From Nocardioides renjunii (lineage in GTDB: Bacteria > Actinomycetota > Actinomycetes > Propionibacteriales > Nocardioidaceae), in assembly GCF_034661175.1 (NCBI RefSeq), contig NZ_CP141058.1, positions 4,154,001 to 4,218,000 of the forward strand: a stretch of 64,000 nt of DNA, in the 5' to 3' direction. Below are positions 1-64,000 of this stretch, piece after piece. The notes beneath the pieces were generated by a model. It was given only the letters and a program-made list of their open reading frames with translations, had not been told where the DNA came from and did not search any database. A program made the translations under genes and the position numbers. Position 1 is the stretch's first letter. Each line of letters opens with the position of its first letter.

Positions 1-326
1 CCGACCTGATCCCCGAGGAGACGCCTGCCCGGCTGCACGGCGACCTCTGGAACGGCAACTGCCTGTGGGGCCAGGACCTCGCCATCCACGTCATCGACCC
101 GGCGGCCTACGGCGGCCACCGCGAGGTCGACCTGGCGATGCTCCACCTCTTCGGGCTCACGCACCTGCCGCGGGTGATGGCGGCCTACGACGAGGCGCAC
201 CCGCTCGCCGACGGCTGGGAGGACCGGCTGGGCCTCCACCAGCTCTTCCCGCTCCTCGTGCACGCGTGCATGTTCGGCGGCGGCTACGGCGCCCGGGCCG
301 GGGCGATCGCAGCGCGGTACGCCTGA
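1..326 (+). CDS. Fructosamine kinase family protein, C-terminal part (5' end outside window)
   Basis: Only the last ~107 codons are present, read in the frame starting at base 3 and ending with TGA at 324-326. The segment contains LHGDLWNGNCLW, the HGDxxxxN catalytic loop of kinases related to aminoglycoside phosphotransferases, followed by VIDPAAYGGHREVDLAM, which matches the metal-binding Asp-Pro segment typical of fructosamine-3-kinases. Members phosphorylate ketoamine adducts (fructosamine repair) in the cytoplasm; the bacterial substrate cannot be read from the sequence. Its upstream neighbour is not visible, and it converges on the DDAH-like gene. Confidence 0.8.
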   Translation, partial: DLIPEETPARLHGDLWNGNCLWGQDLAIHVIDPAAYGGHREVDLAMLHLFGLTHLPRVMAAYDEAHPLADGWEDRLGLHQLFPLLVHACMFGGGYGARAGAIAARYA

Positions 327-361
327 TGGCCGGCGCCGACGCCTGACCTCGGACCCGAGCC

Positions 362-1138
362 CTAGGCGGGTGCGCCGCGCAGGCGCACGGAGAGGCACGT
401 GACGCACCACTCGAGCTTCTCGAACTCGGTGATGTCGACCGTCACCACGTCCAGGCCGCGCGCCGCGAGCAGGGCGGCGGACTCGGGCGCCGCGGCCGAC
501 ATGAGCACGCGGTCGTCGCCGAGGAGCACGACGTGGGCACCCTGCTCCTCCGGCACGGCGAGGAAGCGTGGCCAGACGCCCGGGTCGTCCACCAGCGGCT
601 CGTGGCCGATGACGGTGCCGTCGGGCAGGGCCGTGACCGCGGACTTGAGGTGCAGCACCTTGGTGACGGGGACGCCGGTGACGGTGGCGCCGAGCTCGCT
701 GAGCAGCGCGGCCAGCTGGTCGACGCCCGCCTGGTTGGTGCGACCGCCGAGGCCCACCCACACCTGGTCGCCGTGGGTCAGCAGGTCGCCGCCGTCGATG
801 GTCCCCGGCGCCTCGATCGCGGCGATCCGGTAGCCGCGGGCGGCGAGCAGGTCCGCCAGCCCCTCCGTCTCGCCGCGCCGCTCCTCGGCGCCGGGGCGCA
901 TCAGCACGGCGAGGTCCCCGTGCACGAACACCGGGTCCTCGATGAAGACGCCGTCGGGGTGCGCGTCGGAGGCCGGCGCCTCGACGACGTGCCAGCCGTG
1001 CTCGGTGAATGCGTCGACGTACGCCTGCCACTGGCGCAGCGCCAGGTCGAGATCGACCGGGGTCCGCTCGATGTGGGTGACCAGCCCGTCTGCCAGGGAC
1101 GGCGACGGACGACGGACGAGCGCGAGTCGGCGATCCAT
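362..1138 (-). CDS. Dimethylarginine dimethylaminohydrolase (DDAH) family protein, amidinotransferase fold
   Basis: 258 aa from ATG 1138 ([14 protein letters not shown]). A longer in-frame extension to 1357 would overlap the divergent response-regulator gene and has unrelated composition, so it is rejected. DDAH hydrolyses N-methylated arginines to citrulline and a methylamine; related enzymes act on arginine or ornithine derivatives. The visible catalytic features are an FIEDPVFV segment, a GTIDGGDLL segment, His163 in VLHLKSAVT, and the nucleophile Cys248 in VTCLSVRL near the C-terminus, which together match the Glu/Asp-His-Cys triad. The length is typical of bacterial DDAH. It is monocistronic, and its start faces the response-regulator start 75 bp away. 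Confidence 0.85.
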
Positions 1139-1213
1139 GCCGCCGAGCGTAGTCAGCCGGCCGGCCGCCGCGACGCTCAGCGTGCGCTCAGGCGCGGCTG
1201 GCATCCTTGCGCT

Positions 1214-1909
1214 GTGAACGAGTCCCGGTCCCGCGTGCTGGTCGTCGACGACGACCGCGCCGTCCGCGACTCGCTGCGCCGCTCGCTGGAGTTCAACGGC
1301 TACGACGTCGTGCTCGCCGCGGACGGCGCCGAGGGCCTCGTCGCCATCGGTGCGCACCAGCCCGACGTGGTGGTGATCGACGTGATGATGCCGCGCCTCG
1401 ACGGGATCGAGACCACGCGGGCGCTGCGCGCGGCGGGCAACGACGTACCGGTGCTGGTCCTCACCGCCCGCGACGCCGTGGGCGACCGGGTGGAGGGCCT
1501 CGACGCCGGCGCCGACGACTACCTCACCAAGCCGTTCGCGCTCGAGGAGCTGCTGGCCCGGCTGCGGGCGCTGCTGCGCCGCGTCGTGCCGGACCCCGAC
1601 GCCGACGGCGAGGTGCTGACCTTCGCCGACCTCACCATGGACGTGTCCAGCCGCGACGTGTCGCGCGGCGGCCGGCCGATCGAGCTGACCCGCACGGAGT
1701 TCACGCTGCTGGAGATGTTCCTGCGGCGCCCGCGCCGGGTGCTCGACCGCTCGTTCATCCTGGAGGAGGTCTGGGGCTACGACTTCCCGACCAGCGCCAA
1801 CTCCCTCGAGGTCTACGTCGGCTACCTGCGCCGCAAGACCGAGGCGGACGGCGAGCCGCGGCTCATCCAGACCGTGCGCGGCGTCGGCTACGTGCTGAAG
1901 GAATCATGA
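1214..1909 (+). CDS. OmpR/PhoB-family response regulator, MprA-like
   Basis: 231 aa from GTG 1214. The N-terminal receiver domain (about 7-118) has the acidic pair in VVDDD, phospho-acceptor Asp56 in [11 protein letters not shown] and the conserved Lys106 in LTKPF. The C-terminal winged helix (about 132-229) includes [13 protein letters not shown] and VRGVGYVL. The gene overlaps the following kinase by 4 bp (ATGA at 1906-1909), so the two form a coupled two-component operon. The closest familiar system is MprA of Mycobacterium, which responds to envelope stress; the actual signal here is unknown. The longer frame back to 533 runs through the DDAH gene and is spurious. Confidence 0.93.
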
Positions 1910-3336
1910 GCTCCTCGGGCACCTGGCCCCCGACCCGCTGGCACTACCGCAGGTCGCTCGCCTCGCGCGTCGCGGTGCTGACCACCGTCACGCTGGGCAT
2001 CACGATCGCCATCCTCGCGCTCACGGCGTACCTCGTGATGCGCCAGCAGCTGATGAGCTCGCTCGACCAGTCGCTGCTCAACCGCGCCCACAAGGCCGCC
2101 GCGTTCAGCGACCTCCGCGACGCCACCGCCCAGGGGACGCCGGCATGGGTGCTGGGTGCGGCCGACGTGCGCATCATCTTCCTCAACGCCGAGGGTCGCG
2201 GCATGGCCGGCGACCACATCCCCAACTTCACGGTCGGTCGCCCGGAGCTCGAGGTGGCGGCCGGGGACCGGGACTGGTCGGTGCGCACCCTCGTGACCGC
2301 CGAGGGGGAGCGCTTCCGGGTCGCGACCGTGCCGTCACCTGGCGGCCCCGCGCTGATGCTCGCGCAGCCGCTCGCCCCCAACGACCGCACGCTGGAGAAG
2401 CTCGGCGGCGTCCTGTTCACCTTCGGCGCCCTCGGGGTGCTGACCGCCCTCATGGTCGGGTGGCTGGTGGCACGCAACGGGCTCAGGCCCGTCCGACGCC
2501 TCACCTCCGCCGTCGAGCACATCGCGGTCACCGAGGACCTGACGCCGCTGCGCGTCGAGGGCGACGACGAGGTCGCCCGCCTCGCCACGGCGTTCAACCA
2601 GATGCTCCTGGCGCTCGCCGCCTCCCGCGACCGGCAGCGCCGCCTCGTGGCCGACGCCAGCCACGAGCTGCGGACGCCGCTGACCTCCCTGCGCACCAAC
2701 CTCGACCTGCTGCGCCAGGCCGAGGGCAACTCCGCCCTGCCGCCGGAGACGCGGCTCGAGCTGCTCGACGACGTGCGCGGCCAGATCGAGGAGCTCAGCG
2801 CGCTCGTCGGCGACCTGGTCGAGCTGGCGCGCGACGAGCCCACGACCCGCGTGGTCGCCGAGGTGGACCTCGCCGACGTCGTCGAGCGGGCGGTGACGCG
2901 CGTACGCCGTCGCGCCCACGGCGTGTCGTTCGACGTCGACCTGGCGGCGTGGCGGGTCGTCGGCGACTCCAACGGCCTCGAGCGCGCCTTGACCAACCTC
3001 CTCGACAACGCCGCGAAGTGGAGCCCTCCGGACGGCACGGTCACCGTTCGCCTGGCCGACGGGGTGCTGACCGTGGATGACGAGGGCTCGGGCGTCGCCG
3101 AGACCGACCGGCCGCACGTCTTCGAGCGGTTCTACCGCGCGGAGGAGTCGCGGGCCATGCCCGGCTCGGGCCTCGGCCTCGCCATCGTGCGGCAGGTCAT
3201 CGACCGCCACGGCGGGCAGGTCGAGGTGTCGGACGCGCCGGGCGGCGGCGCCCGGTTCGTGGTGTCGCTCCCGGGGGTCGCGGGGGTGGAGTCGGTGGGG
3301 GCTGCGGGCTCTCTGGAGTCCCCGGATATCCGGTGA
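1906..3336 (+). CDS. Sensor histidine kinase, MprB-like; C-terminus formed by a palindromic repeat
   Basis: 476 aa. It has a transmembrane helix at about 17-44, an extracytoplasmic sensor region, a second helix at about 166-190 leading into a HAMP linker, and a dimerisation box with His253 in [15 protein letters not shown]. The ATPase domain carries the N box ([10 protein letters not shown]), DDEGSG and GSGLGLAIV. It phosphorylates the regulator encoded just upstream. The protein should end shortly after the FVVSLPG strand; instead its last residues (LESPDIR) and its TGA stop lie inside the 78-bp palindromic element at 3311-3388. The insertion therefore probably rewrote the tail, outside the catalytic core. 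Confidence 0.93.
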
Positions 3337-3388
3337 CCACCGTGCTTACAGGTAGAGATCTCCACCAATAAGCACGGAACTCGGGTGC
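3311..3388 (+). repeat. Palindromic repeat element, copy A (78 bp)
   Basis: It matches copy B at 49064-49141 over 78 bp without gaps at 67 positions. It begins CTCTGGAGTCCCCGG and ends GGAACTCGGGTGC. Its first half is a near-perfect palindrome (3318-3337, one mismatch against GTCCCCGGATATCCGGGGAC). Its second half is a stem-loop with arms CCGTGCTTA and TAAGCACGG. The stem bases differ from copy B, but the differences largely preserve pairing, which suggests selection on structure. It overlaps the last nine codons of the histidine kinase and runs to within 6 bp of the pabB stop. Confidence 0.8.
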
Positions 3389-3393
3389 ACAGC

Positions 3394-4683
3394 TCACTCG
3401 AACACGCGCAGCAGCCGCTCGGCCTTCCACTCCGACTCGGCCCACTCCTCGGCCACGTCGGACTTCACCGTGATGCCCCCGCCGGTGCCGAGCGTCCACG
3501 TCCCGCCGCCGTCGGTGGTGAGCGACCGGATGACGACCCCGAGGTCCGCCGGGCCGTCGCCGCTGATCCAGCCGAACGCGCCGGCGTACACCCCGCGCGG
3601 TGACGACTCGACCTCCTCGATGACCTGCATCGTGCGCAGCTTGGGTGCGCCGGTCATCGACCCGGCCGGGAACAGCGCCCGCAGCGCGCCCACCGTCGTC
3701 ACGCCCTCGCGCAGGTGCCCGCGCACGGTGGAGACCAGCTGGTGCACCGACTCGTAGGACTCGACCTCCATCAGCGCCGGCACCTCGACCGACCCGACGT
3801 CGCACACGAGCGAGAGGTCGTTGCGCAGGAGGTCGACGATCATCAGGTTCTCCGCGCGTGTCTTGGGGTCGGCGGCCAGGCGAGTGCGGTGCGCCTCGTC
3901 CTCCTCGGCCGTGGTGCCGCGCGGGGTGGTCCCCTTGATCGGCTTGGTCTCCAGGTGCCGGTCGGGCGTCACGAGGGCGTACCTCTCCGGCGAGCTCGAG
4001 AGCAGCCATCCGCGCGCGCCCGCGACGTCGTGCTGGAGGAACCCGGAGTACGGCGCGGGGTTGAGCTCGCGCAGCCGGAGGTACGCCGTCACCGGGTCGA
4101 GGTCGGCGACGCGGGTCAGGCGGTGGGTCAGGTTGACCTCGTAGGAGTTGCCCGCGCGCAGGTGCTCCTGGACGCGCGCGAAGGCGGCGGCGTACGAGTC
4201 GGGCGGGGGCGTCGGGCCCCGACTGCCCGAGGCACTTTCGAGCTTCTGGGGGTGTGCACGCCTCGAGATGTTCGGGTTTCCCCGCATATGCGGGGAAACC
4301 ACAGACACAGAAGGCCCGACCCCGTGCTCGAAGACCCGCACCTCCCGCGGCCGCATCCACATCGCGTCGGGGAGGAGGGGGTCGGGCTCGGCGGGGAGGT
4401 CGGGGCGCGAGGCGTAGCCGAAGTAGCCGAACCACTGCTCCCCGGGCCGCATCCGCTCCTCGAGGACCGCGAAGACGTCGTCGCCGACGACCCTCGACGT
4501 CCCGCCGGAGTGCTCGCGGACCTCCCGCCGGGCGGCCGACCAGGTCAGCGACACGTCGTCGTCCTCGAGCCAGCCGATGATCGAGCGCCGACCCGACCAC
4601 TCGCGGGCGCCGCCGCCGTCGAGCCAGAAGCACCGGGCGTGCCGGGTCGCGACGTCGCGGAAGAAGGGGACCGGGTCGCTCAC
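3394..4683 (-). CDS. pabB: Aminodeoxychorismate synthase component I (PabB) with an in-frame repeat-encoded insert
   Basis: 429 aa from GTG 4683, which overlaps the pabA stop (GTGA at 4680-4683). It aminates chorismate to 4-amino-4-deoxychorismate for folate synthesis, using ammonia from PabA. The chorismate-binding half contains GNSYEVNLTHR, LSSSPERYA, the PIKGT motif whose Lys is diagnostic of PabB rather than TrpE (PIAGT), NLMIVDLLRNDL, and FPAGSMTGAPKLRTM. Between the N-terminal domain (ending near EVRVFEHG) and the DSYAAAF segment lies an odd stretch including VVSPHMRGNPN and ISRRAHPQKL. It is encoded by the palindromic element at about 4236-4306 and keeps the frame. It lies in the interdomain linker, so activity is probably retained. 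Confidence 0.93.
   Translation of the reverse strand: MSDPVPFFRDVATRHARCFWLDGGGAREWSGRRSIIGWLEDDDVSLTWSAARREVREHSGGTSRVVGDDVFAVLEERMRPGEQWFGYFGYASRPDLPAEPDPLLPDAMWMRPREVRVFEHGVGPSVSVVSPHMRGNPNISRRAHPQKLESASGSRGPTPPPDSYAAAFARVQEHLRAGNSYEVNLTHRLTRVADLDPVTAYLRLRELNPAPYSGFLQHDVAGARGWLLSSSPERYALVTPDRHLETKPIKGTTPRGTTAEEDEAHRTRLAADPKTRAENLMIVDLLRNDLSLVCDVGSVEVPALMEVESYESVHQLVSTVRGHLREGVTTVGALRALFPAGSMTGAPKLRTMQVIEEVESSPRGVYAGAFGWISGDGPADLGVVIRSLTTDGGGTWTLGTGGGITVKSDVAEEWAESEWKAERLLRVFE
4236..4306 (+). repeat. Palindromic element inside pabB, related in layout to copies A and B
   Basis: The core is a perfect 26-bp palindrome at 4275-4300, with half-site GGTTTCCCCGCAT followed by its exact complement. 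It is preceded by a weaker stem-loop with arms TCGAG and CTCGA and flanked by CTTCTG and CAGAAG. The order stem-loop then palindrome with an ATAT centre is the same as in copies A and B read on their minus strand, and CCTCGA plus TCCCCG-ATAT-CGGGGA are shared. The boundaries are approximate. It is translated in frame within pabB. Confidence 0.6.
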
Positions 4684-5240
4684 GAGACGAAGTTCCGCAC
4701 GATCGCCTCGCCGTGCTCCGAGAGCACCGACTCGGGGTGGAACTGCACGCCCTCGAGCGGCAGGTCGACGTGCCGCACGCCCATCACCACGCCGTCCTCG
4801 CTCCACGCCGTCGCGACCAGCCCCGGCGGCAGCGCGACCGCGCCGAGCGAGTGGTAGCGCACGGCCGCGAAGTCCTGCGGCACGCCGTCGAAGACGCCGG
4901 CGCCGTCGTGCCGGATGGTGGCGACCTCGCCGTGTGCCGGCTCCAGCCGCGTGACGGTGCCGCCGTACGCCGTCACCAGGCCCTGCATCCCGAGGCAGAC
5001 CCCCAGCACCGGGCGGCTCCCAGCGCGCACCGCCGCGGCGCCGACGGAGAAGTCGGCGGGGTCCGCGGGGTGGCCGGGCCCGGGCGAGAGCACCACGTGG
5101 GAGTGCGCGAGCACGTCCTCGACCGTCACCTCGTCGTGCTGCACGACGCGGGGCAGCACGCCGGTGACCCGGGCGACGAGGTGCACCAGGTTCCACGTGT
5201 AGGAGTCGTGGTGGTCCACCACGATCACGTCCGGCGTCAC
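4680..5240 (-). CDS. pabA: Aminodeoxychorismate synthase glutamine amidotransferase subunit (PabA)
   Basis: 186 aa class I glutamine amidotransferase. It shows VDHHDSYTWNLVHL at the N-terminus, an oxyanion segment LSPGPGHP, nucleophile Cys in VLGVCLGMQGL, and the His/Glu pair in VQFHPESVLS. It supplies ammonia to PabB, whose GTG start overlaps its stop by 4 bp. TrpG and PabA subunits are nearly indistinguishable by sequence; the assignment rests on the adjacent PabB with its PIKGT motif. In some bacteria this subunit serves both pathways. Confidence 0.92.
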   Translation of the reverse strand: MTPDVIVVDHHDSYTWNLVHLVARVTGVLPRVVQHDEVTVEDVLAHSHVVLSPGPGHPADPADFSVGAAAVRAGSRPVLGVCLGMQGLVTAYGGTVTRLEPAHGEVATIRHDGAGVFDGVPQDFAAVRYHSLGAVALPPGLVATAWSEDGVVMGVRHVDLPLEGVQFHPESVLSEHGEAIVRNFVS

Positions 5241-5287
5241 CCGCCGAGGCTAGGGCATCCCGCGGGGGGCCGGCGGGAGGACGGCGC

Positions 5288-6991
5288 CTACTGCCGAAGC
5301 GTGCGGCACTCGGCCGGCACCGGCTGGTCACCGGCCACGCCGCACGCGTCGAAGGCGGCCAGCTTGGCCATCAGCACGGCGACCTCGTCACGGTGCTTCC
5401 TCCTCGTCACCTCGTTGGCGACCTCGTACTCCTTGCCGGTGTAGCGGTAGAACTCGTAGCCCCAGGTCGTCCGCTTCGCCCGCGGGTCGAGGTCGAAGCG
5501 CGCCAGCAGCGCGGTCCGGCTGCGCACCGCGGTGAAGGACGGGATCCGGTCGAGCTCGGAGCCGGTGAAGGCGGCGTCGGGATCTCCTCCGGTGAGCGTC
5601 TGCTGGGTGTGCTCGAGGAACGCGTAGCCCTGTCGCACCAGCTTCGGCTGCGCGAACGTCGGCACCAGCGACTGGCCGCTGCGGAACGGCGCGGGCACCA
5701 GGCCGGCGAGCTCCTCGAAGGTCGAGGCGAGGTCGATGTTGCTCGTGACCTCGCGCCGCTTGCCCGGCACGACGCCCGGGCCGGTGACCAGCAGCGGCAC
5801 CCGGACGTCGGTGTCGTACGGCGTGCCCTTGCCGCGACCCATGCCGTTCTGGCCGAGGTGGAACCCGTTGTCGGAGGTGAGCACGACGTAGGTGTCGGGG
5901 CCGACGGAGTCGAGGATCCGCGTGATGAGCCGGTCGGCGGACCGGGCCATCCGCGCGCGGTCGCGCAGGTCCCGCACGGCGACGGCGGCGGACAGCGTGC
6001 CGGCGGTGTTCCACGCCCGGCCGACCTTGCCGTTGGCCAACCGCGGCCGGTTGTCGCTGCGGTCGTCGTCGTGCCCGGGCAGGTCGTCGACCGTCAGCTT
6101 GCGGCACGCGACCCGCCCGCAGCTCCGCTCGCCGGTGCGGTCGCGGAACATCGGCGGGAAGAGCGGGTCGCCGGGGTAGTGGCCCTTCGGGTTGGTGCGG
6201 TTGTGCGGGGCGTACAGCGCCACCTCGAGGAAGTACGGCGCGTCCGCGGCCTCGCCGCGGGTGAGGAAGTCCATGGCCAGGTCGCCGATGACGGTGCCGG
6301 CGTAGGCGCGGTCCTTGTCGGCGTTGCTGGCGCTTGCCGGCGGGGCGAGGTGCTGGGTCAGCTGGAGGCGCTGGTCGACGAGCGAGGTGCTGGCGAAGTC
6401 CCAGCCGTCGTAGGCGGAGCCGAAGACGGTGTTGAAGGTGCTCCAGCCCGGCACCACCGGCGGCAGCGCCCGACCCGGCGACCACTCGTACTCGTTGAGG
6501 AACTTGCCGACGAAGCCGGTGTTGTAGCCGGCCTCCTGCAGCCGCACGTTGAAGGCGCGCTCGGGGTTGCCGTGCACGTCGTAGGCCGGCCAGCCGCCGA
6601 GCGTCGAGGTGCCCTGGTGCGAGGTGTTGGTCAGGACGCCGGTCTGGTGGGGGTACTGCCCGGTGAAGAAGCTCGACCGGGACACGCAGCACAGCGAGTC
6701 GGTGACGAAGGACCAGGGATAGCTGGCGCCGGTCCTGCGCATCCGCTGCATGGAGCGCATCGTCTGGACGAGGTCCATCGAGAAGTCGTCGAGGACGACC
6801 ACGACCATGTTGGGGCGCCCGGCCCTGCTCGACGCCGGCGCCACCTCGGCGACGGACGAGACGTTGCTCGTCGTGGCCGGCGGGCGGACGCCGTCGGGCG
6901 GGACGGACCCGTCACCCGACCCGCACGCCGCGGTGCCGGTGATGAGTGCGAGCAGGCACAGGCCCGCCCAGGCTCGTTTCAAGTGCTGCAC
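5288..6991 (-). CDS. Secreted lipoprotein sulfatase
   Basis: 567 aa from a GTG start. An N-terminal hydrophobic segment ends at Cys23 (LALITGTAACGSG), a lipoprotein-like signal. The sulfatase domain starts at RPNMVVVVLDDFSMD, with the metal-binding Asp pair. The formylglycine position is in LCCVSRSSFFTG: the usual C-x-P-S-R is here C-C-V-S-R, with Val for Pro. Other fold features are GKFLNEYEW, APHN, and LTSDNGFHLGQNGMGRGKGTPYD. It hydrolyses sulfate esters outside the membrane; the substrate is unknown. Whether the Val variant is still converted to formylglycine is uncertain. It stands alone between pabA and the PhzE-like gene. Confidence 0.88.
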   Translation of the reverse strand: MQHLKRAWAGLCLLALITGTAACGSGDGSVPPDGVRPPATTSNVSSVAEVAPASSRAGRPNMVVVVLDDFSMDLVQTMRSMQRMRRTGASYPWSFVTDSLCCVSRSSFFTGQYPHQTGVLTNTSHQGTSTLGGWPAYDVHGNPERAFNVRLQEAGYNTGFVGKFLNEYEWSPGRALPPVVPGWSTFNTVFGSAYDGWDFASTSLVDQRLQLTQHLAPPASASNADKDRAYAGTVIGDLAMDFLTRGEAADAPYFLEVALYAPHNRTNPKGHYPGDPLFPPMFRDRTGERSCGRVACRKLTVDDLPGHDDDRSDNRPRLANGKVGRAWNTAGTLSAAVAVRDLRDRARMARSADRLITRILDSVGPDTYVVLTSDNGFHLGQNGMGRGKGTPYDTDVRVPLLVTGPGVVPGKRREVTSNIDLASTFEELAGLVPAPFRSGQSLVPTFAQPKLVRQGYAFLEHTQQTLTGGDPDAAFTGSELDRIPSFTAVRSRTALLARFDLDPRAKRTTWGYEFYRYTGKEYEVANEVTRRKHRDEVAVLMAKLAAFDACGVAGDQPVPAECRTLRQ

Positions 6992-7094
6992 GTCTCCCCC
7001 GTCGTGTCCCGAGCTGGCTGTACAGAGTGACGCGTCACGACCGCGATCGGTTGCCTGCCACGCCGAGCATCATTGTCTAGTCGATCGGTGCACT

Positions 7095-9008
7095 TTAGCG
7101 GACGGCGCCGGCCAGGAGGTCGCGCACCGCCGTGTGCAGCAGGTCGTAGCCGTTCTCGGTGAGGATCGACTCGGCGTGGAACTGGATGCCGCGGTAGTGC
7201 GGACCGACGACGGCGTGGATGTCGCCCGTGGCCTCGTCGGCCTCCACGCGTACGCCCTCGGGCAACGCGCCGCCGGCCGGGACGCGGCCGACGAAAGTGT
7301 TGTAGAACCCCACCCGCTCGGTGCGGCCGTCGAGGCGCACCGGCGACTGCGTGCCCTGGAACACCACGTCCTTGTAGCCGAGGTCGAGGCCGAGCCGCTC
7401 GCACAGCGTCTGGTGGCCGAGGCAGACCGCGAGGAACGGCTGCTCCGAGGCCAGCAGGTCGTCGACGGCCCGGCGGAACGACGCGATCTTGGGGTGCTCG
7501 CCCTCGCGCGGGTCGCCCGGGCCGGGGCCGACGATCACCAGGTCGGCCCCGTCGAAGGCACCGGCCACGTAGTCCTCGTGCCGCACGACGCGCGCGGTCA
7601 TCCCGAAGACCCCGAGCACGTGGACCAGCATGTTCACGAAGTCGTCCTCGCCGTGCAGGATCACCACGCTGCGACCGGCCAGCCCCGGGTCGGCCGGCTC
7701 GCCGGCCTGGTCGGTCAGCCAGAAGCGCGAGAGCCGCTGGTTGCGCGAGCCCAGGGCCAGTACGACGTCCTCGTCCCGCGCGAGCTCGGCGATGTCCGCG
7801 CCGTCGGAGGTCGCCGCTCGCGCCAGGCCGAAGGCGCTGAGGATGCCACCGGCCTTGGCCCGCGTCTCTGCGACCTCGTAGGCGGCGTCGGAGTCGCGCA
7901 CCAGCGTCGCGCCGGCGGTGACCTTGAGCTCGCCCTCCGGCGAGACGTCGGCGGTGCGGATGAGGATCGGGCTGTCCATCGTCGGCGTGCCGTCGGGCGA
8001 GCGGCCGAAAAGGGCCAGCGCGGCGCCGTAGTAGCCCCGACCCTCGGGCTCGTAGTCAGCGATCAGCCGGCAGGCGTTCTCGACCGGCGCGCCCGTCACC
8101 GTGGCGGCGTACATCGTGTCGCGCAGGATCTCGCGGTGGTCGCGGTCGGACCGGCCGGCGAGGAGGTACTCGGTGTGGATGAGGTGCGTCATCGGCTTGA
8201 GGAACGGCCCGAGCACCTGGCCGCCCTCCTGGCAGATGTCGCACATCATCTTCAGCTCCTCGTCGACGACCATGAAGAGCTCGAAGACCTCCTTCTCGTC
8301 GGCGAGGAACTCCAGCAGCCGCTCCTTGACGTCGCGGGTCTCGTCGTCGGCGGCGCGCACCCGGAAGGTCCCCGAGATCGGGTTCATCCGGACGTCGCCG
8401 GACCGCACGGACACGTGCCGCTCGGGGCTGGCGCCGATGAGGAAGCGATCGCCGGTGAAGAAGCAGAACGTCCAGTAGGCGCCGCGCTCGCGCTGCATCA
8501 GCCGGCGCAGCACGGTGAGCGCCCGGGTGGCGTCCCAGTCGGCGACCACGGCGCGGTAGTGCCGCCCGATCACCAGGTTGGCGCCCTCGCCCTGGCCGAT
8601 CTCGTCGCGGATGATCGCCTCGACGACCGTGCCGTAGTCCTCGTCGGAGGTCGTGAAGCCACCGCGGTCGGCGAACTCGACGGGCACGTCCGGCAGCGCG
8701 GCAAGCAGGTCGTCGACCGACACCTCGTGCTCGGCCTCGATGTCCACGACCGTCAGCGGCGTGCCGTCGTCGATGGCCGCGAAGCCGCGCTCGCGCACCT
8801 GGCGGAACGGCACCGCGACCAGCCGGTCGGCGCTGCGCCCGGGCTCCGGCGCCCCGCTCTCCAGCGGGATGTCGAGCAGGCTCGCCACCTCGTGCGGGGT
8901 GCCGCCGACCAGGCCCACGGTGGGGGCGGCCTTGCGGCGGATGACCGCCCACGCGCCGTACCCCTGCACCTGCTCGAGGAGGTCGGCGACGGACGGCGTC
9001 TCGGTCAT
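7095..9008 (-). CDS. Chorismate-utilising synthase/amidotransferase fusion, PhzE-like (anthranilate synthase family)
   Basis: 637 aa from ATG 9008 (MTETPSVADLLEQ). The N-terminal ~400 residues form a chorismate-binding domain (GASPERHVSVRSGD, MNPISGTFR, IHTEYLLAG, ATVTGAPVENACRLI). The C-terminal ~200 form a class I amidotransferase with Cys in LAVCLGHQTL and His/Glu in IQFHAESILTENGYD. This order and length match PhzE, which makes 2-amino-2-deoxyisochorismate in phenazine synthesis, and the related actinobacterial anthranilate synthase family. No phzD, phzF, phzB or phzG homologue is present nearby, so phenazine formation is not supported here. The start follows a non-coding gap of 103 bp to the divergent glycosyltransferase. 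Confidence 0.88.
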   Translation of the reverse strand: MTETPSVADLLEQVQGYGAWAVIRRKAAPTVGLVGGTPHEVASLLDIPLESGAPEPGRSADRLVAVPFRQVRERGFAAIDDGTPLTVVDIEAEHEVSVDDLLAALPDVPVEFADRGGFTTSDEDYGTVVEAIIRDEIGQGEGANLVIGRHYRAVVADWDATRALTVLRRLMQRERGAYWTFCFFTGDRFLIGASPERHVSVRSGDVRMNPISGTFRVRAADDETRDVKERLLEFLADEKEVFELFMVVDEELKMMCDICQEGGQVLGPFLKPMTHLIHTEYLLAGRSDRDHREILRDTMYAATVTGAPVENACRLIADYEPEGRGYYGAALALFGRSPDGTPTMDSPILIRTADVSPEGELKVTAGATLVRDSDAAYEVAETRAKAGGILSAFGLARAATSDGADIAELARDEDVVLALGSRNQRLSRFWLTDQAGEPADPGLAGRSVVILHGEDDFVNMLVHVLGVFGMTARVVRHEDYVAGAFDGADLVIVGPGPGDPREGEHPKIASFRRAVDDLLASEQPFLAVCLGHQTLCERLGLDLGYKDVVFQGTQSPVRLDGRTERVGFYNTFVGRVPAGGALPEGVRVEADEATGDIHAVVGPHYRGIQFHAESILTENGYDLLHTAVRDLLAGAVR

Positions 9009-9111
9009 GGCGGAAACCCTACGGCGGGTGCTGCGGCGGGTCGGCGGGCGTCTCAGGGGCCACGGACGGAGGTGCGGCGGCACCGCAGCGCCCACGACCT
9101 ACGATGACGCG

Positions 9112-10236
9112 GTGACCTTGCCCCGCCGTGTCGTGCACTACTACCCGCGCTTCCTCGACCACCGCTCCGGGGTCACCGAGAGCATCGCCGCGTGGGCCGA
9201 GATCTCCTCCTCGGCGACTCCCACCGAGGTGTGGGTCGCGGCACAGGCGGACGAGCGTTCCCACCGGGACGCGGAGCGGCTGCATGAGCTCGGGGTCCCC
9301 ATCCGGCACGTCCCTCACGTCGGCAGGAGCAGCCGGACCTACCTGCTGAAGTGGTGGAAGGCGAACCTGGGACCGGGCGACCTGCTCTACGTCCACGAGG
9401 GATGGGTGCTCTCCAACGCCCTTGCGGTCGGCTACGCCCGACACCTGGGCGCGTCGGTGGTCGCGATGCCCCACGGCGTCTACGCGCCGCAGGTCGTGGA
9501 GGCAGGGCGTGACGTCCTCGGGATGCGCGCCCGCCTGGAGCGCCACACCCTGCGCCGGGTCGACGCCGTGCACCTCTTCTTCCCGTCGGAGTCCGCTGAG
9601 GTCGAGGCGGTCGCCGGAGCACCGGTTCCCGCCGGCATCTTCTCGAACCCGGCGCCCCACATCGAGGAGTCCGGGCAGTGGGTCGGCGACGACGACTACG
9701 TCGCGTGGATCGGGAGGTTCGTCGTGGGCCACAAGGGCCTCGACCTGCTGCTCCGTGGATGGGTTGAGCTGCCCGAGCCGCGACCCCGGCTCGTGCTGGC
9801 CGGTCCGGACTACCTGGGCGGCAAGGCTGACGTCGCCGCCCTGGTCGAGGAGCTCGGGCTGGGAGACTGCGTGACGATCCGCGACTCCGTCACCGGTGAC
9901 GAGAAGGAGCAGCTCATGGTCCACGCCAAGGGCTACGTCCACAGCAGCCGGTGGGACGCATGCAGCATGGTGCTCCTGGAGTTCATGACGCGGGGCACGC
10001 CCTGTCTGGTGAACTCCACGGTCCACGCAGGGCCGACCTACGCGCAGGCGGGGGCGGCTCTGACTTTCACCGAGCCGAGCGAGTTCCCGCGGCTCGTTCC
10101 CGCGCTCACGTCCGACCGAGAGCTGGGGGAGCGCGCAGCCGCGTACATGCGCGCCGAGGTCTCACCCGAAGCCCTGCGCGAGCCGTACCTCGCATGGCTG
10201 GGCGGCATTGCCGGAACCACCACGGCCACTCCCTGA
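9112..10236 (+). CDS. Glycosyltransferase family 4 (GT-B) protein
   Basis: 374 aa from GTG 9112. The N-terminal half has RVVHYYPRFLDHRSGVTESI; the C-terminal Rossmann domain contains VAWIGRFVVGHKGLDLLL, LVLAGPDY, and the SRWDACSMVLLEFMTRGTPCL segment with the conserved acidic residue that contacts the nucleotide sugar. It is probably a retaining sugar transferase of the surface glycan pathway, acting at the inner membrane. Acceptor and donor are unknown. Earlier in-frame starts lie within the divergent PhzE-like gene and are rejected. Confidence 0.88.
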   Translation: MTLPRRVVHYYPRFLDHRSGVTESIAAWAEISSSATPTEVWVAAQADERSHRDAERLHELGVPIRHVPHVGRSSRTYLLKWWKANLGPGDLLYVHEGWVLSNALAVGYARHLGASVVAMPHGVYAPQVVEAGRDVLGMRARLERHTLRRVDAVHLFFPSESAEVEAVAGAPVPAGIFSNPAPHIEESGQWVGDDDYVAWIGRFVVGHKGLDLLLRGWVELPEPRPRLVLAGPDYLGGKADVAALVEELGLGDCVTIRDSVTGDEKEQLMVHAKGYVHSSRWDACSMVLLEFMTRGTPCLVNSTVHAGPTYAQAGAALTFTEPSEFPRLVPALTSDRELGERAAAYMRAEVSPEALREPYLAWLGGIAGTTTATP

Positions 10237-10323
10237 TCAACCCGCCGCCGGCTCGCCCCCGCACCGGTCGTCGACTTGGTACTGTCCGGTGGCCCCGCCC
10301 GCCAGCCGTCTTGGGAGAACAGC

Positions 10324-11169
10324 GTGAAGCAGCAGGTCAGGCACGTCGTCCGAGCAATCCCCTTCGCGCGGACGGCCAACAACTGGCGCGTGCGCCGGGA
10401 CCTCAAGATCCTCGAGGCGCTTCCCGCGTACGCCCCCAACTCCGCAGGGCATGCCGAGGCCCGCTCCGCCCTGGCGCTCCAGGCTGCCACGCAGAGCGTC
10501 GAGTTCCTCGGCCAGCTGGTCAGGCAGCTCGGGGCCCGTGAGCTCACCCTCACCGACCCAGCGGGCTTCTCCTCCGCGGCCGCCGACGCCGGTCCCGCTT
10601 CACGCCTGGACGAGCTCTTCCGCACCTACGGCAGCGACAAGTCCACCGATCACGACTACCACCTCGTCTACGCCCACATCCTGGAGACGCTGCCGCAGGG
10701 CGCGAGCGTGCTCGAGGTCGGCCTGGGCACGAACAACGAGAGCATCGTCTCGACGATGGGCCATCACGGCCGCCCTGGTGCTTCGCTCCGCGCGTTCCGC
10801 GACTACCTGCCCGGCTCCACCGTCCACGGCGCCGACATCGACCGGGACATCCTCTTCGAGGAGGATCGCGTCCGGACGTCCTGGGTCGACCAGACCAGCG
10901 CGGCGAGCGTGCGCGCCCTCGAGGCCCAACTGCCCGACGACCTCCACCTGATCATCGACGACGGGCTCCACAGCCCCAACGCCAACCTGCAGATCCTCAT
11001 GCTGGCGTTGCGCATCATGCCTGTGGACGGGTGGCTGGTGATCGAGGACATCATTCCGGCCGCCGAGGACTTCTGGCGCGTCGTGGCCGCGGTGCTGCCC
11101 GACCGCTTCGAGACCACGCTGGTCCGCGCCAAGGGCGGGGACATGTTCGTCGTGCGCCGCACCGCCTAG
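10324..11169 (+). CDS. Class I SAM-dependent methyltransferase, glycan cluster
   Basis: 281 aa from GTG 10324, preceded by GGGAG at 10313-10317; an upstream in-frame TTG lacks such a site. The N-terminal ~90 residues are a helical extension. The methyltransferase-like part starts at LDELFRTYGSDKSTDHDYHLVYAHIL, with the SAM-binding loop VLEVGLGTNNES and the acidic stretch LHLIIDDGLHS before WLVIEDI. The GSDK...HxYxxxY pattern is seen in methyltransferases that modify sugars in polysaccharide or macrolide loci. It follows the glycosyltransferase by 87 bp, so they may be co-transcribed. It converges on the flippase gene. Confidence 0.8.
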   Translation: MKQQVRHVVRAIPFARTANNWRVRRDLKILEALPAYAPNSAGHAEARSALALQAATQSVEFLGQLVRQLGARELTLTDPAGFSSAAADAGPASRLDELFRTYGSDKSTDHDYHLVYAHILETLPQGASVLEVGLGTNNESIVSTMGHHGRPGASLRAFRDYLPGSTVHGADIDRDILFEEDRVRTSWVDQTSAASVRALEAQLPDDLHLIIDDGLHSPNANLQILMLALRIMPVDGWLVIEDIIPAAEDFWRVVAAVLPDRFETTLVRAKGGDMFVVRRTA

Positions 11170-11212
11170 GGCTCGCACCCCCCACCGCCGGGCCCACCGG
11201 GCGCCGATCTCG

Positions 11213-12433
11213 TCAGTCGGTGCTGCGCGAGCCGGTCGTGGCGGCCGCGGACGTCGCTCCACGGGTCAGGCGCCGGGACGCAAGGAGAAGGGCGACGCCG
11301 TTGGCAGTGGCTGCGGCGACCATGCCCGCCATCACCCAGACCAGGTTGCCGCTGCCGACCGTCAGGGTGAGCGCGCACGCGACGGCCACCAGGTAGCCGG
11401 TCCGGATCGCGAGGAGCATCCGCCACCGACGGTAGCTGCTGAGCAGCGAGATCGGCCCCGACGCGAGTGCCCACACCACCTGCTCGAGGACCACCCACGG
11501 CAGGATCGCCCGGCTGACCATCCATGTCTCACCCAGCACCTGCTCGCCGATCGACTGGGGCACCAGCGCGAGGCAGACCGCCCATGCCAGGACGAGCACG
11601 CTCATCACCGCCGCCTGCGCGGCCGCGAGCCGCGCGCGGTCGTCACCCAGGACGCGCACCAGCTCCGGGACCATGACCGCCGGCAGCGCAGAGAACAGCA
11701 CCGCGGCAGGCCCCAACAGGGTGCCGGCGCCCCGGACCGCTGCCACGTCGCCCAGAGTCATGTAGCTCGTCATCACCGCGGCGAGCACGAGCGGAGCCAA
11801 GCATGCCAGGAGCGCGTCGGGGCCCAGGACGCGAAGCTCGCCCGCGTGGTCCCGGAGCCACCTCGATCCGCTCGAGCGCTCCCCCGAGCGCCGCGACGCG
11901 AGCATCACCACCAGCGCTGCACCGCCGCCCCCGAGGACCCACGTCAGCGTCATCGTCGTGACGTCGACCTCCAGCCCCGCCACCGTCGCGACCAGGAGGC
12001 CCAACGTCACGGCGAACCACGCGCCGTCGCTCACCACGGCCCGGTCGGCACGCCGCTCCGCGATCGCGCCGTAGCGCAGGAGGTCCTGCGGATAGACGAC
12101 GAGGCACGCCCCCACCAGCACGTAGTAGGCGAGGGACCCGCCGTCGCCGATGGTGACGCCGAGCACCACCCCGAGCGCCGCCACGGCGGCTGCCCAGCCC
12201 ACGCTGAGCACCACCGGCGGGGGACGGCCCCCGCCCGCCGCAAGCGAGACCAGCAACCCCAACGAGGAGCGCTGCACGGCCATGCCGAAGGCGAAGAGGG
12301 CGTAGGCGAACGACACCGTGCCGAACTCGTCGACGCCGGCAACCCGCGCCGCAGCCACCAGGAAGAGGACGTTGGAGAGGCTGGAGAGCCCTTGGTCGAT
12401 GACCCCGAGACCGAGCCTGCGAAAGCGTGTCAT
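11213..12433 (-). CDS. Polysaccharide flippase (Wzx/MATE-like membrane protein)
   Basis: 406 aa from ATG 12433, which overlaps the preceding gene's stop (ATGA). It is almost entirely hydrophobic, with about 10-12 predicted transmembrane helices, beginning LGLGVIDQGLSSLSNVLFLV and typical of the polysaccharide biosynthesis/MATE superfamily. It would translocate the undecaprenyl-linked oligosaccharide made by the upstream genes. It is the last gene of the 11-gene minus-strand operon. Sequence alone cannot separate Wzx from related exporters, but the position next to transferases and a polymerase supports the role. Confidence 0.82.
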   Translation of the reverse strand: MTRFRRLGLGVIDQGLSSLSNVLFLVAAARVAGVDEFGTVSFAYALFAFGMAVQRSSLGLLVSLAAGGGRPPPVVLSVGWAAAVAALGVVLGVTIGDGGSLAYYVLVGACLVVYPQDLLRYGAIAERRADRAVVSDGAWFAVTLGLLVATVAGLEVDVTTMTLTWVLGGGGAALVVMLASRRSGERSSGSRWLRDHAGELRVLGPDALLACLAPLVLAAVMTSYMTLGDVAAVRGAGTLLGPAAVLFSALPAVMVPELVRVLGDDRARLAAAQAAVMSVLVLAWAVCLALVPQSIGEQVLGETWMVSRAILPWVVLEQVVWALASGPISLLSSYRRWRMLLAIRTGYLVAVACALTLTVGSGNLVWVMAGMVAAATANGVALLLASRRLTRGATSAAATTGSRSTD

Positions 12434-13569
12434 CCCGGCCGCGTCGCTCCGGACGCGAGCGTCTCGTCGACGAGGTCGAGGTACGCCGCCGCACGGTCGC
12501 GACCGGTGGGCCAGCCGTCCGCCACCCGGAGGCCGTCGGCGACCCGAGTCGCCCGCAGGGCGTCGTCCGCAGTCACGTCGAGGAGGGCTCGGGCCAGCGA
12601 GGCGGGCTCGATGGGGTCGAAGTACCACGCCGCGTCGCCAGCCACCTCGCGCACGAACGGCCTGTCCGACGCGACCAGCGGTCGGCCGGCTCTCAACGCC
12701 TCCAGCGGAGTCACGGAGAAGCACTCGTTCAGGCTGGGGAAGACCACCCCGTCGCACGCGGCGTAGAGGCTCGGCACCTGCGAGACTCGCAGCGGACCCG
12801 CGTTGCGGCTCGCCGCACGGGTGTCGGGGTCGAGCGCCTGCCACTCGTCGTCGGTGAGAGTGAGGAGGAACTCGACGTCCCGGCCGTGCTCCTCGCGCAG
12901 GATCCGTGCCGCGGCTCCGAGCAGGGCGAGGTTCTTGTGCGGGTAGGCGCGAGTCGGGAAGGCGAACGCCGGACGATGGTGCACCTGAACGGACAGCGGC
13001 TCGCGCAGCGACTCGTCGGTGAAGACGCGGTTGAGCACGTTGGGGACCACCCGCAGGCGCCGCCGCGGGATGCCCCACCTCTCCTCGAGCGCCGCGGTCA
13101 CGTGGGCCGACTCGGCGACCACGAGGTCGGCTGCACGGAACGCTCGGCACGACACCCGCGAGCGCACCGCGTGTCGGAGCCGCGCCCGCCGGCCATGGAT
13201 CGCAGCGTGCTCGGGGAAGAGGCTGGTCACGTCGGCGAACCCCACCATGCGCGTGCGGGCGCGCCGCGACCCGTAGTCGGGACCGAACACGGTGAAGGAG
13301 ACGTCGAACTCGTCACCGCGGGGTCGCCGACGCAGGCGCGCAGCGGGACGGCCGTCGACGACGGTGACCCTCAGGCTCCCCCGGGGAGCGGTTGCGTTGG
13401 CGACGACCGCTTCGGACGCCTCGACGGCGACGTCCCGGAGCCAGGGCCAGCGACGCAGCGCCTGAGGGTCCCCGACAAGGCGTGCGAGCTCGTCGAGGAA
13501 CGACGCTCCGACCTGGACTCCCCCGCCGACGACGAGGTTGGACATGTCGATCAGCACCGCGGGACTCAT
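12430..13569 (-). CDS. Glycosyltransferase family 4 protein
   Basis: 379 aa from ATG 13569, overlapping the previous stop by 4 bp. The GT-B fold is shown by the C-terminal nucleotide-sugar domain, with AFAFPTRAYPHKNLALLG, VPSLYAACDGVVFPSLNECFSVTPLEALRAGRPLV and WYFDPIEPASLA. The FPSLNECFSVTPLEAL segment is the typical ExxxxxxxE-type motif of family 4. It probably adds one sugar of the repeat unit at the cytoplasmic face of the membrane. It lies between the WbuB-like transferase and the flippase. Confidence 0.87.
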   Translation of the reverse strand: MSPAVLIDMSNLVVGGGVQVGASFLDELARLVGDPQALRRWPWLRDVAVEASEAVVANATAPRGSLRVTVVDGRPAARLRRRPRGDEFDVSFTVFGPDYGSRRARTRMVGFADVTSLFPEHAAIHGRRARLRHAVRSRVSCRAFRAADLVVAESAHVTAALEERWGIPRRRLRVVPNVLNRVFTDESLREPLSVQVHHRPAFAFPTRAYPHKNLALLGAAARILREEHGRDVEFLLTLTDDEWQALDPDTRAASRNAGPLRVSQVPSLYAACDGVVFPSLNECFSVTPLEALRAGRPLVASDRPFVREVAGDAAWYFDPIEPASLARALLDVTADDALRATRVADGLRVADGWPTGRDRAAAYLDLVDETLASGATRPG

Positions 13570-14837
13570 CGACGCCGCCCCTCGGCTGCGCGGGCCAGCA
13601 GCTGTCGGAGCGACTCGGACCCGACGCGACGCGACATGTGGGCGTCGTACCACTCGCGGCCCCGTCGGCCCATCGTCCGGCGCTCGTCCCGGTCGGTCGC
13701 CGCAAGCCGGCGCACGGCGTCGCGAAGACCCGGCCGGTCGCCCGGTGCCACCGCCAGGCCCGCCCTCGCCGAGGTGACCACCTCGGCGCTGTCGCCGCGT
13801 GCGGAGACGACCAGCGGGAGGCCCGCCGCCAGGATCGACTGCACCTTGCTCGGCATGGTGACGGCGAAGAGCGCCTCGTCGGCCAAGGACACGAGCTGGG
13901 CATCGGAGGCCTGCACGAGCGCCGCGACCTCGGCCTGCGGCACAGGGTCGACGAACCGGATCCGACGGTGGGCGCCGTAGCGCTCGACCAGTCCGGGCCT
14001 CGTCACGCCGTCCCCGACGAGCACGAGGTGGCAGTCGTCCTCGGCCGTCATCTCGGCGAAGGCCTCGACCACCGGTTCCAGGGCCTGCGCCCGGCCGTGG
14101 TTCCCCGCGTACATCAGCACGAAGTCGTCCTCGCCCACGCCCCACGACGCGCGCACGCGTCGCACGGTCTCCGGTGGGACGTCCGCCGTCGGTCCCTCCT
14201 GCACCCAGTTGTGCACGACGGAGAGCTTGTCGCGCGGCACCCCGCGAGCGGCCAACAGGTCCACCATCCCGGGCGAGGTGACGGCGACGTGGTGTGCGCC
14301 CCGGTAGGTCAGGTCGACGAAGACGTTGAGCACGCGACGAGCCAGTCGCCCCGCCACGCCCGTCAGGAATCCGGACGCGAACACCGAGTCGGGCCACACG
14401 TCCTGGACGAGGAGAACGTACGGCGTCCCCCACAGGCGGCGCGCGACCATCGCCGGCAGGGCGGCCGTCGCCGGGGAGGAGTAGACGAGGGCGACCGAGG
14501 ACGTGCGCAGCAGTGCCTGGCCGAGGACGGCGCTGGACAGGGCCCAGGACGCGTAGTTGGCCAGCCGTCGCACGGCCGACCGGTCGTGGCTGGGGTAGAG
14601 CGGCGTACGCCTGACAGGCAGGCCGTCGAGCACCTCCCGGGAGGATCGCCGCGCCGAGTACCCGGCAGCGACGGCGCCGGTCGGGTAGTTGGGGACCCCG
14701 GTCAGCACCGTGACGTCGCACCCCGCCTCGGCTAGGGCCGTCGCGATGCCTCGCGGCACCTCGGCCGGCTCCGGCGGGTACCACTGGCAGACGAACGCAA
14801 CCCTCAGCCGGCCCGAGCCCTGGCTCGAGCCGCTCAT
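13566..14837 (-). CDS. Glycosyltransferase, WbuB-like (possible L-fucosamine transferase)
   Basis: 423 aa from ATG 14837 (MSGSSQGSGRL), overlapping the acetyltransferase stop by 4 bp. It begins LRVAFVCQWYPPEPAEVPRG, with a donor domain containing LMYAGNHGRAQALEPVVEAF and FAVTMPSKVQSILAAGLPLV. The architecture (QxYPPE start, TMPSKV segment) matches the WbuB/WcaI group. WbuB is the proposed FucNAc transferase that accompanies fnlA-fnlB-fnlC in E. coli O antigen loci, and the CapE/CapF/WecB set is in this same operon, so L-FucNAc transfer is a reasonable inference. Confidence 0.87.
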   Translation of the reverse strand: MSGSSQGSGRLRVAFVCQWYPPEPAEVPRGIATALAEAGCDVTVLTGVPNYPTGAVAAGYSARRSSREVLDGLPVRRTPLYPSHDRSAVRRLANYASWALSSAVLGQALLRTSSVALVYSSPATAALPAMVARRLWGTPYVLLVQDVWPDSVFASGFLTGVAGRLARRVLNVFVDLTYRGAHHVAVTSPGMVDLLAARGVPRDKLSVVHNWVQEGPTADVPPETVRRVRASWGVGEDDFVLMYAGNHGRAQALEPVVEAFAEMTAEDDCHLVLVGDGVTRPGLVERYGAHRRIRFVDPVPQAEVAALVQASDAQLVSLADEALFAVTMPSKVQSILAAGLPLVVSARGDSAEVVTSARAGLAVAPGDRPGLRDAVRRLAATDRDERRTMGRRGREWYDAHMSRRVGSESLRQLLARAAEGRRR

Positions 14838-15487
14838 CTCGCGGGGATGCCTTTCACCACGACATCTGCCGGCACGTCCTTCACCACACACGCCGAGCCG
14901 CCGACCACCGAGCCCCGGCCGACCCGGAGTCCGTTGAGGACCACGCCCGAGACGCCGATCAGCACCTCGTCCTCGATGACGCAGTCGCCGGAGATCGACG
15001 CGAGCGGGTTGACGCTCACGTGGTCACCGACGGTGGTGTCGTGACCGACGGTCGCGTTGAGGTTGAGGTGGACGTGCCTGCCGATACGGATGTGGGTCGT
15101 GATCCGGACTCCCGCGCACAGCACCGACCCGGCACCGACCTCCACGTCGTAGCCGCGCGTCACGCTCGGATGCTCCAGCGTCGCAGCGACGAGACCGGCC
15201 GCGTCGAACGTCTCCGCGACCCTGCGCCGCACCCCCGGGTTGCCGATGCCCACGACGTAGTGGGTGGCACCGAGGGCTGCGCGGTCGGTCAGCAGCTGTT
15301 CCGTGGTGCCGAGGTAGTCGATCCCACGCGTGCGGAGGTGTGCCAGGTTGGCGTCGGTGGGACGGTCGTCGACCACGCCGGAGATCGTCCACACCGACTC
15401 CTCCGCTGCCGCGTTGACCGCGTCGACGACGTCGAGGACCTCGCGGCCGAAGCCGCCGGCGCCCACGACGACAAGAGTCTCAGGCAC
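14834..15487 (-). CDS. Sugar O/N-acetyltransferase with left-handed beta helix, PglD/NeuD-like
   Basis: 217 aa from GTG 15487, overlapping the sugar transferase stop by 8 bp. The N-terminal ~75 residues form a Rossmann-like sugar-binding part (LVVVGAGGFGREVLDVV). The rest is hexapeptide repeats (IGRHVHLNLNATVGHDTTVG and ISGDCVIEDEVLIG), with a His in VGH at the position of the PglD catalytic His. It ends VVKGIPAR, as is usual in this family. PglD acetylates the 4-amino group of UDP-4-amino sugars using acetyl-CoA. PglF-, PglE- and PglC-like genes in the same operon support formation of a UDP-diNAcBac-type donor. Confidence 0.88.
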   Translation of the reverse strand: MPETLVVVGAGGFGREVLDVVDAVNAAAEESVWTISGVVDDRPTDANLAHLRTRGIDYLGTTEQLLTDRAALGATHYVVGIGNPGVRRRVAETFDAAGLVAATLEHPSVTRGYDVEVGAGSVLCAGVRITTHIRIGRHVHLNLNATVGHDTTVGDHVSVNPLASISGDCVIEDEVLIGVSGVVLNGLRVGRGSVVGGSACVVKDVPADVVVKGIPAR

Positions 15488-16100
15488 GGGTGGCCTCCGA
15501 CGTTCCGAGGAACTCCGGCATGGTCGCTGCTCCCTCGGCGTTGATGTCGCGACGACGCGCAACCTGCGCGACCGTCGCCCACAGGATCTGCAGATCGAGC
15601 GCCAGGCTGCGACGCTCGACGTACTCGACGTCCATTGCGAACTTCTCCTCCCAGCTGATGGCGTTGCGACCGCTCACCTGGGCGAGGCCGGTGACGCCGG
15701 GTCGGACCTCGTGCCGCCGCCGCTGCTCCGCCGTGTAGCGGTCGAGGTACCTCACGAGGAGGGGCCTCGGGCCGACGAGGCTCATGTCGCCCCGGACCAC
15801 GTTCCACAGCGTCGGGAGCTCGTCCAGGCTGGTTGACCGCAGGAACGCGCCGAAAGGAGTCAACCGGTCCGCGTCGGTCACCAGTCCCCGTGCGCTGTCA
15901 GGTTCGAGCATCGTGCGGAACTTGACCAGCTCGAAGACGCGCTCGTCCTTTCCCGGCCGCTGCTGACGGAAGAACACGCGTGGCCCGAGCTTCACGCGCA
16001 GCAGGACAGCGATGACCAGCTGTGCCGGCAACGAGACCACCAGGGCAGCGCTGCCGACGACGAGGTCCACGCTGCGCTTCAACGGGTCGTAGCCGGTCAT
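15480..16100 (-). CDS. Initiating sugar transferase, monotopic phosphoglycosyl transferase (PglC-like)
   Basis: 206 aa from ATG 16100, overlapping the polymerase-like gene by 4 bp. One N-terminal re-entrant hydrophobic helix (VDLVVGSAALVVSLPAQLVI) precedes the catalytic domain, with FFRQQRPGKD, VKFRTM, the Asp-Glu dyad in TSLDELPTLWNVVRGDMSLV and GPRPLL. The small size, without the extra N-terminal helices of WbaP, matches PglC, which transfers phospho-diNAcBac to undecaprenyl phosphate. It would start the lipid-linked glycan. A donor other than the bacillosamine-type sugar is possible. Confidence 0.92.
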   Translation of the reverse strand: MTGYDPLKRSVDLVVGSAALVVSLPAQLVIAVLLRVKLGPRVFFRQQRPGKDERVFELVKFRTMLEPDSARGLVTDADRLTPFGAFLRSTSLDELPTLWNVVRGDMSLVGPRPLLVRYLDRYTAEQRRRHEVRPGVTGLAQVSGRNAISWEEKFAMDVEYVERRSLALDLQILWATVAQVARRRDINAEGAATMPEFLGTSEATRA

Positions 16101-17512
16101 GGCGCGGAGTCTAGTGTCCGGTCCCACTGCGACCCCCGCTGCGTGAACACGACGAGGATCGACAAGAAGATCCACAGCAGCGTGCTCTCCCGGTTGCCGG
16201 TCAGCGACGGCATCCCGAAGGACGAGCCCCACACGAGGAGGACGATCGCACCGGCCAGCCGCCACTCCTCCCGCGGCAGCGTCTGCCGGAGGCGGATCCA
16301 CTGGATCAGCAACACGACGTGCACGGCCAGCACGAGGAGAGCTCCGACCACGCCGGCGACGACGATGGCCTCGATCCAGGTGGAGTCGTAGGACACCGGC
16401 AGCCCCTTGGCGCCCACCCCGACCACAGGGTGCTCGAGGAGCACCTCGCGTGCCAGCTCCACGAGGCCACCCGGCTGTTCGAACTCGCTCGGGACGCCGC
16501 CGGACCCGTCCTCCGGCTCCGGGGTCGGCGTCGGTGCGTCGCCGGCGCTGCCAGCACCGAAACGTCCGGCGCTCAACGTGTAGAGCCAGGAGTTGCCGGC
16601 CTGGGCACTCCAGACGTACCAACCGAGCATCCCCGAAGCCCCCCAGGTGCCGAGCCAGCCCAGCGCGCCCAGCGTGAAGGAGCCCGCGACGGTCAGCGCG
16701 GCGCTGGCGGTCAGCAGGCGTCGGTGCGGCCTCCCGGTGAGGACCAGTCCCAGGGTGATGAGCACTCCGCCGACGATGAAGATCTTGGAGAGGGTCATCA
16801 CACCGCCGAGGATGACCAGCACCCAGAGCGCGAGCCAGACCCGTCTCGGCACGGACGTGCCCGATCGCACCAGGTAGACCACGCAGAACGCTGCAAGGCT
16901 GTAGGCCACCCCGGCCTCTGCTGGCTGGTTGAACACGCCCGAGAAGCGTCCCGAGCCCGCGGCGAGCTCTGCAACCGTCGCCTCGCTGCCGCTCGCGGCC
17001 CAGAATGCACGGAGGGGCGACAGCTGCTCGACGCCGACGACCGACGTCAGCACGGCAATGGCCCCGTTGAGCGCCATGGCGCCCACGACGACCCAGGACG
17101 CGGTGCGCAGCAGGACTGTCCGAGCGACCACGCGCGTCCAGAAGGCCACGGCCGTCATCGTGGCGAGCGGCAGCAGCGCGTTGTCGAGGCCCGCGACGAG
17201 CGAGCCGGAACCCCACTCCAGGCGGCTCTCGATGGTGAGGCCGCCCACGGCCGCGACCAGCGCATATGACGCCCACAGCGCCAGCACGGGGGCGCCGGGC
17301 AGCAACACGCGTGCGTGCCGCCAGTAGAGCAGCACGGCGACGACAGCAGAGCCGTACAGCGCCAACTGCTCGGTCCGGATCCCGCCGACGACGTACGGCC
17401 CGAGGACGCACACGACGGCGCCCGCGAACCAGTAGAGCGGCCATCGACCATGCGGCCTCGCGTCGCCGTCCGACACCGCTCGGCCGGTCCGGTCCGCCTC
17501 GGCGGACGTCAT
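16097..17512 (-). CDS. O-antigen polymerase/ligase-like membrane protein
   Basis: 471 aa from ATG 17512 (MTSAEADRTG), whose ATGA overlaps the WecB stop. It has about 10-12 hydrophobic helices and a large extracytoplasmic loop (about 280-345) rich in Pro/Glu/Gly. The region LLEHPVVGVGAKGLPVSYDS resembles the H-P-x-x-G-x-G motif of Wzy/WaaL-type proteins. It probably polymerises or ligates the lipid-linked repeat units outside the membrane. The similar protein at 25608-26999 may do the complementary job; which is polymerase and which ligase cannot be decided. Confidence 0.78.
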   Translation of the reverse strand: MTSAEADRTGRAVSDGDARPHGRWPLYWFAGAVVCVLGPYVVGGIRTEQLALYGSAVVAVLLYWRHARVLLPGAPVLALWASYALVAAVGGLTIESRLEWGSGSLVAGLDNALLPLATMTAVAFWTRVVARTVLLRTASWVVVGAMALNGAIAVLTSVVGVEQLSPLRAFWAASGSEATVAELAAGSGRFSGVFNQPAEAGVAYSLAAFCVVYLVRSGTSVPRRVWLALWVLVILGGVMTLSKIFIVGGVLITLGLVLTGRPHRRLLTASAALTVAGSFTLGALGWLGTWGASGMLGWYVWSAQAGNSWLYTLSAGRFGAGSAGDAPTPTPEPEDGSGGVPSEFEQPGGLVELAREVLLEHPVVGVGAKGLPVSYDSTWIEAIVVAGVVGALLVLAVHVVLLIQWIRLRQTLPREEWRLAGAIVLLVWGSSFGMPSLTGNRESTLLWIFLSILVVFTQRGSQWDRTLDSAP

Positions 17513-18639
17513 CGCGCCTCGTCCACGCCCGTACGGATACCCAGCCACGCCTCGTACCTGGCGTGCGTGGACAGGATGAACCCGACCGCCCGCCGCGAGC
17601 AGTCCCCGATGCGGTAGTCGTCGGGCACCCGGGAGGCGCGGTCGGTGTCGGACACCGCGAAGCGGACCGCTTCGACCACGTTGGCGGCGTCGAGGCCGGT
17701 CATCAGGATCGAGGCCGAGTCGAGCGCCTCGGGCCGCTCGATCGCGTCGCGCAGCGTCACGGCCGGGAAGTCGAGCAGCGACGACTCCTCGGAGATGGTG
17801 CCCGAGTCCGACAGCACGCAGTAGGACTGCTTCTGGAGCTTGTTGTAGTCGAGGAAGCCGAGCGGCTCGTGGAAGGTGATGCCCTCGGTCGACCGGCCCA
17901 GCGCGTCGAGCCGCTTGCGGGTGCGGGGGTGGGTGGACACGAGCACCGGCATGCCGGTCTCGGTGATGACGCCCTCGAGGCAGTCGAGCAGCAGGTTGAG
18001 CCGGTCGGGGTTGTCGACGTTCTCCTCGCGGTGCGCACTCACCAGGATGTACTGCTGCGGCGTGAGCCCGAGGCGCTCGACGGCATCGGAGGCGTCGATC
18101 TGCTCAGCATGTGCGGCCAGCACCTCCTTCATGGGAGACCCCGTCTTGAGGATGTGACGCGGGCGCAGGCCCTCGGCGAGCAGGTTGCGCCGGGCGTGCT
18201 CGGTGTAGACGAGGTTGAAGTCGGCCACGTGGTCGACGAGGCGACGGTTGGTCTCCTCGGGGACGTTCTCGTCGAAGCAGCGGTTGCCCGCCTCCATGTG
18301 GTAGACGGGGATGCGCATGCGCTTGGCCATCAGGGCTGCCAGGCAGCTGTTGGTGTCGCCGAGCACGAGCACCGCGTCCGGACGCTCCTCGAGGAGCACC
18401 TCCTCCGTCTTGATGAGGACCTCGCCCAGCACCCTGCCGAGGCTGCTGGTGTCGACGTCGAGCAGGTGGTCGGGCGAGCGCAGCCCCAGCTCGGAGAAGA
18501 AGATCTCGTTGAGGTTGTGGTCGTAGTTCTGCCCGGTGTGCACGAGCACGTGGTCGACGGTGCGGTCCAGCAGCTTGATCGTCTCGGACAACCGGATGAT
18601 CTCGGGCCGCGTGCCGACGACGGTCATCACCTTGGTCAT
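17509..18639 (-). CDS. wecB: UDP-N-acetylglucosamine 2-epimerase family, WecB/FnlC/CapG-type
   Basis: 376 aa from ATG 18639. It shows VVGTRPEIIRLSETIKLL at the N-terminus, HTGQNYD, VLGDTNSCLAALMAKRM, YHMEAGNRCFDENVPEE, SAHREENVD and LSDSGTISEESSLL, the full set of non-hydrolysing 2-epimerase motifs. Next to CapE and CapF homologues, it is best read as the third enzyme of UDP-L-FucNAc synthesis, the C2 epimerisation step of CapG/FnlC, rather than a ManNAc enzyme. It is coupled by 4-bp overlaps on both sides. Confidence 0.93.
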   Translation of the reverse strand: MTKVMTVVGTRPEIIRLSETIKLLDRTVDHVLVHTGQNYDHNLNEIFFSELGLRSPDHLLDVDTSSLGRVLGEVLIKTEEVLLEERPDAVLVLGDTNSCLAALMAKRMRIPVYHMEAGNRCFDENVPEETNRRLVDHVADFNLVYTEHARRNLLAEGLRPRHILKTGSPMKEVLAAHAEQIDASDAVERLGLTPQQYILVSAHREENVDNPDRLNLLLDCLEGVITETGMPVLVSTHPRTRKRLDALGRSTEGITFHEPLGFLDYNKLQKQSYCVLSDSGTISEESSLLDFPAVTLRDAIERPEALDSASILMTGLDAANVVEAVRFAVSDTDRASRVPDDYRIGDCSRRAVGFILSTHARYEAWLGIRTGVDEAR

Positions 18640-19751
18640 GGGTTCTCCTGCGGGGCCGAGGGGACGACGGGCTCGTGGATGGTGTCGGGCGCGTCGGGGT
18701 GAAAGAGGGAGTCGGTCCAGAACAGCGTGGTGAGCACGCCCTCACCGACGTTGGTGATGTCGTGCGACCACATCGTCGGCATGTCGACGACGACCGGCTC
18801 CTTGCCGGACACGGGCAGCTCGACGACCTCGTCGTGGAACATGCGCCGCAGCCGGATGACCGCCTCGCCGTCGAGCACGACGAACCGCTCGATCTTGTGG
18901 AGGTGGTAGTGGATCCCTCGGGTCACACCGGGGACCGTCGTGGAGACGAAGGTCTGGCCGCCCTGCCCGTGCGACCGCACCGTCTCCACCAGCCGACCCC
19001 GTGCGTCGCTCCGCGGCGTCAGAGCGAGGGGGTAGTGGTCCGGGAAGAGAGCCGCGCGGTAGGTGTTGAAGAGATCGCGCTCGAAGTCGTCGGCCATCGC
19101 CGGCACGTCGGCGCTCGGGACGTACGTCGCGTGGAACCGCTCGAGCAGGTCCCACACCTGCTGCACCGAGGTCGGGTGCGCCGACGGCTGCACGGTCTCC
19201 GGCGACGTCGGCTCCAGCGCGTCGAGCAGGGCCTGCGCGGCGCCCTGGGCGTGGAGCAGCTCGATGGGGCGGTCGGCGATGTCCGGGCGGTCGTTGGAGA
19301 TCACGCGGTCGACGAAGGTGGCGACGAAGGAGTTGTAGCCCGGTCGCCCGTGCTCGCCGAAGAGGTTCGGGAGCCGGACGTCGACGAAACGACCACCGGT
19401 GCGGGTGGCGACACCTCGCAGCACGTCGGCCGCGCCTGCCTTGCCCTCGGCGTACGCAGTGCCGTTGCCGACCTGGATCGAGTTGGCGAACACGACCGCG
19501 ACACCGCTGGTGGTAGCGAGCGCGGCGGCCAGGTGCTGCGCGAGCCCGACGTTGAGACTGACGAGCTCGTCGTCGGAGGCGCGGTTGACGCCCGCGACGT
19601 GGATGACGGCGTCCGCGCCGGCCACCAGCTCAGCCAGTCGGTCCCACTCCGCACGCCCCACCGGCACGATCTCGTGCTCGGAGGTGGCGTGCACGCGGCA
19701 ACGCAGGTGCCACCCCAGGAACCCCTCGGCACCGGTCAGCAGGATCTTCAC
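18636..19751 (-). CDS. capF: CapF/FnlB bifunctional SDR-cupin enzyme of UDP-L-FucNAc synthesis
   Basis: 371 aa from GTG 19751. The N-terminal SDR domain (KILLTGAEGFLGWHLRCRV, DAVIHVAGVNRA, VRLPNLFGEHGRPGYNSFV) is followed from about residue 245 by a cupin domain with GIHYHLHKIERFVVLDGEAVI and MPTMWSHDITNVGE. This fusion is diagnostic of CapF: the cupin half epimerises the keto intermediate at C3, and the SDR half reduces C4 with NADPH. It lies between CapE and the WecB-type epimerase, in the same order as fnlA-fnlB-fnlC. Confidence 0.94.
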   Translation of the reverse strand: MKILLTGAEGFLGWHLRCRVHATSEHEIVPVGRAEWDRLAELVAGADAVIHVAGVNRASDDELVSLNVGLAQHLAAALATTSGVAVVFANSIQVGNGTAYAEGKAGAADVLRGVATRTGGRFVDVRLPNLFGEHGRPGYNSFVATFVDRVISNDRPDIADRPIELLHAQGAAQALLDALEPTSPETVQPSAHPTSVQQVWDLLERFHATYVPSADVPAMADDFERDLFNTYRAALFPDHYPLALTPRSDARGRLVETVRSHGQGGQTFVSTTVPGVTRGIHYHLHKIERFVVLDGEAVIRLRRMFHDEVVELPVSGKEPVVVDMPTMWSHDITNVGEGVLTTLFWTDSLFHPDAPDTIHEPVVPSAPQENP

Positions 19752-20794
19752 GCGCGCAGCTCGGGGTCGGCGGCGATCTCAGGGATGGTGCGCAGCAGCG
19801 CCACGGTCTGCTCGACGTCGAGCAGGGGTACGGAGTCGGAGGAGTAGTCGACCGTGGTGTCGACCTCCTCCTCACCCTCGGTGAAGTACTTCTCGTACTG
19901 CAGGCCACGGTCGTCGAGGGGTACGCGGAAGTAGTCGCCCTGATCGGCGGCCTTGGCGATCTCCTCGCGTGTCAGCAGCGTCTCGTGCAGCTTCTCGCCG
20001 TGCCGGGTGCCGATGTGGTTGACCTCCGGCTCGTCCTGACCGAGGAGCCGTCCGACGGCGGTGGCGAGGGTCCCCACCGTGGTGGCGGCCGCCTTCCGCA
20101 CGAACAGGTCGCCCGGCTGGGCGTGCACGAAGGCGTGCTTGACCAGGTCCACCGAGTCGTCGAGCGACATGAGGAACCGCGTCATGCGCGGATCGGTGAT
20201 GGTGAGGGGCTTGCCCTCCTTGAGGAGGGAGATGAAGGCGGGGATGACCGATCCGCGGGAGTACATCACGTTGCCGTAGCGCGTCACCGAGACCGTCATG
20301 TCGTTGCCGATGTGGTTGCGCGCGAATGCCTGCGCCGTCTTCTCCATCAGCGCCTTCGACATGCCCATCGCATTGACGGGGTAGACCGCCTTGTCGGTGC
20401 TGAGCAGCACGACCGAGCGGACACCGGCTGCGGCGCTGGCCTCGATCACGTTGTGGCTGCCGGTCACATTCGTCTTGACCGCCTGCTGCGGGAAGAACTC
20501 GCAGGAGGGCACCTGCTTGAGCGCGGCGGCGTGAAAGACGAAGTCGGCGTCGAGGACGGCCGTGCGGACGCTGTCGATGTCACGCACGTCGCCGAGGAAG
20601 AAGCGGACGCGCTCGTCGTTGAACGAGCGGCGCATCTGGTCCTGCTTCGCCTCGTCCCGGCTGAAGATGTTGATCCGGGCGGCCCCGTCGGCGAGGAGGT
20701 GCTTGGCCATGATCGAGCCGAAGGAGCCGGTGCCGCCGGTGATGGTGATGGTGCGGCCGGAGACGCCTTCGGTCGTGGTCTGGGCTGCAGTCAC
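19748..20794 (-). CDS. capE: CapE/FnlA UDP-GlcNAc 4,6-dehydratase/5-epimerase
   Basis: 348 aa from GTG 20794 (coupled GTGA with the aminotransferase stop). It has the SDR cofactor loop TITGGTGSFGSIMAKHLL, FHAAALKQVPSCEFFP, LLSTDKAVYPVNAMGMSKALMEK and TRYGNVMYSRGSVIPAF, which distinguish soluble CapE/FnlA from membrane PglF-type dehydratases. It converts UDP-GlcNAc to the 4-keto-6-deoxy-L-talo type intermediate used by CapF. It has a short acidic C-terminal tail. Function is strongly supported by the CapF and WecB neighbours. Confidence 0.94.
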   Translation of the reverse strand: MTAAQTTTEGVSGRTITITGGTGSFGSIMAKHLLADGAARINIFSRDEAKQDQMRRSFNDERVRFFLGDVRDIDSVRTAVLDADFVFHAAALKQVPSCEFFPQQAVKTNVTGSHNVIEASAAAGVRSVVLLSTDKAVYPVNAMGMSKALMEKTAQAFARNHIGNDMTVSVTRYGNVMYSRGSVIPAFISLLKEGKPLTITDPRMTRFLMSLDDSVDLVKHAFVHAQPGDLFVRKAAATTVGTLATAVGRLLGQDEPEVNHIGTRHGEKLHETLLTREEIAKAADQGDYFRVPLDDRGLQYEKYFTEGEEEVDTTVDYSSDSVPLLDVEQTVALLRTIPEIAADPELRA

Positions 20795-21948
20795 GAGGAT
20801 TTCCCTTCGAGGAAGCTGAGGATGTGCACGCGGACACGTTCGAACTGCTCGTCGCTGAGCGCTGAACCGCTCGGCAGCGACAGGCCGGTCCTGAAGAAGC
20901 GTTCGGACGTGCCGTTGACGTAGGCGGGGCAGGCCGCGAAGACCGGTTGGAGGTGCATCGGCTTCCACAGCGGGCGGGCCTCGATGTCGTCCCTCGCGAG
21001 ATCGGCTCGCAGCTCGTCGGCGGTCCAGCCCGCCACCGCGGGGTCGACGACGACCGACGTGAGCCAGAAGTTGTCGTGGTCCGCGCCGGCAGGTGCATCG
21101 CGGCCGTCGTCGCCGCCGAAGACGGTGACCCCGTCCACGGGGTCGAACAGCTCGGCATAGCGCCGTCGCCAACCCCGCCGCCGTTCCAGCATCGACGGGA
21201 GCCGCTCGAGCTGCGCCCGACCCACCGCAGCCAGCAGGTTCGACATCCGGTAGTTGTAGCCGACGTCGACGTGCTCGTAGTGAACGACTGGCTGGCGCGC
21301 CTGGGTGGCGAGGTAGCGGGTGCGCGCGGCCATGTCGGGGTCGTCGCAGAGCAGCGCGCCGCCACCCGACGTGGTCATGATCTTGTTGCCGTTGAAGGAG
21401 ACGATCGACGCGACGCCGTCCTGGCCGGCGCGCCTGCCCTCGCGCGAGGCACCGAGCGACTCCGCGGCGTCGACGAGGACGGGCACGTCTCTCGCGGAGG
21501 CGATCTCTCCGATGGCGCGGTGGTCGGCCACCTTGCCGATGAGGTCGACCGGGACGATGGCAGCCACGTCGGCCCCACCACGTACCTGGTCGTCGATCGC
21601 CTCGGCCAGCAGGTCCGGATCCATGTTGCCGGTCTCGTCGGAGTCCACGAAGACGGGCGTCGCGCCGGTGTAGGTGATGGCGTTGGCAGTGGCGGCGAAG
21701 GTCATCGACGAGGTGATGACGACGGTCGCCGGCGCGGCGCCGAGCTGGAGCAGGCCGAGGTGCAGGGCGGCGCTGCCCGAGGAGAGCGCGACGGCGTACG
21801 TACGACCCGTGAACGCGGCGAGCTCGGCCTCGAACGCGTCGACCTCCGGCCCGAGCGGTGCCACCCAACCCGACCGGAGGGCGCGCACGAGCGCGTCCTC
21901 CTCCGCCTGGGTCACGTCGGGCGACGAAAGGAAGATGCGTGCGGTCAC
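20791..21948 (-). CDS. DegT/DnrJ/EryC1/StrS aminotransferase, PglE-like
   Basis: 385 aa from GTG 21948, overlapping the preceding dehydratase stop by 4 bp. It shows AVALSSGSAALHLGL (phosphate-binding), VDAAESLGA, and the PLP lysine in SFNGNKIMTTSGGGALL, followed by NYRMSNLLAAVGRAQLERL. It would place an amino group at C4 of UDP-4-keto-6-deoxy-GlcNAc. With the PglF-like dehydratase before it and the PglD-like acetyltransferase in the same operon, it completes a UDP-diNAcBac-type route. The ExxSxGA and FNGNK motifs are those of PglE/LegC-type enzymes. Confidence 0.92.
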   Translation of the reverse strand: MTARIFLSSPDVTQAEEDALVRALRSGWVAPLGPEVDAFEAELAAFTGRTYAVALSSGSAALHLGLLQLGAAPATVVITSSMTFAATANAITYTGATPVFVDSDETGNMDPDLLAEAIDDQVRGGADVAAIVPVDLIGKVADHRAIGEIASARDVPVLVDAAESLGASREGRRAGQDGVASIVSFNGNKIMTTSGGGALLCDDPDMAARTRYLATQARQPVVHYEHVDVGYNYRMSNLLAAVGRAQLERLPSMLERRRGWRRRYAELFDPVDGVTVFGGDDGRDAPAGADHDNFWLTSVVVDPAVAGWTADELRADLARDDIEARPLWKPMHLQPVFAACPAYVNGTSERFFRTGLSLPSGSALSDEQFERVRVHILSFLEGKSS

Positions 21949-23693
21949 TGGTCTCCCGCCGTGATGGTGAGGTCGCTGAGCTCGGCCGGGTCGATGGGCG
22001 GGACGGACACCGAACGGATCATCGGATGCCCTGTCGGGGTGGCTGACTCGTCCTCGGAGAAGAGCACCTCGTGCAGCTTCTCGCCCGGCCGGAGCCCGCT
22101 GAACACGATGTCCACACCGGCTGCACCCGACAGCGAGATCATGCGCTTGGCCACGTCGAGGATGCGAACCGGCTCGCCCATCTCAAGCACCAGCACGGCG
22201 CCGGCGTCACCCATCGCACCGGCCTGGACGACCAGCTCGCACGCCTCGGGAATCGTCATGAAGTAGCGGGTCACGTCGGGATGGGTGACCGTGATCGGCC
22301 CGCCGGCCGCGATCTGCGCGTTGAAGGTGTGCAGCATCGAGCCCCGCGAGCCCAGCACGTTGCCGAACCGGACGGACATGTAGGGCAGGCCGGTGGAGCG
22401 CGCCTGCCAGGCGGTGAGCTGCTCGGCCAGCCGCTTCGTGGAGCCCAGGACGCTCGTCGCGTCGGCAGCCTTGTCCGTGGAGATGTTGACGAACCGCTCG
22501 ACGCCGAACTCCGCGGCCAGCTCGAGCAGGTTGAGGGTGCCGAGGACGTTGGTCTTCCATCCCTCCGCCGGGAAGCGCTCGAGCATCGGCAGGTGCTTGA
22601 GGGCAGCTGCGTGGAAGACGATCTGCGGTCGGGCGTCGGCGAAGATGGCGCGCAAGCTCGCCTGGTCTCGGATGTCGGCGAGCACGGTCTCGGGCGAGTC
22701 GAGCAGGCCGTGGCCGTAGATCGCGAGCTGGACGGCGTGCAGGGCCGACTCGTCGCGGTCGAGCAGGGTGAGCGCCGACGGGCCGAACCGGTGGACCTGG
22801 CGCGCGAGCTCGGAGCCGATGGAGCCGCCGGCACCCGTGATGAGCACCCGCTTGCCGCTCAGGTAGCCCGCGATCGAGGACAGGTCGGTCTCGACCTGGT
22901 GCCGTCCGAGGACGTCGCCGATCTCGACACGCCGGATGTCGTGCGGCTTGACCTGGCCGCCGATGAGATCGCTGAGTCGGGGCAGGATGAACACCTCGAG
23001 CCCCGCGTCCGCCGCCTCGCGCTGGACCCGGTCGACCAGCTCGCCGGAGGCGCCCGGCACGGCCAGCACCACTGCCGCAACGCCCATGGCGTCCGCCACC
23101 TCGGCCAGCGACCGGCCGGTGCCCACGACCGGCACCCCGTGGATGCGCAGGTGGCGCTTGCCCGGGTTGTCGTCGATGAACCCGACCGCACGAAGACCGA
23201 GACTGCGATCAGAACGAGTCAGGCGCATGACCTGCCGACCGGCGTCGCCGGCTCCGTAGATGAGGACCGGGCGGCCCGAGCGGCGACGCGCCTCGTTGTC
23301 CCGGTCACGCAGCGCCCGGTAGAACCAGCGTCCTGCGGCCGCCGCCACCAGCGCGATCGGCGGAGCCAGCACCGGCAGGCTGCGAGGCAGCGTGTCGTTG
23401 AGGACAGGAGTGGTGACGACCGTGATGGCCGCGACGCCGAGGAAGTGCAGCGCCAGCCCGAACGCCTCGTCGAAGGAGCCGACCAGGAACTTGCCCCGGT
23501 AGAACTTGGTGAGGAAGCCGATGACCACGAGCAGGACCCACGAGATGACGAGGTAGCGAAGGACGGCCTCCCACTGCACGTCGGAGATCCGGAAGGAGTA
23601 CCGCAGACCGATCACGAACGCGGTGCCGAGGGTCCAGCAGACGATGTCCCAGGTCGCCAAGGCGCCCCGTCGCAGATATCCGTTGGACAACAT
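21945..23693 (-). CDS. Membrane nucleotide-sugar 4,6-dehydratase, PglF/WbpM-like
   Basis: 582 aa from ATG 23693; an upstream in-frame TTG at 23741 would add 16 residues. The N-terminal ~135 residues contain four hydrophobic helices, followed by a Rossmann CoA-binding-like domain (VLIYGAGDAGRQVMRL) and an SDR domain (VLITGAGGSIGSELARQ, FHAAALKHLPMLERFP, ISTDKAADATSVLGSTKRLAE, RFGNVLGSRGSMLHTF). PglF makes UDP-4-keto-6-deoxy-GlcNAc at the membrane. It is the first gene of the 11-gene operon and presumably lies just after the promoter. Confidence 0.93.
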   Translation of the reverse strand: MLSNGYLRRGALATWDIVCWTLGTAFVIGLRYSFRISDVQWEAVLRYLVISWVLLVVIGFLTKFYRGKFLVGSFDEAFGLALHFLGVAAITVVTTPVLNDTLPRSLPVLAPPIALVAAAAGRWFYRALRDRDNEARRRSGRPVLIYGAGDAGRQVMRLTRSDRSLGLRAVGFIDDNPGKRHLRIHGVPVVGTGRSLAEVADAMGVAAVVLAVPGASGELVDRVQREAADAGLEVFILPRLSDLIGGQVKPHDIRRVEIGDVLGRHQVETDLSSIAGYLSGKRVLITGAGGSIGSELARQVHRFGPSALTLLDRDESALHAVQLAIYGHGLLDSPETVLADIRDQASLRAIFADARPQIVFHAAALKHLPMLERFPAEGWKTNVLGTLNLLELAAEFGVERFVNISTDKAADATSVLGSTKRLAEQLTAWQARSTGLPYMSVRFGNVLGSRGSMLHTFNAQIAAGGPITVTHPDVTRYFMTIPEACELVVQAGAMGDAGAVLVLEMGEPVRILDVAKRMISLSGAAGVDIVFSGLRPGEKLHEVLFSEDESATPTGHPMIRSVSVPPIDPAELSDLTITAGDQ

Positions 23694-23815
23694 CTCGAAC
23701 CCCGTCAACTCAGCAAAAGACCTCGACGATGCTAACGCCAATCGACGTCCGGACCGTGATTGGTGCCTCGAGAGGGGTCACGAGGGGGGTTCCGCGAGAG
23801 GCGAGGGCGGGCCCC

Positions 23816-23844
23816 CCGACCGCCCGGTCGGCATGCCCTAGAGT
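23816..23844 (+). promoter_or_regulatory. Possible promoter for the GT2 gene, in the divergent intergenic region
   Basis: The 195-bp region 23694-23888 separates the minus-strand glycan operon from the plus-strand GT2 gene. It contains the palindrome CCGACCG-CC-CGGTCGG (23816-23831) and, 17 bp after CCGACC, the hexamer TAGAGT (23839-23844), a plausible -10. The -35 match is weak. No promoter for the minus-strand operon stood out. Confidence 0.25.
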
Positions 23845-23888
23845 CGCGGCGTCGCTCGCCGACCGTCCCGCACCGAGGAGCTGATCGA

Positions 23889-25499
23889 GTGCCTCCACCC
23901 GTCGTCACCCTGCGCTTGCACGACGTGGGTCGCGAGGATCGCCTTCGCGCCTGGGTCGAGGCCCTGGGACGCGTCGACGGCTTCGCGCGCAACCTCCGCA
24001 CCGACGCGCTGACGAGCCCCGAGGTGCTCGACGTCTGGTGCGCTGACGCGGGCGTCGGTCCCGTGGTCCTCGGCGAACCGCCCGCCTCGGACGTCGTGGT
24101 GATCGCCCGCGCCGACGACCTTCCCACACCGGGAGCCCTTCACCGGCTGGTCGCGGCGACGCACGCGAGCGGCGTGACCCACGAGACCCGGGTGCTGCCG
24201 TGCCGCGAGAGCGACCAGGGTCCCCACCAGGAGCCGGCCCGCGCCCCGTCAGCCTGCGCCGCGTTCCCCGCCGCCGCTATCGACGGCGTGCCATGGCACG
24301 CAGGCCCCGACGAGACGGTCGACTCGCTCCGGGCACGCGGCGCAGACGTACGCCGCCTGGCGACCGCCGCGGTCTTCGTGGACGCATGGCCCGGCCGCAC
24401 GGCCGTCCCCCTGCAGGACGGCGGCGACGGCAGCGTGCCGCCGTACGGGCATCCTGCGGCCGTCCCCACCACGTCGCTGCACCAGCTTCTCGTCGAGACC
24501 GGAATCGTCCCGCCCGCCCTGGCGCAGAATCGTGGGCCCCGGCCTCTGCTCACCGTCCTCACCCGCACGCAGGGTGCTCGCCTGCTGTGCCTCGAGGAGA
24601 CCCTCACGTGCCTGGCCGGCCAGTCCGTCCGTGACTTCGAGGTCGTCGTGGCGTGCCACCGAGCGTCGGTCGAGGGAAGCGCGCGGGTGCGGCGCCTGGT
24701 GTCCGCAATGCCTGCCTGGCTGCGGGAGCGGATCCGGGTGCTCGACGTGGACCGGCCCGGTCGATCCGCTCCGCTCAACGACGCCCTGGACGTGGCCACC
24801 GGTCGTTTCGCGGTGATGCTGGACGACGACGACGTGGTGACCACGGACTGGGTCGCGGCCTTCGCCGAGGCGGAGGCTCGCGGACCCGGAACCGTCCTGC
24901 GGTCCGCAGCCCTGGCCCAGGACGTGAGTCCGTACGTGGACGACCGTGCCGACGGCCCTGCACCGCTCGAGGTCGGGCCGGCCCGCCGGGTGTGGCCGGA
25001 CGAGTTCAGCCTCGTCGACCACCTGTGGGACAACGCCTCCCCGCCCATGACGTTCGCCGTCCCCCGAGGGGTGTTCGACGACCTCGGTGTGCGCTTCGCC
25101 GAGACACTGGACACGACGGAGGACTGGGACTTCCTGCTGAGGGCGGCCTCGGTCGCAGGCGCGACCAGCACGCCGGCGGTGACCGCCGTCTACCGGGTCT
25201 GGACCGAGGGTGAGGGCTCACGACACCTTCACGACTCCGACACATGGACCGCGGGACGGCAGGCGGTGGTGGACGCCGCCGACCAGCGCCTCGCGCTCCT
25301 TCCTCGCGGTGAGGCGCGCGCCGTCCGCGCGCTGCACCAGGCCCTCCTCGACGAGCGTGCCGAGAAGTTCCGCTTCGCCGGGCTCAATGAGCAGGCCGCG
25401 AAGGACCTGGTGACGGTCAACGAGGCCGTCGTCGCCCTCCGTGCCCGGATCGCCGTCCTGGAGGAGCGGCTGAAGAACCAGAGGCGTCGCCGCCAGTAG
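23889..25499 (+). CDS. Glycosyltransferase family 2 protein with N-terminal extension and C-terminal coiled coil
   Basis: 536 aa from GTG 23889, with GAGGAG at 23875-23880 eight bases upstream. The first ~210 residues resemble an extra, degenerate glycosyl-transfer or recognition domain of unknown role. The GT-A domain begins near RPLLTVLTRTQGARLLCLEE, with VMLDDDDVVTTDWV holding the metal-binding DxD, and TTEDWDFLLRAA as the likely acceptor-side acidic motif. The last ~60 residues form a heptad-rich helix that may oligomerise the protein. It is transcribed divergently from the operon and is followed 108 bp later by a ligase-like gene. Confidence 0.85.
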   Translation: MPPPVVTLRLHDVGREDRLRAWVEALGRVDGFARNLRTDALTSPEVLDVWCADAGVGPVVLGEPPASDVVVIARADDLPTPGALHRLVAATHASGVTHETRVLPCRESDQGPHQEPARAPSACAAFPAAAIDGVPWHAGPDETVDSLRARGADVRRLATAAVFVDAWPGRTAVPLQDGGDGSVPPYGHPAAVPTTSLHQLLVETGIVPPALAQNRGPRPLLTVLTRTQGARLLCLEETLTCLAGQSVRDFEVVVACHRASVEGSARVRRLVSAMPAWLRERIRVLDVDRPGRSAPLNDALDVATGRFAVMLDDDDVVTTDWVAAFAEAEARGPGTVLRSAALAQDVSPYVDDRADGPAPLEVGPARRVWPDEFSLVDHLWDNASPPMTFAVPRGVFDDLGVRFAETLDTTEDWDFLLRAASVAGATSTPAVTAVYRVWTEGEGSRHLHDSDTWTAGRQAVVDAADQRLALLPRGEARAVRALHQALLDERAEKFRFAGLNEQAAKDLVTVNEAVVALRARIAVLEERLKNQRRRRQ

Positions 25500-25607
25500 G
25501 CATCGCGCCCGACGATCCTGCACGCGACTTTGGCTGGCCTTACCCTGTGGCGTCGGTCGCCACGGCCGCGAACCCGCCACCTCGGACCCGACCGGAGCCC
25601 AGACACC

Positions 25608-26999
25608 ATGCTGCAACACGTCCTCGCCGGTGGCCAGAGCCGGCCCCGGCGCGTGATGGCGACGTTGGTGGAGTGGCACGACTCCCGCCCCCGGGCGTCC
25701 CTGGCCGACGCGCGCGGATGGATCTGGCTCGCACTCGTGGCGGCGACGTTCGTCTGGATGTCCAACCCCCTCGTCTACTTCCCCAGCTTCTACCTCTCGC
25801 TCGGCGCGGCGATGGTGTGGAGCAAGGTGGTCCTGGTCCTCAGCCTGCCGTGGTTGCGACTGCCTCGGATCCCGTGGCCGTGGTTGGCGTTCCTCGGCCT
25901 GGCGTTGATCTCGCACCGGTGGAGCATCCAGCCCTTCCACACCGAGGTGAGCAGCACGGTCTACATCCAGATCGCCGCCCTCGCCGTACTTGCGGCCGCC
26001 AACTGCGAGCCCGTCGTGATCGCGTGGGGCATGGCCGTCGGCGGGGTCAGCGTGACCCTGTTGTCCCTGCACGCCTTGTCGGAGGACGTGCCGGGGATCG
26101 AGTACAGCAGCGAGAGCGGCATGGTCTTCGGCGGTCTGGGGACCAACGAGAACATCCTCGCCTACACGTTGCTGGTCTCGTTGGCGGCCACCCTCGCCCT
26201 CGGACGGCCGCGCGAGCGCGTTCCGCAGGCGATGTGGTTCGGCGCCCTTGCCATCCAGCTGTACGGCACCTATCGCGCCGGGTCCGGCACGGGCTACCTC
26301 ACCGCCCTCGGGCTGGCGGTCACGGTGACGGCGATACTCGGGTGGCCACTCGTCCGGACGGCCCGCCGGCGCATCGTCGTCGCGTTCATGGCTGGTGGCG
26401 TGGCCGTGCTGGCGACGGGCCTGCTGTTCGTCACCGTGGTGCTCGGCAAGGAGCTCACCACCATCTCTGGCCGTGCGCCGTTCTGGCGGGCGACCATCGA
26501 CTCCAGCATGGACCTCGCGCCCGTTCTCGGTGCCGGCTGGGGAGCCGTGTGGGAGCACCCGTGGGACCCCGCCCCTCCCAATCACATCGCCCTGGACATC
26601 TACTACCGGGCGGGTTATCCGCTTCCGCACGGCCACAACTTCTTCCTGGACGTGCTTCCGGAGCTCGGCCTCGTCGGGCTGGCTGCGGTTCTCGTCATGG
26701 TCGCCTACGTGGTGCGCGAGATCCGCTGGGCCGGGTTGCACGCCGGATCGTCCGACCCCGTGGCCGGGCGACTCATGCTCCTCGTGCTCATTGCCCTGCT
26801 CGTCTCGGGCATCACCGAGCCGATGCTCACCGTGCCGCTCGGCTGGTGGTCCCTCGCGCTGGTGGCGGCGCTGCCACGGCAACGACTGCTGCGCTGGGGC
26901 CGGCCACCTCGCGCCCGTCGAGGCCGCCGCGCCGCCGCCCTCAGTCCAGCTGCGTCGCGATCCACTCCTGCAGCGACGCCACCCCGTCACGCAGGCTGA
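25608..26999 (+). CDS. O-antigen ligase/polymerase family membrane protein
   Basis: 463 aa from ATG 25608 with GGAG at 25594-25597. It has about 10-12 hydrophobic helices. The region GAGWGAVWEHPWDPAPP followed by GYPLPHGHNFFLDVLPELGLVG has the H-x-H-N-x-x-L pattern typical of the WaaL/Wzy superfamily. It differs from the polymerase-like protein in the minus-strand operon, so the locus encodes two candidates for polymerisation and ligation. Its 3' end overlaps the convergent epimerase gene by 59 bp; the overlapping tail is basic and probably not conserved. Confidence 0.82.
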   Translation: MLQHVLAGGQSRPRRVMATLVEWHDSRPRASLADARGWIWLALVAATFVWMSNPLVYFPSFYLSLGAAMVWSKVVLVLSLPWLRLPRIPWPWLAFLGLALISHRWSIQPFHTEVSSTVYIQIAALAVLAAANCEPVVIAWGMAVGGVSVTLLSLHALSEDVPGIEYSSESGMVFGGLGTNENILAYTLLVSLAATLALGRPRERVPQAMWFGALAIQLYGTYRAGSGTGYLTALGLAVTVTAILGWPLVRTARRRIVVAFMAGGVAVLATGLLFVTVVLGKELTTISGRAPFWRATIDSSMDLAPVLGAGWGAVWEHPWDPAPPNHIALDIYYRAGYPLPHGHNFFLDVLPELGLVGLAAVLVMVAYVVREIRWAGLHAGSSDPVAGRLMLLVLIALLVSGITEPMLTVPLGWWSLALVAALPRQRLLRWGRPPRARRGRRAAALSPAASRSTPAATPPRHAG

Positions 27000-28020
27000 C
27001 CCGCGGCTGCCAGTCGAGCTGGCGGAGCGTCGTCTCGACCGTGCAGGAGGCGTGCCGGACGTCGCCGTCGCGGTACTGGCCGGTGACGTGGGGCTCGGGC
27101 GCGGAGTGGTAGCGAGCGATCTCGCGGGCGAGGTCGCCGATGGTCGTCTTGACGCCGCTGCCGATGTCGACCGTGCGCATGTGGTCGGCCGGCTTGTGGG
27201 CGATCGCGGCGACGAGGGCGCTGACGACGTCGTCGATGTAGACGAAGTCGCGGGTGATCTCGCCGTCCTCGTAGAGCGGGATCGACCGGCCCTCGCGAGC
27301 CAGGCGCGAGAAGAGGGACACGATGCCGGTGTAGGGGTTCGACAGCGACTGGCGGGGGCCGTAGACGTTCTGGAGCCGCAGCACCGACAGCCGGGTGTCG
27401 TGCGAGCCGGTCCACGCCGCGAGGATCTGCTCCTGCGCGAGCTTGGTGGCGCCGTAGACGTTGATCGGGTTCGGGTGGGTGCCGGCCACGGAGTTGGGCA
27501 CGTGCGCCGCCCCGTCGCCGTGGTCCCAAGCGCCCGCCTCGAGCTGGGCGTGGGTGCGCAGGCCGGGCTGGAAGGTCGAGCCGTCGCGGTTGCGCCACAC
27601 GCCCTCGCCGTAGACCGCGCGCGAGCTGGTCAGCACGAAGTGCGACGGCACGTGGCCGGCACGGGTGAGCGCGTCGAGGAGCTGGGTGGTGCCGACGACG
27701 TTGACCATGCCGTGGCGGGTGCTCTCCGACAGCGACTGGGCGGTGCCGGTCTCGGCGGCCAGGTGGACCACCGTGTCGGGACGGAGGTCGGCGACGACGG
27801 CGTCGAGGTCGTCGGCGCTGGTGACGTCGCCGACCCGCAGTTCCACCGACGCGGGCAGGTCGGCCGGCGGCTCCGACCCGGGGTGCACCTGGGGGTGCAG
27901 GTTGTCGAGCACGACCCACTGCTCGGCGGAGTCCGCGAGCTCACGCGCCAGGGTCGTACCGATGAAGCCGGCGCCGCCCGTGACGAGCACCCGGCCGCCG
28001 GCCTGAGGAGAGGAAGCCAT
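26941..28020 (-). CDS. NAD-dependent epimerase/dehydratase (extended SDR)
   Basis: 359 aa. It has the NAD-binding loop VLVTGGAGFIGTTLAREL, TVVHLAAETGTAQSL, TSSRAVYGEGVWRNR, and the catalytic YGATK followed by RLQNVYGPRQ and RDFVYIDDVVSAL. It is most like nucleotide-sugar 4-epimerases or 4,6-dehydratases. It probably supplies a nucleotide sugar to the neighbouring glycan genes; the substrate cannot be named from sequence. It is monocistronic and faces the EamA transporter across about 70 bp. Confidence 0.9.
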   Translation of the reverse strand: MASSPQAGGRVLVTGGAGFIGTTLARELADSAEQWVVLDNLHPQVHPGSEPPADLPASVELRVGDVTSADDLDAVVADLRPDTVVHLAAETGTAQSLSESTRHGMVNVVGTTQLLDALTRAGHVPSHFVLTSSRAVYGEGVWRNRDGSTFQPGLRTHAQLEAGAWDHGDGAAHVPNSVAGTHPNPINVYGATKLAQEQILAAWTGSHDTRLSVLRLQNVYGPRQSLSNPYTGIVSLFSRLAREGRSIPLYEDGEITRDFVYIDDVVSALVAAIAHKPADHMRTVDIGSGVKTTIGDLAREIARYHSAPEPHVTGQYRDGDVRHASCTVETTLRQLDWQPRVSLRDGVASLQEWIATQLD

Positions 28021-28090
28021 GGCCCGACCCTATGAGACGGACGACGAAACCCGGGTGTCACGCCCCGCGCCGAGTGGCAGACTCGCCCGC

Positions 28091-28132
28091 ATGACGCTGC
28101 AGCCCCGCCTGCTCCCGCCTCCGGTCGCCTGA
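28091..28132 (+). CDS. Possible proline-rich leader peptide upstream of the EamA transporter
   Basis: A 13-codon frame, ATG at 28091 to TGA at 28130-28132, encoding MTLQPRLLPPPVA. It ends 65 bp before the transporter start. Three consecutive proline codons near its end could stall ribosomes. Its stop lies inside the first of two mutually exclusive hairpins. Translation is not proven, and no good ribosome-binding site is visible. Confidence 0.3.
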   Translation: MTLQPRLLPPPVA

Positions 28133-28153
28133 CCGGAGCGGTCCGCCGCTCCG
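28119..28153 (+). promoter_or_regulatory. Pair of mutually exclusive hairpins (possible attenuator)
   Basis: Stem 1 is CTCCGGTC (28119-28126) with GACCGGAG (28131-28138). Stem 2 is CGGAGCGG (28134-28141) with CCGCTCCG (28146-28153). Both have 8 bp and share bases 28134-28138, so only one can form at a time. A ribosome paused on the short upstream frame would mask stem 1 and favour stem 2. There is no U-run, so any effect would be through Rho or translation. Confidence 0.3.
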
Positions 28154-28197
28154 CACCGAGCCTTTCGTCCCGACTCGCCCGACGGAGCGTCCCCAGC

Positions 28198-29166
28198 ATG
28201 CCCACCCTGTCCAGCACGTCCCCTTCGCACCACCGCACCACCCACCTGCGCGGCCTCGTCGAGGTCGCCGCCGCCAGCGTCCTGTGGGGCACCGGCGGCC
28301 TCGCGGTCCAGCTCATCCGCGAGCAGGACCGCCTGTCCCCCGTCACCATCAGCGCGTGGCGGATGGCGATCGCCGCCGCCGTGCTCCTCGGGGCGCTCCT
28401 CGCGCTCCGGCGGGGCGGCGAGCTGCTCGAGCTGGCCCGCGCCCGCCCCCGCCAGCTGGTGGTCGTGGGCGTCGGCACCGCCGCCTACCAGGGCTTCTAC
28501 TTCGTCTCCGTGACCCAGGTCGGGGTCGCCGTCTCGACGGTCGTCAGCCTCGGCCTTGCGCCGGTGCTGCTGACCGTCGCCGAGTCCGTACGCCACCGGC
28601 GGGCGCCCGCGCGCGGGCGGCTGACCGTGCTCGTGGCGGCGCTGGCCGGGCTGCTGCTGGTGAGCGTGGCGAGCCACGAGTCCGCCACCGGCCCGGCCCC
28701 CGTCGCCGGCGTGCTGCTCGCGGTCGCGTCCGGGACGACGTACGCCCTCACGACGGCGGCGGGCGGCTCCATCAGCCGTACGACGTCCCCGCTGGCGCTG
28801 ACCTCCGGGATGACCCTGGTGGGAGCGGCCGTGCTGCTGCCGTGCTTGGCCCTCGTCGACGGGCCGCGGGTGACGACCGACCCGGCGGCGCTGGCGTGGC
28901 TGGCCTACCTCGGGGTGCTGACGATGGCGCTCGCCTACGTGCTGCTCTACTCCGGGCTCCGCGTCATCGCGCCGAGCACCGCCGTCACTGCCAGCCTCGT
29001 GGAGCCGGTGACCGCCGCCGTGGTGGCGGCCGTGGTGCTCGGGGAGTCGCTCGGTCCGGCCGCGGTCGTCGGCATCCTGCTCGTCCTCGGAGCCGTGGCC
29101 GGGCTTGGCCGGCCGGCCGCCGCGGCGGGGCCGGTGCTGCCCGACCCGGACCCGGGCCGCGGCTGA
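28198..29166 (+). CDS. EamA family (drug/metabolite) transporter
   Basis: 322 aa with ten hydrophobic helices arranged as two EamA repeats (about 15-145 and 160-290). It begins GLVEVAAASVLWGTGGLAVQLI and has STVVSLGLAPVLLTVAES at the end of repeat 1 and APSTAVTASLVEPVTAAVVA in repeat 2, the usual conserved helices. EamA proteins move small metabolites, often amino acids or their derivatives, across the inner membrane; the substrate is unknown. A short proline-rich leader frame and alternative hairpins lie upstream. It converges with the GH16-like gene, 7 bp apart. Confidence 0.9.
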   Translation: MPTLSSTSPSHHRTTHLRGLVEVAAASVLWGTGGLAVQLIREQDRLSPVTISAWRMAIAAAVLLGALLALRRGGELLELARARPRQLVVVGVGTAAYQGFYFVSVTQVGVAVSTVVSLGLAPVLLTVAESVRHRRAPARGRLTVLVAALAGLLLVSVASHESATGPAPVAGVLLAVASGTTYALTTAAGGSISRTTSPLALTSGMTLVGAAVLLPCLALVDGPRVTTDPAALAWLAYLGVLTMALAYVLLYSGLRVIAPSTAVTASLVEPVTAAVVAAVVLGESLGPAAVVGILLVLGAVAGLGRPAAAAGPVLPDPDPGRG

Positions 29167-29173
29167 GCGGTGC

Positions 29174-30115
29174 TCAGCTGGCGGCGGTCGGGTAGAGCAC
29201 CTGCACGGTCACCCAGTCCACGAACATGCTGTGCCGCGAGCCGCCGGGCAGCATGTGCTCCGGCTCGACGTCCTTGTTGGACAGCCGCAGGTGGAACGGC
29301 ACGGCGTTGCCGGGCACGCGGCGGGCGTCGGGCGTGGAGTCCACGGTGTAGGCCTGGTTGCCCGAGCCGTCCTTGGCCTCGTAGTGCACCTGCTCCCCAC
29401 CGACCGTGAACTCGGCGTGGTACTCCCAGAACGTCTCCCACGGCTTCGCTCCGTCGGCGAAGGCCTGCCCGACCGGCCACAGCTCGGGCGAGAGGCCGGC
29501 GGCGCCGCACTCGTCGACGTCGTTCTCGACGCTCTCGTCGTAGCAGATGTGCGAGCCCAGCTGGGCGCCCGCGACCTTGCGCGGGCCGTAGCTCTCGATG
29601 ACGTCGATCTCGCGGGGGTCGACCGGGTTGGGGTGCTGGACCCACAGCGCGGCGTAGTTCCTGCTCGTGTCGGGCATCACCAGGCTCGCCGACACCCGGA
29701 CGCGCGTCCCGGCCGGGAGCATCCACCCGGGTGTCGAGCGGATCTGGGCGACGTGCCCCACCTCGAGCTGGCCGAGGCCGTTGAGCGCGGCCGCGTTCCA
29801 GTTGGTCATGTGGTGCCACTGGTCGGGCCAGGTGCCGGCGGGGCCGTCGAAGTGGTCGGCGAAGAGGGTCTCCCACGCGGGCGGCGCCGGGGTGGGTGGC
29901 GCTGCCGTGGGCGGCGCGGTGGTCGGCGGCGCCTCGGTGGGGGCCGTCGTGGGCGCCGTGGTGGCGGGCGGTGCCGCGCGCCGGGGGCCGGACACCTTCG
30001 TGGGCCACGTGCCCGGGCCGATGCACGCCGTGGCGAGGAGCAGCAGCGCGCCGACCAGCACCGCTGCGCGCCAGGCGGTCCTGCCACCCACCTGCTGGCG
30101 CGCGAGCCGGGACAT
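29174..30115 (-). CDS. Lipoprotein with glycoside hydrolase family 16-like domain
   Basis: 313 aa. The signal sequence ends at Cys31 (ALLLLATAC), a lipoprotein-like site, then comes a low-complexity Thr/Pro/Ala linker (about 45-78). The catalytic domain shows the beta-jelly-roll start FADHFDGPAGTWPDQWHH and the GH16 motif EIDVIE, with the two Glu as nucleophile and acid/base. GH16 enzymes cut beta-1,3 or beta-1,4 glucans or galactans outside the cell; the substrate is unknown. A GGGGGAGG ribosome site precedes the ATG. The small inverted repeat GATGC-TAC-GCATC (30184-30196) lies between it and the helicase gene. Confidence 0.85.
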   Translation of the reverse strand: MSRLARQQVGGRTAWRAAVLVGALLLLATACIGPGTWPTKVSGPRRAAPPATTAPTTAPTEAPPTTAPPTAAPPTPAPPAWETLFADHFDGPAGTWPDQWHHMTNWNAAALNGLGQLEVGHVAQIRSTPGWMLPAGTRVRVSASLVMPDTSRNYAALWVQHPNPVDPREIDVIESYGPRKVAGAQLGSHICYDESVENDVDECGAAGLSPELWPVGQAFADGAKPWETFWEYHAEFTVGGEQVHYEAKDGSGNQAYTVDSTPDARRVPGNAVPFHLRLSNKDVEPEHMLPGGSRHSMFVDWVTVQVLYPTAAS

Positions 30116-30219
30116 CAGCCTCCCCCAGGGTGGTCAGTGGTGTCGGTCGGGTGACGGGACGGGTGTCGAGATCCTCGTCCGGCGATGCTACGCATCCGCG
30201 ACAAGGGATGGTCGGAGGC

Positions 30220-32397
<2,178 letters not shown>

Positions 32398-32606
32398 TCC
32401 CGCTCCTCATCCCCCACGAATCGCCCCGCGGATCCCCCACGCACCACTGCCCCTGCTCCCCGGGCAGACCGACAAGCGTACCGGCGAGCACCGACCATCG
32501 CCGACTTACCGACGAACGGCGGCACCACCGTCGGCGCGGGGCCGGCGGTGTTGGATGGCCCCGAGGACGGCACGAGCGACGGCACGGATGACGGGCGGAC
32601 CACGAC

Positions 32607-33584
32607 GTGGAGCACGAGCAGGCGCGAGGACGCACCCGGTGGTCGCCCGCGGTCGCCGGCGCGCTCGTCGCGGCGCTCGTCGTGGCGCTCGTCGCCGGCG
32701 TCGTGGCGCTGCCCCGGCTGCTGGCCGAGGACGAGCCGGCACCGACCGGCGTGCGGCCCGTGTGCGTGGACTCCCCCGACGCCCCCGCGGGCGCGATCGG
32801 CGAGCAGGAGGCGACCTGGGTGCGCTTCTGCCCGCTCGCCGACGAGGGTGCCGCGCAGCGCGTGCGCCACCCGCAGGGCGTTATCACCGGCGGGCTCGCC
32901 GCCTCGGTCGCGGCCACCCTGGCGCAGACGGAGGCCGGACGCCCGGTGTGCACGGCGGGCGCGGCGACTCCCGGGCCCACGGGCCTGTTCCGCATCGAGG
33001 TCGGCCTCGCCGACGGCCGCGTCGCCGAGCTGGACGGCGACACCGGCTGCAGCACCCGCGACGAGCTGCTGTTCAGCCAGCTCGAGACCACCCTGCTGAT
33101 GGAGGCGGCCGCGGGCAGCGGCCCGCCGTCGGCCGCGCCGGCGCCCGTCACCTGCCCCGAGCGCTTCACGACCACCGCCACCAACCGCGACGGCGCCTCC
33201 GCCCCCCGGCTGGCCGGCGACCCCGCCACCGTCCCGCTCCTGCCGCTGCCGGCCGTCGCGGTCGACGTCTGCGCCTACTCCGGGAGCGGCGAGGTGCGCC
33301 GGCTGGCGGACCAGTGGCAGGTCGGCCCGCCGACGTCGGAGCAGGTCCGCGCGGCCGCCACCCTGCAGCACGTCCCGGGCGCGATGGCCGACTGCGAGCC
33401 CGCGCCCGGGCTGACGTCGTACGTCATCGTCCTGACCGACGCCACCGGCACCGCCCGGACGCTCACCCTCGACCCGACCGCGTGCTCGCCGCTGCGCGCC
33501 GCGGTCGGCACCCCGCCGGTCGACACGCACCTCGGCCTGGCGACGCAGCGGCTGGTCCGCCTCGTCGCCCGCATCGCTCCCTGA
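32607..33584 (+). CDS. Hypothetical membrane-anchored secreted protein
   Basis: 325 aa from GTG 32607. One transmembrane helix lies near the N-terminus (about 15-37, VAGALVAALVVALVAGVVAL) after a short basic cytoplasmic segment. The rest is probably extracytoplasmic. It has eight Cys residues spaced through the domain (for example VRPVCVDSP, VRFCPLAD, RPVCTAG, DTGCSTRD), suggesting disulfides. I do not recognise a family. It is divergent from the helicase gene; the 209 bp between them (32398-32606) show no clear promoter or repeat. Confidence 0.7.
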   Translation: MEHEQARGRTRWSPAVAGALVAALVVALVAGVVALPRLLAEDEPAPTGVRPVCVDSPDAPAGAIGEQEATWVRFCPLADEGAAQRVRHPQGVITGGLAASVAATLAQTEAGRPVCTAGAATPGPTGLFRIEVGLADGRVAELDGDTGCSTRDELLFSQLETTLLMEAAAGSGPPSAAPAPVTCPERFTTTATNRDGASAPRLAGDPATVPLLPLPAVAVDVCAYSGSGEVRRLADQWQVGPPTSEQVRAAATLQHVPGAMADCEPAPGLTSYVIVLTDATGTARTLTLDPTACSPLRAAVGTPPVDTHLGLATQRLVRLVARIAP

Positions 33585-33600
33585 CCTCACCACGTCGGCG

Positions 33601-34029
33601 TCACCACACCAGCACGACCGCTCCCACCGCGCAGACCACCGCCCCGGCGGTGCGGACCTGGTCGGCGAGGCGGAGGCCGCGCAGCAGCTCGGGTCGCTCG
33701 GCCGGAGGGGCGGTGGCCAGGCGACCGTGGGTCGGCGCCGCCACCGCGGCGGTGGTGAGGACAGCCACGGCACCGCCCGCGAGCGCGAGCCAGGTGCCCT
33801 CCGCTCCCGGCTCGGCGACCGCGGTCCAGGCGAGCACCGCCACGAGGGGCAGGTAGATCGCCGCGACCAGCGGCGTGATCCGTCGCGAGTGCCGCTCGTG
33901 GGCCGTCGCCCAGCCCGCGTCCGGGACGTCGGCGAGCGCCGGATAGACCACGAGGGCCACGGTGAGCTGGAAGCCGAGGTGCGCCCCTGCGACGAGGAGC
34001 AACCACGGGGCGGGGCCGGACAGGGTCAT
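33601..34029 (-). CDS. Small four-helix membrane protein of unknown function
   Basis: 142 aa from ATG 34029, overlapping the SDR stop by 4 bp. It has four hydrophobic segments (about 8-30, 50-70, 78-96, 122-140) with a short charged loop HERHSRRIT after the first. It is similar in layout to DUF1772-like integral membrane proteins, but the assignment is uncertain. Coupled translation with the SDR suggests a shared role. Confidence 0.7.
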   Translation of the reverse strand: MTLSGPAPWLLLVAGAHLGFQLTVALVVYPALADVPDAGWATAHERHSRRITPLVAAIYLPLVAVLAWTAVAEPGAEGTWLALAGGAVAVLTTAAVAAPTHGRLATAPPAERPELLRGLRLADQVRTAGAVVCAVGAVVLVW

Positions 34030-34727
34030 CCGAAGGCGTCCGCGCCCAGGTCGTGCTCGCCCGCGGCGAGCGCGTCGACGATGCGGCGGGCCACCTCGGC
34101 GGGGTCCTTGCCGGCCGGCAGCCGCGGCGCGGCGCCGGAGAGCGGCCGACCCGCGAGGCCGGTCTCGGTGTGCGGCGGGCGTACGTCGACCACGTCCACC
34201 CGGCTGCGTCGCAGCTCGGTGCGCAGGGCGGTCGTGGCCGCGCTCAGGGCGGCCTTGCTCGCCGAGTAGGCGGCCATCCGCGGGAGCGGCTGCTCGGCGA
34301 CCACGGCGCTCAGCTGCACGACCCAGCCCTGCGACTCCTCGAGCAGCGGCAGCACCCGGCGCAGCAGGAAGAGCGGTCCCACCACGTTGGTGAGGAACAG
34401 CTCCTCGACGACCTCGTCGGGGGTCTCGACGAGGGATCCGAAGGCCACGACGCCGGCGGCGTTGACCAGCCCGTCGAGGCCACCGAGGTGCTCGCGGGCC
34501 GCGGCGGCGACGGCGTCGCCCGCCCGCGCGTCACCGAGGTCGGCCACCACGGGCGTGCCGGTGCCGAGGGCTGCCAGCCGGTCGGCGTCGCGACCGACCA
34601 CGAGGAGGCGGGCGCCACGTCCGGCGAGCTCCGCGACGAGGAGCGACCCGAGGGCGCCGCTCGCGCCGACCACGGCGATGCGCGCACCCGACAGCTCCCG
34701 TGCGGCACCCGTGCGTTGCTCGGCCAT
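34026..34727 (-). CDS. Short-chain dehydrogenase/reductase
   Basis: 233 aa from ATG 34727, chosen because GAGGAGG lies six bases upstream; a GTG at 34751 would precede that site. It shows the cofactor loop IAVVGASGALGSLL, NAAGVVAFG, Ser in VVQLSAVVAEQ and the catalytic YSASK. It reduces or oxidises a small substrate with NAD(P)H; the substrate is unknown. It overlaps the small membrane protein gene by 4 bp. Confidence 0.88.
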   Translation of the reverse strand: MAEQRTGAARELSGARIAVVGASGALGSLLVAELAGRGARLLVVGRDADRLAALGTGTPVVADLGDARAGDAVAAAAREHLGGLDGLVNAAGVVAFGSLVETPDEVVEELFLTNVVGPLFLLRRVLPLLEESQGWVVQLSAVVAEQPLPRMAAYSASKAALSAATTALRTELRRSRVDVVDVRPPHTETGLAGRPLSGAAPRLPAGKDPAEVARRIVDALAAGEHDLGADAFG

Positions 34728-34805
34728 GACGTCCTCCTCGGCAGGTCTCACCTGCTTCTCCGCCGGAGGAGGCCGATCGGATGCACCCGGCGGCTGGTTG
34801 CGCCG

Positions 34806-35594
34806 CTACTTCTTCCGCGACAGGAACGCGTTCATCGCCTCGCGCGCCTCGTCGCTGGCGAACAGCCGCGCGCTGGTGGTGGCCATCTCGTCGCCGAGCG
34901 CGTCGATGCGGGCCAGGAGGTCGCGGTTGAGGATGCGCTTGGACTCGCGCAGCCCCTGGGCGGCCCCGGTGGCGAGGCTCGCGCAGATCGCGGCGACCTC
35001 GTCGTCGAGGCGGTCGGCGGGCACCGCGCGGGTCACGAGGCCGTACGCCGCCGCCTCGGCGCCGCTGAACACCTCGCCGCCGAGCGTGGTGAGGGCGGCC
35101 GCGCGGGGGCTCATCCGGTGGTGGACGGTGAGGCTGATGATGGCGGCCGCCAGCCCCAGCTTGACCTCGGTGAGGGCGAAGGTCGCGTCCTCGGCGCTGA
35201 CCGCGACGTCGGCGGCGGCGACGATGCCGATGCCGCCCGCCCGCACCGCGCCGAGGTTCTTGGTGACGACCGGCTTGTCGAGGGTGGCGATGAGTCGCTG
35301 GAGGTCGACGATGCGCCGGGCACCTACCTCCATGCCCTCGGTGGTCGCCTCGGCCAGGTCGGCGCCGGAGCAGAACACCCGGCCGGAGCTCTCGACGAGC
35401 ACCACGCGGACGTCCCCGTCCTCCCCCGCCCGCTCGAGGTGGCCGACCAGCTCGGTGACCAGCCGGCGGCTCAGCGCGTTGCGGTTGGCGGGGCTGTCGA
35501 GGGTGATCGTGGCGACGGAGTCCGCGACGGCGTAGTGGACCAGCTCGTCGTGGACCGCCTCGTCCCGGGCCAGTGGGGTGCACGCATCGGTCAT
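34806..35594 (-). CDS. Enoyl-CoA hydratase/isomerase family protein
   Basis: 262 aa from ATG 35594; another in-frame ATG lies at 35603. It has the crotonase fold with ITLDSPANRNALS, oxyanion loop residues in FCSGADLAE, and AVRAGGIGIVAAADVAV, in which the second oxyanion Gly is present. The acid/base Glu positions are not obvious, with TFALTEVKLGL where hydratases often have a second Glu, so the exact reaction is unclear. It probably acts in fatty acid or amino acid catabolism. Its start faces the molybdopterin oxidoreductase across a 68-bp region that carries a SigK-type promoter. Confidence 0.86.
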   Translation of the reverse strand: MTDACTPLARDEAVHDELVHYAVADSVATITLDSPANRNALSRRLVTELVGHLERAGEDGDVRVVLVESSGRVFCSGADLAEATTEGMEVGARRIVDLQRLIATLDKPVVTKNLGAVRAGGIGIVAAADVAVSAEDATFALTEVKLGLAAAIISLTVHHRMSPRAAALTTLGGEVFSGAEAAAYGLVTRAVPADRLDDEVAAICASLATGAAQGLRESKRILNRDLLARIDALGDEMATTSARLFASDEAREAMNAFLSRKK

Positions 35595-35628
35595 GGCCGT
35601 CATCCTGCCGCACCCCCCACCCCGCACC

Positions 35629-35656
35629 CCATCCGTCGAGGCTCCCGCTCCGAACA
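35629..35656 (+). promoter_or_regulatory. SigK-type promoter of the molybdopterin oxidoreductase
   Basis: CCATCC at 35629-35634, a 16-bp spacer, then CGAACA at 35651-35656. Both hexamers and the spacer length match the promoter before the FAS1 gene (37363-37390) and the mycobacterial SigK consensus (CCATCC, 16-17 bp, CGAATA) except one -10 base. The ATG at 35663 is only seven bases downstream, which implies a leaderless or nearly leaderless mRNA. Confidence 0.75.
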
Positions 35657-35662
35657 CCGACC

Positions 35663-37207
35663 ATGCAGACCCCTGAGCGGCAGTCCCGCTGGCACCTCCT
35701 GCGCCACGCGGCGTACGGCGTGCTCGCCACGGTCGTCGGCCTGGCCGCCGCGCACCTCGTCGCGGCGCTGACCGTGCCGGCCGCGTCGCCCGTCCTCGCC
35801 GTCGGCTCGACCGTCATCGACCTCACGCCGACCCCGCTGAAGGAGTGGGCGATCCGGCAGTTCGGCACCGCCGACAAGCTGATCCTCGTCGGCTCGGTCA
35901 TCGTGGTCGTGCTGGTCCTCGCCGCCGTCGCGGGCGTCGTCGCCGCACGTCGCGAGACACCGGGTCTGCTCATCGTCGTGGGGCTGGCCGGCATCGCCGG
36001 CCTGCTCGCCGTCCTGCGCCCGGGTTCCGGGCCGCTGGACGTGGTTCCTGCCCTGGTCGCCGCGGTCGTGGCCGCCACGTCGTTGTGGTGGCTGCACCGC
36101 GTCGACGACCGGGGCAGCGTCGAACCGTCGCCACAGGGGGGCGACGGACCGACCCGGCGCGGGGTCGTGCTGGCGAGCGGCGGCCTCGCCGCAGCCGCAG
36201 TGACCATGGGGGCCCTCGGCCGCTGGGTGACGTCGTACCGCCTCGGCGGCACCGACGTCGCGCTGCCGGTCGCCACCGACCCCGCGTCGTCCTTCCCCGC
36301 CGGCCTGGAGGAGATGTACGACGGCATCACGCCGCTGCGCACCCCCACGGCCGACTTCTACCGGGTCGACACCCGGCTCAGCGTCCCGGCCGTCGACGTC
36401 GACTCCTGGACCCTCACCATCGACGGCGACGTCGAGCGCGAGGTCACCCTGACCTTCGACGACCTGACGAAGATGCGCACGGTCGAGCGCGACATCACGC
36501 TCACCTGCGTCTCCAACGAGGTCGGCGGGCCCTACGTCGGCGGCGCCCGCTGGCTGGGCGTGCCGCTGCGCGACATCCTCGACCGCGCCGGGATCGACGC
36601 CACGAAGGCCGACCAGATCCTGTCCACCGACGTCGACGGGATGACCATCTCGACGCCGCTCGACGTGGCCCTGGACGGTCGCGACGCCCTCATCGCCATC
36701 GGCATGAACGGCGGCCCGCTGCCGCGCACCAACGGCTTCCCGGCGCGCATGGTCGTGCCCGGCCTCTACGGCTTCGTCTCCGCCTGCAAGTGGATCACCC
36801 GGATGACGCTGACCACCTACGAGGCCGAGCAGGCCTACTGGACCGAGCGCGAGTGGGCCATCGACGCGCCGATCAAGATCTCGAGCCGGATCGACACCCC
36901 CAAGCCGCTCTCGAGCACCGCCGGCGGCAAGGTCATCGTGGGCGGCATCGCCTGGGCGCAGGGCGTCGGCATCGACAAGGTCGAGGTGCGCATCGACGGC
37001 GAGGCCTGGCGCCCGGCCCAGCTCGGCCCCCAGGTGACCGACGACTACTGGCGCCAGTGGTACCTCGAGTGGGACGCCGAGCCCGGCCGCCACCTCATCG
37101 CCTGCCGCGCCACCAACAAGGACGGCGACGTGCAGTCCGACGTGCGGATGACGCCGTTCCCGGAGGGCTCGAGCGGGGTCCAGGAGATCTCGGTGAGCAT
37201 CACCTGA
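35663..37207 (+). CDS. Membrane-bound molybdopterin-dependent oxidoreductase (sulfite oxidase family)
   Basis: 514 aa from ATG 35663. The N-terminal ~160 residues hold four or five transmembrane helices; another hydrophobic stretch follows RRGVVLASGG (about 172-192). The extracytoplasmic domain has the Mo-binding fold, with the ligand Cys in ITLTCVSNEVGG, RWLGVPLRDIL, GFPARMVVPGLYGFVSACKW and a C-terminal Ig-like dimerisation domain (VEVRIDGEAWRPAQL). The YedY/sulfite oxidase family reduces or oxidises small sulfur or nitrogen compounds. The SigK-type promoter upstream places it in the SigK regulon with the FAS1 lipoprotein. Confidence 0.92.
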   Translation: MQTPERQSRWHLLRHAAYGVLATVVGLAAAHLVAALTVPAASPVLAVGSTVIDLTPTPLKEWAIRQFGTADKLILVGSVIVVVLVLAAVAGVVAARRETPGLLIVVGLAGIAGLLAVLRPGSGPLDVVPALVAAVVAATSLWWLHRVDDRGSVEPSPQGGDGPTRRGVVLASGGLAAAAVTMGALGRWVTSYRLGGTDVALPVATDPASSFPAGLEEMYDGITPLRTPTADFYRVDTRLSVPAVDVDSWTLTIDGDVEREVTLTFDDLTKMRTVERDITLTCVSNEVGGPYVGGARWLGVPLRDILDRAGIDATKADQILSTDVDGMTISTPLDVALDGRDALIAIGMNGGPLPRTNGFPARMVVPGLYGFVSACKWITRMTLTTYEAEQAYWTEREWAIDAPIKISSRIDTPKPLSSTAGGKVIVGGIAWAQGVGIDKVEVRIDGEAWRPAQLGPQVTDDYWRQWYLEWDAEPGRHLIACRATNKDGDVQSDVRMTPFPEGSSGVQEISVSIT

Positions 37208-37213
37208 TCGCTG

Positions 37214-37248
37214 GTCCGATCCCTGATCCGATCCCTGATCCGATCCCT
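37214..37248. repeat. Three 12-bp direct repeats
   Basis: The unit GATCCGATCCCT occurs twice exactly (37225-37236, 37237-37248), preceded by a near copy (GTCCGATCCCT). It lies between the molybdopterin oxidoreductase stop and the large hairpin. Role unknown; it may be replication slippage or a binding array. Confidence 0.6.
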
Positions 37249-37260
37249 GTGCCGCACTGC

Positions 37261-37322
37261 CGTCGGGCGGTGGGTGACGCAGGTCCTGAGCCTCCAGGAC
37301 CTGCGTCACCCACCGCCCGACG
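37261..37322. terminator. Perfect 28-bp inverted repeat, terminator-like
   Basis: Arms 37261-37288 and 37295-37322 are exact complements (start CGTCGGGCGG), with a 6-base loop AGCCTC. It lies 53 bp after the molybdopterin oxidoreductase stop. There is no U-run. It could stop transcription before the FAS1 promoter, or be a mobile palindromic repeat; the unusually long perfect stem suggests a recent origin. Confidence 0.55.
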
Positions 37323-37362
37323 TCGTTCCTCCGAGATTGGACAAACATTTCCTAGATCCGAC

Positions 37363-37390
37363 CCATCCGGTCGTCCCACGGCCCCGAACA
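37363..37390 (+). promoter_or_regulatory. SigK-type promoter of the FAS1 lipoprotein-sigK-rskA unit
   Basis: CCATCC at 37363-37368, 16-bp spacer, CGAACA at 37385-37390. It is identical in both hexamers and spacing to the promoter at 35629-35656. The predicted start of transcription is near 37397, about 50 bases before the ATG at 37449. Confidence 0.78.
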
Positions 37391-37448
37391 CCTCCTGAAA
37401 GCGGGCCACGACGGCCCACCCCAGTGGCTTCCAATGAAAGGCAACGCC

Positions 37449-38108
37449 ATGAACACCAAGCTCCGCACCCGCACCATGGGCATCGCCGCCCTCGCGCTGA
37501 CCGCGTCCATGAGCCTGGCTGCCTGTGGCAGCGAGAGTGACTCCGACACCGCAGCCGACGAGCCCACCACCTCCGAGTCGACCTCCGAGGCCCCCGCCGA
37601 GGAGCCGATGGAGTCCGAGTCGGCCGAGCCCGCCGCCTCCGGCCCGTTCGGTCCCGGCTGCGCCGGCGTCCCCACCGAGGGTGAGGGTTCCGTCGAGGGC
37701 ATGGCCGACGACCCGGTCGCGACCGCCGCCTCCAACAACCCGCTCCTCAAGACCCTGGTCGCCGCGGTGACCGAGGCCGACCTCGTCGACACGCTCAACT
37801 CGGCCGAGGCGCTCACCGTCTTCGCCCCGACCGACGACGCCTTCGCCAAGATCCCGAAGAAGGACCTCAACGCGCTCCTCGCCGACAAGGAGGCGCTGAC
37901 CACGGTGCTCACCCACCACGTCGTCGCCGGCCAGCTGTCCCCCGAGGACGTCGCGGGCGAGCACGAGACCCTCGCGGGCGACATGATCACCGTCGAGGGC
38001 GAGGGTGAGGAGTTCACCGCCGAGGGCGCAGCCGTCGTCTGCGGCAACGTCTCCACCGCCAACGCCACCGTGTACGTCATCGACTCGGTGATGATGCCGC
38101 AGATGTGA
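37449..38108 (+). CDS. FAS1 (fasciclin) domain lipoprotein, MPT70/MPT83-like
   Basis: 219 aa from ATG 37449, with GAAAGG seven bases upstream; an ATG at 37434 has no such site. The lipobox SLAAC puts the lipid on Cys26. A Ser/Glu/Pro-rich linker follows, then one FAS1 domain (about 85-218) with LTVFAPTDDAFA and TVLTHHVVAGQL. In Mycobacterium, MPT70/MPT83 of this family are the main SigK-controlled secreted proteins. Here the gene follows a SigK-type promoter and lies 34 bp before sigK, which fits the same regulation. Confidence 0.94.
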   Translation: MNTKLRTRTMGIAALALTASMSLAACGSESDSDTAADEPTTSESTSEAPAEEPMESESAEPAASGPFGPGCAGVPTEGEGSVEGMADDPVATAASNNPLLKTLVAAVTEADLVDTLNSAEALTVFAPTDDAFAKIPKKDLNALLADKEALTTVLTHHVVAGQLSPEDVAGEHETLAGDMITVEGEGEEFTAEGAAVVCGNVSTANATVYVIDSVMMPQM

Positions 38109-38142
38109 TTCGTCCCCGGACGAACACTGCAAGGATGCTGAC

Positions 38143-38748
38143 GTGGACCACGTGAGGCCCGTACCGGACGGGGCGCCCCAGGGCGTCCCGTCCGGGGGCG
38201 AACCAGCCCGGCTGTCCGACCTGCTCCAGCGGTCGGCGCTCGGGGACGAGGCGGCCTTCGCCGCCTTCTACGACGCGACGTCCGCACGGGCGTACGGCCT
38301 GGCCCTGCGCGTGGTGCGCAACCCGGCCCACGCCGAGGAGGTCGCCCAGGAGGCCTACCTCGACGCCTGGCGCTCCAGCACCCGGTTCGACCCCGCCCGC
38401 GGCAGCGCCGCCGGCTGGCTCCTGACCATCGTCCACCGCAAGGCCGTCGACCGGGTCCGCTCGGTCGAGTCGGCCACCACCCGCGACGAGACCTGGAACC
38501 GTGAGACCGAGCCGGTCGACCACGACCAGACCGCCGAGTCGGCGCACGCCTCCCTGGAGGCCGCGCGCGTACGCAGCGCCGTCGCCACCCTGACCGACGT
38601 GCAACGCCAGGCGGTCGAGCTCACCTACTTCGGCGGCTACACGCACACTGAGGTCGCCACCCTGCTCGACGTCCCGTTGGGCACAGCGAAGACACGAATA
38701 CGCGACGGACTCATCCGCCTGCGAGACCTGATGGGAGTTGGCTCATGA
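38143..38748 (+). CDS. sigK: ECF RNA polymerase sigma factor SigK
   Basis: 201 aa from GTG 38143. Region 2 is in FAAFYDATSARAYGLALRVV and AEEVAQEAYLDAWRSS; region 4 is in LTDVQRQAVELTYFGGYTHT and VPLGTAKTRIRDGLIRLRD. It directs RNA polymerase to CCATCC/CGAAxA promoters, two of which occur just upstream in this window. It lies 34 bp after the FAS1 gene, probably in the same transcript and so autoregulated, and overlaps rskA by 4 bp. Confidence 0.93.
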   Translation: MDHVRPVPDGAPQGVPSGGEPARLSDLLQRSALGDEAAFAAFYDATSARAYGLALRVVRNPAHAEEVAQEAYLDAWRSSTRFDPARGSAAGWLLTIVHRKAVDRVRSVESATTRDETWNRETEPVDHDQTAESAHASLEAARVRSAVATLTDVQRQAVELTYFGGYTHTEVATLLDVPLGTAKTRIRDGLIRLRDLMGVGS

Positions 38749-39443
38749 GCGACATGCACAAGCTCACGGGCGCCTACGCCGTCGACGCCGTCGACGACCT
38801 CGAGCGTGCCCGCTTCGAGCAGCACCTGTCGGAGTGCGAGGACTGCCGCGCCGAGGTCAGGGAGCTCCGCGAGACCGCCGCGCTGCTGGCCGAGACCACG
38901 GCCGTCGCCGCCCCCGTCTCCCTGCGCGAGTCCGTGCTCTCCGGCATCTCGCAGGTCCGCCCGCTCCCGCCGGTCGTCCCGGCCACCGCCACGACGTCCG
39001 TGCGGCGCCGCCTCCCTCTTCTCGTGGCTGCCGCCCTGGTCCTGATCGCCGGACTCGGCGCTGTGGTGTGGCAGCCGTGGTCCGACGAGGTCCCGCAGCT
39101 GACCGCTGCCGAGCAGGTGCTGCAGGCCGAGGACGCCGAGAAGGTGTTCCTCGACCTCGGTGAGGCCGGCCGCGCGACGGTCGTCCGGTCCAAGGCCGAG
39201 GACCGCGCCGTCATCACGACCGAGGACATGGTGCCCGCGCCGGACGGCAAGGACTACGAGCTGTGGTTCATGTCGCCGGACGAGGAGTTCGTCCCGGCGG
39301 GGCTCATGCCCGACGACCCGGACCAGACCGTGGTGCTCGAGGGCTCGGCGGCCGACGCCGTCGCCGTCGGCATCACCGTCGAGCCCGACGGCGGGTCCGA
39401 CGAGCCCAGCTCGGCGCCCATCGCCCTCTTCGAGCTCGCCTGA
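38745..39443 (+). CDS. rskA: Anti-sigma-K factor RskA
   Basis: 232 aa. The cytoplasmic N-terminus has the zinc-binding anti-sigma motif H27-x3-C31-x2-C34 (FEQHLSECEDCRAE). One transmembrane helix lies at about 87-109, and an extracytoplasmic RskA domain follows (DYELWFMSPDEEFVPAGLM). It sequesters SigK until regulated proteolysis releases it. Its ATG overlaps the sigK stop, so the pair is made in coupled amounts. Confidence 0.94.
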   Translation: MSDMHKLTGAYAVDAVDDLERARFEQHLSECEDCRAEVRELRETAALLAETTAVAAPVSLRESVLSGISQVRPLPPVVPATATTSVRRRLPLLVAAALVLIAGLGAVVWQPWSDEVPQLTAAEQVLQAEDAEKVFLDLGEAGRATVVRSKAEDRAVITTEDMVPAPDGKDYELWFMSPDEEFVPAGLMPDDPDQTVVLEGSAADAVAVGITVEPDGGSDEPSSAPIALFELA

Positions 39444-39478
39444 CACGCACCGCCCACGCACGATCCCAGCGTCCGGTC

Positions 39479-39517
39479 CAGCCGCCGGTCACCCGCCCGG
39501 CGGGTGACCGGCGGCTG
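39479..39517 (+). terminator. Hairpin terminator after rskA
   Basis: Exact 19-bp arms (39479-39497 and 39499-39517, start CAGCCGCCGGTC) around a single base, followed by AACTTTCG. It lies 35 bp past the rskA stop and would end the SigK transcript. Confidence 0.75.
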
Positions 39518-39581
39518 AACTTTCGACGTGTCGGAGGCGCGAAGACGTGCCCCGCACCCCCGTCCCGGGTAACAATCTCGG

Positions 39582-40133
39582 GTGCCCGGTCCCGATCCGC
39601 TCGACGACGCCGTGGAGCGGATGCTCTCCGGCGACGAGGCGGCGTTCCGGTTGGTCTACCGCGACGTGCAGCCGCGGCTGCTGCGCTACCTCACCGTCCT
39701 GGTGGGCGTGGGCGACGCGGAGGACGTCGCCAGCGAGGCCTGGGCCCAGGCGTTCCGCGACCTCGACCGCTTCAGCGGCGACGCCGACGGCTTCCGCGGC
39801 TGGGTCACCACGATCGGGCGCAACCGGGCCATGGACCACGTCCGTCACCGCAACCGGCGCCCGGTCAGCCACCAGCCGGCCGACGAGCTCGTCGACCTCC
39901 CCGACCCGGTCGACGTCGAGGTCGACAGCCTCGGCCGCGTGCAGTCTGAGGCGGCGATCCGGCTGATCGGCAGCCTCCCGCGTGACCAGGCGGAGGCCAT
40001 CATGCTGCGTACGGTCCTGGGGTTCGACGCCCCGACCGCGGCCCGCATCCTCGGCAAGCGCCCCGGCGCGGTCCGGGCGGCGGCGCACCGTGGTCTCAAG
40101 CAGCTGGCCAAGAGACTGTCCGAGGAGCCGTAA
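39582..40133 (+). CDS. ECF-family RNA polymerase sigma factor
   Basis: 183 aa from GTG 39582. Region 2 is recognisable in RYLTVLVGVGDAEDVASEAW and GWVTTIGRNRAMDHVRHRNR; region 4 in SLPRDQAEAIMLRTVLGFDA and LGKRPGAVRAAAHRGLKQLA. It is distinct from SigK. It is followed after 34 bp by a membrane protein with a cytoplasmic N-terminus that may be its anti-sigma partner. Its target promoters are not known. Confidence 0.9.
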   Translation: MPGPDPLDDAVERMLSGDEAAFRLVYRDVQPRLLRYLTVLVGVGDAEDVASEAWAQAFRDLDRFSGDADGFRGWVTTIGRNRAMDHVRHRNRRPVSHQPADELVDLPDPVDVEVDSLGRVQSEAAIRLIGSLPRDQAEAIMLRTVLGFDAPTAARILGKRPGAVRAAAHRGLKQLAKRLSEEP

Positions 40134-40167
40134 CACCTGTGACCGCCACGACGCTGAGAGGAGTGAG

Positions 40168-41349
<1,182 letters not shown>

Positions 41350-41448
41350 ACCGGAGCGGCCGCGTTCCGCGGACCTGCATCCGTCGTACCCGTGCCTCGA
41401 GCTCCCGCCGCTGCACGGATCCCCGCACGACGAGGTCCCCAACGCACT

Positions 41449-41485
41449 GCAGCGGCACGGCCCAACCCCCGGGTCGTGCCGCTGC
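41449..41485 (+). terminator. Hairpin terminator before the AraC gene
   Basis: Stem GCAGCGGCACGGCCC (41449-41463) with GGGTCGTGCCGCTGC (41471-41485), fully paired with one G-U, loop AACCCCC, followed by TCTTGTC. The 168-bp gap 41350-41517 also holds a small hairpin near 41339-41353 (CCGGTTC-CT-GAACCGG). Confidence 0.7.
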
Positions 41486-41517
41486 TCTTGTCAGCGCCAC
41501 CGACTAGGTTCGTGCCC

Positions 41518-41994
41518 ATGGCCCCGCGGCAGCCCTCCCCCCAGGAGGACACCAACCGGCGGATGCTCCGCGCCCGCGACGAGATGGACCGCCGCTACGC
41601 CGAGCCGCTCGACGTGCCGACGCTGGCCGCCATCGCCCACCTCTCCGCCTCGCAGTTCGGGCGGGTGTTCAAGGAGGTCTACGGCGAGACGCCGCACCGC
41701 TACCTGCAGCGGCGTCGCGTCGAGCGCGCGATGACCCTGCTGCGGCAGACCGACCGGCCCGTCACCGACGTCGCCTGGGACGTCGGCTTCGCGAGCCTCG
41801 GCACGTTCAGCCGCACGTTCAGCAACATCGTGGGCTGCTCACCGACCGAGTTCCGCGCCCGTCACGCCCCGGTCGCGGTGCCGTCCTGCTTCATCGCGGC
41901 GTGGACGCGGCCCCGCGGAGGGTCGAGCAGCGCCTCGGTCACACCGCCGACGACAGCGGTTTCGGAGAAGCACGACCACCTCGTGGCTGACTAG
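41518..41994 (+). CDS. AraC family transcriptional regulator (HTH domain only)
   Basis: 158 aa from ATG 41518. It is an almost pure AraC DNA-binding domain: LDVPTLAAIAHLSASQFGRV (first HTH), YLQRRRVERAMTLLRQTD, and VTDVAWDVGFASLGTFSRTF with GCSPTEFR (second HTH). There is no N-terminal effector domain; the C-terminal ~35 residues are unstructured. It lies 10 bp before the VOC gene and probably belongs to its operon; this pairing is common in actinobacteria. Confidence 0.9.
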   Translation: MAPRQPSPQEDTNRRMLRARDEMDRRYAEPLDVPTLAAIAHLSASQFGRVFKEVYGETPHRYLQRRRVERAMTLLRQTDRPVTDVAWDVGFASLGTFSRTFSNIVGCSPTEFRARHAPVAVPSCFIAAWTRPRGGSSSASVTPPTTAVSEKHDHLVAD

Positions 41995-42004
41995 CGTCCT
42001 CGTC

Positions 42005-42469
42005 ATGACCACCAACCACATCACCAGCCTCCACATCCGCAGCGTGCCCGTGCTCGACCAGGACGAGGCGCTCGACTTCTACACGACCCACCTCGGCTTC
42101 GAGGTGCGCGACGACATCGACCTCGGCTTCATGCGCTGGCTCACCGTCGGCGTCCCCGGGCAGGACACGTCCCTGCTCCTCGAGCTCGTCGGCGGACCCC
42201 AGCACGACGAGTCCACCGCCACGCAGGTGCGCGAGCTCGTCACCAAGGGCGCGCTCGGCGGGCTCTTCCTGCACAGCAGCGACGTGCACGCGACGTACGC
42301 CTCGCTCCGCGACGCCGGCGTGGAGGTCACCCAGGAGCCGGTCGAGCAGCCCTACGGCACCGACTTCGGGATCCGCGACCCCTTCGGCAACCACGTCCGC
42401 ATCAGCCAGCCCAACGGCGCCGGCACCACCGAGGTCCAGGAGACCTACGACGCGGCGGGCACGCAGTGA
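42005..42469 (+). CDS. VOC (glyoxalase/bleomycin resistance) family protein
   Basis: 154 aa. It has two beta-alpha-beta-beta-beta repeats, with SLHIRSVPVLDQDEALDFYT at the start and GTDFGIRDPFGNHVRISQP at the end, where the metal-binding His/Glu normally lie. The family covers glyoxalases, dioxygenases and resistance proteins; no substrate can be assigned. It overlaps the cupin gene (GTGA at 42466-42469) and follows the AraC gene. Confidence 0.9.
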   Translation: MTTNHITSLHIRSVPVLDQDEALDFYTTHLGFEVRDDIDLGFMRWLTVGVPGQDTSLLLELVGGPQHDESTATQVRELVTKGALGGLFLHSSDVHATYASLRDAGVEVTQEPVEQPYGTDFGIRDPFGNHVRISQPNGAGTTEVQETYDAAGTQ

Positions 42470-42945
42470 GCTATCCGCCGCCGATCTACCACGGCGACTC
42501 CGGCGAGGTCTCCGCCCACGTGGTGCGGGCGGCGGTCGAGCCGGCCGTCGTCTACCCCAACGGCAACAAGGTGTTCTACCTCGCCAGGGGCACCGAGACC
42601 ACGGGGACGTTCGGCCTCTACCGCTGGGAGTTCGCCGGGCCCGAGAGCGGTCCCGGCGCCCACTTCCACCGCACGATCACCGAGTCGTTCTACGTCCTCG
42701 AGGGGACCGTCTCGATCTACGACGGCACGGACTGGGTGAAGACCCACGCGGGCGACTTCGCCCACGTGCCCGCCGGGGGCATCCACGGCTTCCGCAACGA
42801 GGACGGCGCGGCGAAGATGCTGCTCCACTTCGCGCCGGGCGCCCCGCGGGAGGCCTACTTCGAGGGACTGGCCGCGGGGATCGGCGACTTCGACGAGGAC
42901 GCCTACGATCGGTTCATGCGCGAGCACGACAACACCTGGCTCTGA
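42466..42945 (+). CDS. Cupin domain-containing protein
   Basis: 159 aa from GTG 42466, overlapping the VOC stop by 4 bp. A single cupin barrel has motif 1 in GAHFHRTITESFYVLEGTVSI (His, His, Glu metal ligands) and motif 2 in GDFAHVPAGGIHGFRN (His). It is probably a small metalloenzyme or sensor. Its coupling to VOC and AraC genes suggests a common pathway, which I cannot name. Confidence 0.88.
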   Translation: MSYPPPIYHGDSGEVSAHVVRAAVEPAVVYPNGNKVFYLARGTETTGTFGLYRWEFAGPESGPGAHFHRTITESFYVLEGTVSIYDGTDWVKTHAGDFAHVPAGGIHGFRNEDGAAKMLLHFAPGAPREAYFEGLAAGIGDFDEDAYDRFMREHDNTWL

Positions 42946-42966
42946 CGAGCCGCTGGTGAGCCGCTG

Positions 42967-43518
42967 ATGGACGCCGTCACCGCCGCCTTCGCCGCGACCC
43001 CGCGGCGGGACTTCCTCCCGCCCGGGGCGCGGGCGCAGGAGGCGTACGACGGTCCGCTGCGGATCGCGGCCGGTCAGACCAACTCCCAGCCGGCCACCGT
43101 CGAGGCGATGCTGCGGCTGCTCGACGTCCGCGCCGGGCAGCGGGTCCTCGACGTCGGGTCGGGGTCGGGCTGGACCACCGCCCTGCTGGCCCACCTGGTC
43201 GGACCCGCGGGATCCGTGCTCGGCGTCGAGCTCGAGCCCGAGCTGGTCGCCTTCGGCGCCACCAACCTCGCGCGGTCCGACCGCCCGTGGGCCTCGATCC
43301 GGGCGGCTGCCCCGGGGGTGCTCGGCGATCCCGACGGGGCGCCGTACGACCGGGTGCTGGTCTCCGCGGAGCCGGACGAGCTGCCGGAGGCGCTCGTCGA
43401 CCAGCTCGGCGACGACGGCGTGCTCGTCATCCCCGTCGCGGGCACGATGCTGCGGGTCGCCAACCCCGGGCGGGCCGTGACCGAGCACGGGCGCTACCGC
43501 TTCGTGCCGCTGCGCTGA
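42967..43518 (+). CDS. Protein-L-isoaspartate O-methyltransferase-like protein
   Basis: 183 aa from ATG 42967. It begins AFAATPRRDFLPPGARAQEAYD and has AAGQTNSQPATVEAMLRLL, in place of the GQTISQP of true PCMTs, and SAM motif I VLDVGSGSGWTTALLAHLVG. It is shorter than PCMT enzymes, which carry extra C-terminal residues. It either repairs isoaspartate or methylates another carboxylate. Its end overlaps the convergent membrane protein gene by 25 bp. Confidence 0.85.
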   Translation: MDAVTAAFAATPRRDFLPPGARAQEAYDGPLRIAAGQTNSQPATVEAMLRLLDVRAGQRVLDVGSGSGWTTALLAHLVGPAGSVLGVELEPELVAFGATNLARSDRPWASIRAAAPGVLGDPDGAPYDRVLVSAEPDELPEALVDQLGDDGVLVIPVAGTMLRVANPGRAVTEHGRYRFVPLR

Positions 43519-44633
43519 GGAACGCTGCCCTCCTCCCGGGCGGCTCGCCTGCTGAGGCGGACGGGCAGGCCCGCGACCACCTCGAGCGGACCGCGGCGCC
43601 GCAGCAGCCGGAAGGCGGCCCCGAAGGCAAGCAGGACGACGACGTGGGAGAGGTAGGCCGACGGCTCCTCGGGCGGCCACACGCCCGGCGTACGCATCAC
43701 GACGTGCAGCGAGTAGAGCGTGAGCGTCATCGCGCCCGCGCCGAAGACGACCGCGAGCACCACGGTCGCGACGCGCGGCAGCAGCTGTTCGAGGAGCAGG
43801 CAGCAGGAGATGACGAGGAGCGCGCTGCCGATGGTCTGGGCGAGGTCGAACGGCGTCGCCGAGTGCGGCGCGACGACGAGCAGCCAGCTCCAGTCGCCGT
43901 CGGCGGGCGTGGTGCCGAACATCCCGGTGGCCTTCTCCGACGCCACTGCCGGGTCGACGAGCGATCGCGACACCTGGGTGGCGAGCACCGCGGTCCCGAG
44001 GCCGCTGAGGGCCAGCCCGCCGAGCAACGACGTGTCGCGCAGGTCGGCCCGGCCCAGCGCCAGCCCGACGAGCAGGTAGGCGAGCCACGGCACGACCGGG
44101 TAGTAGCCCGTGAGGAGCAGCTCCGAGGCCAGCTGACCCGGGTCGGCCAGCTGGTCGAACGTCGGGCTCTCGAAGCCGCGAGGCGGGAGGTGCGGGCGGA
44201 CGAGGTGCGAGAGCACGGGCGCGAGCGCCACCCACCCGACGGCGAGCGCCGTGAGCGCCCGGGCGCCGAGCAGCGTGAACGGCAGGCCCAGCACGAAGAG
44301 CGCGCCGTAGTAGGTCAGGATCACCGCGATGCCGCTGTCGAGGCCGCCGAGGAACAGCCCGAGCAGTGCGATGAGCAGCGCCCTGCCGGCGATGCCCGCG
44401 GACCGCAGCGCAAGCGGGCGACCGCGCAGCGGCTCGCGGGTCATCAGGGCCAGGCTCACCCCGGCCAGCACCGCGAAGAGCGCCGAGGCCCGGCCACCGG
44501 CCAGCCACTGGCCGGTGGTGAGCCCGCCGGCGGGGGTGCGCGCATCCATGACGTGGGTGGCGACCATGCCGAGCAGCGCCACGCACCGGGCGACGTCCAG
44601 CCCGACGAGGCGGGCTCGCGGCGTCCCGGTCAT
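43494..44633 (-). CDS. Heparan-alpha-glucosaminide N-acetyltransferase-like membrane protein (DUF1624/DUF418-like)
   Basis: 379 aa with about 10 hydrophobic helices. It starts RLVGLDVARCVALLGMVATH, the typical opening of this acyltransferase-like superfamily, and has the early His in MVATHVMDA. The HGSNAT group transfers acetyl groups across a membrane to sugars. Whether this protein is an enzyme is not clear. It is monocistronic; its end overlaps the methyltransferase gene. Confidence 0.78.
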   Translation of the reverse strand: MTGTPRARLVGLDVARCVALLGMVATHVMDARTPAGGLTTGQWLAGGRASALFAVLAGVSLALMTREPLRGRPLALRSAGIAGRALLIALLGLFLGGLDSGIAVILTYYGALFVLGLPFTLLGARALTALAVGWVALAPVLSHLVRPHLPPRGFESPTFDQLADPGQLASELLLTGYYPVVPWLAYLLVGLALGRADLRDTSLLGGLALSGLGTAVLATQVSRSLVDPAVASEKATGMFGTTPADGDWSWLLVVAPHSATPFDLAQTIGSALLVISCCLLLEQLLPRVATVVLAVVFGAGAMTLTLYSLHVVMRTPGVWPPEEPSAYLSHVVVLLAFGAAFRLLRRRGPLEVVAGLPVRLSRRAAREEGSVPQRSGTKR

Positions 44634-44685
44634 GGCCCCATCCTGCCGGGCCGGGCCTCAGCCGCCGGGCCTCAGCCGCCGGTCC

Positions 44686-45093
44686 TCAGCCGCCGGGGCG
44701 GGCGACCTGCTCGGCGAGCGTGGCGGGCGCCTGGATGCAGTAGGAGTCGGTGAGCAGCTCGGCCAGCTCGTCCCAGTCGGTGTCGTCGTCGAGGAGCATG
44801 CCGATCGAGTTGCCGCCCCAGCCGGAGCGGAAGTAGGGCTCACCCATGTGCTCGAAGGCGGCCACCTCGTCGGGCTCGCCGCGGAAGGTGATCCGGAAGA
44901 GCTGGTCCTCGCCACCGAAGACGTGGGCGACCGTCGCGCTCCCGACGCGCCACCGGGTGCCGGTCCATGCCGGCTCCTGGCGGCACCGGGGCAGCGCGCC
45001 CAGGACCGCGTCGATCCGCAGCACCCACTCCTCGGGCACGAGGGGACGGTCGGCGAGGGCCACGGCACCCAGCCTGCCACCGGGGACCGACAC
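44686..45093 (-). CDS. MmcQ/YjbR family protein
   Basis: 135 aa from GTG 45093; a GTG at 45063 is an alternative that removes ten residues. It has LPRCRQEPAWTGTRWRVGSA and GGEDQLFRITFRGEPDEVAAFEHM, then WGGNSIGMLLDDDTDWDELAELLTDSY, which match the YjbR-like fold. These small proteins have an unknown, possibly DNA-binding, role. It lies 16 bp before the end of the acyl-CoA operon on the same strand. Confidence 0.78.
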   Translation of the reverse strand: MSVPGGRLGAVALADRPLVPEEWVLRIDAVLGALPRCRQEPAWTGTRWRVGSATVAHVFGGEDQLFRITFRGEPDEVAAFEHMGEPYFRSGWGGNSIGMLLDDDTDWDELAELLTDSYCIQAPATLAEQVARPGG

Positions 45094-45109
45094 CGCGCGC
45101 CTGGAACCC

Positions 45110-46270
45110 TCAGTAGGACTTCGGCAGCCCCAGGCTGTGCATCGCGACGAAGTTGAGGATCATCTCCCGGCTCACCGGGGCGATCCGCCCGGCGCGGGCG
45201 GCCACGAGCATGCCGGCCATGCCGTACTCCTGCGTGATCCCGTTGCCGCCGTGGGTCTGCACGGCCGCGTCGACCGCGTGGACGGCGGCCTCCGCGGCGG
45301 CGTACTTCGCCATGTTGGCGGCCTCTCCGGCCGCGAGGTCGTCGCCGGCGTCGACGAGCGCGGACGCCTTCTGCGTCATCAGGCGGGCGAGCTCGTTCTC
45401 CACGTGGGCCGTGGCGAGCGGGTGGGCGATGGCCTGGTGGGCGCCGATGGGCACCTGGAAGACGATGCGCTCGCGGGCGTACGCCGACGCCTTCTCCAGC
45501 GCGTGCCGGGCGAGGCCGGTCGAGAACGAGGCCGCCATGATCCGCTCGGGGTTGAGGCCGGCGAAGAGCTGGACCAGCCCGCCGTCCTCGTCGCCGACGA
45601 GCGCGTCGGCCGGCAGCCGGACGTCGTCGATGAACACCTGGAACTGCTTCTCCGGGCTGACGATCTCCATCGCGATGGCGGTGAAGTCGAGGCCCGCCGC
45701 GTCGGTCGGGACCACGAACAGGCACGGCTTGAGCCTGCCGGTCCGCGCGTCCTCGGCGCGGGCGACCACGAGGACGTGGGCGGCCTCGTCGACGCCGGAG
45801 ATGTAGACCTTCTGCCCGCGGAGCACCCAGCCGTCGCCGTCGCGGCGCGCGGTGGTGGTGATGTTGTGGGAGTTGGTCCCGGCGTCGGGCTCGGTGATCG
45901 CGAACGCCATCGTCGCGGTGCCGTCGCAGATGCCGGGCAGCCACCGCTGCTTCTGCTCCTCGGTGCCGTAGCGGGCGATGACCGTCCCGCAGATCGCCGG
46001 GCTGACGACCATCATCAGCAGCGGGCAGCCCTGCGCGGCGAGCTCCTCGCACACGGCGGCCACGTCGCCGATGCCGCCGCCCCCGCCGCCGTACTCCTCG
46101 GGGAGGTTGACGCCGAGGTAGCCCGCGCGGGCGATGTCGAGCCACAGCTCGGTGGTCTTCTCGCCCGAGCGGGCGCGCTCGACGAACCACTCGCGGCCGT
46201 AGCCGGCCGCCATCTTGGCGACCTGGCGGCGCAGCTCCTGGCGCTCCTCGGACTCGGTGAACGTGCTCAT
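45110..46270 (-). CDS. Acyl-CoA dehydrogenase
   Basis: 386 aa from ATG 46270, overlapping the biotin-carboxylase stop. Typical motifs are FAITEPDAGTNSHNITTT (FAD/substrate contact), HVLVVARAED, SFSTGLARHALEKASAYA, IGAHQAIAHPLA and VQTHGGNGITQEYGMAGML. It removes hydrogens from C2-C3 of an acyl-CoA with FAD and passes them to electron-transfer flavoprotein. Its place in the Atu/Liu-like operon suggests branched or terpenoid acyl-CoA substrates. It is the last of eight coupled genes. Confidence 0.92.
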   Translation of the reverse strand: MSTFTESEERQELRRQVAKMAAGYGREWFVERARSGEKTTELWLDIARAGYLGVNLPEEYGGGGGGIGDVAAVCEELAAQGCPLLMMVVSPAICGTVIARYGTEEQKQRWLPGICDGTATMAFAITEPDAGTNSHNITTTARRDGDGWVLRGQKVYISGVDEAAHVLVVARAEDARTGRLKPCLFVVPTDAAGLDFTAIAMEIVSPEKQFQVFIDDVRLPADALVGDEDGGLVQLFAGLNPERIMAASFSTGLARHALEKASAYARERIVFQVPIGAHQAIAHPLATAHVENELARLMTQKASALVDAGDDLAAGEAANMAKYAAAEAAVHAVDAAVQTHGGNGITQEYGMAGMLVAARAGRIAPVSREMILNFVAMHSLGLPKSY

Positions 46271-48267
46271 GGGCTCTCCTCGGGTTCTCCGGTGGCGACG
46301 ACTGCCAGGACCTCCCCGGACGCGACCTGCGCCCCGGGCTCGACGTTGACCTCGGCGACCGTGCCGTCGTGCGGCGCGGTCACGGTGTGCTGCATCTTCA
46401 TCGCCTCGAGGACCAGGACGACGTCGCCGGCGGCGACCGCGTCCCCGGGCTCGACGGCCACCGTGACGACGGTGCCGGGCATCGGTGCGAGCAGGGAGCC
46501 GCTCGCCACCGCGTCGGCCGGGTCGGTGAAGCGGGGGAGCAGGCGCAGGCTCTGCCGCACCATCGAGTCGTCGTCGAGGTGCACCTCGCCCGTCACCGGG
46601 TCGATGTGCACGTCGATGGACTGACGGAAGCCGCCCCGCTCGACCACCACACGTCGCGGGGTCGCCTCGATCACGTGGAGGTCCTCCTCGCCCGCACTCC
46701 GGAAGCCGTCCCGATCGCCGTACCACTCGGCCACGACCGGTTCGTCGCGCCCGCTGACCAGGAAGGTGGTGCGGTGCGGCTGCGAGACGACGTTGCGCCA
46801 GCCGGTCGGCACGCCACGCTGCACGGTGCGCTGCTCGGTGTCCCGGGCGGCGAGCGCGATCGCGGCCACGAACGGAGCGAAGTCCGGGTCGCCAGCCGGG
46901 GCGAGGTCCGCGAACTCCTTGGCCAGCCGGTGTTCGAGCGTCGAGGTCGTCATCGTGCCCGCGAGGGTGTCGCGGTCGCCGAGAGCGGCGATGAGGAGGT
47001 CCCGGTTGGTGGCGATGCCGTGCAGCCGGGCACGCCTCAACGCGCCCCTGAGCGAGCGCAGGGCCGACCCGCGGTCGGGACCCCAGCTGATCACCTTCGC
47101 GAGCATCGCGTCGTAGTGCGTACCCACGACGTCGCCCGAGGCGTAGCCCGCGTCGACCCGGATGCCGTGGCGGGCCAGGAGGTCGAAGGACGTGTCGGCA
47201 GGGACGTCGAAGCGCGCGAGCCGCCCCGCCGTCGGCTGCCAGTCGGCTGCGGGGTCCTCGGCGTAGAGGCGTACCTCGACGGCGTGGCCGCTGGGCGCGG
47301 GTGCGCCGTCGGGGAGCAGCTCGGCCAGGGTCCGACCCTCCGCCACGCCGATCTGGAGGGCCACCAGGTCCAGACCGATGACGCACTCGGTCACCGGGTG
47401 CTCGACCTGGAGCCGGGTGTTCATCTCCAGGAACCAGAAGCGCCCGGTGGCAGGGTCATACAGGAACTCGACGGTCCCGGCGCCGGCGTAGCCGACGGCC
47501 CGGCCCGCCTCCACCGCGGCCTGGTGCATCCCCGCGCGGACCTCGTCGGACAATCCTGGGGCCGGCGCCTCCTCCATCACCTTCTGGTGGCGGCGCTGGA
47601 GCGAGCAGTCGCGGTCACCGAGCGCGACGCCGGAGCCGTAGGTGTCGAACAGCACCTGCACCTCGACGTGGCGTCCGGACTCGACGTAGGGCTCGACGAA
47701 GACGGTGCCGTCGCCGAAGGCGCTGCGTGCCTCCGCCTCCGCCGCAGCCACCTCGGACCCCAGGTCGTCGAGCCGCCGGACGACCCGCATCCCGCGCCCC
47801 CCGCCGCCGGCGCTGGCCTTGACCAGGAGCGGGAGGTCGGACTCGGTGGGCTCGGCGGGCGCCTCGAGGGTCGGCACACCGGCGGCGCGCATGAGCTCCT
47901 TGGAGCGGACCTTGGATCCCATCGCCTCGATGGCCTCAGGAGGCGGACCGATCCAGACGAGCTGACCGTCGAGCACGGCGCGTGCGAAGTCGGCACTCTC
48001 CGACAGGAAGCCGTAGCCGGGGTGCACCGCCTGGCCTCCGCTGGCGCGCACGAGCCGGACGATGCGCTCGCCCTGCAGGTACGTCTCGCTCGGGATGCTG
48101 CCCGGGAGGCGGGCGGCGTAGTCGGCGTCCGCCACGAACGGGAGGTCGGCGTCGGCGTCGGAGAAGACCGCCATCGTCTCGATGCCCAGGCGGCGGCACG
48201 TGGCGAAGACGCGGCTGGCGATCTCACCGCGGTTGGCGACGGCGACCAGCTGGATGGGAGTCGTCAC
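46267..48267 (-). CDS. Acyl-CoA carboxylase alpha subunit (biotin carboxylase plus biotin carrier)
   Basis: 666 aa from GTG 48267 (GTGA overlap with the carboxyltransferase stop). The biotin carboxylase domain begins LVAVANRGEIASRVFATCRR, with the ATP-grasp loop KASAGGGGRGMRVVR and FLEMNTRLQVEHPVTE. The C-terminal biotinyl domain has the biotin Lys in EAMKMQ. It carboxylates biotin with ATP and bicarbonate. With the carboxyltransferase it forms a methylcrotonyl- or geranyl-CoA carboxylase-type complex; the AtuA neighbour suggests terpenoid acyl-CoA but does not prove it. Confidence 0.94.
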   Translation of the reverse strand: MTTPIQLVAVANRGEIASRVFATCRRLGIETMAVFSDADADLPFVADADYAARLPGSIPSETYLQGERIVRLVRASGGQAVHPGYGFLSESADFARAVLDGQLVWIGPPPEAIEAMGSKVRSKELMRAAGVPTLEAPAEPTESDLPLLVKASAGGGGRGMRVVRRLDDLGSEVAAAEAEARSAFGDGTVFVEPYVESGRHVEVQVLFDTYGSGVALGDRDCSLQRRHQKVMEEAPAPGLSDEVRAGMHQAAVEAGRAVGYAGAGTVEFLYDPATGRFWFLEMNTRLQVEHPVTECVIGLDLVALQIGVAEGRTLAELLPDGAPAPSGHAVEVRLYAEDPAADWQPTAGRLARFDVPADTSFDLLARHGIRVDAGYASGDVVGTHYDAMLAKVISWGPDRGSALRSLRGALRRARLHGIATNRDLLIAALGDRDTLAGTMTTSTLEHRLAKEFADLAPAGDPDFAPFVAAIALAARDTEQRTVQRGVPTGWRNVVSQPHRTTFLVSGRDEPVVAEWYGDRDGFRSAGEEDLHVIEATPRRVVVERGGFRQSIDVHIDPVTGEVHLDDDSMVRQSLRLLPRFTDPADAVASGSLLAPMPGTVVTVAVEPGDAVAAGDVVLVLEAMKMQHTVTAPHDGTVAEVNVEPGAQVASGEVLAVVATGEPEESP

Positions 48268-49943
48268 GGCCTGAACACCCCGTATCCGCCGGCACCGGTC
48301 CACGTCGTGTTGCTGATGACTGACAGGCAGATGGCGAGCACGGTGCGGGTGTCGCGGGGGTCGATGACGCCGTCGTCGTAGAGCATCCCCGACAGCGCGT
48401 AGGGCAGCGACTGCTCCTCGACCATCTGCTCGACCATCGCACGCATGCCGGCGTCGCCGCCCTCGTCGTACGCCTGTCCCTTGGCCTCGGCGGCGGCGCG
48501 GGCGACGATCGACAGCACCCCCGCGAGCTGCGCGGGGCCCATCACGGCGGACTTCGCGCTCGGCCAGGTGAACAGGAAGCGCGGGTCGAAGGCGCGGCCG
48601 TTCATGCCGTAGTTGCCGGCGCCGTAGGACGCCCCCATGACCACGCTGAGGTGGGGGACGGTGCTGTTGGAGACGGCGTTGAGCATCTGGGCGCCGTGCT
48701 TGATGATCCCGCCCTGCTCGTAGTCCTTGCCGACCATGTAGCCGGTGGTGTTGTGCAGGAACAGCAGCGGCGTGTCCGACTGGTTGGCGAGCTGGATGAA
48801 CTGCGTCGCCTTCTGCGCCTCCTCGGAGAACAGCACGCCCTGGGCGTTGGCCAGGATGCCGATCGGGTGGCCGTGGAGCTGCGCCCAGCCGGTGACCAGC
48901 GAGGTGCCGTAGAGCGGCTTGAACTCGTCGAAGGGCCGGCCGTTGTGCTCACTCGCGCCGTCGACGACGCGCACGATCACCTCGCGGGGGTCGAACGGCT
49001 CCTTGAGGTCGGCGGGGATGAGGTCGAGGAGGCCCTCGGGGTCGGCGTCGGGGTCGGCGAAGGCTCTGGAGTCCCCGGATATCCGGGGACCGCCGTGCTT
49101 CGAGGTGGAGATCTCGGCCTCGAAGTACGGAACTCGGGTGCGAAGCTCCGGCCTGCGCCGGTTGAGCCGCGCCACGATCCGCCGCCCGATGCGGAGGGCG
49201 TCGTGCTCGTCCTCGGCGAGGTAGTCGGCCAGGCCGGACACCCGGGCGTGCATCTCGGCGCCGCCGAGCGACTCGTCGTCGGACTCCTCGCCGGTGGCCA
49301 TCCTCACCAGCGGCGGGCCACCGAGGAACACCTTGGCGCCGCCGCGCACGAACACCGTGTAGTCGCTCATCCCGGGGACGTACGCCCCGCCGGCGGTCGA
49401 GTTGCCGAAGACCAGCGCGATCGTGGGCTGCTTGCGCGCCGAGGACCGGGTCAGGTCGCGGAACAGCCGGCCGCCGGGGATGAAGATCTCCTTCTGCGTC
49501 GGCAGGTCGGCGCCGCCGGACTCGACGAGGGAGATCGTCGGGAGGTTGTTCTCCTCGGCGATCTGGGAGGCGCGGAAGATCTTCTTCACCGTCCACGGGT
49601 TGCTCGCGCCGCCCTTGACGGTCGGGTCGTTGGCGCTGATCAGGCACTCCACGCCCTCGACCACGCCGATGCCGGTGACGACCGACGCCCCGACGGTGAA
49701 GTCGGAGCCCCAGCCGGCCAGCGGGGAGAGCTCGAGGAACGCCGACCCCGGGTCGACGAGCAGCTCGATCCGCTCGCGGGCGGTGAGCTTGCCGCGCGCG
49801 TGGTGGCGCTCGACGTACTTCTGCCCGCCGCCGGCCACCGCGACCGCGTGCTGCGCCTCGAGGTCGGCCAGCTTGTCGAGCATCGCAACCGCGTTCGGTG
49901 ATCGAGTAGCCGCCGAGGAACGAGGTGGCGTATCGAGATTCAC
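48264..49943 (-). CDS. Acyl-CoA carboxylase beta subunit (carboxyltransferase) with repeat-encoded segments
   Basis: 559 aa from GTG 49943, overlapping the SRPBCC stop by 4 bp. The crotonase-fold halves show SANDPTVKGGASNPWTVKK, SLVESGGADLPTQKEIF, FGNSTAGGAYVPGMSDY, FLHNTTGYMVGKDYEQGG and GASYGAGNYGMNGRAFDPRF. It transfers CO2 from biotin to an acyl-CoA. About residues 268-293 (including EISTSKHGG and RISGDSRAF) come from palindromic copy B. The insert is a whole number of codons without a stop and lies between conserved blocks. The first ~15 residues (NLDTPPRSS) come from a second repeat; an ATG at 49883 is the alternative start. Confidence 0.92.
   Translation of the reverse strand: MNLDTPPRSSAATRSPNAVAMLDKLADLEAQHAVAVAGGGQKYVERHHARGKLTARERIELLVDPGSAFLELSPLAGWGSDFTVGASVVTGIGVVEGVECLISANDPTVKGGASNPWTVKKIFRASQIAEENNLPTISLVESGGADLPTQKEIFIPGGRLFRDLTRSSARKQPTIALVFGNSTAGGAYVPGMSDYTVFVRGGAKVFLGGPPLVRMATGEESDDESLGGAEMHARVSGLADYLAEDEHDALRIGRRIVARLNRRRPELRTRVPYFEAEISTSKHGGPRISGDSRAFADPDADPEGLLDLIPADLKEPFDPREVIVRVVDGASEHNGRPFDEFKPLYGTSLVTGWAQLHGHPIGILANAQGVLFSEEAQKATQFIQLANQSDTPLLFLHNTTGYMVGKDYEQGGIIKHGAQMLNAVSNSTVPHLSVVMGASYGAGNYGMNGRAFDPRFLFTWPSAKSAVMGPAQLAGVLSIVARAAAEAKGQAYDEGGDAGMRAMVEQMVEEQSLPYALSGMLYDDGVIDPRDTRTVLAICLSVISNTTWTGAGGYGVFRP
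49064..49141 (+). repeat. Palindromic repeat element, copy B (78 bp), in frame inside the carboxyltransferase gene
   Basis: Its first half is the perfect palindrome GTCCCCGGATATCCGGGGAC (49071-49090). Its second half is a 13-bp stem, CCGTGCTTCGAGG (49093-49105) with CCTCGAAGTACGG (49118-49130, one wobble), and a loop containing GAGATCTC. The 78-bp length is divisible by three, and the minus-strand reading has no stop, so it is translated within the enzyme. It matches copy A at 67 of 78 positions. Confidence 0.82.
49897..49943 (-). repeat. Short interspersed repeat at the carboxyltransferase start
   Basis: On the plus strand it runs from GGTGATCGAGTAGCCG to GGCGTATCGAGATTCAC. It resembles, from memory, a repeat scattered through Nocardioides-type genomes; only one copy lies in this window. 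Its end supplies the GTG start and GTGA overlap, and its body encodes the first ~15 residues of the carboxyltransferase. Confidence 0.45.
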
Positions 49944-50407
49944 TCCACCACCGCCTTCATCCGCTCCAGCGTGGTGCGCATCCCGCGCCGGTTCGTACGC
50001 CGCCGCAGCGGTCCGAGGACGAGCCAGTAGAGCCGCGTGGGCAGGTTGGGGTCGAGGCGGAAGTACTCCGTGACGAGGGTGCCGCCGTCCTGGGGCTCGA
50101 GCCGGTAGCCCCAGTTGTTGACGGTGATCGCGTCGGTGCCGACGGAGAACTCGAAGACCCGCTCCGGCTCGCAGGCGGTGACCCGGCAGCCGGACCAGTA
50201 GGTCGGGCCGACGCCGTTGCGCTTCACGTGGCCCTTGAAGTACGCCCCCACCTCGGGGCCGGTGGAGCCGCGGGTCCACCGCGCCTCGAACGTCTCCGGA
50301 CTGAACTCGCCGATCCGGGTCACGTCGCTGACGAGGTCCCAGACCTCGGCGGGCGGGGCGTCCATCCACACCGAGACCTCGTCCCCCAGGGACGGCAGCT
50401 TGACCAT
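49940..50407 (-). CDS. SRPBCC family protein (START-like lipid/ligand-binding)
   Basis: 155 aa from ATG 50407, preceded by GAGAGGA at a good distance; an ATG at 50422 overlaps the upstream stop and is an alternative. It opens EVSVWMDAPPAEVWDLVSDV, the usual first strand and helix of this fold, and ends in a long C-terminal helix (TTLERMKAVVE). It probably binds a hydrophobic ligand or acts on an acyl intermediate. It lies within the acyl-CoA operon, overlapping the carboxyltransferase gene by 4 bp. Confidence 0.85.
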   Translation of the reverse strand: MVKLPSLGDEVSVWMDAPPAEVWDLVSDVTRIGEFSPETFEARWTRGSTGPEVGAYFKGHVKRNGVGPTYWSGCRVTACEPERVFEFSVGTDAITVNNWGYRLEPQDGGTLVTEYFRLDPNLPTRLYWLVLGPLRRRTNRRGMRTTLERMKAVVE

Positions 50408-50418
50408 CGAGCTTCCTC

Positions 50419-51552
50419 TCATGACGCGTAGCCCATCAGCTTGGCCGTCAGGTCGCGCAGCACCTCGTCGGCGCCGCCCCCGATCGGCAGGATCCGGGCG
50501 TCGCGGAAGTGCCGCTCCACCTCGGTGCCGTGCATGTAGCCGGTGCCGCCGAAGAGCTGCACGGCCCGGTCGCAGACGAAGGCCGCGCAGTCCACGGCGG
50601 TCTGCTTGGCCAGGCAGGCCTCGGCGACCACGAAGTCGCCGGCTACGTGCCGGGCGGCCACGTCGCGCGTGTAGGTGCGGGCCACCTCGACGTGGCGGCG
50701 CATCTCGACGAGCGTGTGCTGCACCGACTGGTTCGCGAGCAGGGGCCGGCCGAACGTCGAGCGCTCGCGGCAGTACGCCGCCGCGAGGTCGAGCGAGCGC
50801 GCCGCGATGCCGTAGCCGTGCACGGCGAGGGCGATCCGCTCCACGACGAACTGGTCGGCGACCTGCGCGAAGCCCGAGCCCTCCGCCCCGACGAGGTTGG
50901 CCACCGGCACCCGGCAGTCGACGAAGGACAGCTCGGCGGTGTCGGAGCAGTGCCAGCCCATCTTGCGCAGCGACCGGTCGACGCTGAAGCCGGGCGTGCC
51001 CTTCTCCACCACCAGCAGGGAGATGCCGCCGTGGCCGGGTGCGCCCGTGCGGACGGCCGTCGTCACGAAGTCGGCCCGGACGCCGGAGGTGATGAACGTC
51101 TTGGCGCCGGCGACGACGTAGTGGTCGCCGTCGCGCACGGCCGTGGTCCGGAGACGCGCGACGTCCGACCCGCCGCCGGGCTCGGTGATCGCGAGCGAGC
51201 CGACCGCCTCGCCGGCCAGCGTGGGGCGCACGAAGCGGTCGACGAGGTCGGCGTCGCCGCTGGCGGCGAGGTGCGGCAGGGCGATGCCGGCGGTGAAGAG
51301 GGCGGCCATCAGGCCGCTGGAGGCGCCGGCGTCGAACATCGCCTCCTGCATCGCGACGGAGTCGAGGAGGTCGCCGCCGCTGCCGCCGACCCCCTCGGCG
51401 AAGCCCACCCCGATCAGTCCGAGGTCGCCCGCGGTGCGGTGCAGCGAGCGCGGGACCTCGCCGGCGTCCTCCCAGTCCTGCAGGTGCGGCACGACCTCGC
51501 GGCGGACGAACCCGGCCGCGGTGGCGCGCAGCGCGTCTCGCTCGGTGGTCAC
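50419..51552 (-). CDS. Acyl-CoA dehydrogenase
   Basis: 377 aa from GTG 51552, overlapping the AtuA-like stop by 4 bp. It has GFAEGVGGSGGDLLDSV, LAITEPGGGSDVARLRTT, VVAGAKTFITSGVRADFV, FGRPLLANQSVQHTLVEM and LFGGTGYMHGTEVERHFRDA, the last containing the likely catalytic Glu/Arg region. Most similar to citronellyl- or isovaleryl-type dehydrogenases (AtuD/LiuA), going by its operon partners. It differs clearly from the second dehydrogenase at the end of the operon. Confidence 0.92.
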   Translation of the reverse strand: MTTERDALRATAAGFVRREVVPHLQDWEDAGEVPRSLHRTAGDLGLIGVGFAEGVGGSGGDLLDSVAMQEAMFDAGASSGLMAALFTAGIALPHLAASGDADLVDRFVRPTLAGEAVGSLAITEPGGGSDVARLRTTAVRDGDHYVVAGAKTFITSGVRADFVTTAVRTGAPGHGGISLLVVEKGTPGFSVDRSLRKMGWHCSDTAELSFVDCRVPVANLVGAEGSGFAQVADQFVVERIALAVHGYGIAARSLDLAAAYCRERSTFGRPLLANQSVQHTLVEMRRHVEVARTYTRDVAARHVAGDFVVAEACLAKQTAVDCAAFVCDRAVQLFGGTGYMHGTEVERHFRDARILPIGGGADEVLRDLTAKLMGYAS

Positions 51553-53270
51553 AGCAACGAGTCCTCGATCGAGACGACCCGCGAGCGCAGCCACTCGCCG
51601 AGGCCCTTGGCCTGAGGGTCGAAGCGCGTGGAGGCGGCGACGCCCTCGCCGAGCAGGCCGTGGACCACGACGTTGACCGCGCCGAGGCGGGGCAGCAGCC
51701 ACACGTCGACGTCGAGGTCGGCCGCCTCGGGCAGCAGCATCGGGATCCCCCGCGGCGACATCATCTTGAACAGCCACTGCACGCGGGCGTCGTACGTCGC
51801 GGGGTCGACGCCGTCGTGGGCGACCCACAGCCCGATGTTGGCGTCGCCGCCCTTGTCGCCGGAGCGGGCGTGGACGAAGGTGCCCAGCGGCAGGCGGCGG
51901 GTGAGCACGTCGGGGCGGGCCGGGTACGGCGACGGGCGGGCGCCGGGTGCCTCCGCCGGCGCGACCACGCGGTCCGGACCGGCGACGACCTCGCGTCGGC
52001 CGCCGGCGTGGACGACCGTGTGGGTGACGTGGGCGCGGTCGACGAAGGCGGCGCGGTAGACGCCGTAGGGGGTCGCAGGTGCGGGCGGGCCGGTCATGGT
52101 GAACCCGGGGTAGGACCCGAGCGCGAGCTCGACGACCGCGGAGGTGAACGCGCGGCCGACGGGGTCGGGCGAGGCGTCCTTGACCGTGCAGCGCAGCAGG
52201 GCGGAGGCGGCCTCCTCGGTGTCGGCGTCGGGCGGCGGTTGCGTGACGTCGGACCACACCACCTCGGTCGCGCATAGCCGCGGCGCGAGCTGCTCGCGCA
52301 CCCACTGCGCCTTCGCCCCGACGTCGAGCCCGGTGAGCACCAGCTCGACGCTGTTGCGCCACCCGCCGAGCTCGTTGACGCAGACCTTGAGCTGCTCGGG
52401 GGGCGCCTCGCCGACCGCGCCGGAGATCCGCACCCGGTCCTCGCCCGCCTGCTCGAGACGCACGGCGTCGAGCTGCACGGTCACGTCGGGACCGAGGTAG
52501 CGCGTCGACTGGATCTCGTAGACCAACTGGGCGGTGACGGTGTCGAGGGTGACCGCGCCGCCGGTGCCCGGGTGCTTGGTGATGGTGCTCGAGCCGTCGG
52601 CGGCGACCTCAGCGACCGGGAACCCCAGAGGGCGGTCGCGGTGGGGCAGGTCGAGGAAGCCGCTGAAGTTGCCGCCCGTCGCCTGCGTGCCGCACTCGAT
52701 GACGTGGCCGGCCACGACGGCGCCGGCCAGCTCGTCGTACGACGTCGCGCTCCAGCCGTGGTGGGCGACGGCCGGGCCGACGACGAGCGAGGCGTCGGTG
52801 ACACGTCCGGTGACGACGACGTCGGCGCCCGCCGACAGCGCGGCTGCGATGCCGAAGCCGCCGAGGTAGGCGTTGGCGGTGAGCGCGTGGTCGAGGCCCA
52901 GGCCGACGGCCATGTGACGGACGTCGTCGCCCTCGACGTGGGCGACCTGCGGGTCGAGCCCGAGGCCGGCCGCGACCTCGCGGACCTTGTCGGCGAGACC
53001 GGCCGGGTTGAGGCCACCGGCGTTGGCGACGATCCGCACCCCTCGCTCGAGCGCGAGCCCCAGGCAGTCCTCGAGCTGGCGGACGAAGGTGCGGGCGTAG
53101 CCGAGCGCGGGGTCCTTGAGCTGGTCCTTGCCGAGGATCAGCATGGTGAGCTCGGCGAGGTAGTCGCCGGTGAGGACGTCGAGCTCGCCTCCCTCGAGCA
53201 TCTCGCGCATCGCGCTGAGCCGGTCGCCGTAGAAGCCGGAGCAGTTGCCGATCCGGATCGGTGCGGTCAT
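51549..53270 (-). CDS. AtuA family protein (DUF1446), acyclic terpene utilisation
   Basis: 573 aa from ATG 53270, overlapping the TIGR03084 stop. It opens IRIGNCSGFYGDRLSAMREM, with TGDYLAELTMLILGK, IVANAGGLNPAGLADKVREV, VVVTGRVTDASLVVGPAVAH and IECGTQATGGNFSGF, the conserved blocks of AtuA. In Pseudomonas AtuA is needed for growth on citronellol or geraniol, but its reaction is not established. The C-terminal ~100 residues include HARSGDKGGDANIGLWV, the second AtuA domain fused here to the first. Confidence 0.92.
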   Translation of the reverse strand: MTAPIRIGNCSGFYGDRLSAMREMLEGGELDVLTGDYLAELTMLILGKDQLKDPALGYARTFVRQLEDCLGLALERGVRIVANAGGLNPAGLADKVREVAAGLGLDPQVAHVEGDDVRHMAVGLGLDHALTANAYLGGFGIAAALSAGADVVVTGRVTDASLVVGPAVAHHGWSATSYDELAGAVVAGHVIECGTQATGGNFSGFLDLPHRDRPLGFPVAEVAADGSSTITKHPGTGGAVTLDTVTAQLVYEIQSTRYLGPDVTVQLDAVRLEQAGEDRVRISGAVGEAPPEQLKVCVNELGGWRNSVELVLTGLDVGAKAQWVREQLAPRLCATEVVWSDVTQPPPDADTEEAASALLRCTVKDASPDPVGRAFTSAVVELALGSYPGFTMTGPPAPATPYGVYRAAFVDRAHVTHTVVHAGGRREVVAGPDRVVAPAEAPGARPSPYPARPDVLTRRLPLGTFVHARSGDKGGDANIGLWVAHDGVDPATYDARVQWLFKMMSPRGIPMLLPEAADLDVDVWLLPRLGAVNVVVHGLLGEGVAASTRFDPQAKGLGEWLRSRVVSIEDSLL

Positions 53271-54055
53271 CGCGGCGGCCTGCCCGCGCCCGGCCGGCCC
53301 GCGAAGGCCTGCGCGATGTCGAGCCAGCGGTCGACGTCGGGTCCCGTGGCGACGAGGTCGGTGTCGGCGCGGTGCACGCGCTGGGTGACCAGCCGGCAGA
53401 AGTCGCCGGCGCTGCCGGTGAGGGTCTGGGCGGCGTCCTCCGGGCCCCACGACCAGACGTCCTCGGAGGGGGCGACCAGGTCGATGCGGAACTCCTCCGC
53501 GGGCGCGTCCGTGCCGTGCACCGCGAAGGCGAAGTCGCGCGTGCGGACGCCGAGGTGCGCGACGTGGCGGATCCGGTCGGTGTCGCGGACGGGCGCGCCG
53601 AGGGCCTCGTGGACGTCGAGGCTGTGCGCCCAGGTCTCCATCAGCCGCGCGGTCGCCATCGAGGTCGCCGACATGGGCGGGCCGAACCACGGCATCCGCT
53701 CGCCCGCGGGGTACGCCGTCAGCGCGGCGCGCAGGCCGGCCCGGGAGCGGCGCCAGCGGGCGAGCAGGTCGGGCTCGGACGCGGCGATGGCCAGCGCCTC
53801 CCGGTCGACGAAGCCCTCGGGGTCGGCCATGGCCGCGAGGACCGCTCCGTCCCACGCCTCCTTGTCGGTGGCCGCCTTCAGCGCGACCTCGTCGGTCCAG
53901 GCGAGGTGCGCCACCTGCGCGGCGACGTCCCAGCCCGGCGCCGGGGTCGGGGTGCGCCAGCCGTCGTCGTCCAGCCCGGCGACGAGCTGCTCGAGCCGGT
54001 CGCCCTCCTCGGCGAGGTCGGCGAGCACCTGGGCGAGGACCTTCGGGGGCGTCAC
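53267..54055 (-). CDS. TIGR03084 family protein (DinB/maleylpyruvate isomerase-like)
   Basis: 262 aa from GTG 54055, overlapping the TetR stop by 4 bp. It shows ADLAEEGDRLEQLVAGLDDD, TPAPGWDVAAQVAHLAWTDE with the metal-binding His of DinB-like folds, and MATARLMETWAHSLDVHEAL with a second His pair. Such proteins use a metal and often mycothiol. Members commonly sit beside AtuA genes in actinobacteria, as here. The reaction is unknown. Confidence 0.87.
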   Translation of the reverse strand: MTPPKVLAQVLADLAEEGDRLEQLVAGLDDDGWRTPTPAPGWDVAAQVAHLAWTDEVALKAATDKEAWDGAVLAAMADPEGFVDREALAIAASEPDLLARWRRSRAGLRAALTAYPAGERMPWFGPPMSATSMATARLMETWAHSLDVHEALGAPVRDTDRIRHVAHLGVRTRDFAFAVHGTDAPAEEFRIDLVAPSEDVWSWGPEDAAQTLTGSAGDFCRLVTQRVHRADTDLVATGPDVDRWLDIAQAFAGRPGAGRPPR

Positions 54056-54675
54056 GGCGCCAGTTCCTTGTCGAGCACGTCGGCCCACTCGCGCAGGATC
54101 CGGCGGCGCCGGGCCGAGTCGTCGGAGATGGTGGAGGCCAGGCCGAGGCCGCGGACCAGGTCGAGGGTCGCCTGGACGAGCTCGCGCACACCGGGCCGGG
54201 ACTCGTCGGCACCGAGCGCGGCGACGGTCATCCGGTGCGCCTCCCGGCCGACGCGCTGCTCGAGCGGCCGCAGCGCGGCGAGCAGGGCCTCGTCGGTGCG
54301 GGCGGCGACCCAGAGCTCCAGCGCCGCGGCGAAGACCGGGGACGAGAAGTGGTCGCCGAGCACCTCGACCACGGCGCGAGTGCGCCGCCCTCCGGCCGGG
54401 AGCTGGGCCACCGCCTCCGCGAGCTCGGCCCCGCGGCGCTCGGTGAGGTGCTCGACGGCGGCGACGACGAGGTCGTTCTTGGTCGGGAAGTGGTGCAGCT
54501 GCGCTCCCCGGCTGACGCCGGCACGCTCGGAGACGAGGGTGGTCGTGGTCCCGGCGAAGCCGCGCTCCGCCAGCAGCTCGACGGTCGCCTCGAGGAGCCG
54601 GGCCCGCATGGCCCGGGTGCGATCGGCCTGCGGCACCCGCGACGGAGCCTGAGGATCGGCATGCACGGAGGACAC
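54052..54675 (-). CDS. TetR family transcriptional regulator of the acyl-CoA operon
   Basis: 207 aa from GTG 54675; other in-frame starts are GTG 54666 and TTG 54702, the last lying in the promoter region. The N-terminal HTH is in LLEATVELLAERGFAGTTTT and VSERAGVSRGAQLHHFPTKN, where RGAQLHHF replaces the common KGTLYHYF recognition segment. The C-terminal domain probably binds an acyl-CoA. It is the first gene of the Atu/Liu-like operon and is likely autoregulatory through the inverted repeat just upstream. Confidence 0.9.
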   Translation of the reverse strand: MSSVHADPQAPSRVPQADRTRAMRARLLEATVELLAERGFAGTTTTLVSERAGVSRGAQLHHFPTKNDLVVAAVEHLTERRGAELAEAVAQLPAGGRRTRAVVEVLGDHFSSPVFAAALELWVAARTDEALLAALRPLEQRVGREAHRMTVAALGADESRPGVRELVQATLDLVRGLGLASTISDDSARRRRILREWADVLDKELAP

Positions 54676-54681
54676 GGCGCC

Positions 54682-54718
54682 AGCCTGCCCTCGTACAAAC
54701 AAACAGTCAAGCCTGACT
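54682..54718 (-). promoter_or_regulatory. TetR promoter and operator-like inverted repeat
   Basis: AGTCA-AGCC-TGACT (54705-54718) is a perfect 5-bp inverted repeat. On the minus strand, the TTGACT within it would be a -35, with CAGGCT 17 bp on as a weak -10 (54682-54687). Transcription would then begin near 54675, at the GTG, giving a leaderless mRNA. Confidence 0.45.
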
Positions 54719-54732
54719 TTTTCCGCGGGCGG

Positions 54733-56271
54733 TCACACGGCGGCGACGGTGAGCACAATCCGCGCCCGCTCCTCGCCGACCAGCCAGCGACGGCGTGCCC
54801 GGGCCAGGCGTACGCCCGACCAGGCGAGGAACGGCACGGCGAGCACGACGGGGAGCCAGACCCACGGGCTGGCCGCGGCGGTGGTGAAGACGATGCCGGT
54901 CAGCGTCGTCACCAGCGACAGCTTGCCGGCGTAGCCGGCCATCGCGGCGTGCGGCGCGGGCGTCGCGCGGGGCGAGGCCAGGTCGACGGAGTAGGGCGAG
55001 CGGACCGACCAGGTCATCACGATCGCCAGGACCTGGAGCAGCACGACCAGCCAGCACGCGGCGACGGAGACGCCGACGACGAGCGGCGGCAGCCCGTTGC
55101 GCAGGAGGGCCAGCACGATCGTCACGCCCGACACCATGGCCATGCACTCGACGACCACGAGGGTGCGGACGTCGAACACGTCGGCGGCGCCGACCGGCAG
55201 GGTCTCGCGCCAGACCATGCCCTTGCCGTCGAGGCACCAGGCGTTGACGCCGAAGAGCAGCGCCGCGCCGCTCGCCGTGAGGCCGGGGAGCAGCATCACC
55301 GAGCTCCACTCGAGCCCGGCGACGAGGGCGACCAGCCCCGGTCCGAGACCGAGCACCAGCAGGCCCCGGCGCATGCCGACCGAGCGCCACACCGAGTCGC
55401 GGTCGAGCCGGTGCAGCAGCGCGCGGTCGGGCGAGCCCCAGCGGGGCTCGGGCGCGGGGCGTGCCTCGTGGACGCCGGACTGCACCCGCAGCTCCTCGCG
55501 CGGCGGGAGGCCGAGCGCCCAGGCCGCCGGGCGGGCGCCGAGCACGACCGCGGCGGCCGCGAGGACCAGGAGGGCCAGGACGGCGACGGGCCAGTCGGGG
55601 GTCTGGCCGGTCTCGGCGACCCACGTCGTCGGCAGCGACCGGACGAGCGGGCCGAGCGCACCGGCCAGGTGCAGGCCCGCGAGGAGGAGGACGACGCCGC
55701 CGGCGACCACCCGGACCACGACCACCCCGTGGGCCGTACGACGCACGCCCTCGGCGGCCCAGCCGACCGCCTGGCCGAGCGCTGTGGCGGCGAGGACCCA
55801 GGCCAGCACCACGAGCTGGGCGCCGAGGAGGCGTCCGGGGGCGCTGACGAGCGCGGTGACCGCGAGCAGGGCCCACGTCTGGACGAGCCAGGCGAGGTTG
55901 AGCGGCGCGAGGAGCAGGGCCCCGAGGTGCTCGGTGACCGGGCTGACGGGGTGGATCGCCGCCTCGCTGCGCGACAGGAGCTCGCGGCCACCGCCGCTGC
56001 CCATCGAGGCGCTGATCGCCAGCAGGAGGACGCCGACGTAGGTGGCGCCGAGGTTGCCCTCCAGCGTGGCGAGCGCCCGGGTGAGGCGCGCCGACTCCAC
56101 CGAGGCGGGGTCGAAGCCCGCCGGCCCGACGCCGAAGGCGGCGGTGAGGGCGAGGACCACGACCAGGCCGGCGACGGCGGCACCCGGACGTCGTACGCCC
56201 GCGGTGCGGAAGGCCAGCAGGTGACGGGTGTCGCGGGCGGCCTCGAGCCAGGTGTCAGTCGAGGAGCGCAC
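54733..56271 (-). CDS. ABC-2 type exporter permease
   Basis: 512 aa from GTG 56271, overlapping the ATPase gene by 17 bp. It has about 12 hydrophobic segments in two clusters, with a central cytoplasmic part (about 270-320) containing REELRVQSGVHEARP. No family-specific motif was recognised. It pairs with the ATPase upstream to form an exporter of unknown substrate. It ends 15 bp before the TetR promoter region. Confidence 0.82.
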   Translation of the reverse strand: MRSSTDTWLEAARDTRHLLAFRTAGVRRPGAAVAGLVVVLALTAAFGVGPAGFDPASVESARLTRALATLEGNLGATYVGVLLLAISASMGSGGGRELLSRSEAAIHPVSPVTEHLGALLLAPLNLAWLVQTWALLAVTALVSAPGRLLGAQLVVLAWVLAATALGQAVGWAAEGVRRTAHGVVVVRVVAGGVVLLLAGLHLAGALGPLVRSLPTTWVAETGQTPDWPVAVLALLVLAAAAVVLGARPAAWALGLPPREELRVQSGVHEARPAPEPRWGSPDRALLHRLDRDSVWRSVGMRRGLLVLGLGPGLVALVAGLEWSSVMLLPGLTASGAALLFGVNAWCLDGKGMVWRETLPVGAADVFDVRTLVVVECMAMVSGVTIVLALLRNGLPPLVVGVSVAACWLVVLLQVLAIVMTWSVRSPYSVDLASPRATPAPHAAMAGYAGKLSLVTTLTGIVFTTAAASPWVWLPVVLAVPFLAWSGVRLARARRRWLVGEERARIVLTVAAV

Positions 56272-56962
56272 GGTAGGCCTCGCCGGTGAGGTCCGCTGCG
56301 TCCATGGCGGCGACCCGGTTGCCGCCGCGCAGGACGACCGCGTCACCGCAGGCCTCGAGGGCCAGGTCACGCAGGTGGGTGGAGAGCAGCACGCAGGCGC
56401 CGCGGGCGCGGGCGTCGGCGACGACCTCCAGGGTGGCCTCGACGCCGAGGGGGTCGACGCCGTCGAACGGCTCGTCGAGGAGCAGCACCGCCGGCTCGTG
56501 CAGGGCCGCGAGGACGACGCTGAGGCGGCGGCTCATGCCGTGGCTGAACCCGCCGACGACCCGGTGCGCGACGTCGCCGAGCTCGAAGCGCTCGAGCAGG
56601 TCGCGCCCGCGCTCCTCCCACTCGTCCATCCGGCGCAGGCGGGCGCTGAGCTGGAGGTGCTCCCACGGGGTCGCGCGCGGGACCAGGCCGCCGACGTCGG
56701 GGCAGTAGCCCACCGACCGCTTGACGGCGAGCGCCTCGGTGGCGGCGTCGTGGCCGGCGACGGTGACCACGCCCGCGGTGGGCGGGACCACGCCGGCGAG
56801 CACCTTCATGGTGGTCGACTTGCCGGCTCCGTTGCGGCCGAGGAGCGCCGTGGCCTGGCCGCTGTCGGCGCTCAGGTCGACGCCGGAGACGGCCTCGACG
56901 TCACCGAAGCGCACGTGCAGGTCGCGCACCACGACGGCCGGCTGGGAGAGGGGCTGGTCCAC
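56255..56962 (-). CDS. ABC transporter ATP-binding protein
   Basis: 235 aa from GTG 56962; an in-frame GTG at 57010 would extend it into the repeat array and is less likely. It has VVRDLHVRFGDVEAVSGVDL, Walker A LLGRNGAGKSTTMKVLAGVV, signature FSHGMSRRLSVVLAAL, and Walker B AVLLLDEPFDGVDPLG with the H-loop LLSTHLRDL. The signature is S-H-G-M-S rather than L-S-G-G-Q, as in some drug and Na+ exporters. It energises the coupled permease. Confidence 0.92.
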   Translation of the reverse strand: MDQPLSQPAVVVRDLHVRFGDVEAVSGVDLSADSGQATALLGRNGAGKSTTMKVLAGVVPPTAGVVTVAGHDAATEALAVKRSVGYCPDVGGLVPRATPWEHLQLSARLRRMDEWEERGRDLLERFELGDVAHRVVGGFSHGMSRRLSVVLAALHEPAVLLLDEPFDGVDPLGVEATLEVVADARARGACVLLSTHLRDLALEACGDAVVLRGGNRVAAMDAADLTGEAYRALLD

Positions 56963-57004
56963 CGCTCGATTCTGCCGCCTGACCACCACACCCTGCAGCC
57001 GAAT

Positions 57005-57170
57005 GGGCACTTCCTGCCCGTCCTGACCCCCGACCGGGCACTTCGTGCCCGTCCTGACCCCCGACCGGGCACTTCCTGCCCGTCCTCAGCGCCGACCGGG
57101 CACTTCCTGCCCGTGGTGCGGCACGAAGTGCCCGGTCGGTGCGCGTGACGGGCACGAAGTGCCCGGTCAC
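57005..57170. repeat. Array of six hairpin repeats with 31-bp period
   Basis: Core GGGCAC-TTC-GTGCCC (or TTCCTGCCC) occurs with GGG at 57005, 57036, 57067 and 57098, each 31 bp apart and followed by TCCTGACCCCCGACC-like linkers. Then come two copies in the opposite sense (CACGAAGTGCCC at 57122 and 57153, also 31 bp apart). Each core is itself palindromic. The array fills the gap 56963-57185 between the fadJ-like gene (which ends here) and the ABC exporter genes, and may act as a strong terminator. Confidence 0.8.
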
Positions 57171-57185
57171 GTGTAGTTCGGGAGG

Positions 57186-59408
57186 TCAGGCGGGGAAGGA
57201 CCGGCCGCTCGCCGCCAGCTCGCGGAGGTACGCCGTGGGGCGGAAGCGCTCGCCGTAGGCCTCGGCGAGCTCGTCGGCGCGGGCCAGGAAGGCGTCCAGG
57301 CCGATCGGGCCGACGCCGTGGCCGGTCTCGTCGAGGGCCTGCCAGCCGGTCATGAACTGGGCGGCGCCGCCGGTGAGCGCCGGGAAGCCGATGCCCATGA
57401 TCGAGCCGATGTTGGCCGCGGCGGCGGAGGTGATGACGCCCTCCTCGAAGCACTTCGCGGTCTCGAGCGCCTCGATGAACAGCATCCGGTCGCGCACGTC
57501 GCGGATCGGGGGCTGCTGCTCGGCGACGGGGAACGTCTCGGCGAGCCCGGGCCACAGCGTCGTACGCCGGCCGTCCTCGTCGTAGTCGTAGAAGCCGGCG
57601 CCCTTGAGCCGCGAGGGCCGACCGAGACCGATCATCGTGGCGATCACGTCGCCGGCCGGGTAGTCGCCGAGCTCGATGCCCTCACGCGCGGCGGCGTCCT
57701 CGGTGGCCTTGCGGATCTTGGCCATCAGCTCCATGTTGAGCTCGTCGCTGATCTGCAGCGGCCCGACCGGGAAGCCGGCCGACGTCGCGGCCCGCTCCAG
57801 CGAGACCGGGTGCACGCCCTCGGCGAGCATCGTGAGGCCCTCGTTGATCTGGGTGCCGATGACGCGAGAGGTGTAGAAGCCGCGCGCGTCGTTGACCACG
57901 ATCGGCGTCTTGCGGATCTGCTGCACGACGTCGTAGGCCCTGGCGAGCGCCACGTCCGAGGTCTCCGCGCCGCGGATGATCTCGACCAGCGGCATCTTGT
58001 CGACGGGGCTGAAGAAGTGCAGGCCGATGAAGTCGGCCGGGCGGTCGACGCCGATGGCCAGCTCGGTGATCGGCAGGGTGGAGGTGTTGGAGCACAGCAG
58101 CGCGTCGGCGTCGACGTACGGCGCCACCTCGGCGAAGACCTTGGCCTTGAGCGAGGGGTCCTCGAAGACGGCCTCGATCACCAGGTCGCAGCCGGCGAGG
58201 TCCTCGGGCGAGGCGGTGGCGGTGATCCGGCTCAGCAGCTCGTCGGCCTTCTCGGCCGTGATCTTCCCGCGCTCGACACCCTTGGCGTTGAGCTTGGCGG
58301 TGTAGGCCCTGCCCTTCTCGGCGGCCTCGACCGAGACGTCCTTGAGGACGACCTCCATGCCGGCGCGGGCGCAGGAGTAGGCGATCCCGGCGCCCATCAT
58401 CCCGGCGCCGAGCACGCCCACCTTGGTGGCCTGCCAGCGCTCGATGCCCTGCGGGCGCAGCGAGCCCGAGTTGATGGCCTGGAGGTCGAAGAAGAAGGCC
58501 TGGATCATGTTCTTGGCCTGCTGGCTCACCACGAGGTTGGTGAAGTAGCGGCTCTCGATGCGCGAGGCGGTGTCGAAGTCCACCTGCGCGCCCTCGACCG
58601 CGGCGCTCATGATGGCGCGCGGGGCGGGGTAGACGGCGCCCTTGGTCTGCTTGCGCAGCAGCGCCGGGAAGGCCGGCAGGAACTGCGCGAGCGCCGGGGT
58701 CCTGGGAGTGCCGCCGGGCATCTTGTAGCCCGCGCGGTCCCACGGGTTGCGCGCCGCGTCCTCGTCGTCGCGGTGCTCGAGGACCCACGCCCGCGCGGCC
58801 GGCAGCAGCTCCTCGCGGGTCGCCACGAGCTCGTCGACGAGGCCCTTGGCGAGCGCGCCCCGCGGGTCGAACTGCGTGCCGGGCATGAGGACGTCCATCA
58901 GGGCCGACTGCAGCCCCAGCATGCGTACGACGCGGGTGACCCCGCCGCCGCCGGGCAGCAGGCCGAGCGTCGACTCCGGCAGGCCGATCTTCACCGAGCG
59001 GTCGTCGACGGCGATGCGGTGGTTCGCGGCCAGTGCGATCTCCAGGCCGCCGCCGAGCGCGGCGCCGTTGATCGCCGCCACGACCGGGCGGGGAAAGGTC
59101 TCGAGCCGTCGCAGGCTGGCCTTGACGGCCTCACCCATCGCGAAGATCTCCTCGGCGTCGTCCGGGGTGGCGCTCATCATGTTCTTGAGGTTGCCGCCGG
59201 CGAAGAAGGTCTTCTTGGCGCTCGCGAGCACGACGCCGGTGACGTCGTCCTGCTCCTCGTGCAGGCGGGCGACCGCCGCCTCCATGGACGACTGGTAGAG
59301 CTCATTCATGGTGTTGGCGCTGGCCGTCGGGTCGTCGAGGGTCAGGGTGACGATGCCGTCGGCGTCGCGGTCGTAGCGGACGGCGGTCTGGGTGTCGGTG
59401 GAAGTCAT
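57186..59408 (-). CDS. Trifunctional-type fatty acid oxidation protein FadJ/FadB alpha (enoyl-CoA hydratase/3-hydroxyacyl-CoA dehydrogenase)
   Basis: 740 aa. The N-terminal crotonase domain has [16 protein letters not shown] and [20 protein letters not shown]; the catalytic Glu is in [17 protein letters not shown]. The dehydrogenase half starts [20 protein letters not shown], with [17 protein letters not shown] and [16 protein letters not shown]. It hydrates trans-2-enoyl-CoA and oxidises the 3-hydroxyacyl-CoA with NAD. FadA lies 97 bp upstream on the same strand, so the two form the usual beta-oxidation pair. The hairpin array follows it. Confidence 0.95.
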
Positions 59409-59505
59409 GGGGATTCCTGTTCTGCCGGGGTGGTCCAGTGGCGAGTGGTCGTCCGAACGGCCCTGGGACAGCCAGTTCTCACTGGACTACCCGGGGGCCG
59501 GAGTG

Positions 59506-60717
<1,212 letters not shown>

Positions 60718-60724
60718 ACCGGCG

Positions 60725-60752
60725 ATTGTGACAGCATTACTGTCACAGTCAA
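60725..60752 (-). promoter_or_regulatory. fadA promoter
   Basis: On the minus strand TTGACT (60752-60747) is a five-of-six -35, followed after 16 bp by CACAAT (60730-60725), a four-of-six -10. Transcription would start close to the ATG at 60717, giving a leaderless or nearly leaderless message. Confidence 0.55.
60727..60747. promoter_or_regulatory. Operator-like palindrome between fadA and the MerR gene
   Basis: Perfect 8-bp arms TGTGACAG (60727-60734) and CTGTCACA (60740-60747) around five bases. It fills the gap between the -35 and -10 of fadA, the position used by MerR-family activators. The adjacent divergent MerR gene is the obvious candidate to bind it. Confidence 0.65.
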
Positions 60753-60813
60753 AGGGGTGTGGCGCGGGTCACCGGAAGTGGGTCGTTGGGCCCGCAGAGG
60801 GGAGGATGGCGAG

Positions 60814-61434
60814 GTGGAGACCGACGTGGGCACCGACAGGACGACCGGCGGGGAGACCGACGAGCTGCTCACCCTCGACGAGCTCACCGAGCGCACCGGC
60901 GTCAGCGCCCGCAACGTCCGGTTCTACGCCTCCCGCGGCCTGGTGCCGCCGCCCGTGCGCCGCGGCCGCTCCGGCTACTACGGGCCCGACCACGTCGCGC
61001 GCCTCGAGCTCGTGCGCGAGCTGCAGGGCCACGGCTTCACCCTCGCCGCGATCGAGAAGTACGTCGAGCAGATCCCCGCGACCGCCACGCCCTCCGACAT
61101 CGCTCGTCACCTCTCGCTCCTCGCCCCGGTCACCGGCGACCGCGACGTCGACGTGCCGGGCGGCCTCTCCGGGATGGGCATCTCGCCCGAGGCGGCCGCG
61201 GCCGTCGCCGAGGTGTACGCCGAGCACGGACGGCAGGTCGCCCACGAGCTCTCGGAGATCGTCCGCACCATGGTGTGGCCGCAGTTCCGCGAGCACGGCT
61301 ACACCGCCGAGCAGCTGCGCGAGTTCATCCACCGGCTCAAGCCGTTGACGATCGCCGGGCTGGTGACCGCCTACGAGCAGGCGATCGACGAGAGCCAGGC
61401 CTCCTACGACGGCAAGCGGTCGGCGCCCCGATGA
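60814..61434 (+). CDS. MerR family transcriptional regulator
   Basis: 206 aa from GTG 60814, with GGGGAGG eight bases upstream. The winged HTH is in LLTLDELTERTGVSARNVRF and LVPPPVRRGRSGYYGPDHVA, followed by a helical dimerisation part and a ~90-residue C-terminal domain (from LSGMGISPEAAAAVAEVY) of unknown ligand. Lack of clustered Cys argues against metal sensing. It is divergent from fadA, with a palindromic operator between them, and so probably controls beta-oxidation. Its stop overlaps the antiporter start by 4 bp. Confidence 0.92.
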   Translation: METDVGTDRTTGGETDELLTLDELTERTGVSARNVRFYASRGLVPPPVRRGRSGYYGPDHVARLELVRELQGHGFTLAAIEKYVEQIPATATPSDIARHLSLLAPVTGDRDVDVPGGLSGMGISPEAAAAVAEVYAEHGRQVAHELSEIVRTMVWPQFREHGYTAEQLREFIHRLKPLTIAGLVTAYEQAIDESQASYDGKRSAPR

Positions 61435-62765
61435 CCGGCGCCGTCGTCTACCTCGTCCTCGGCCTGTCGCTGCTGCTGGCCACGCTCCTGCCGCACATCA
61501 CCCGCCGGGTCGCGCTCTCGCCGCCCATGGTGCTCGTCGGGGTCGGCCTCGCGATCGGCCTGCTGCCCATGGCCGACGACGTGAACCTGCGCCCGGAGGA
61601 CAACCACGCGCTCATCACCCACGTCACGGAGTTTACCGTGCTGGTCTCCCTGATGGGCGTCGGCCTGGCGATCGACCGGATCCTCGACGTGCGGTCGTGG
61701 CGATCGTGGCGCACCTGGTCGCCGGTGTGGCGGCTGCTGCTGGTGGCCATGCCCCTCACCATCCTCGGCACGATGCTGCTCGGCTGGTGGGTGGCCGGTC
61801 TCGCGCCCGCCGTCGCCCTCCTGCTCGGCGCCGTCCTCGCGCCGACCGACCCGGTGCTGGCCTCCGACGTCCAGGTCGGCGAGCCCCTCACCGAGGACGT
61901 CGCCGAGGCCGAGGCGGAGACCGAGGACGAGGAGGAGGTCGAGGAGGACGACGACATCCGGTTCTCCCTCACCGCGGAGGCCGGGCTCAACGACGGCCTC
62001 GCCTTCCCCTTCGTGCACCTCGCGCTCCTGCTGCTCGCCGGCGGCTTCGGGCTGGCCGACGTCGGCACCTGGCTGGGCTGGTACGTCGTGGGCAAGATCG
62101 CCGTCGGCCTCGTCGTCGGCGTGGGCGCCGGCTGGCTGTTCGGACGCCAGGCGTTCCACGCCCGCAACGAGAAGCTGCGCCTGGCCGACGCCGGGGAGCC
62201 GCTCCTCGCCCTCGCGGCGCTGCTGACGTCGTACGGCGCGGCGGAGCTGGTCGGCGGCTACGGCTTCCTCGCCGTCTTCGCCTGCGCGGTGCGGCTGCGC
62301 TCGTCCTCGCGCGGCCACTCCTACCAGCGCGCCATGCACGGTGTGGTCGAGCGCCTCGAGCGCCTGATGACGCTGCTGGTGCTGCTCGTCCTCGGCATGG
62401 CGATGACCCAGGGCCTGCTCGAGCACCTGGACTGGCGTGGGGTCGTCGTGGCGCTCGCGCTCGTGCTGGTGGTGCGCCCCCTCGCCGGCTACCTCTCCCT
62501 CGCGGTGCTCGCGCGCGACGAGGACGAGGAGGGCGGGCTGGACCGCGGCGAGCTCGCCGCGGTGGCCTTCTTCGGCGTGCGCGGCATCGGCTCCCTGTTC
62601 TACCTGGGCTACGCCGCCAGCCACGAGCACCTGCCCGACGAGCCGTGGCTCTGGTCGACGGTCGCCTTCACGATCATCGTCTCGGTGCTGCTCCACGGGG
62701 TCACCGCGACCCCGGCGATGGCACGCCTCGACGCGCGCCGCCAGCGCGAGGCCGGCACCGGCTGA
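61431..62765 (+). CDS. Cation:proton antiporter, CPA1-like
   Basis: 444 aa from ATG 61431. About 12 hydrophobic helices carry GAVLAPTDPVLASDVQVG and EAGLNDGLAFPFVHLALLLL, where NDGxxF is the ion-binding motif of CPA1 antiporters, and AAVAFFGVRGIGSLFYLGYA. Between the two motifs lies a highly acidic loop of about 20 residues (from EAEAETEDEEE to EEDDD), probably cytoplasmic. It exchanges Na+ or K+ for protons across the inner membrane. The 4-bp overlap with the MerR gene makes co-regulation likely. Confidence 0.92.
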   Translation: MTGAVVYLVLGLSLLLATLLPHITRRVALSPPMVLVGVGLAIGLLPMADDVNLRPEDNHALITHVTEFTVLVSLMGVGLAIDRILDVRSWRSWRTWSPVWRLLLVAMPLTILGTMLLGWWVAGLAPAVALLLGAVLAPTDPVLASDVQVGEPLTEDVAEAEAETEDEEEVEEDDDIRFSLTAEAGLNDGLAFPFVHLALLLLAGGFGLADVGTWLGWYVVGKIAVGLVVGVGAGWLFGRQAFHARNEKLRLADAGEPLLALAALLTSYGAAELVGGYGFLAVFACAVRLRSSSRGHSYQRAMHGVVERLERLMTLLVLLVLGMAMTQGLLEHLDWRGVVVALALVLVVRPLAGYLSLAVLARDEDEEGGLDRGELAAVAFFGVRGIGSLFYLGYAASHEHLPDEPWLWSTVAFTIIVSVLLHGVTATPAMARLDARRQREAGTG

Positions 62766-62800
62766 GGCCCGCGCGAGGGTCCGGCTGAGAGGGTGGTCCC

Positions 62801-63703
62801 ATGACCACCGTTCTCGTCACCGGCGCCACCGGCTTCATCGGACGCCGCCTGGTCCCGGCCCTCGTCGAGGAGGGCCACGACGTCCGCGCGATGACCCGGC
62901 GTCCCGACTCCTACGACGGTCCCGGCACGGCGGTCGGGGCCGACGTGTCCGACCGCGCGTCGCTGGACCGGGCCCTCGAGGGCGCCGACGTCGCGATCTA
63001 CCTCGTCCACTCCCTCGACGACCCCGACTTCGAGCGCAAGGACGCCCAGGCCGCCCGCAACTTCAGCGCGGCCGCGGCGGCCGCGGGCGTCAGCCAGATC
63101 ATCTACATGGGCGGGCTCGGCGACGACGACGACGACCTGTCCGCGCACCTGCGCTCGCGACGCGAGGTGGAGGGCCTGCTCGGCGCGGACGGCGTACCGG
63201 TCACGGTGCTGCGCGCCGCCATCGTGGTGGGCCACGGCGGCATCTCGTGGGAGATCACCCGCCAGCTGGTCAAGAACCTGCCGGCGATGGTCGTGCCCAG
63301 GTGGGTCGGCACCCGCACGCAGCCCATCGCGCTCGACGACGTGGTCCGCTACATCGTCGGCGTGGTCGGCAACGAGCAGGCGATGGACCGGGTCTTCGAG
63401 ATCGGCGGCACCGAGCAGCTCACCTACCTCGACATGATGAAGGTCGCCGCGCAGGCCATGAACGGCCGCACGATCCCGATCATCACCGTGCCCGTGCTGA
63501 CGCCGCGCCTGTCGTCGCGCTGGCTGGCGCTGGTCACCGACGTCGACGCCACCACCGGGCGCAACCTCATCGACTCGATGACGCACGAGGTCGTCGTCAC
63601 CGACACCTCGATCCGCGACGTCGTGCCCGGCGAGCCGCTGTCCTACCGCGAGTCCGTACGCCGGGCGCTGGCCGAGCGGCAGGCCTCAGAAGAGAAGCGG
63701 TAG
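62801..63703 (+). CDS. NAD(P)-binding protein, atypical SDR (NmrA-like)
   Basis: 300 aa. It has the nucleotide-binding loop VLVTGATGFIGRRLVPALVE, DVAIYLVHSLDDPDFERKD, IIYMGGLGDDDDDLSAHLRS and VTVLRAAIVVGHGGISWEIT. The YxxxK pair of classical SDRs is absent, as is usual in NmrA-like and DUF2867-type proteins. Function is unknown; it may be a redox sensor or isomerase. It lies 35 bp after the antiporter, and its end overlaps the convergent CPBP gene by 18 bp. Confidence 0.87.
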   Translation: MTTVLVTGATGFIGRRLVPALVEEGHDVRAMTRRPDSYDGPGTAVGADVSDRASLDRALEGADVAIYLVHSLDDPDFERKDAQAARNFSAAAAAAGVSQIIYMGGLGDDDDDLSAHLRSRREVEGLLGADGVPVTVLRAAIVVGHGGISWEITRQLVKNLPAMVVPRWVGTRTQPIALDDVVRYIVGVVGNEQAMDRVFEIGGTEQLTYLDMMKVAAQAMNGRTIPIITVPVLTPRLSSRWLALVTDVDATTGRNLIDSMTHEVVVTDTSIRDVVPGEPLSYRESVRRALAERQASEEKR

Positions 63704-64000
63704 CAGGAACAGCATCGACAGCGACCACGTGATGTGGGTCAGGATCGGCGCCAGGATGCCGCCGCTAGCCCGCCGCTCCAGGCCGCACACCGCTCCCAGC
63801 AGGATGGCCGCGAAGGCGAGCATGACGTTGCCGGTCGCGAGGGTCGCGACGACGTAGGCGAGGGTGGTCCACAGCACGGGGTGCCGCGGGATGGCGGCGT
63901 ACATCGCGCCGCGGAAGAACAGCTCCTCGGCGATGCCGTTGAAGAACGTGATGATCGCCAGCACCGTCAGCGAGCCCTCGTCGGCGTACTCGAGCACGGA
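63686..64000 (-). CDS. CPBP family intramembrane metalloprotease, N-terminus outside window
   Basis: The visible 104 codons hold the first catalytic motif GIAEELFFRGAMYAAI (EExxxR) and later hydrophobic helices ending ILAPILTHITWSLSMLFLLP, with the His of motif 3. CPBP (CAAX protease and bacteriocin-processing) enzymes cut peptides within the membrane. The 5' end lies beyond base 64000, so length and start are unknown. Confidence 0.85.
   Translation of the reverse strand, partial: SVLEYADEGSLTVLAIITFFNGIAEELFFRGAMYAAIPRHPVLWTTLAYVVATLATGNVMLAFAAILLGAVCGLERRASGGILAPILTHITWSLSMLFLLPLLF

Follow-up and report, generated by a model that had tools for sequence, protein, structure and literature searches.

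Palindromic repeats of several unrelated families are read in frame at one interdomain linker of a carboxyltransferase subunit in Nocardioides

Short palindromic repeats of several multicopy families are read in frame at one and the same site of a conserved enzyme in Nocardioides, the linker between the two domains of a methylcrotonyl-CoA-carboxylase-like carboxyltransferase (beta) subunit (MCC-beta), and at this site one family is replaced by another. The stretch of 64,000 nucleotides that was analysed (the window) covers positions 4154001-4218000 of the source genome (G000), which is one 4,403,084-bp contig (4.40 Mb) starting at dnaA. Within the window, the MCC-beta gene contains a copy of one such repeat, named here family alpha (Table 1). 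It is probable that alpha is one of several REP-like, short and non-autonomous families multiplying in Nocardioides genomes, and that the MCC-beta linker has been hit by them repeatedly, with its palindromes being replaced.

The initial annotation of this DNA described an in-frame palindromic repeat of 78 bp, i.e., 26 codons without a stop that separate two conserved blocks. The repeat is real and wider in extent than first claimed, and its 26 codons, open frame, and position between conserved blocks are all borne out. The two segments that had been paired, 49064-49141 and 3311-3388, align without a gap over all 78 positions at 86% identity, in agreement with the 67 of 78 identical bases counted before; however, the true element is longer by four bases (CTTY, 49142-49145). 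Similarly, the perfect 20-bp palindrome stands, whereas the 13-bp stem-loop described beside it turned out to be the better-paired part of an imperfect second palindrome. Comparison of copies places the outer start of the alpha element at CTTY or CTGT, followed by GCACCCGAG (GCACCC...), and its opposite end at GACTCCAGAG or GACCGCC. The pattern of the left-part palindrome, GGAGTCCCCGGATATCCGG, has four matches within the window, with 0.05 expected. In the second copy of the window (copy A), the other strand gives the final codons (...SLESPDIR) and the TGA of the plus-strand gene 1906-3336. The encoded peptide had been noticed at copy A as well, and it is present there, on the minus strand and in a frame different from that of the neighbouring gene, but it reads EISTCKHGG...RISGDSR, one residue off the EISTSKHGG given earlier.

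The window alpha copy lies in frame in the linker between the two carboxyltransferase domains of MCC-beta. When MCC-beta is aligned to its solved relatives, the match is interrupted precisely at the insert: 29 query residues, lying between the N- and C-terminal halves of the carboxyltransferase, correspond to about 6 in 3u9r, which makes it clear that the insert is located at the domain joint. The linker is 132 nt long here, compared with 63-66 nt in orthologues without an insert; therefore, about 15 nt of the old linker were lost or rewritten. The clean 26-residue insertion that had been anticipated is thus present as an added segment, but it is not perfectly clean. The peptide is missing from orthologues without the DNA repeat, and the linker of the closely related strain zg-1308 is identical.

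Table 1. Repeats and genes of the window, other in-frame copies, and families of MCC-beta linker palindromes
Feature	Position or locus	Strand	Basis or remark
MCC-beta subunit gene	48264..49889	-	3u9r best solved relative; PF01039; start codon provisional
Alpha type I palindromic element, read in frame (...LRTRVPYFEAEISTSKHGGPRISGDSR...)	49064..49145	-	26 full-length genome copies; ends from copy comparison
Perfect 20-bp palindrome GTCCCCGGATATCCGGGGAC	49071..49090	.	Palindrome analysis; core recurs genome-wide
Imperfect second palindrome CCGTGCTTCGAGGTGGAGATCTCGGCCTCGAAGTACGG	49093..49130	.	Two 19-nt arms, 84% complementary
Gamma-family repeat at MCC-beta gene 5' end, in gap to upstream gene	49891..49938	-	Sequence census
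Copy A of alpha, between convergent genes	3311..3392	-	Comparison with window copy
Second in-frame palindromic insert of the window, in pabB-like gene (3394-4683, -)	4226..4315	-	Just before chorismate-binding domain
Palindrome GGTTTCCCCGCATATGCGGGGAAACC of the pabB-like insert	4275-4300
Two tandem gamma repeats, linker of CobI-CobJ fusion protein	L380:4255-4365 (G000 C1, about 3.964 Mb)
Alpha type II elements	L028, L030, L061-L066, L068		Same 3' palindrome, unrelated hairpin
Linker family alpha			Window-type element
Linker family beta			CCCCGCACGTGCGGGG
Linker family gamma			GGTCTCGATACG...CTCGACCACC and relatives; often inverted doublets
Linker family delta			CGCACGCCATGGCGTGCG
Linker family epsilon			CCGTTGCAACGG
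Linker family zeta			TCCCCGGATATCCGGGGA or TCCCCGGGTACCCGGGGA, twice
Linker family eta			TTTCCCCGG...CCGGGGAAA
Linker family theta			ACGTCATACG...CGTATGACGT
Linker family iota			GAGTCGGCG...CGCCGACTC
Further genomes with multicopy MCC-beta insert	G007, G012/G022, G016, G003, G089, G175, G193, G087, G132, G067, G145, G103, G182

Many more copies exist in the source genome than the two compared at first. The genome-wide search that the initial annotation had proposed gave 26 full-length copies (type I) and 38 core palindromes in all; for the core GTCMCCGGATATCCGGKGAC, with up to 2 mismatches allowed, the reversed control pattern had 0 occurrences. With genes outside the window called by a simple codon-usage caller, 36 of the 37 alpha copies examined in G000 are intergenic, and convergent gaps hold 15 of the 25 intergenic type I copies. 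For most alpha ends, the distance to the stop codon falls in a cluster at 0-50 bp. Alpha therefore has the traits by which REP-like elements are recognized: it is palindromic, present in tens of copies, and placed near gene 3' ends in convergent or co-directional gaps. In about a dozen cases, the core is linked to another hairpin, GGAAGATCCGAG...CTCGGATCTTCC (type II elements), which suggests modular assembly of the family. The core palindromes are also clustered round the replication origin: 31 of the 38 lie less than 0.9 Mb from dnaA, where 15.5 would be expected (Rayleigh p about 6e-5, and 0.013 once neighbours are thinned). A search of the genome collection for the palindrome plus TCCAG gave exact matches in 76 stretches, every one from Nocardioides, and alpha matches, mostly divergent, are present in 4 of 24 other Nocardioides genomes. 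At orthologous intergenic sites of different species, the alpha element is sometimes absent (empty site) or flipped. One such site (L024 versus L121 and L106) carries the element in opposite orientation in different species. An Rfam covariance-model search with 11 loci (E up to 1) gave no match, and in a literature search of limited coverage these repeats were not found described for Nocardioides, nor was a paper found on the gamma motif.

The initial picture was that of one insertion in MCC-beta; the insert is real, but its site is a hotspot of many unrelated families. In the tally of 116 Nocardioides MCC-beta orthologue hits, which is the unselected figure (the fetched gene sample is biased to long ones), 56 are lengthened, i.e., at least 1575 bp compared with a base of about 1548 bp. 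Every hit has a length divisible by three and an open frame. Many orthologues, though without the peptide of the window, hold some other insert at the linker, and among the 74 linkers read at least nine unrelated palindrome families were distinguished by an assignment done partly by eye. Each of the nine is multicopy in at least one host genome. In 14 further genomes, spanning all nine families, the MCC-beta insert is multicopy in its own genome; the inserts of G104, G206, and G017 have few copies in theirs. Linkers of at least 84 nt have a mean folding z of -1.85, compared with -0.15 for short linkers and about 0 for control windows of the same genes, so the long linkers outfold both their shuffles and the control windows. 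Related inserts were found in other genera of the family. As dozens of species carry unrelated palindromes at one linker, mobile-looking DNA repeatedly turns into protein there. The turnover of families is also fast. When the ten states (nine families, or no insert) are mapped on a 74-row tree built from the gene minus its linker, 35 changes are required, compared with a mean of 44 after shuffling. Between G131 (gamma) and G136 (zeta), the two flanks of the linker share 95.7 and 98.0% identity, whereas the linkers themselves are equal in length and wholly different, and several other pairs above 94% flank identity also differ in linker family. Because species with 96-98% identity of the gene around the linker can differ in the family present there, the insert behaves as a cassette under rapid exchange.

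MCC-beta is not the sole intragenic site, as the census of a 464-kb sample of G000 and of other loci showed. The sample yielded two more in-frame inserts, one in the pabB-like gene of the window and one in a CobI-CobJ fusion. The pabB-like insert has a related one in N. hwasunensis and a different sequence in N. potassii. Named Nocardioides loci contain 93 alpha palindromes, of which only those in MCC-beta of N. pini, zg-1308, and N. hwasunensis are truly intragenic. The zeta, delta, and theta families (about 55 copies) include one other intragenic copy, in the amidase L268 between signal peptide and catalytic domain, and the gamma family (30 loci) also includes one, L350, before the APS-kinase domain of a fusion. 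The intragenic copies outside MCC-beta, which are fewer than those at MCC-beta, are all at or near domain boundaries. L101 was rejected as an intragenic copy, its gene start having been miscalled, and the weak IcmF match of N. glacieisoli (L121), with no net added length relative to the NCBIfam model, was left out of the count.

We infer mobility of the elements from their copy number, the empty orthologous sites, and the replacement of families. The Y1 (PF01797, RAYT-type) transposase was found in 0 of 20 genomes, with control genomes positive; therefore, the RAYT route of REP elements seems to be unavailable there now. The best flanking direct repeats average 3.4 nt, compared with 2.9 nt for mismatched pairs. 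Neither terminal inverted repeats enclosing the whole alpha element nor a clear target-site duplication was seen, and both GTAG and CGTC tags are absent from the alpha ends examined. The element had been called selfish at first; it is indeed multicopy, but we only infer its selfishness, because the mobilising enzyme was not found. It is proposed that the short non-autonomous palindromes spread by transposition or an equivalent copying, with the help of some enzyme. Almost all copies that survive lie no more than tens of bases from the 3' end of a gene, in many cases in a convergent gap. A minor fraction would enter genes and survive only if the product tolerates them, that is, in frame, stop-free, and in an interdomain linker. 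The linker between the carboxyltransferase halves of MCC-beta would be such a tolerant place, struck again and again, and its palindromes would give way to those of unrelated families at a faster pace than the gene around them diverges. The hotspot may thus combine tolerance with an attraction of new elements to existing palindromes. If about 200 copies per genome land in about 350 kb of permissive sequence, of which the linker offers a target of about 40 bases, chance alone would by our own rough estimate fill the linker in about 2% of genomes. Nearly half have it filled, and this points to more than tolerance, but the excess would be smaller if old inserts persist for a long time. A further proposal, which we make tentatively and would sooner doubt than accept, is that the MCC-beta linker is an active exchange site across the bacterial family, where resident palindromes provoke their own in-frame replacement by unrelated families, e.g., when a hairpin break is repaired with another palindrome or through a palindrome-targeting enzyme.

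Other explanations of these data have to be considered. Family switching could come about if species exchanged short MCC-beta alleles horizontally, with no local insertion, and short replaced tracts within very similar flanks are also expected from homologous recombination. However, the alpha inserts match copies of their own genome and not the MCC-beta copy of another species. The similarity of the window MCC-beta copy to its own intergenic copies is 0.86, and that of the latter among themselves 0.855; for the MCC-beta alpha copies of two species, the values are 0.86 and 0.85 to own-genome intergenic copies and 0.79 to each other. The window and N. hwasunensis MCC-beta copies, at 0.79, are like any two copies from those genomes (0.795). 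As the insert families tested are also multicopy in their own genomes, exchange of alleles is unlikely. It could also be assumed that the palindrome is useful in MCC-beta mRNA, for instance as a hairpin slowing ribosomes between domains, and that selection recruits any available repeat family. The strong folding of long linkers across many unrelated families is in line with this, as are arms that keep their complementarity while the sequence shifts between species. Such a role is nevertheless rather improbable, since about half of the orthologues, close relatives included, have short linkers without an insert, and inserts are also found at other domain joints.

The preference for convergent gaps and gene 3' ends would be explained if the elements were immobile bidirectional transcription terminators, or other functional 3' RNA elements, and the coding copy an accident. 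In-frame copies in the middle of enzymes, the flipped orientation and empty sites among orthologous gaps, and the lack of an Rfam match make this very improbable. The linker might finally be considered a hypervariable GC-rich spacer with chance palindromes, in accordance with its wide variation in length and sequence, but this explanation, which we give practically no weight, is already refuted by the match of inserts to multicopy repeats elsewhere in the genome (E down to about 1e-28).

Repeated insertion and replacement of REP-like families, the reading preferred here, can be compared with known systems. Coding palindromes are known mainly from Rickettsia, where tolerance and targeting are hard to separate. 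The likeness to Rickettsia palindromic elements (RPE) seen in the initial annotation is supported for behaviour, i.e., a multicopy palindrome that is read in frame where a conserved enzyme tolerates it. Both groups comprise short palindromes of several families in frame in conserved enzymes; membership is not claimed. Unlike RPE, the Nocardioides elements belong to another phylum, most of their copies are extragenic, the intragenic ones occur where domains meet, and many families refill one such joint. However, palindromes in ORFs had already been described outside Rickettsia, namely the GTAG and CGTC REPs (PMC3733652). With these, the Nocardioides elements share the placement at gene 3' ends and in convergent gaps, doublets, several families per genome, some copies inside ORFs, and element ends that give stop codons. 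In contrast to them, alpha has no GTAG or CGTC end tag, and the RAYT-type transposase is absent from the 20 genomes. The same survey, which reports REPs inside ORFs in other phyla and mentions neither Nocardioides nor Actinobacteria, describes two Xanthomonas species whose recB genes carry different REPs at nearly the same position (PMC3733652), and this is the earlier case closest to a shared coding site. MITEs and ERIC-type elements, reviewed together with in-frame RPE fusions (PMC10969869), are likewise small non-autonomous repeats able to form in-frame fusions; a difference is that neither enclosing terminal inverted repeats nor a clear target-site duplication was seen for alpha.

The case described here is the RPE phenomenon in Actinobacteria, with a recurrent coding hotspot and the layout of REP elements. 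The novelty lies in the phylum, in how many unrelated families share one coding site, and in how fast they are exchanged. Evolution has tried inserts in this one linker many times, and close species pairs differ mainly in the insert. The linker is a natural experiment on the passage of mobile-looking DNA into protein, on the tolerance of a folded enzyme, and on REP-like spread without a RAYT transposase.
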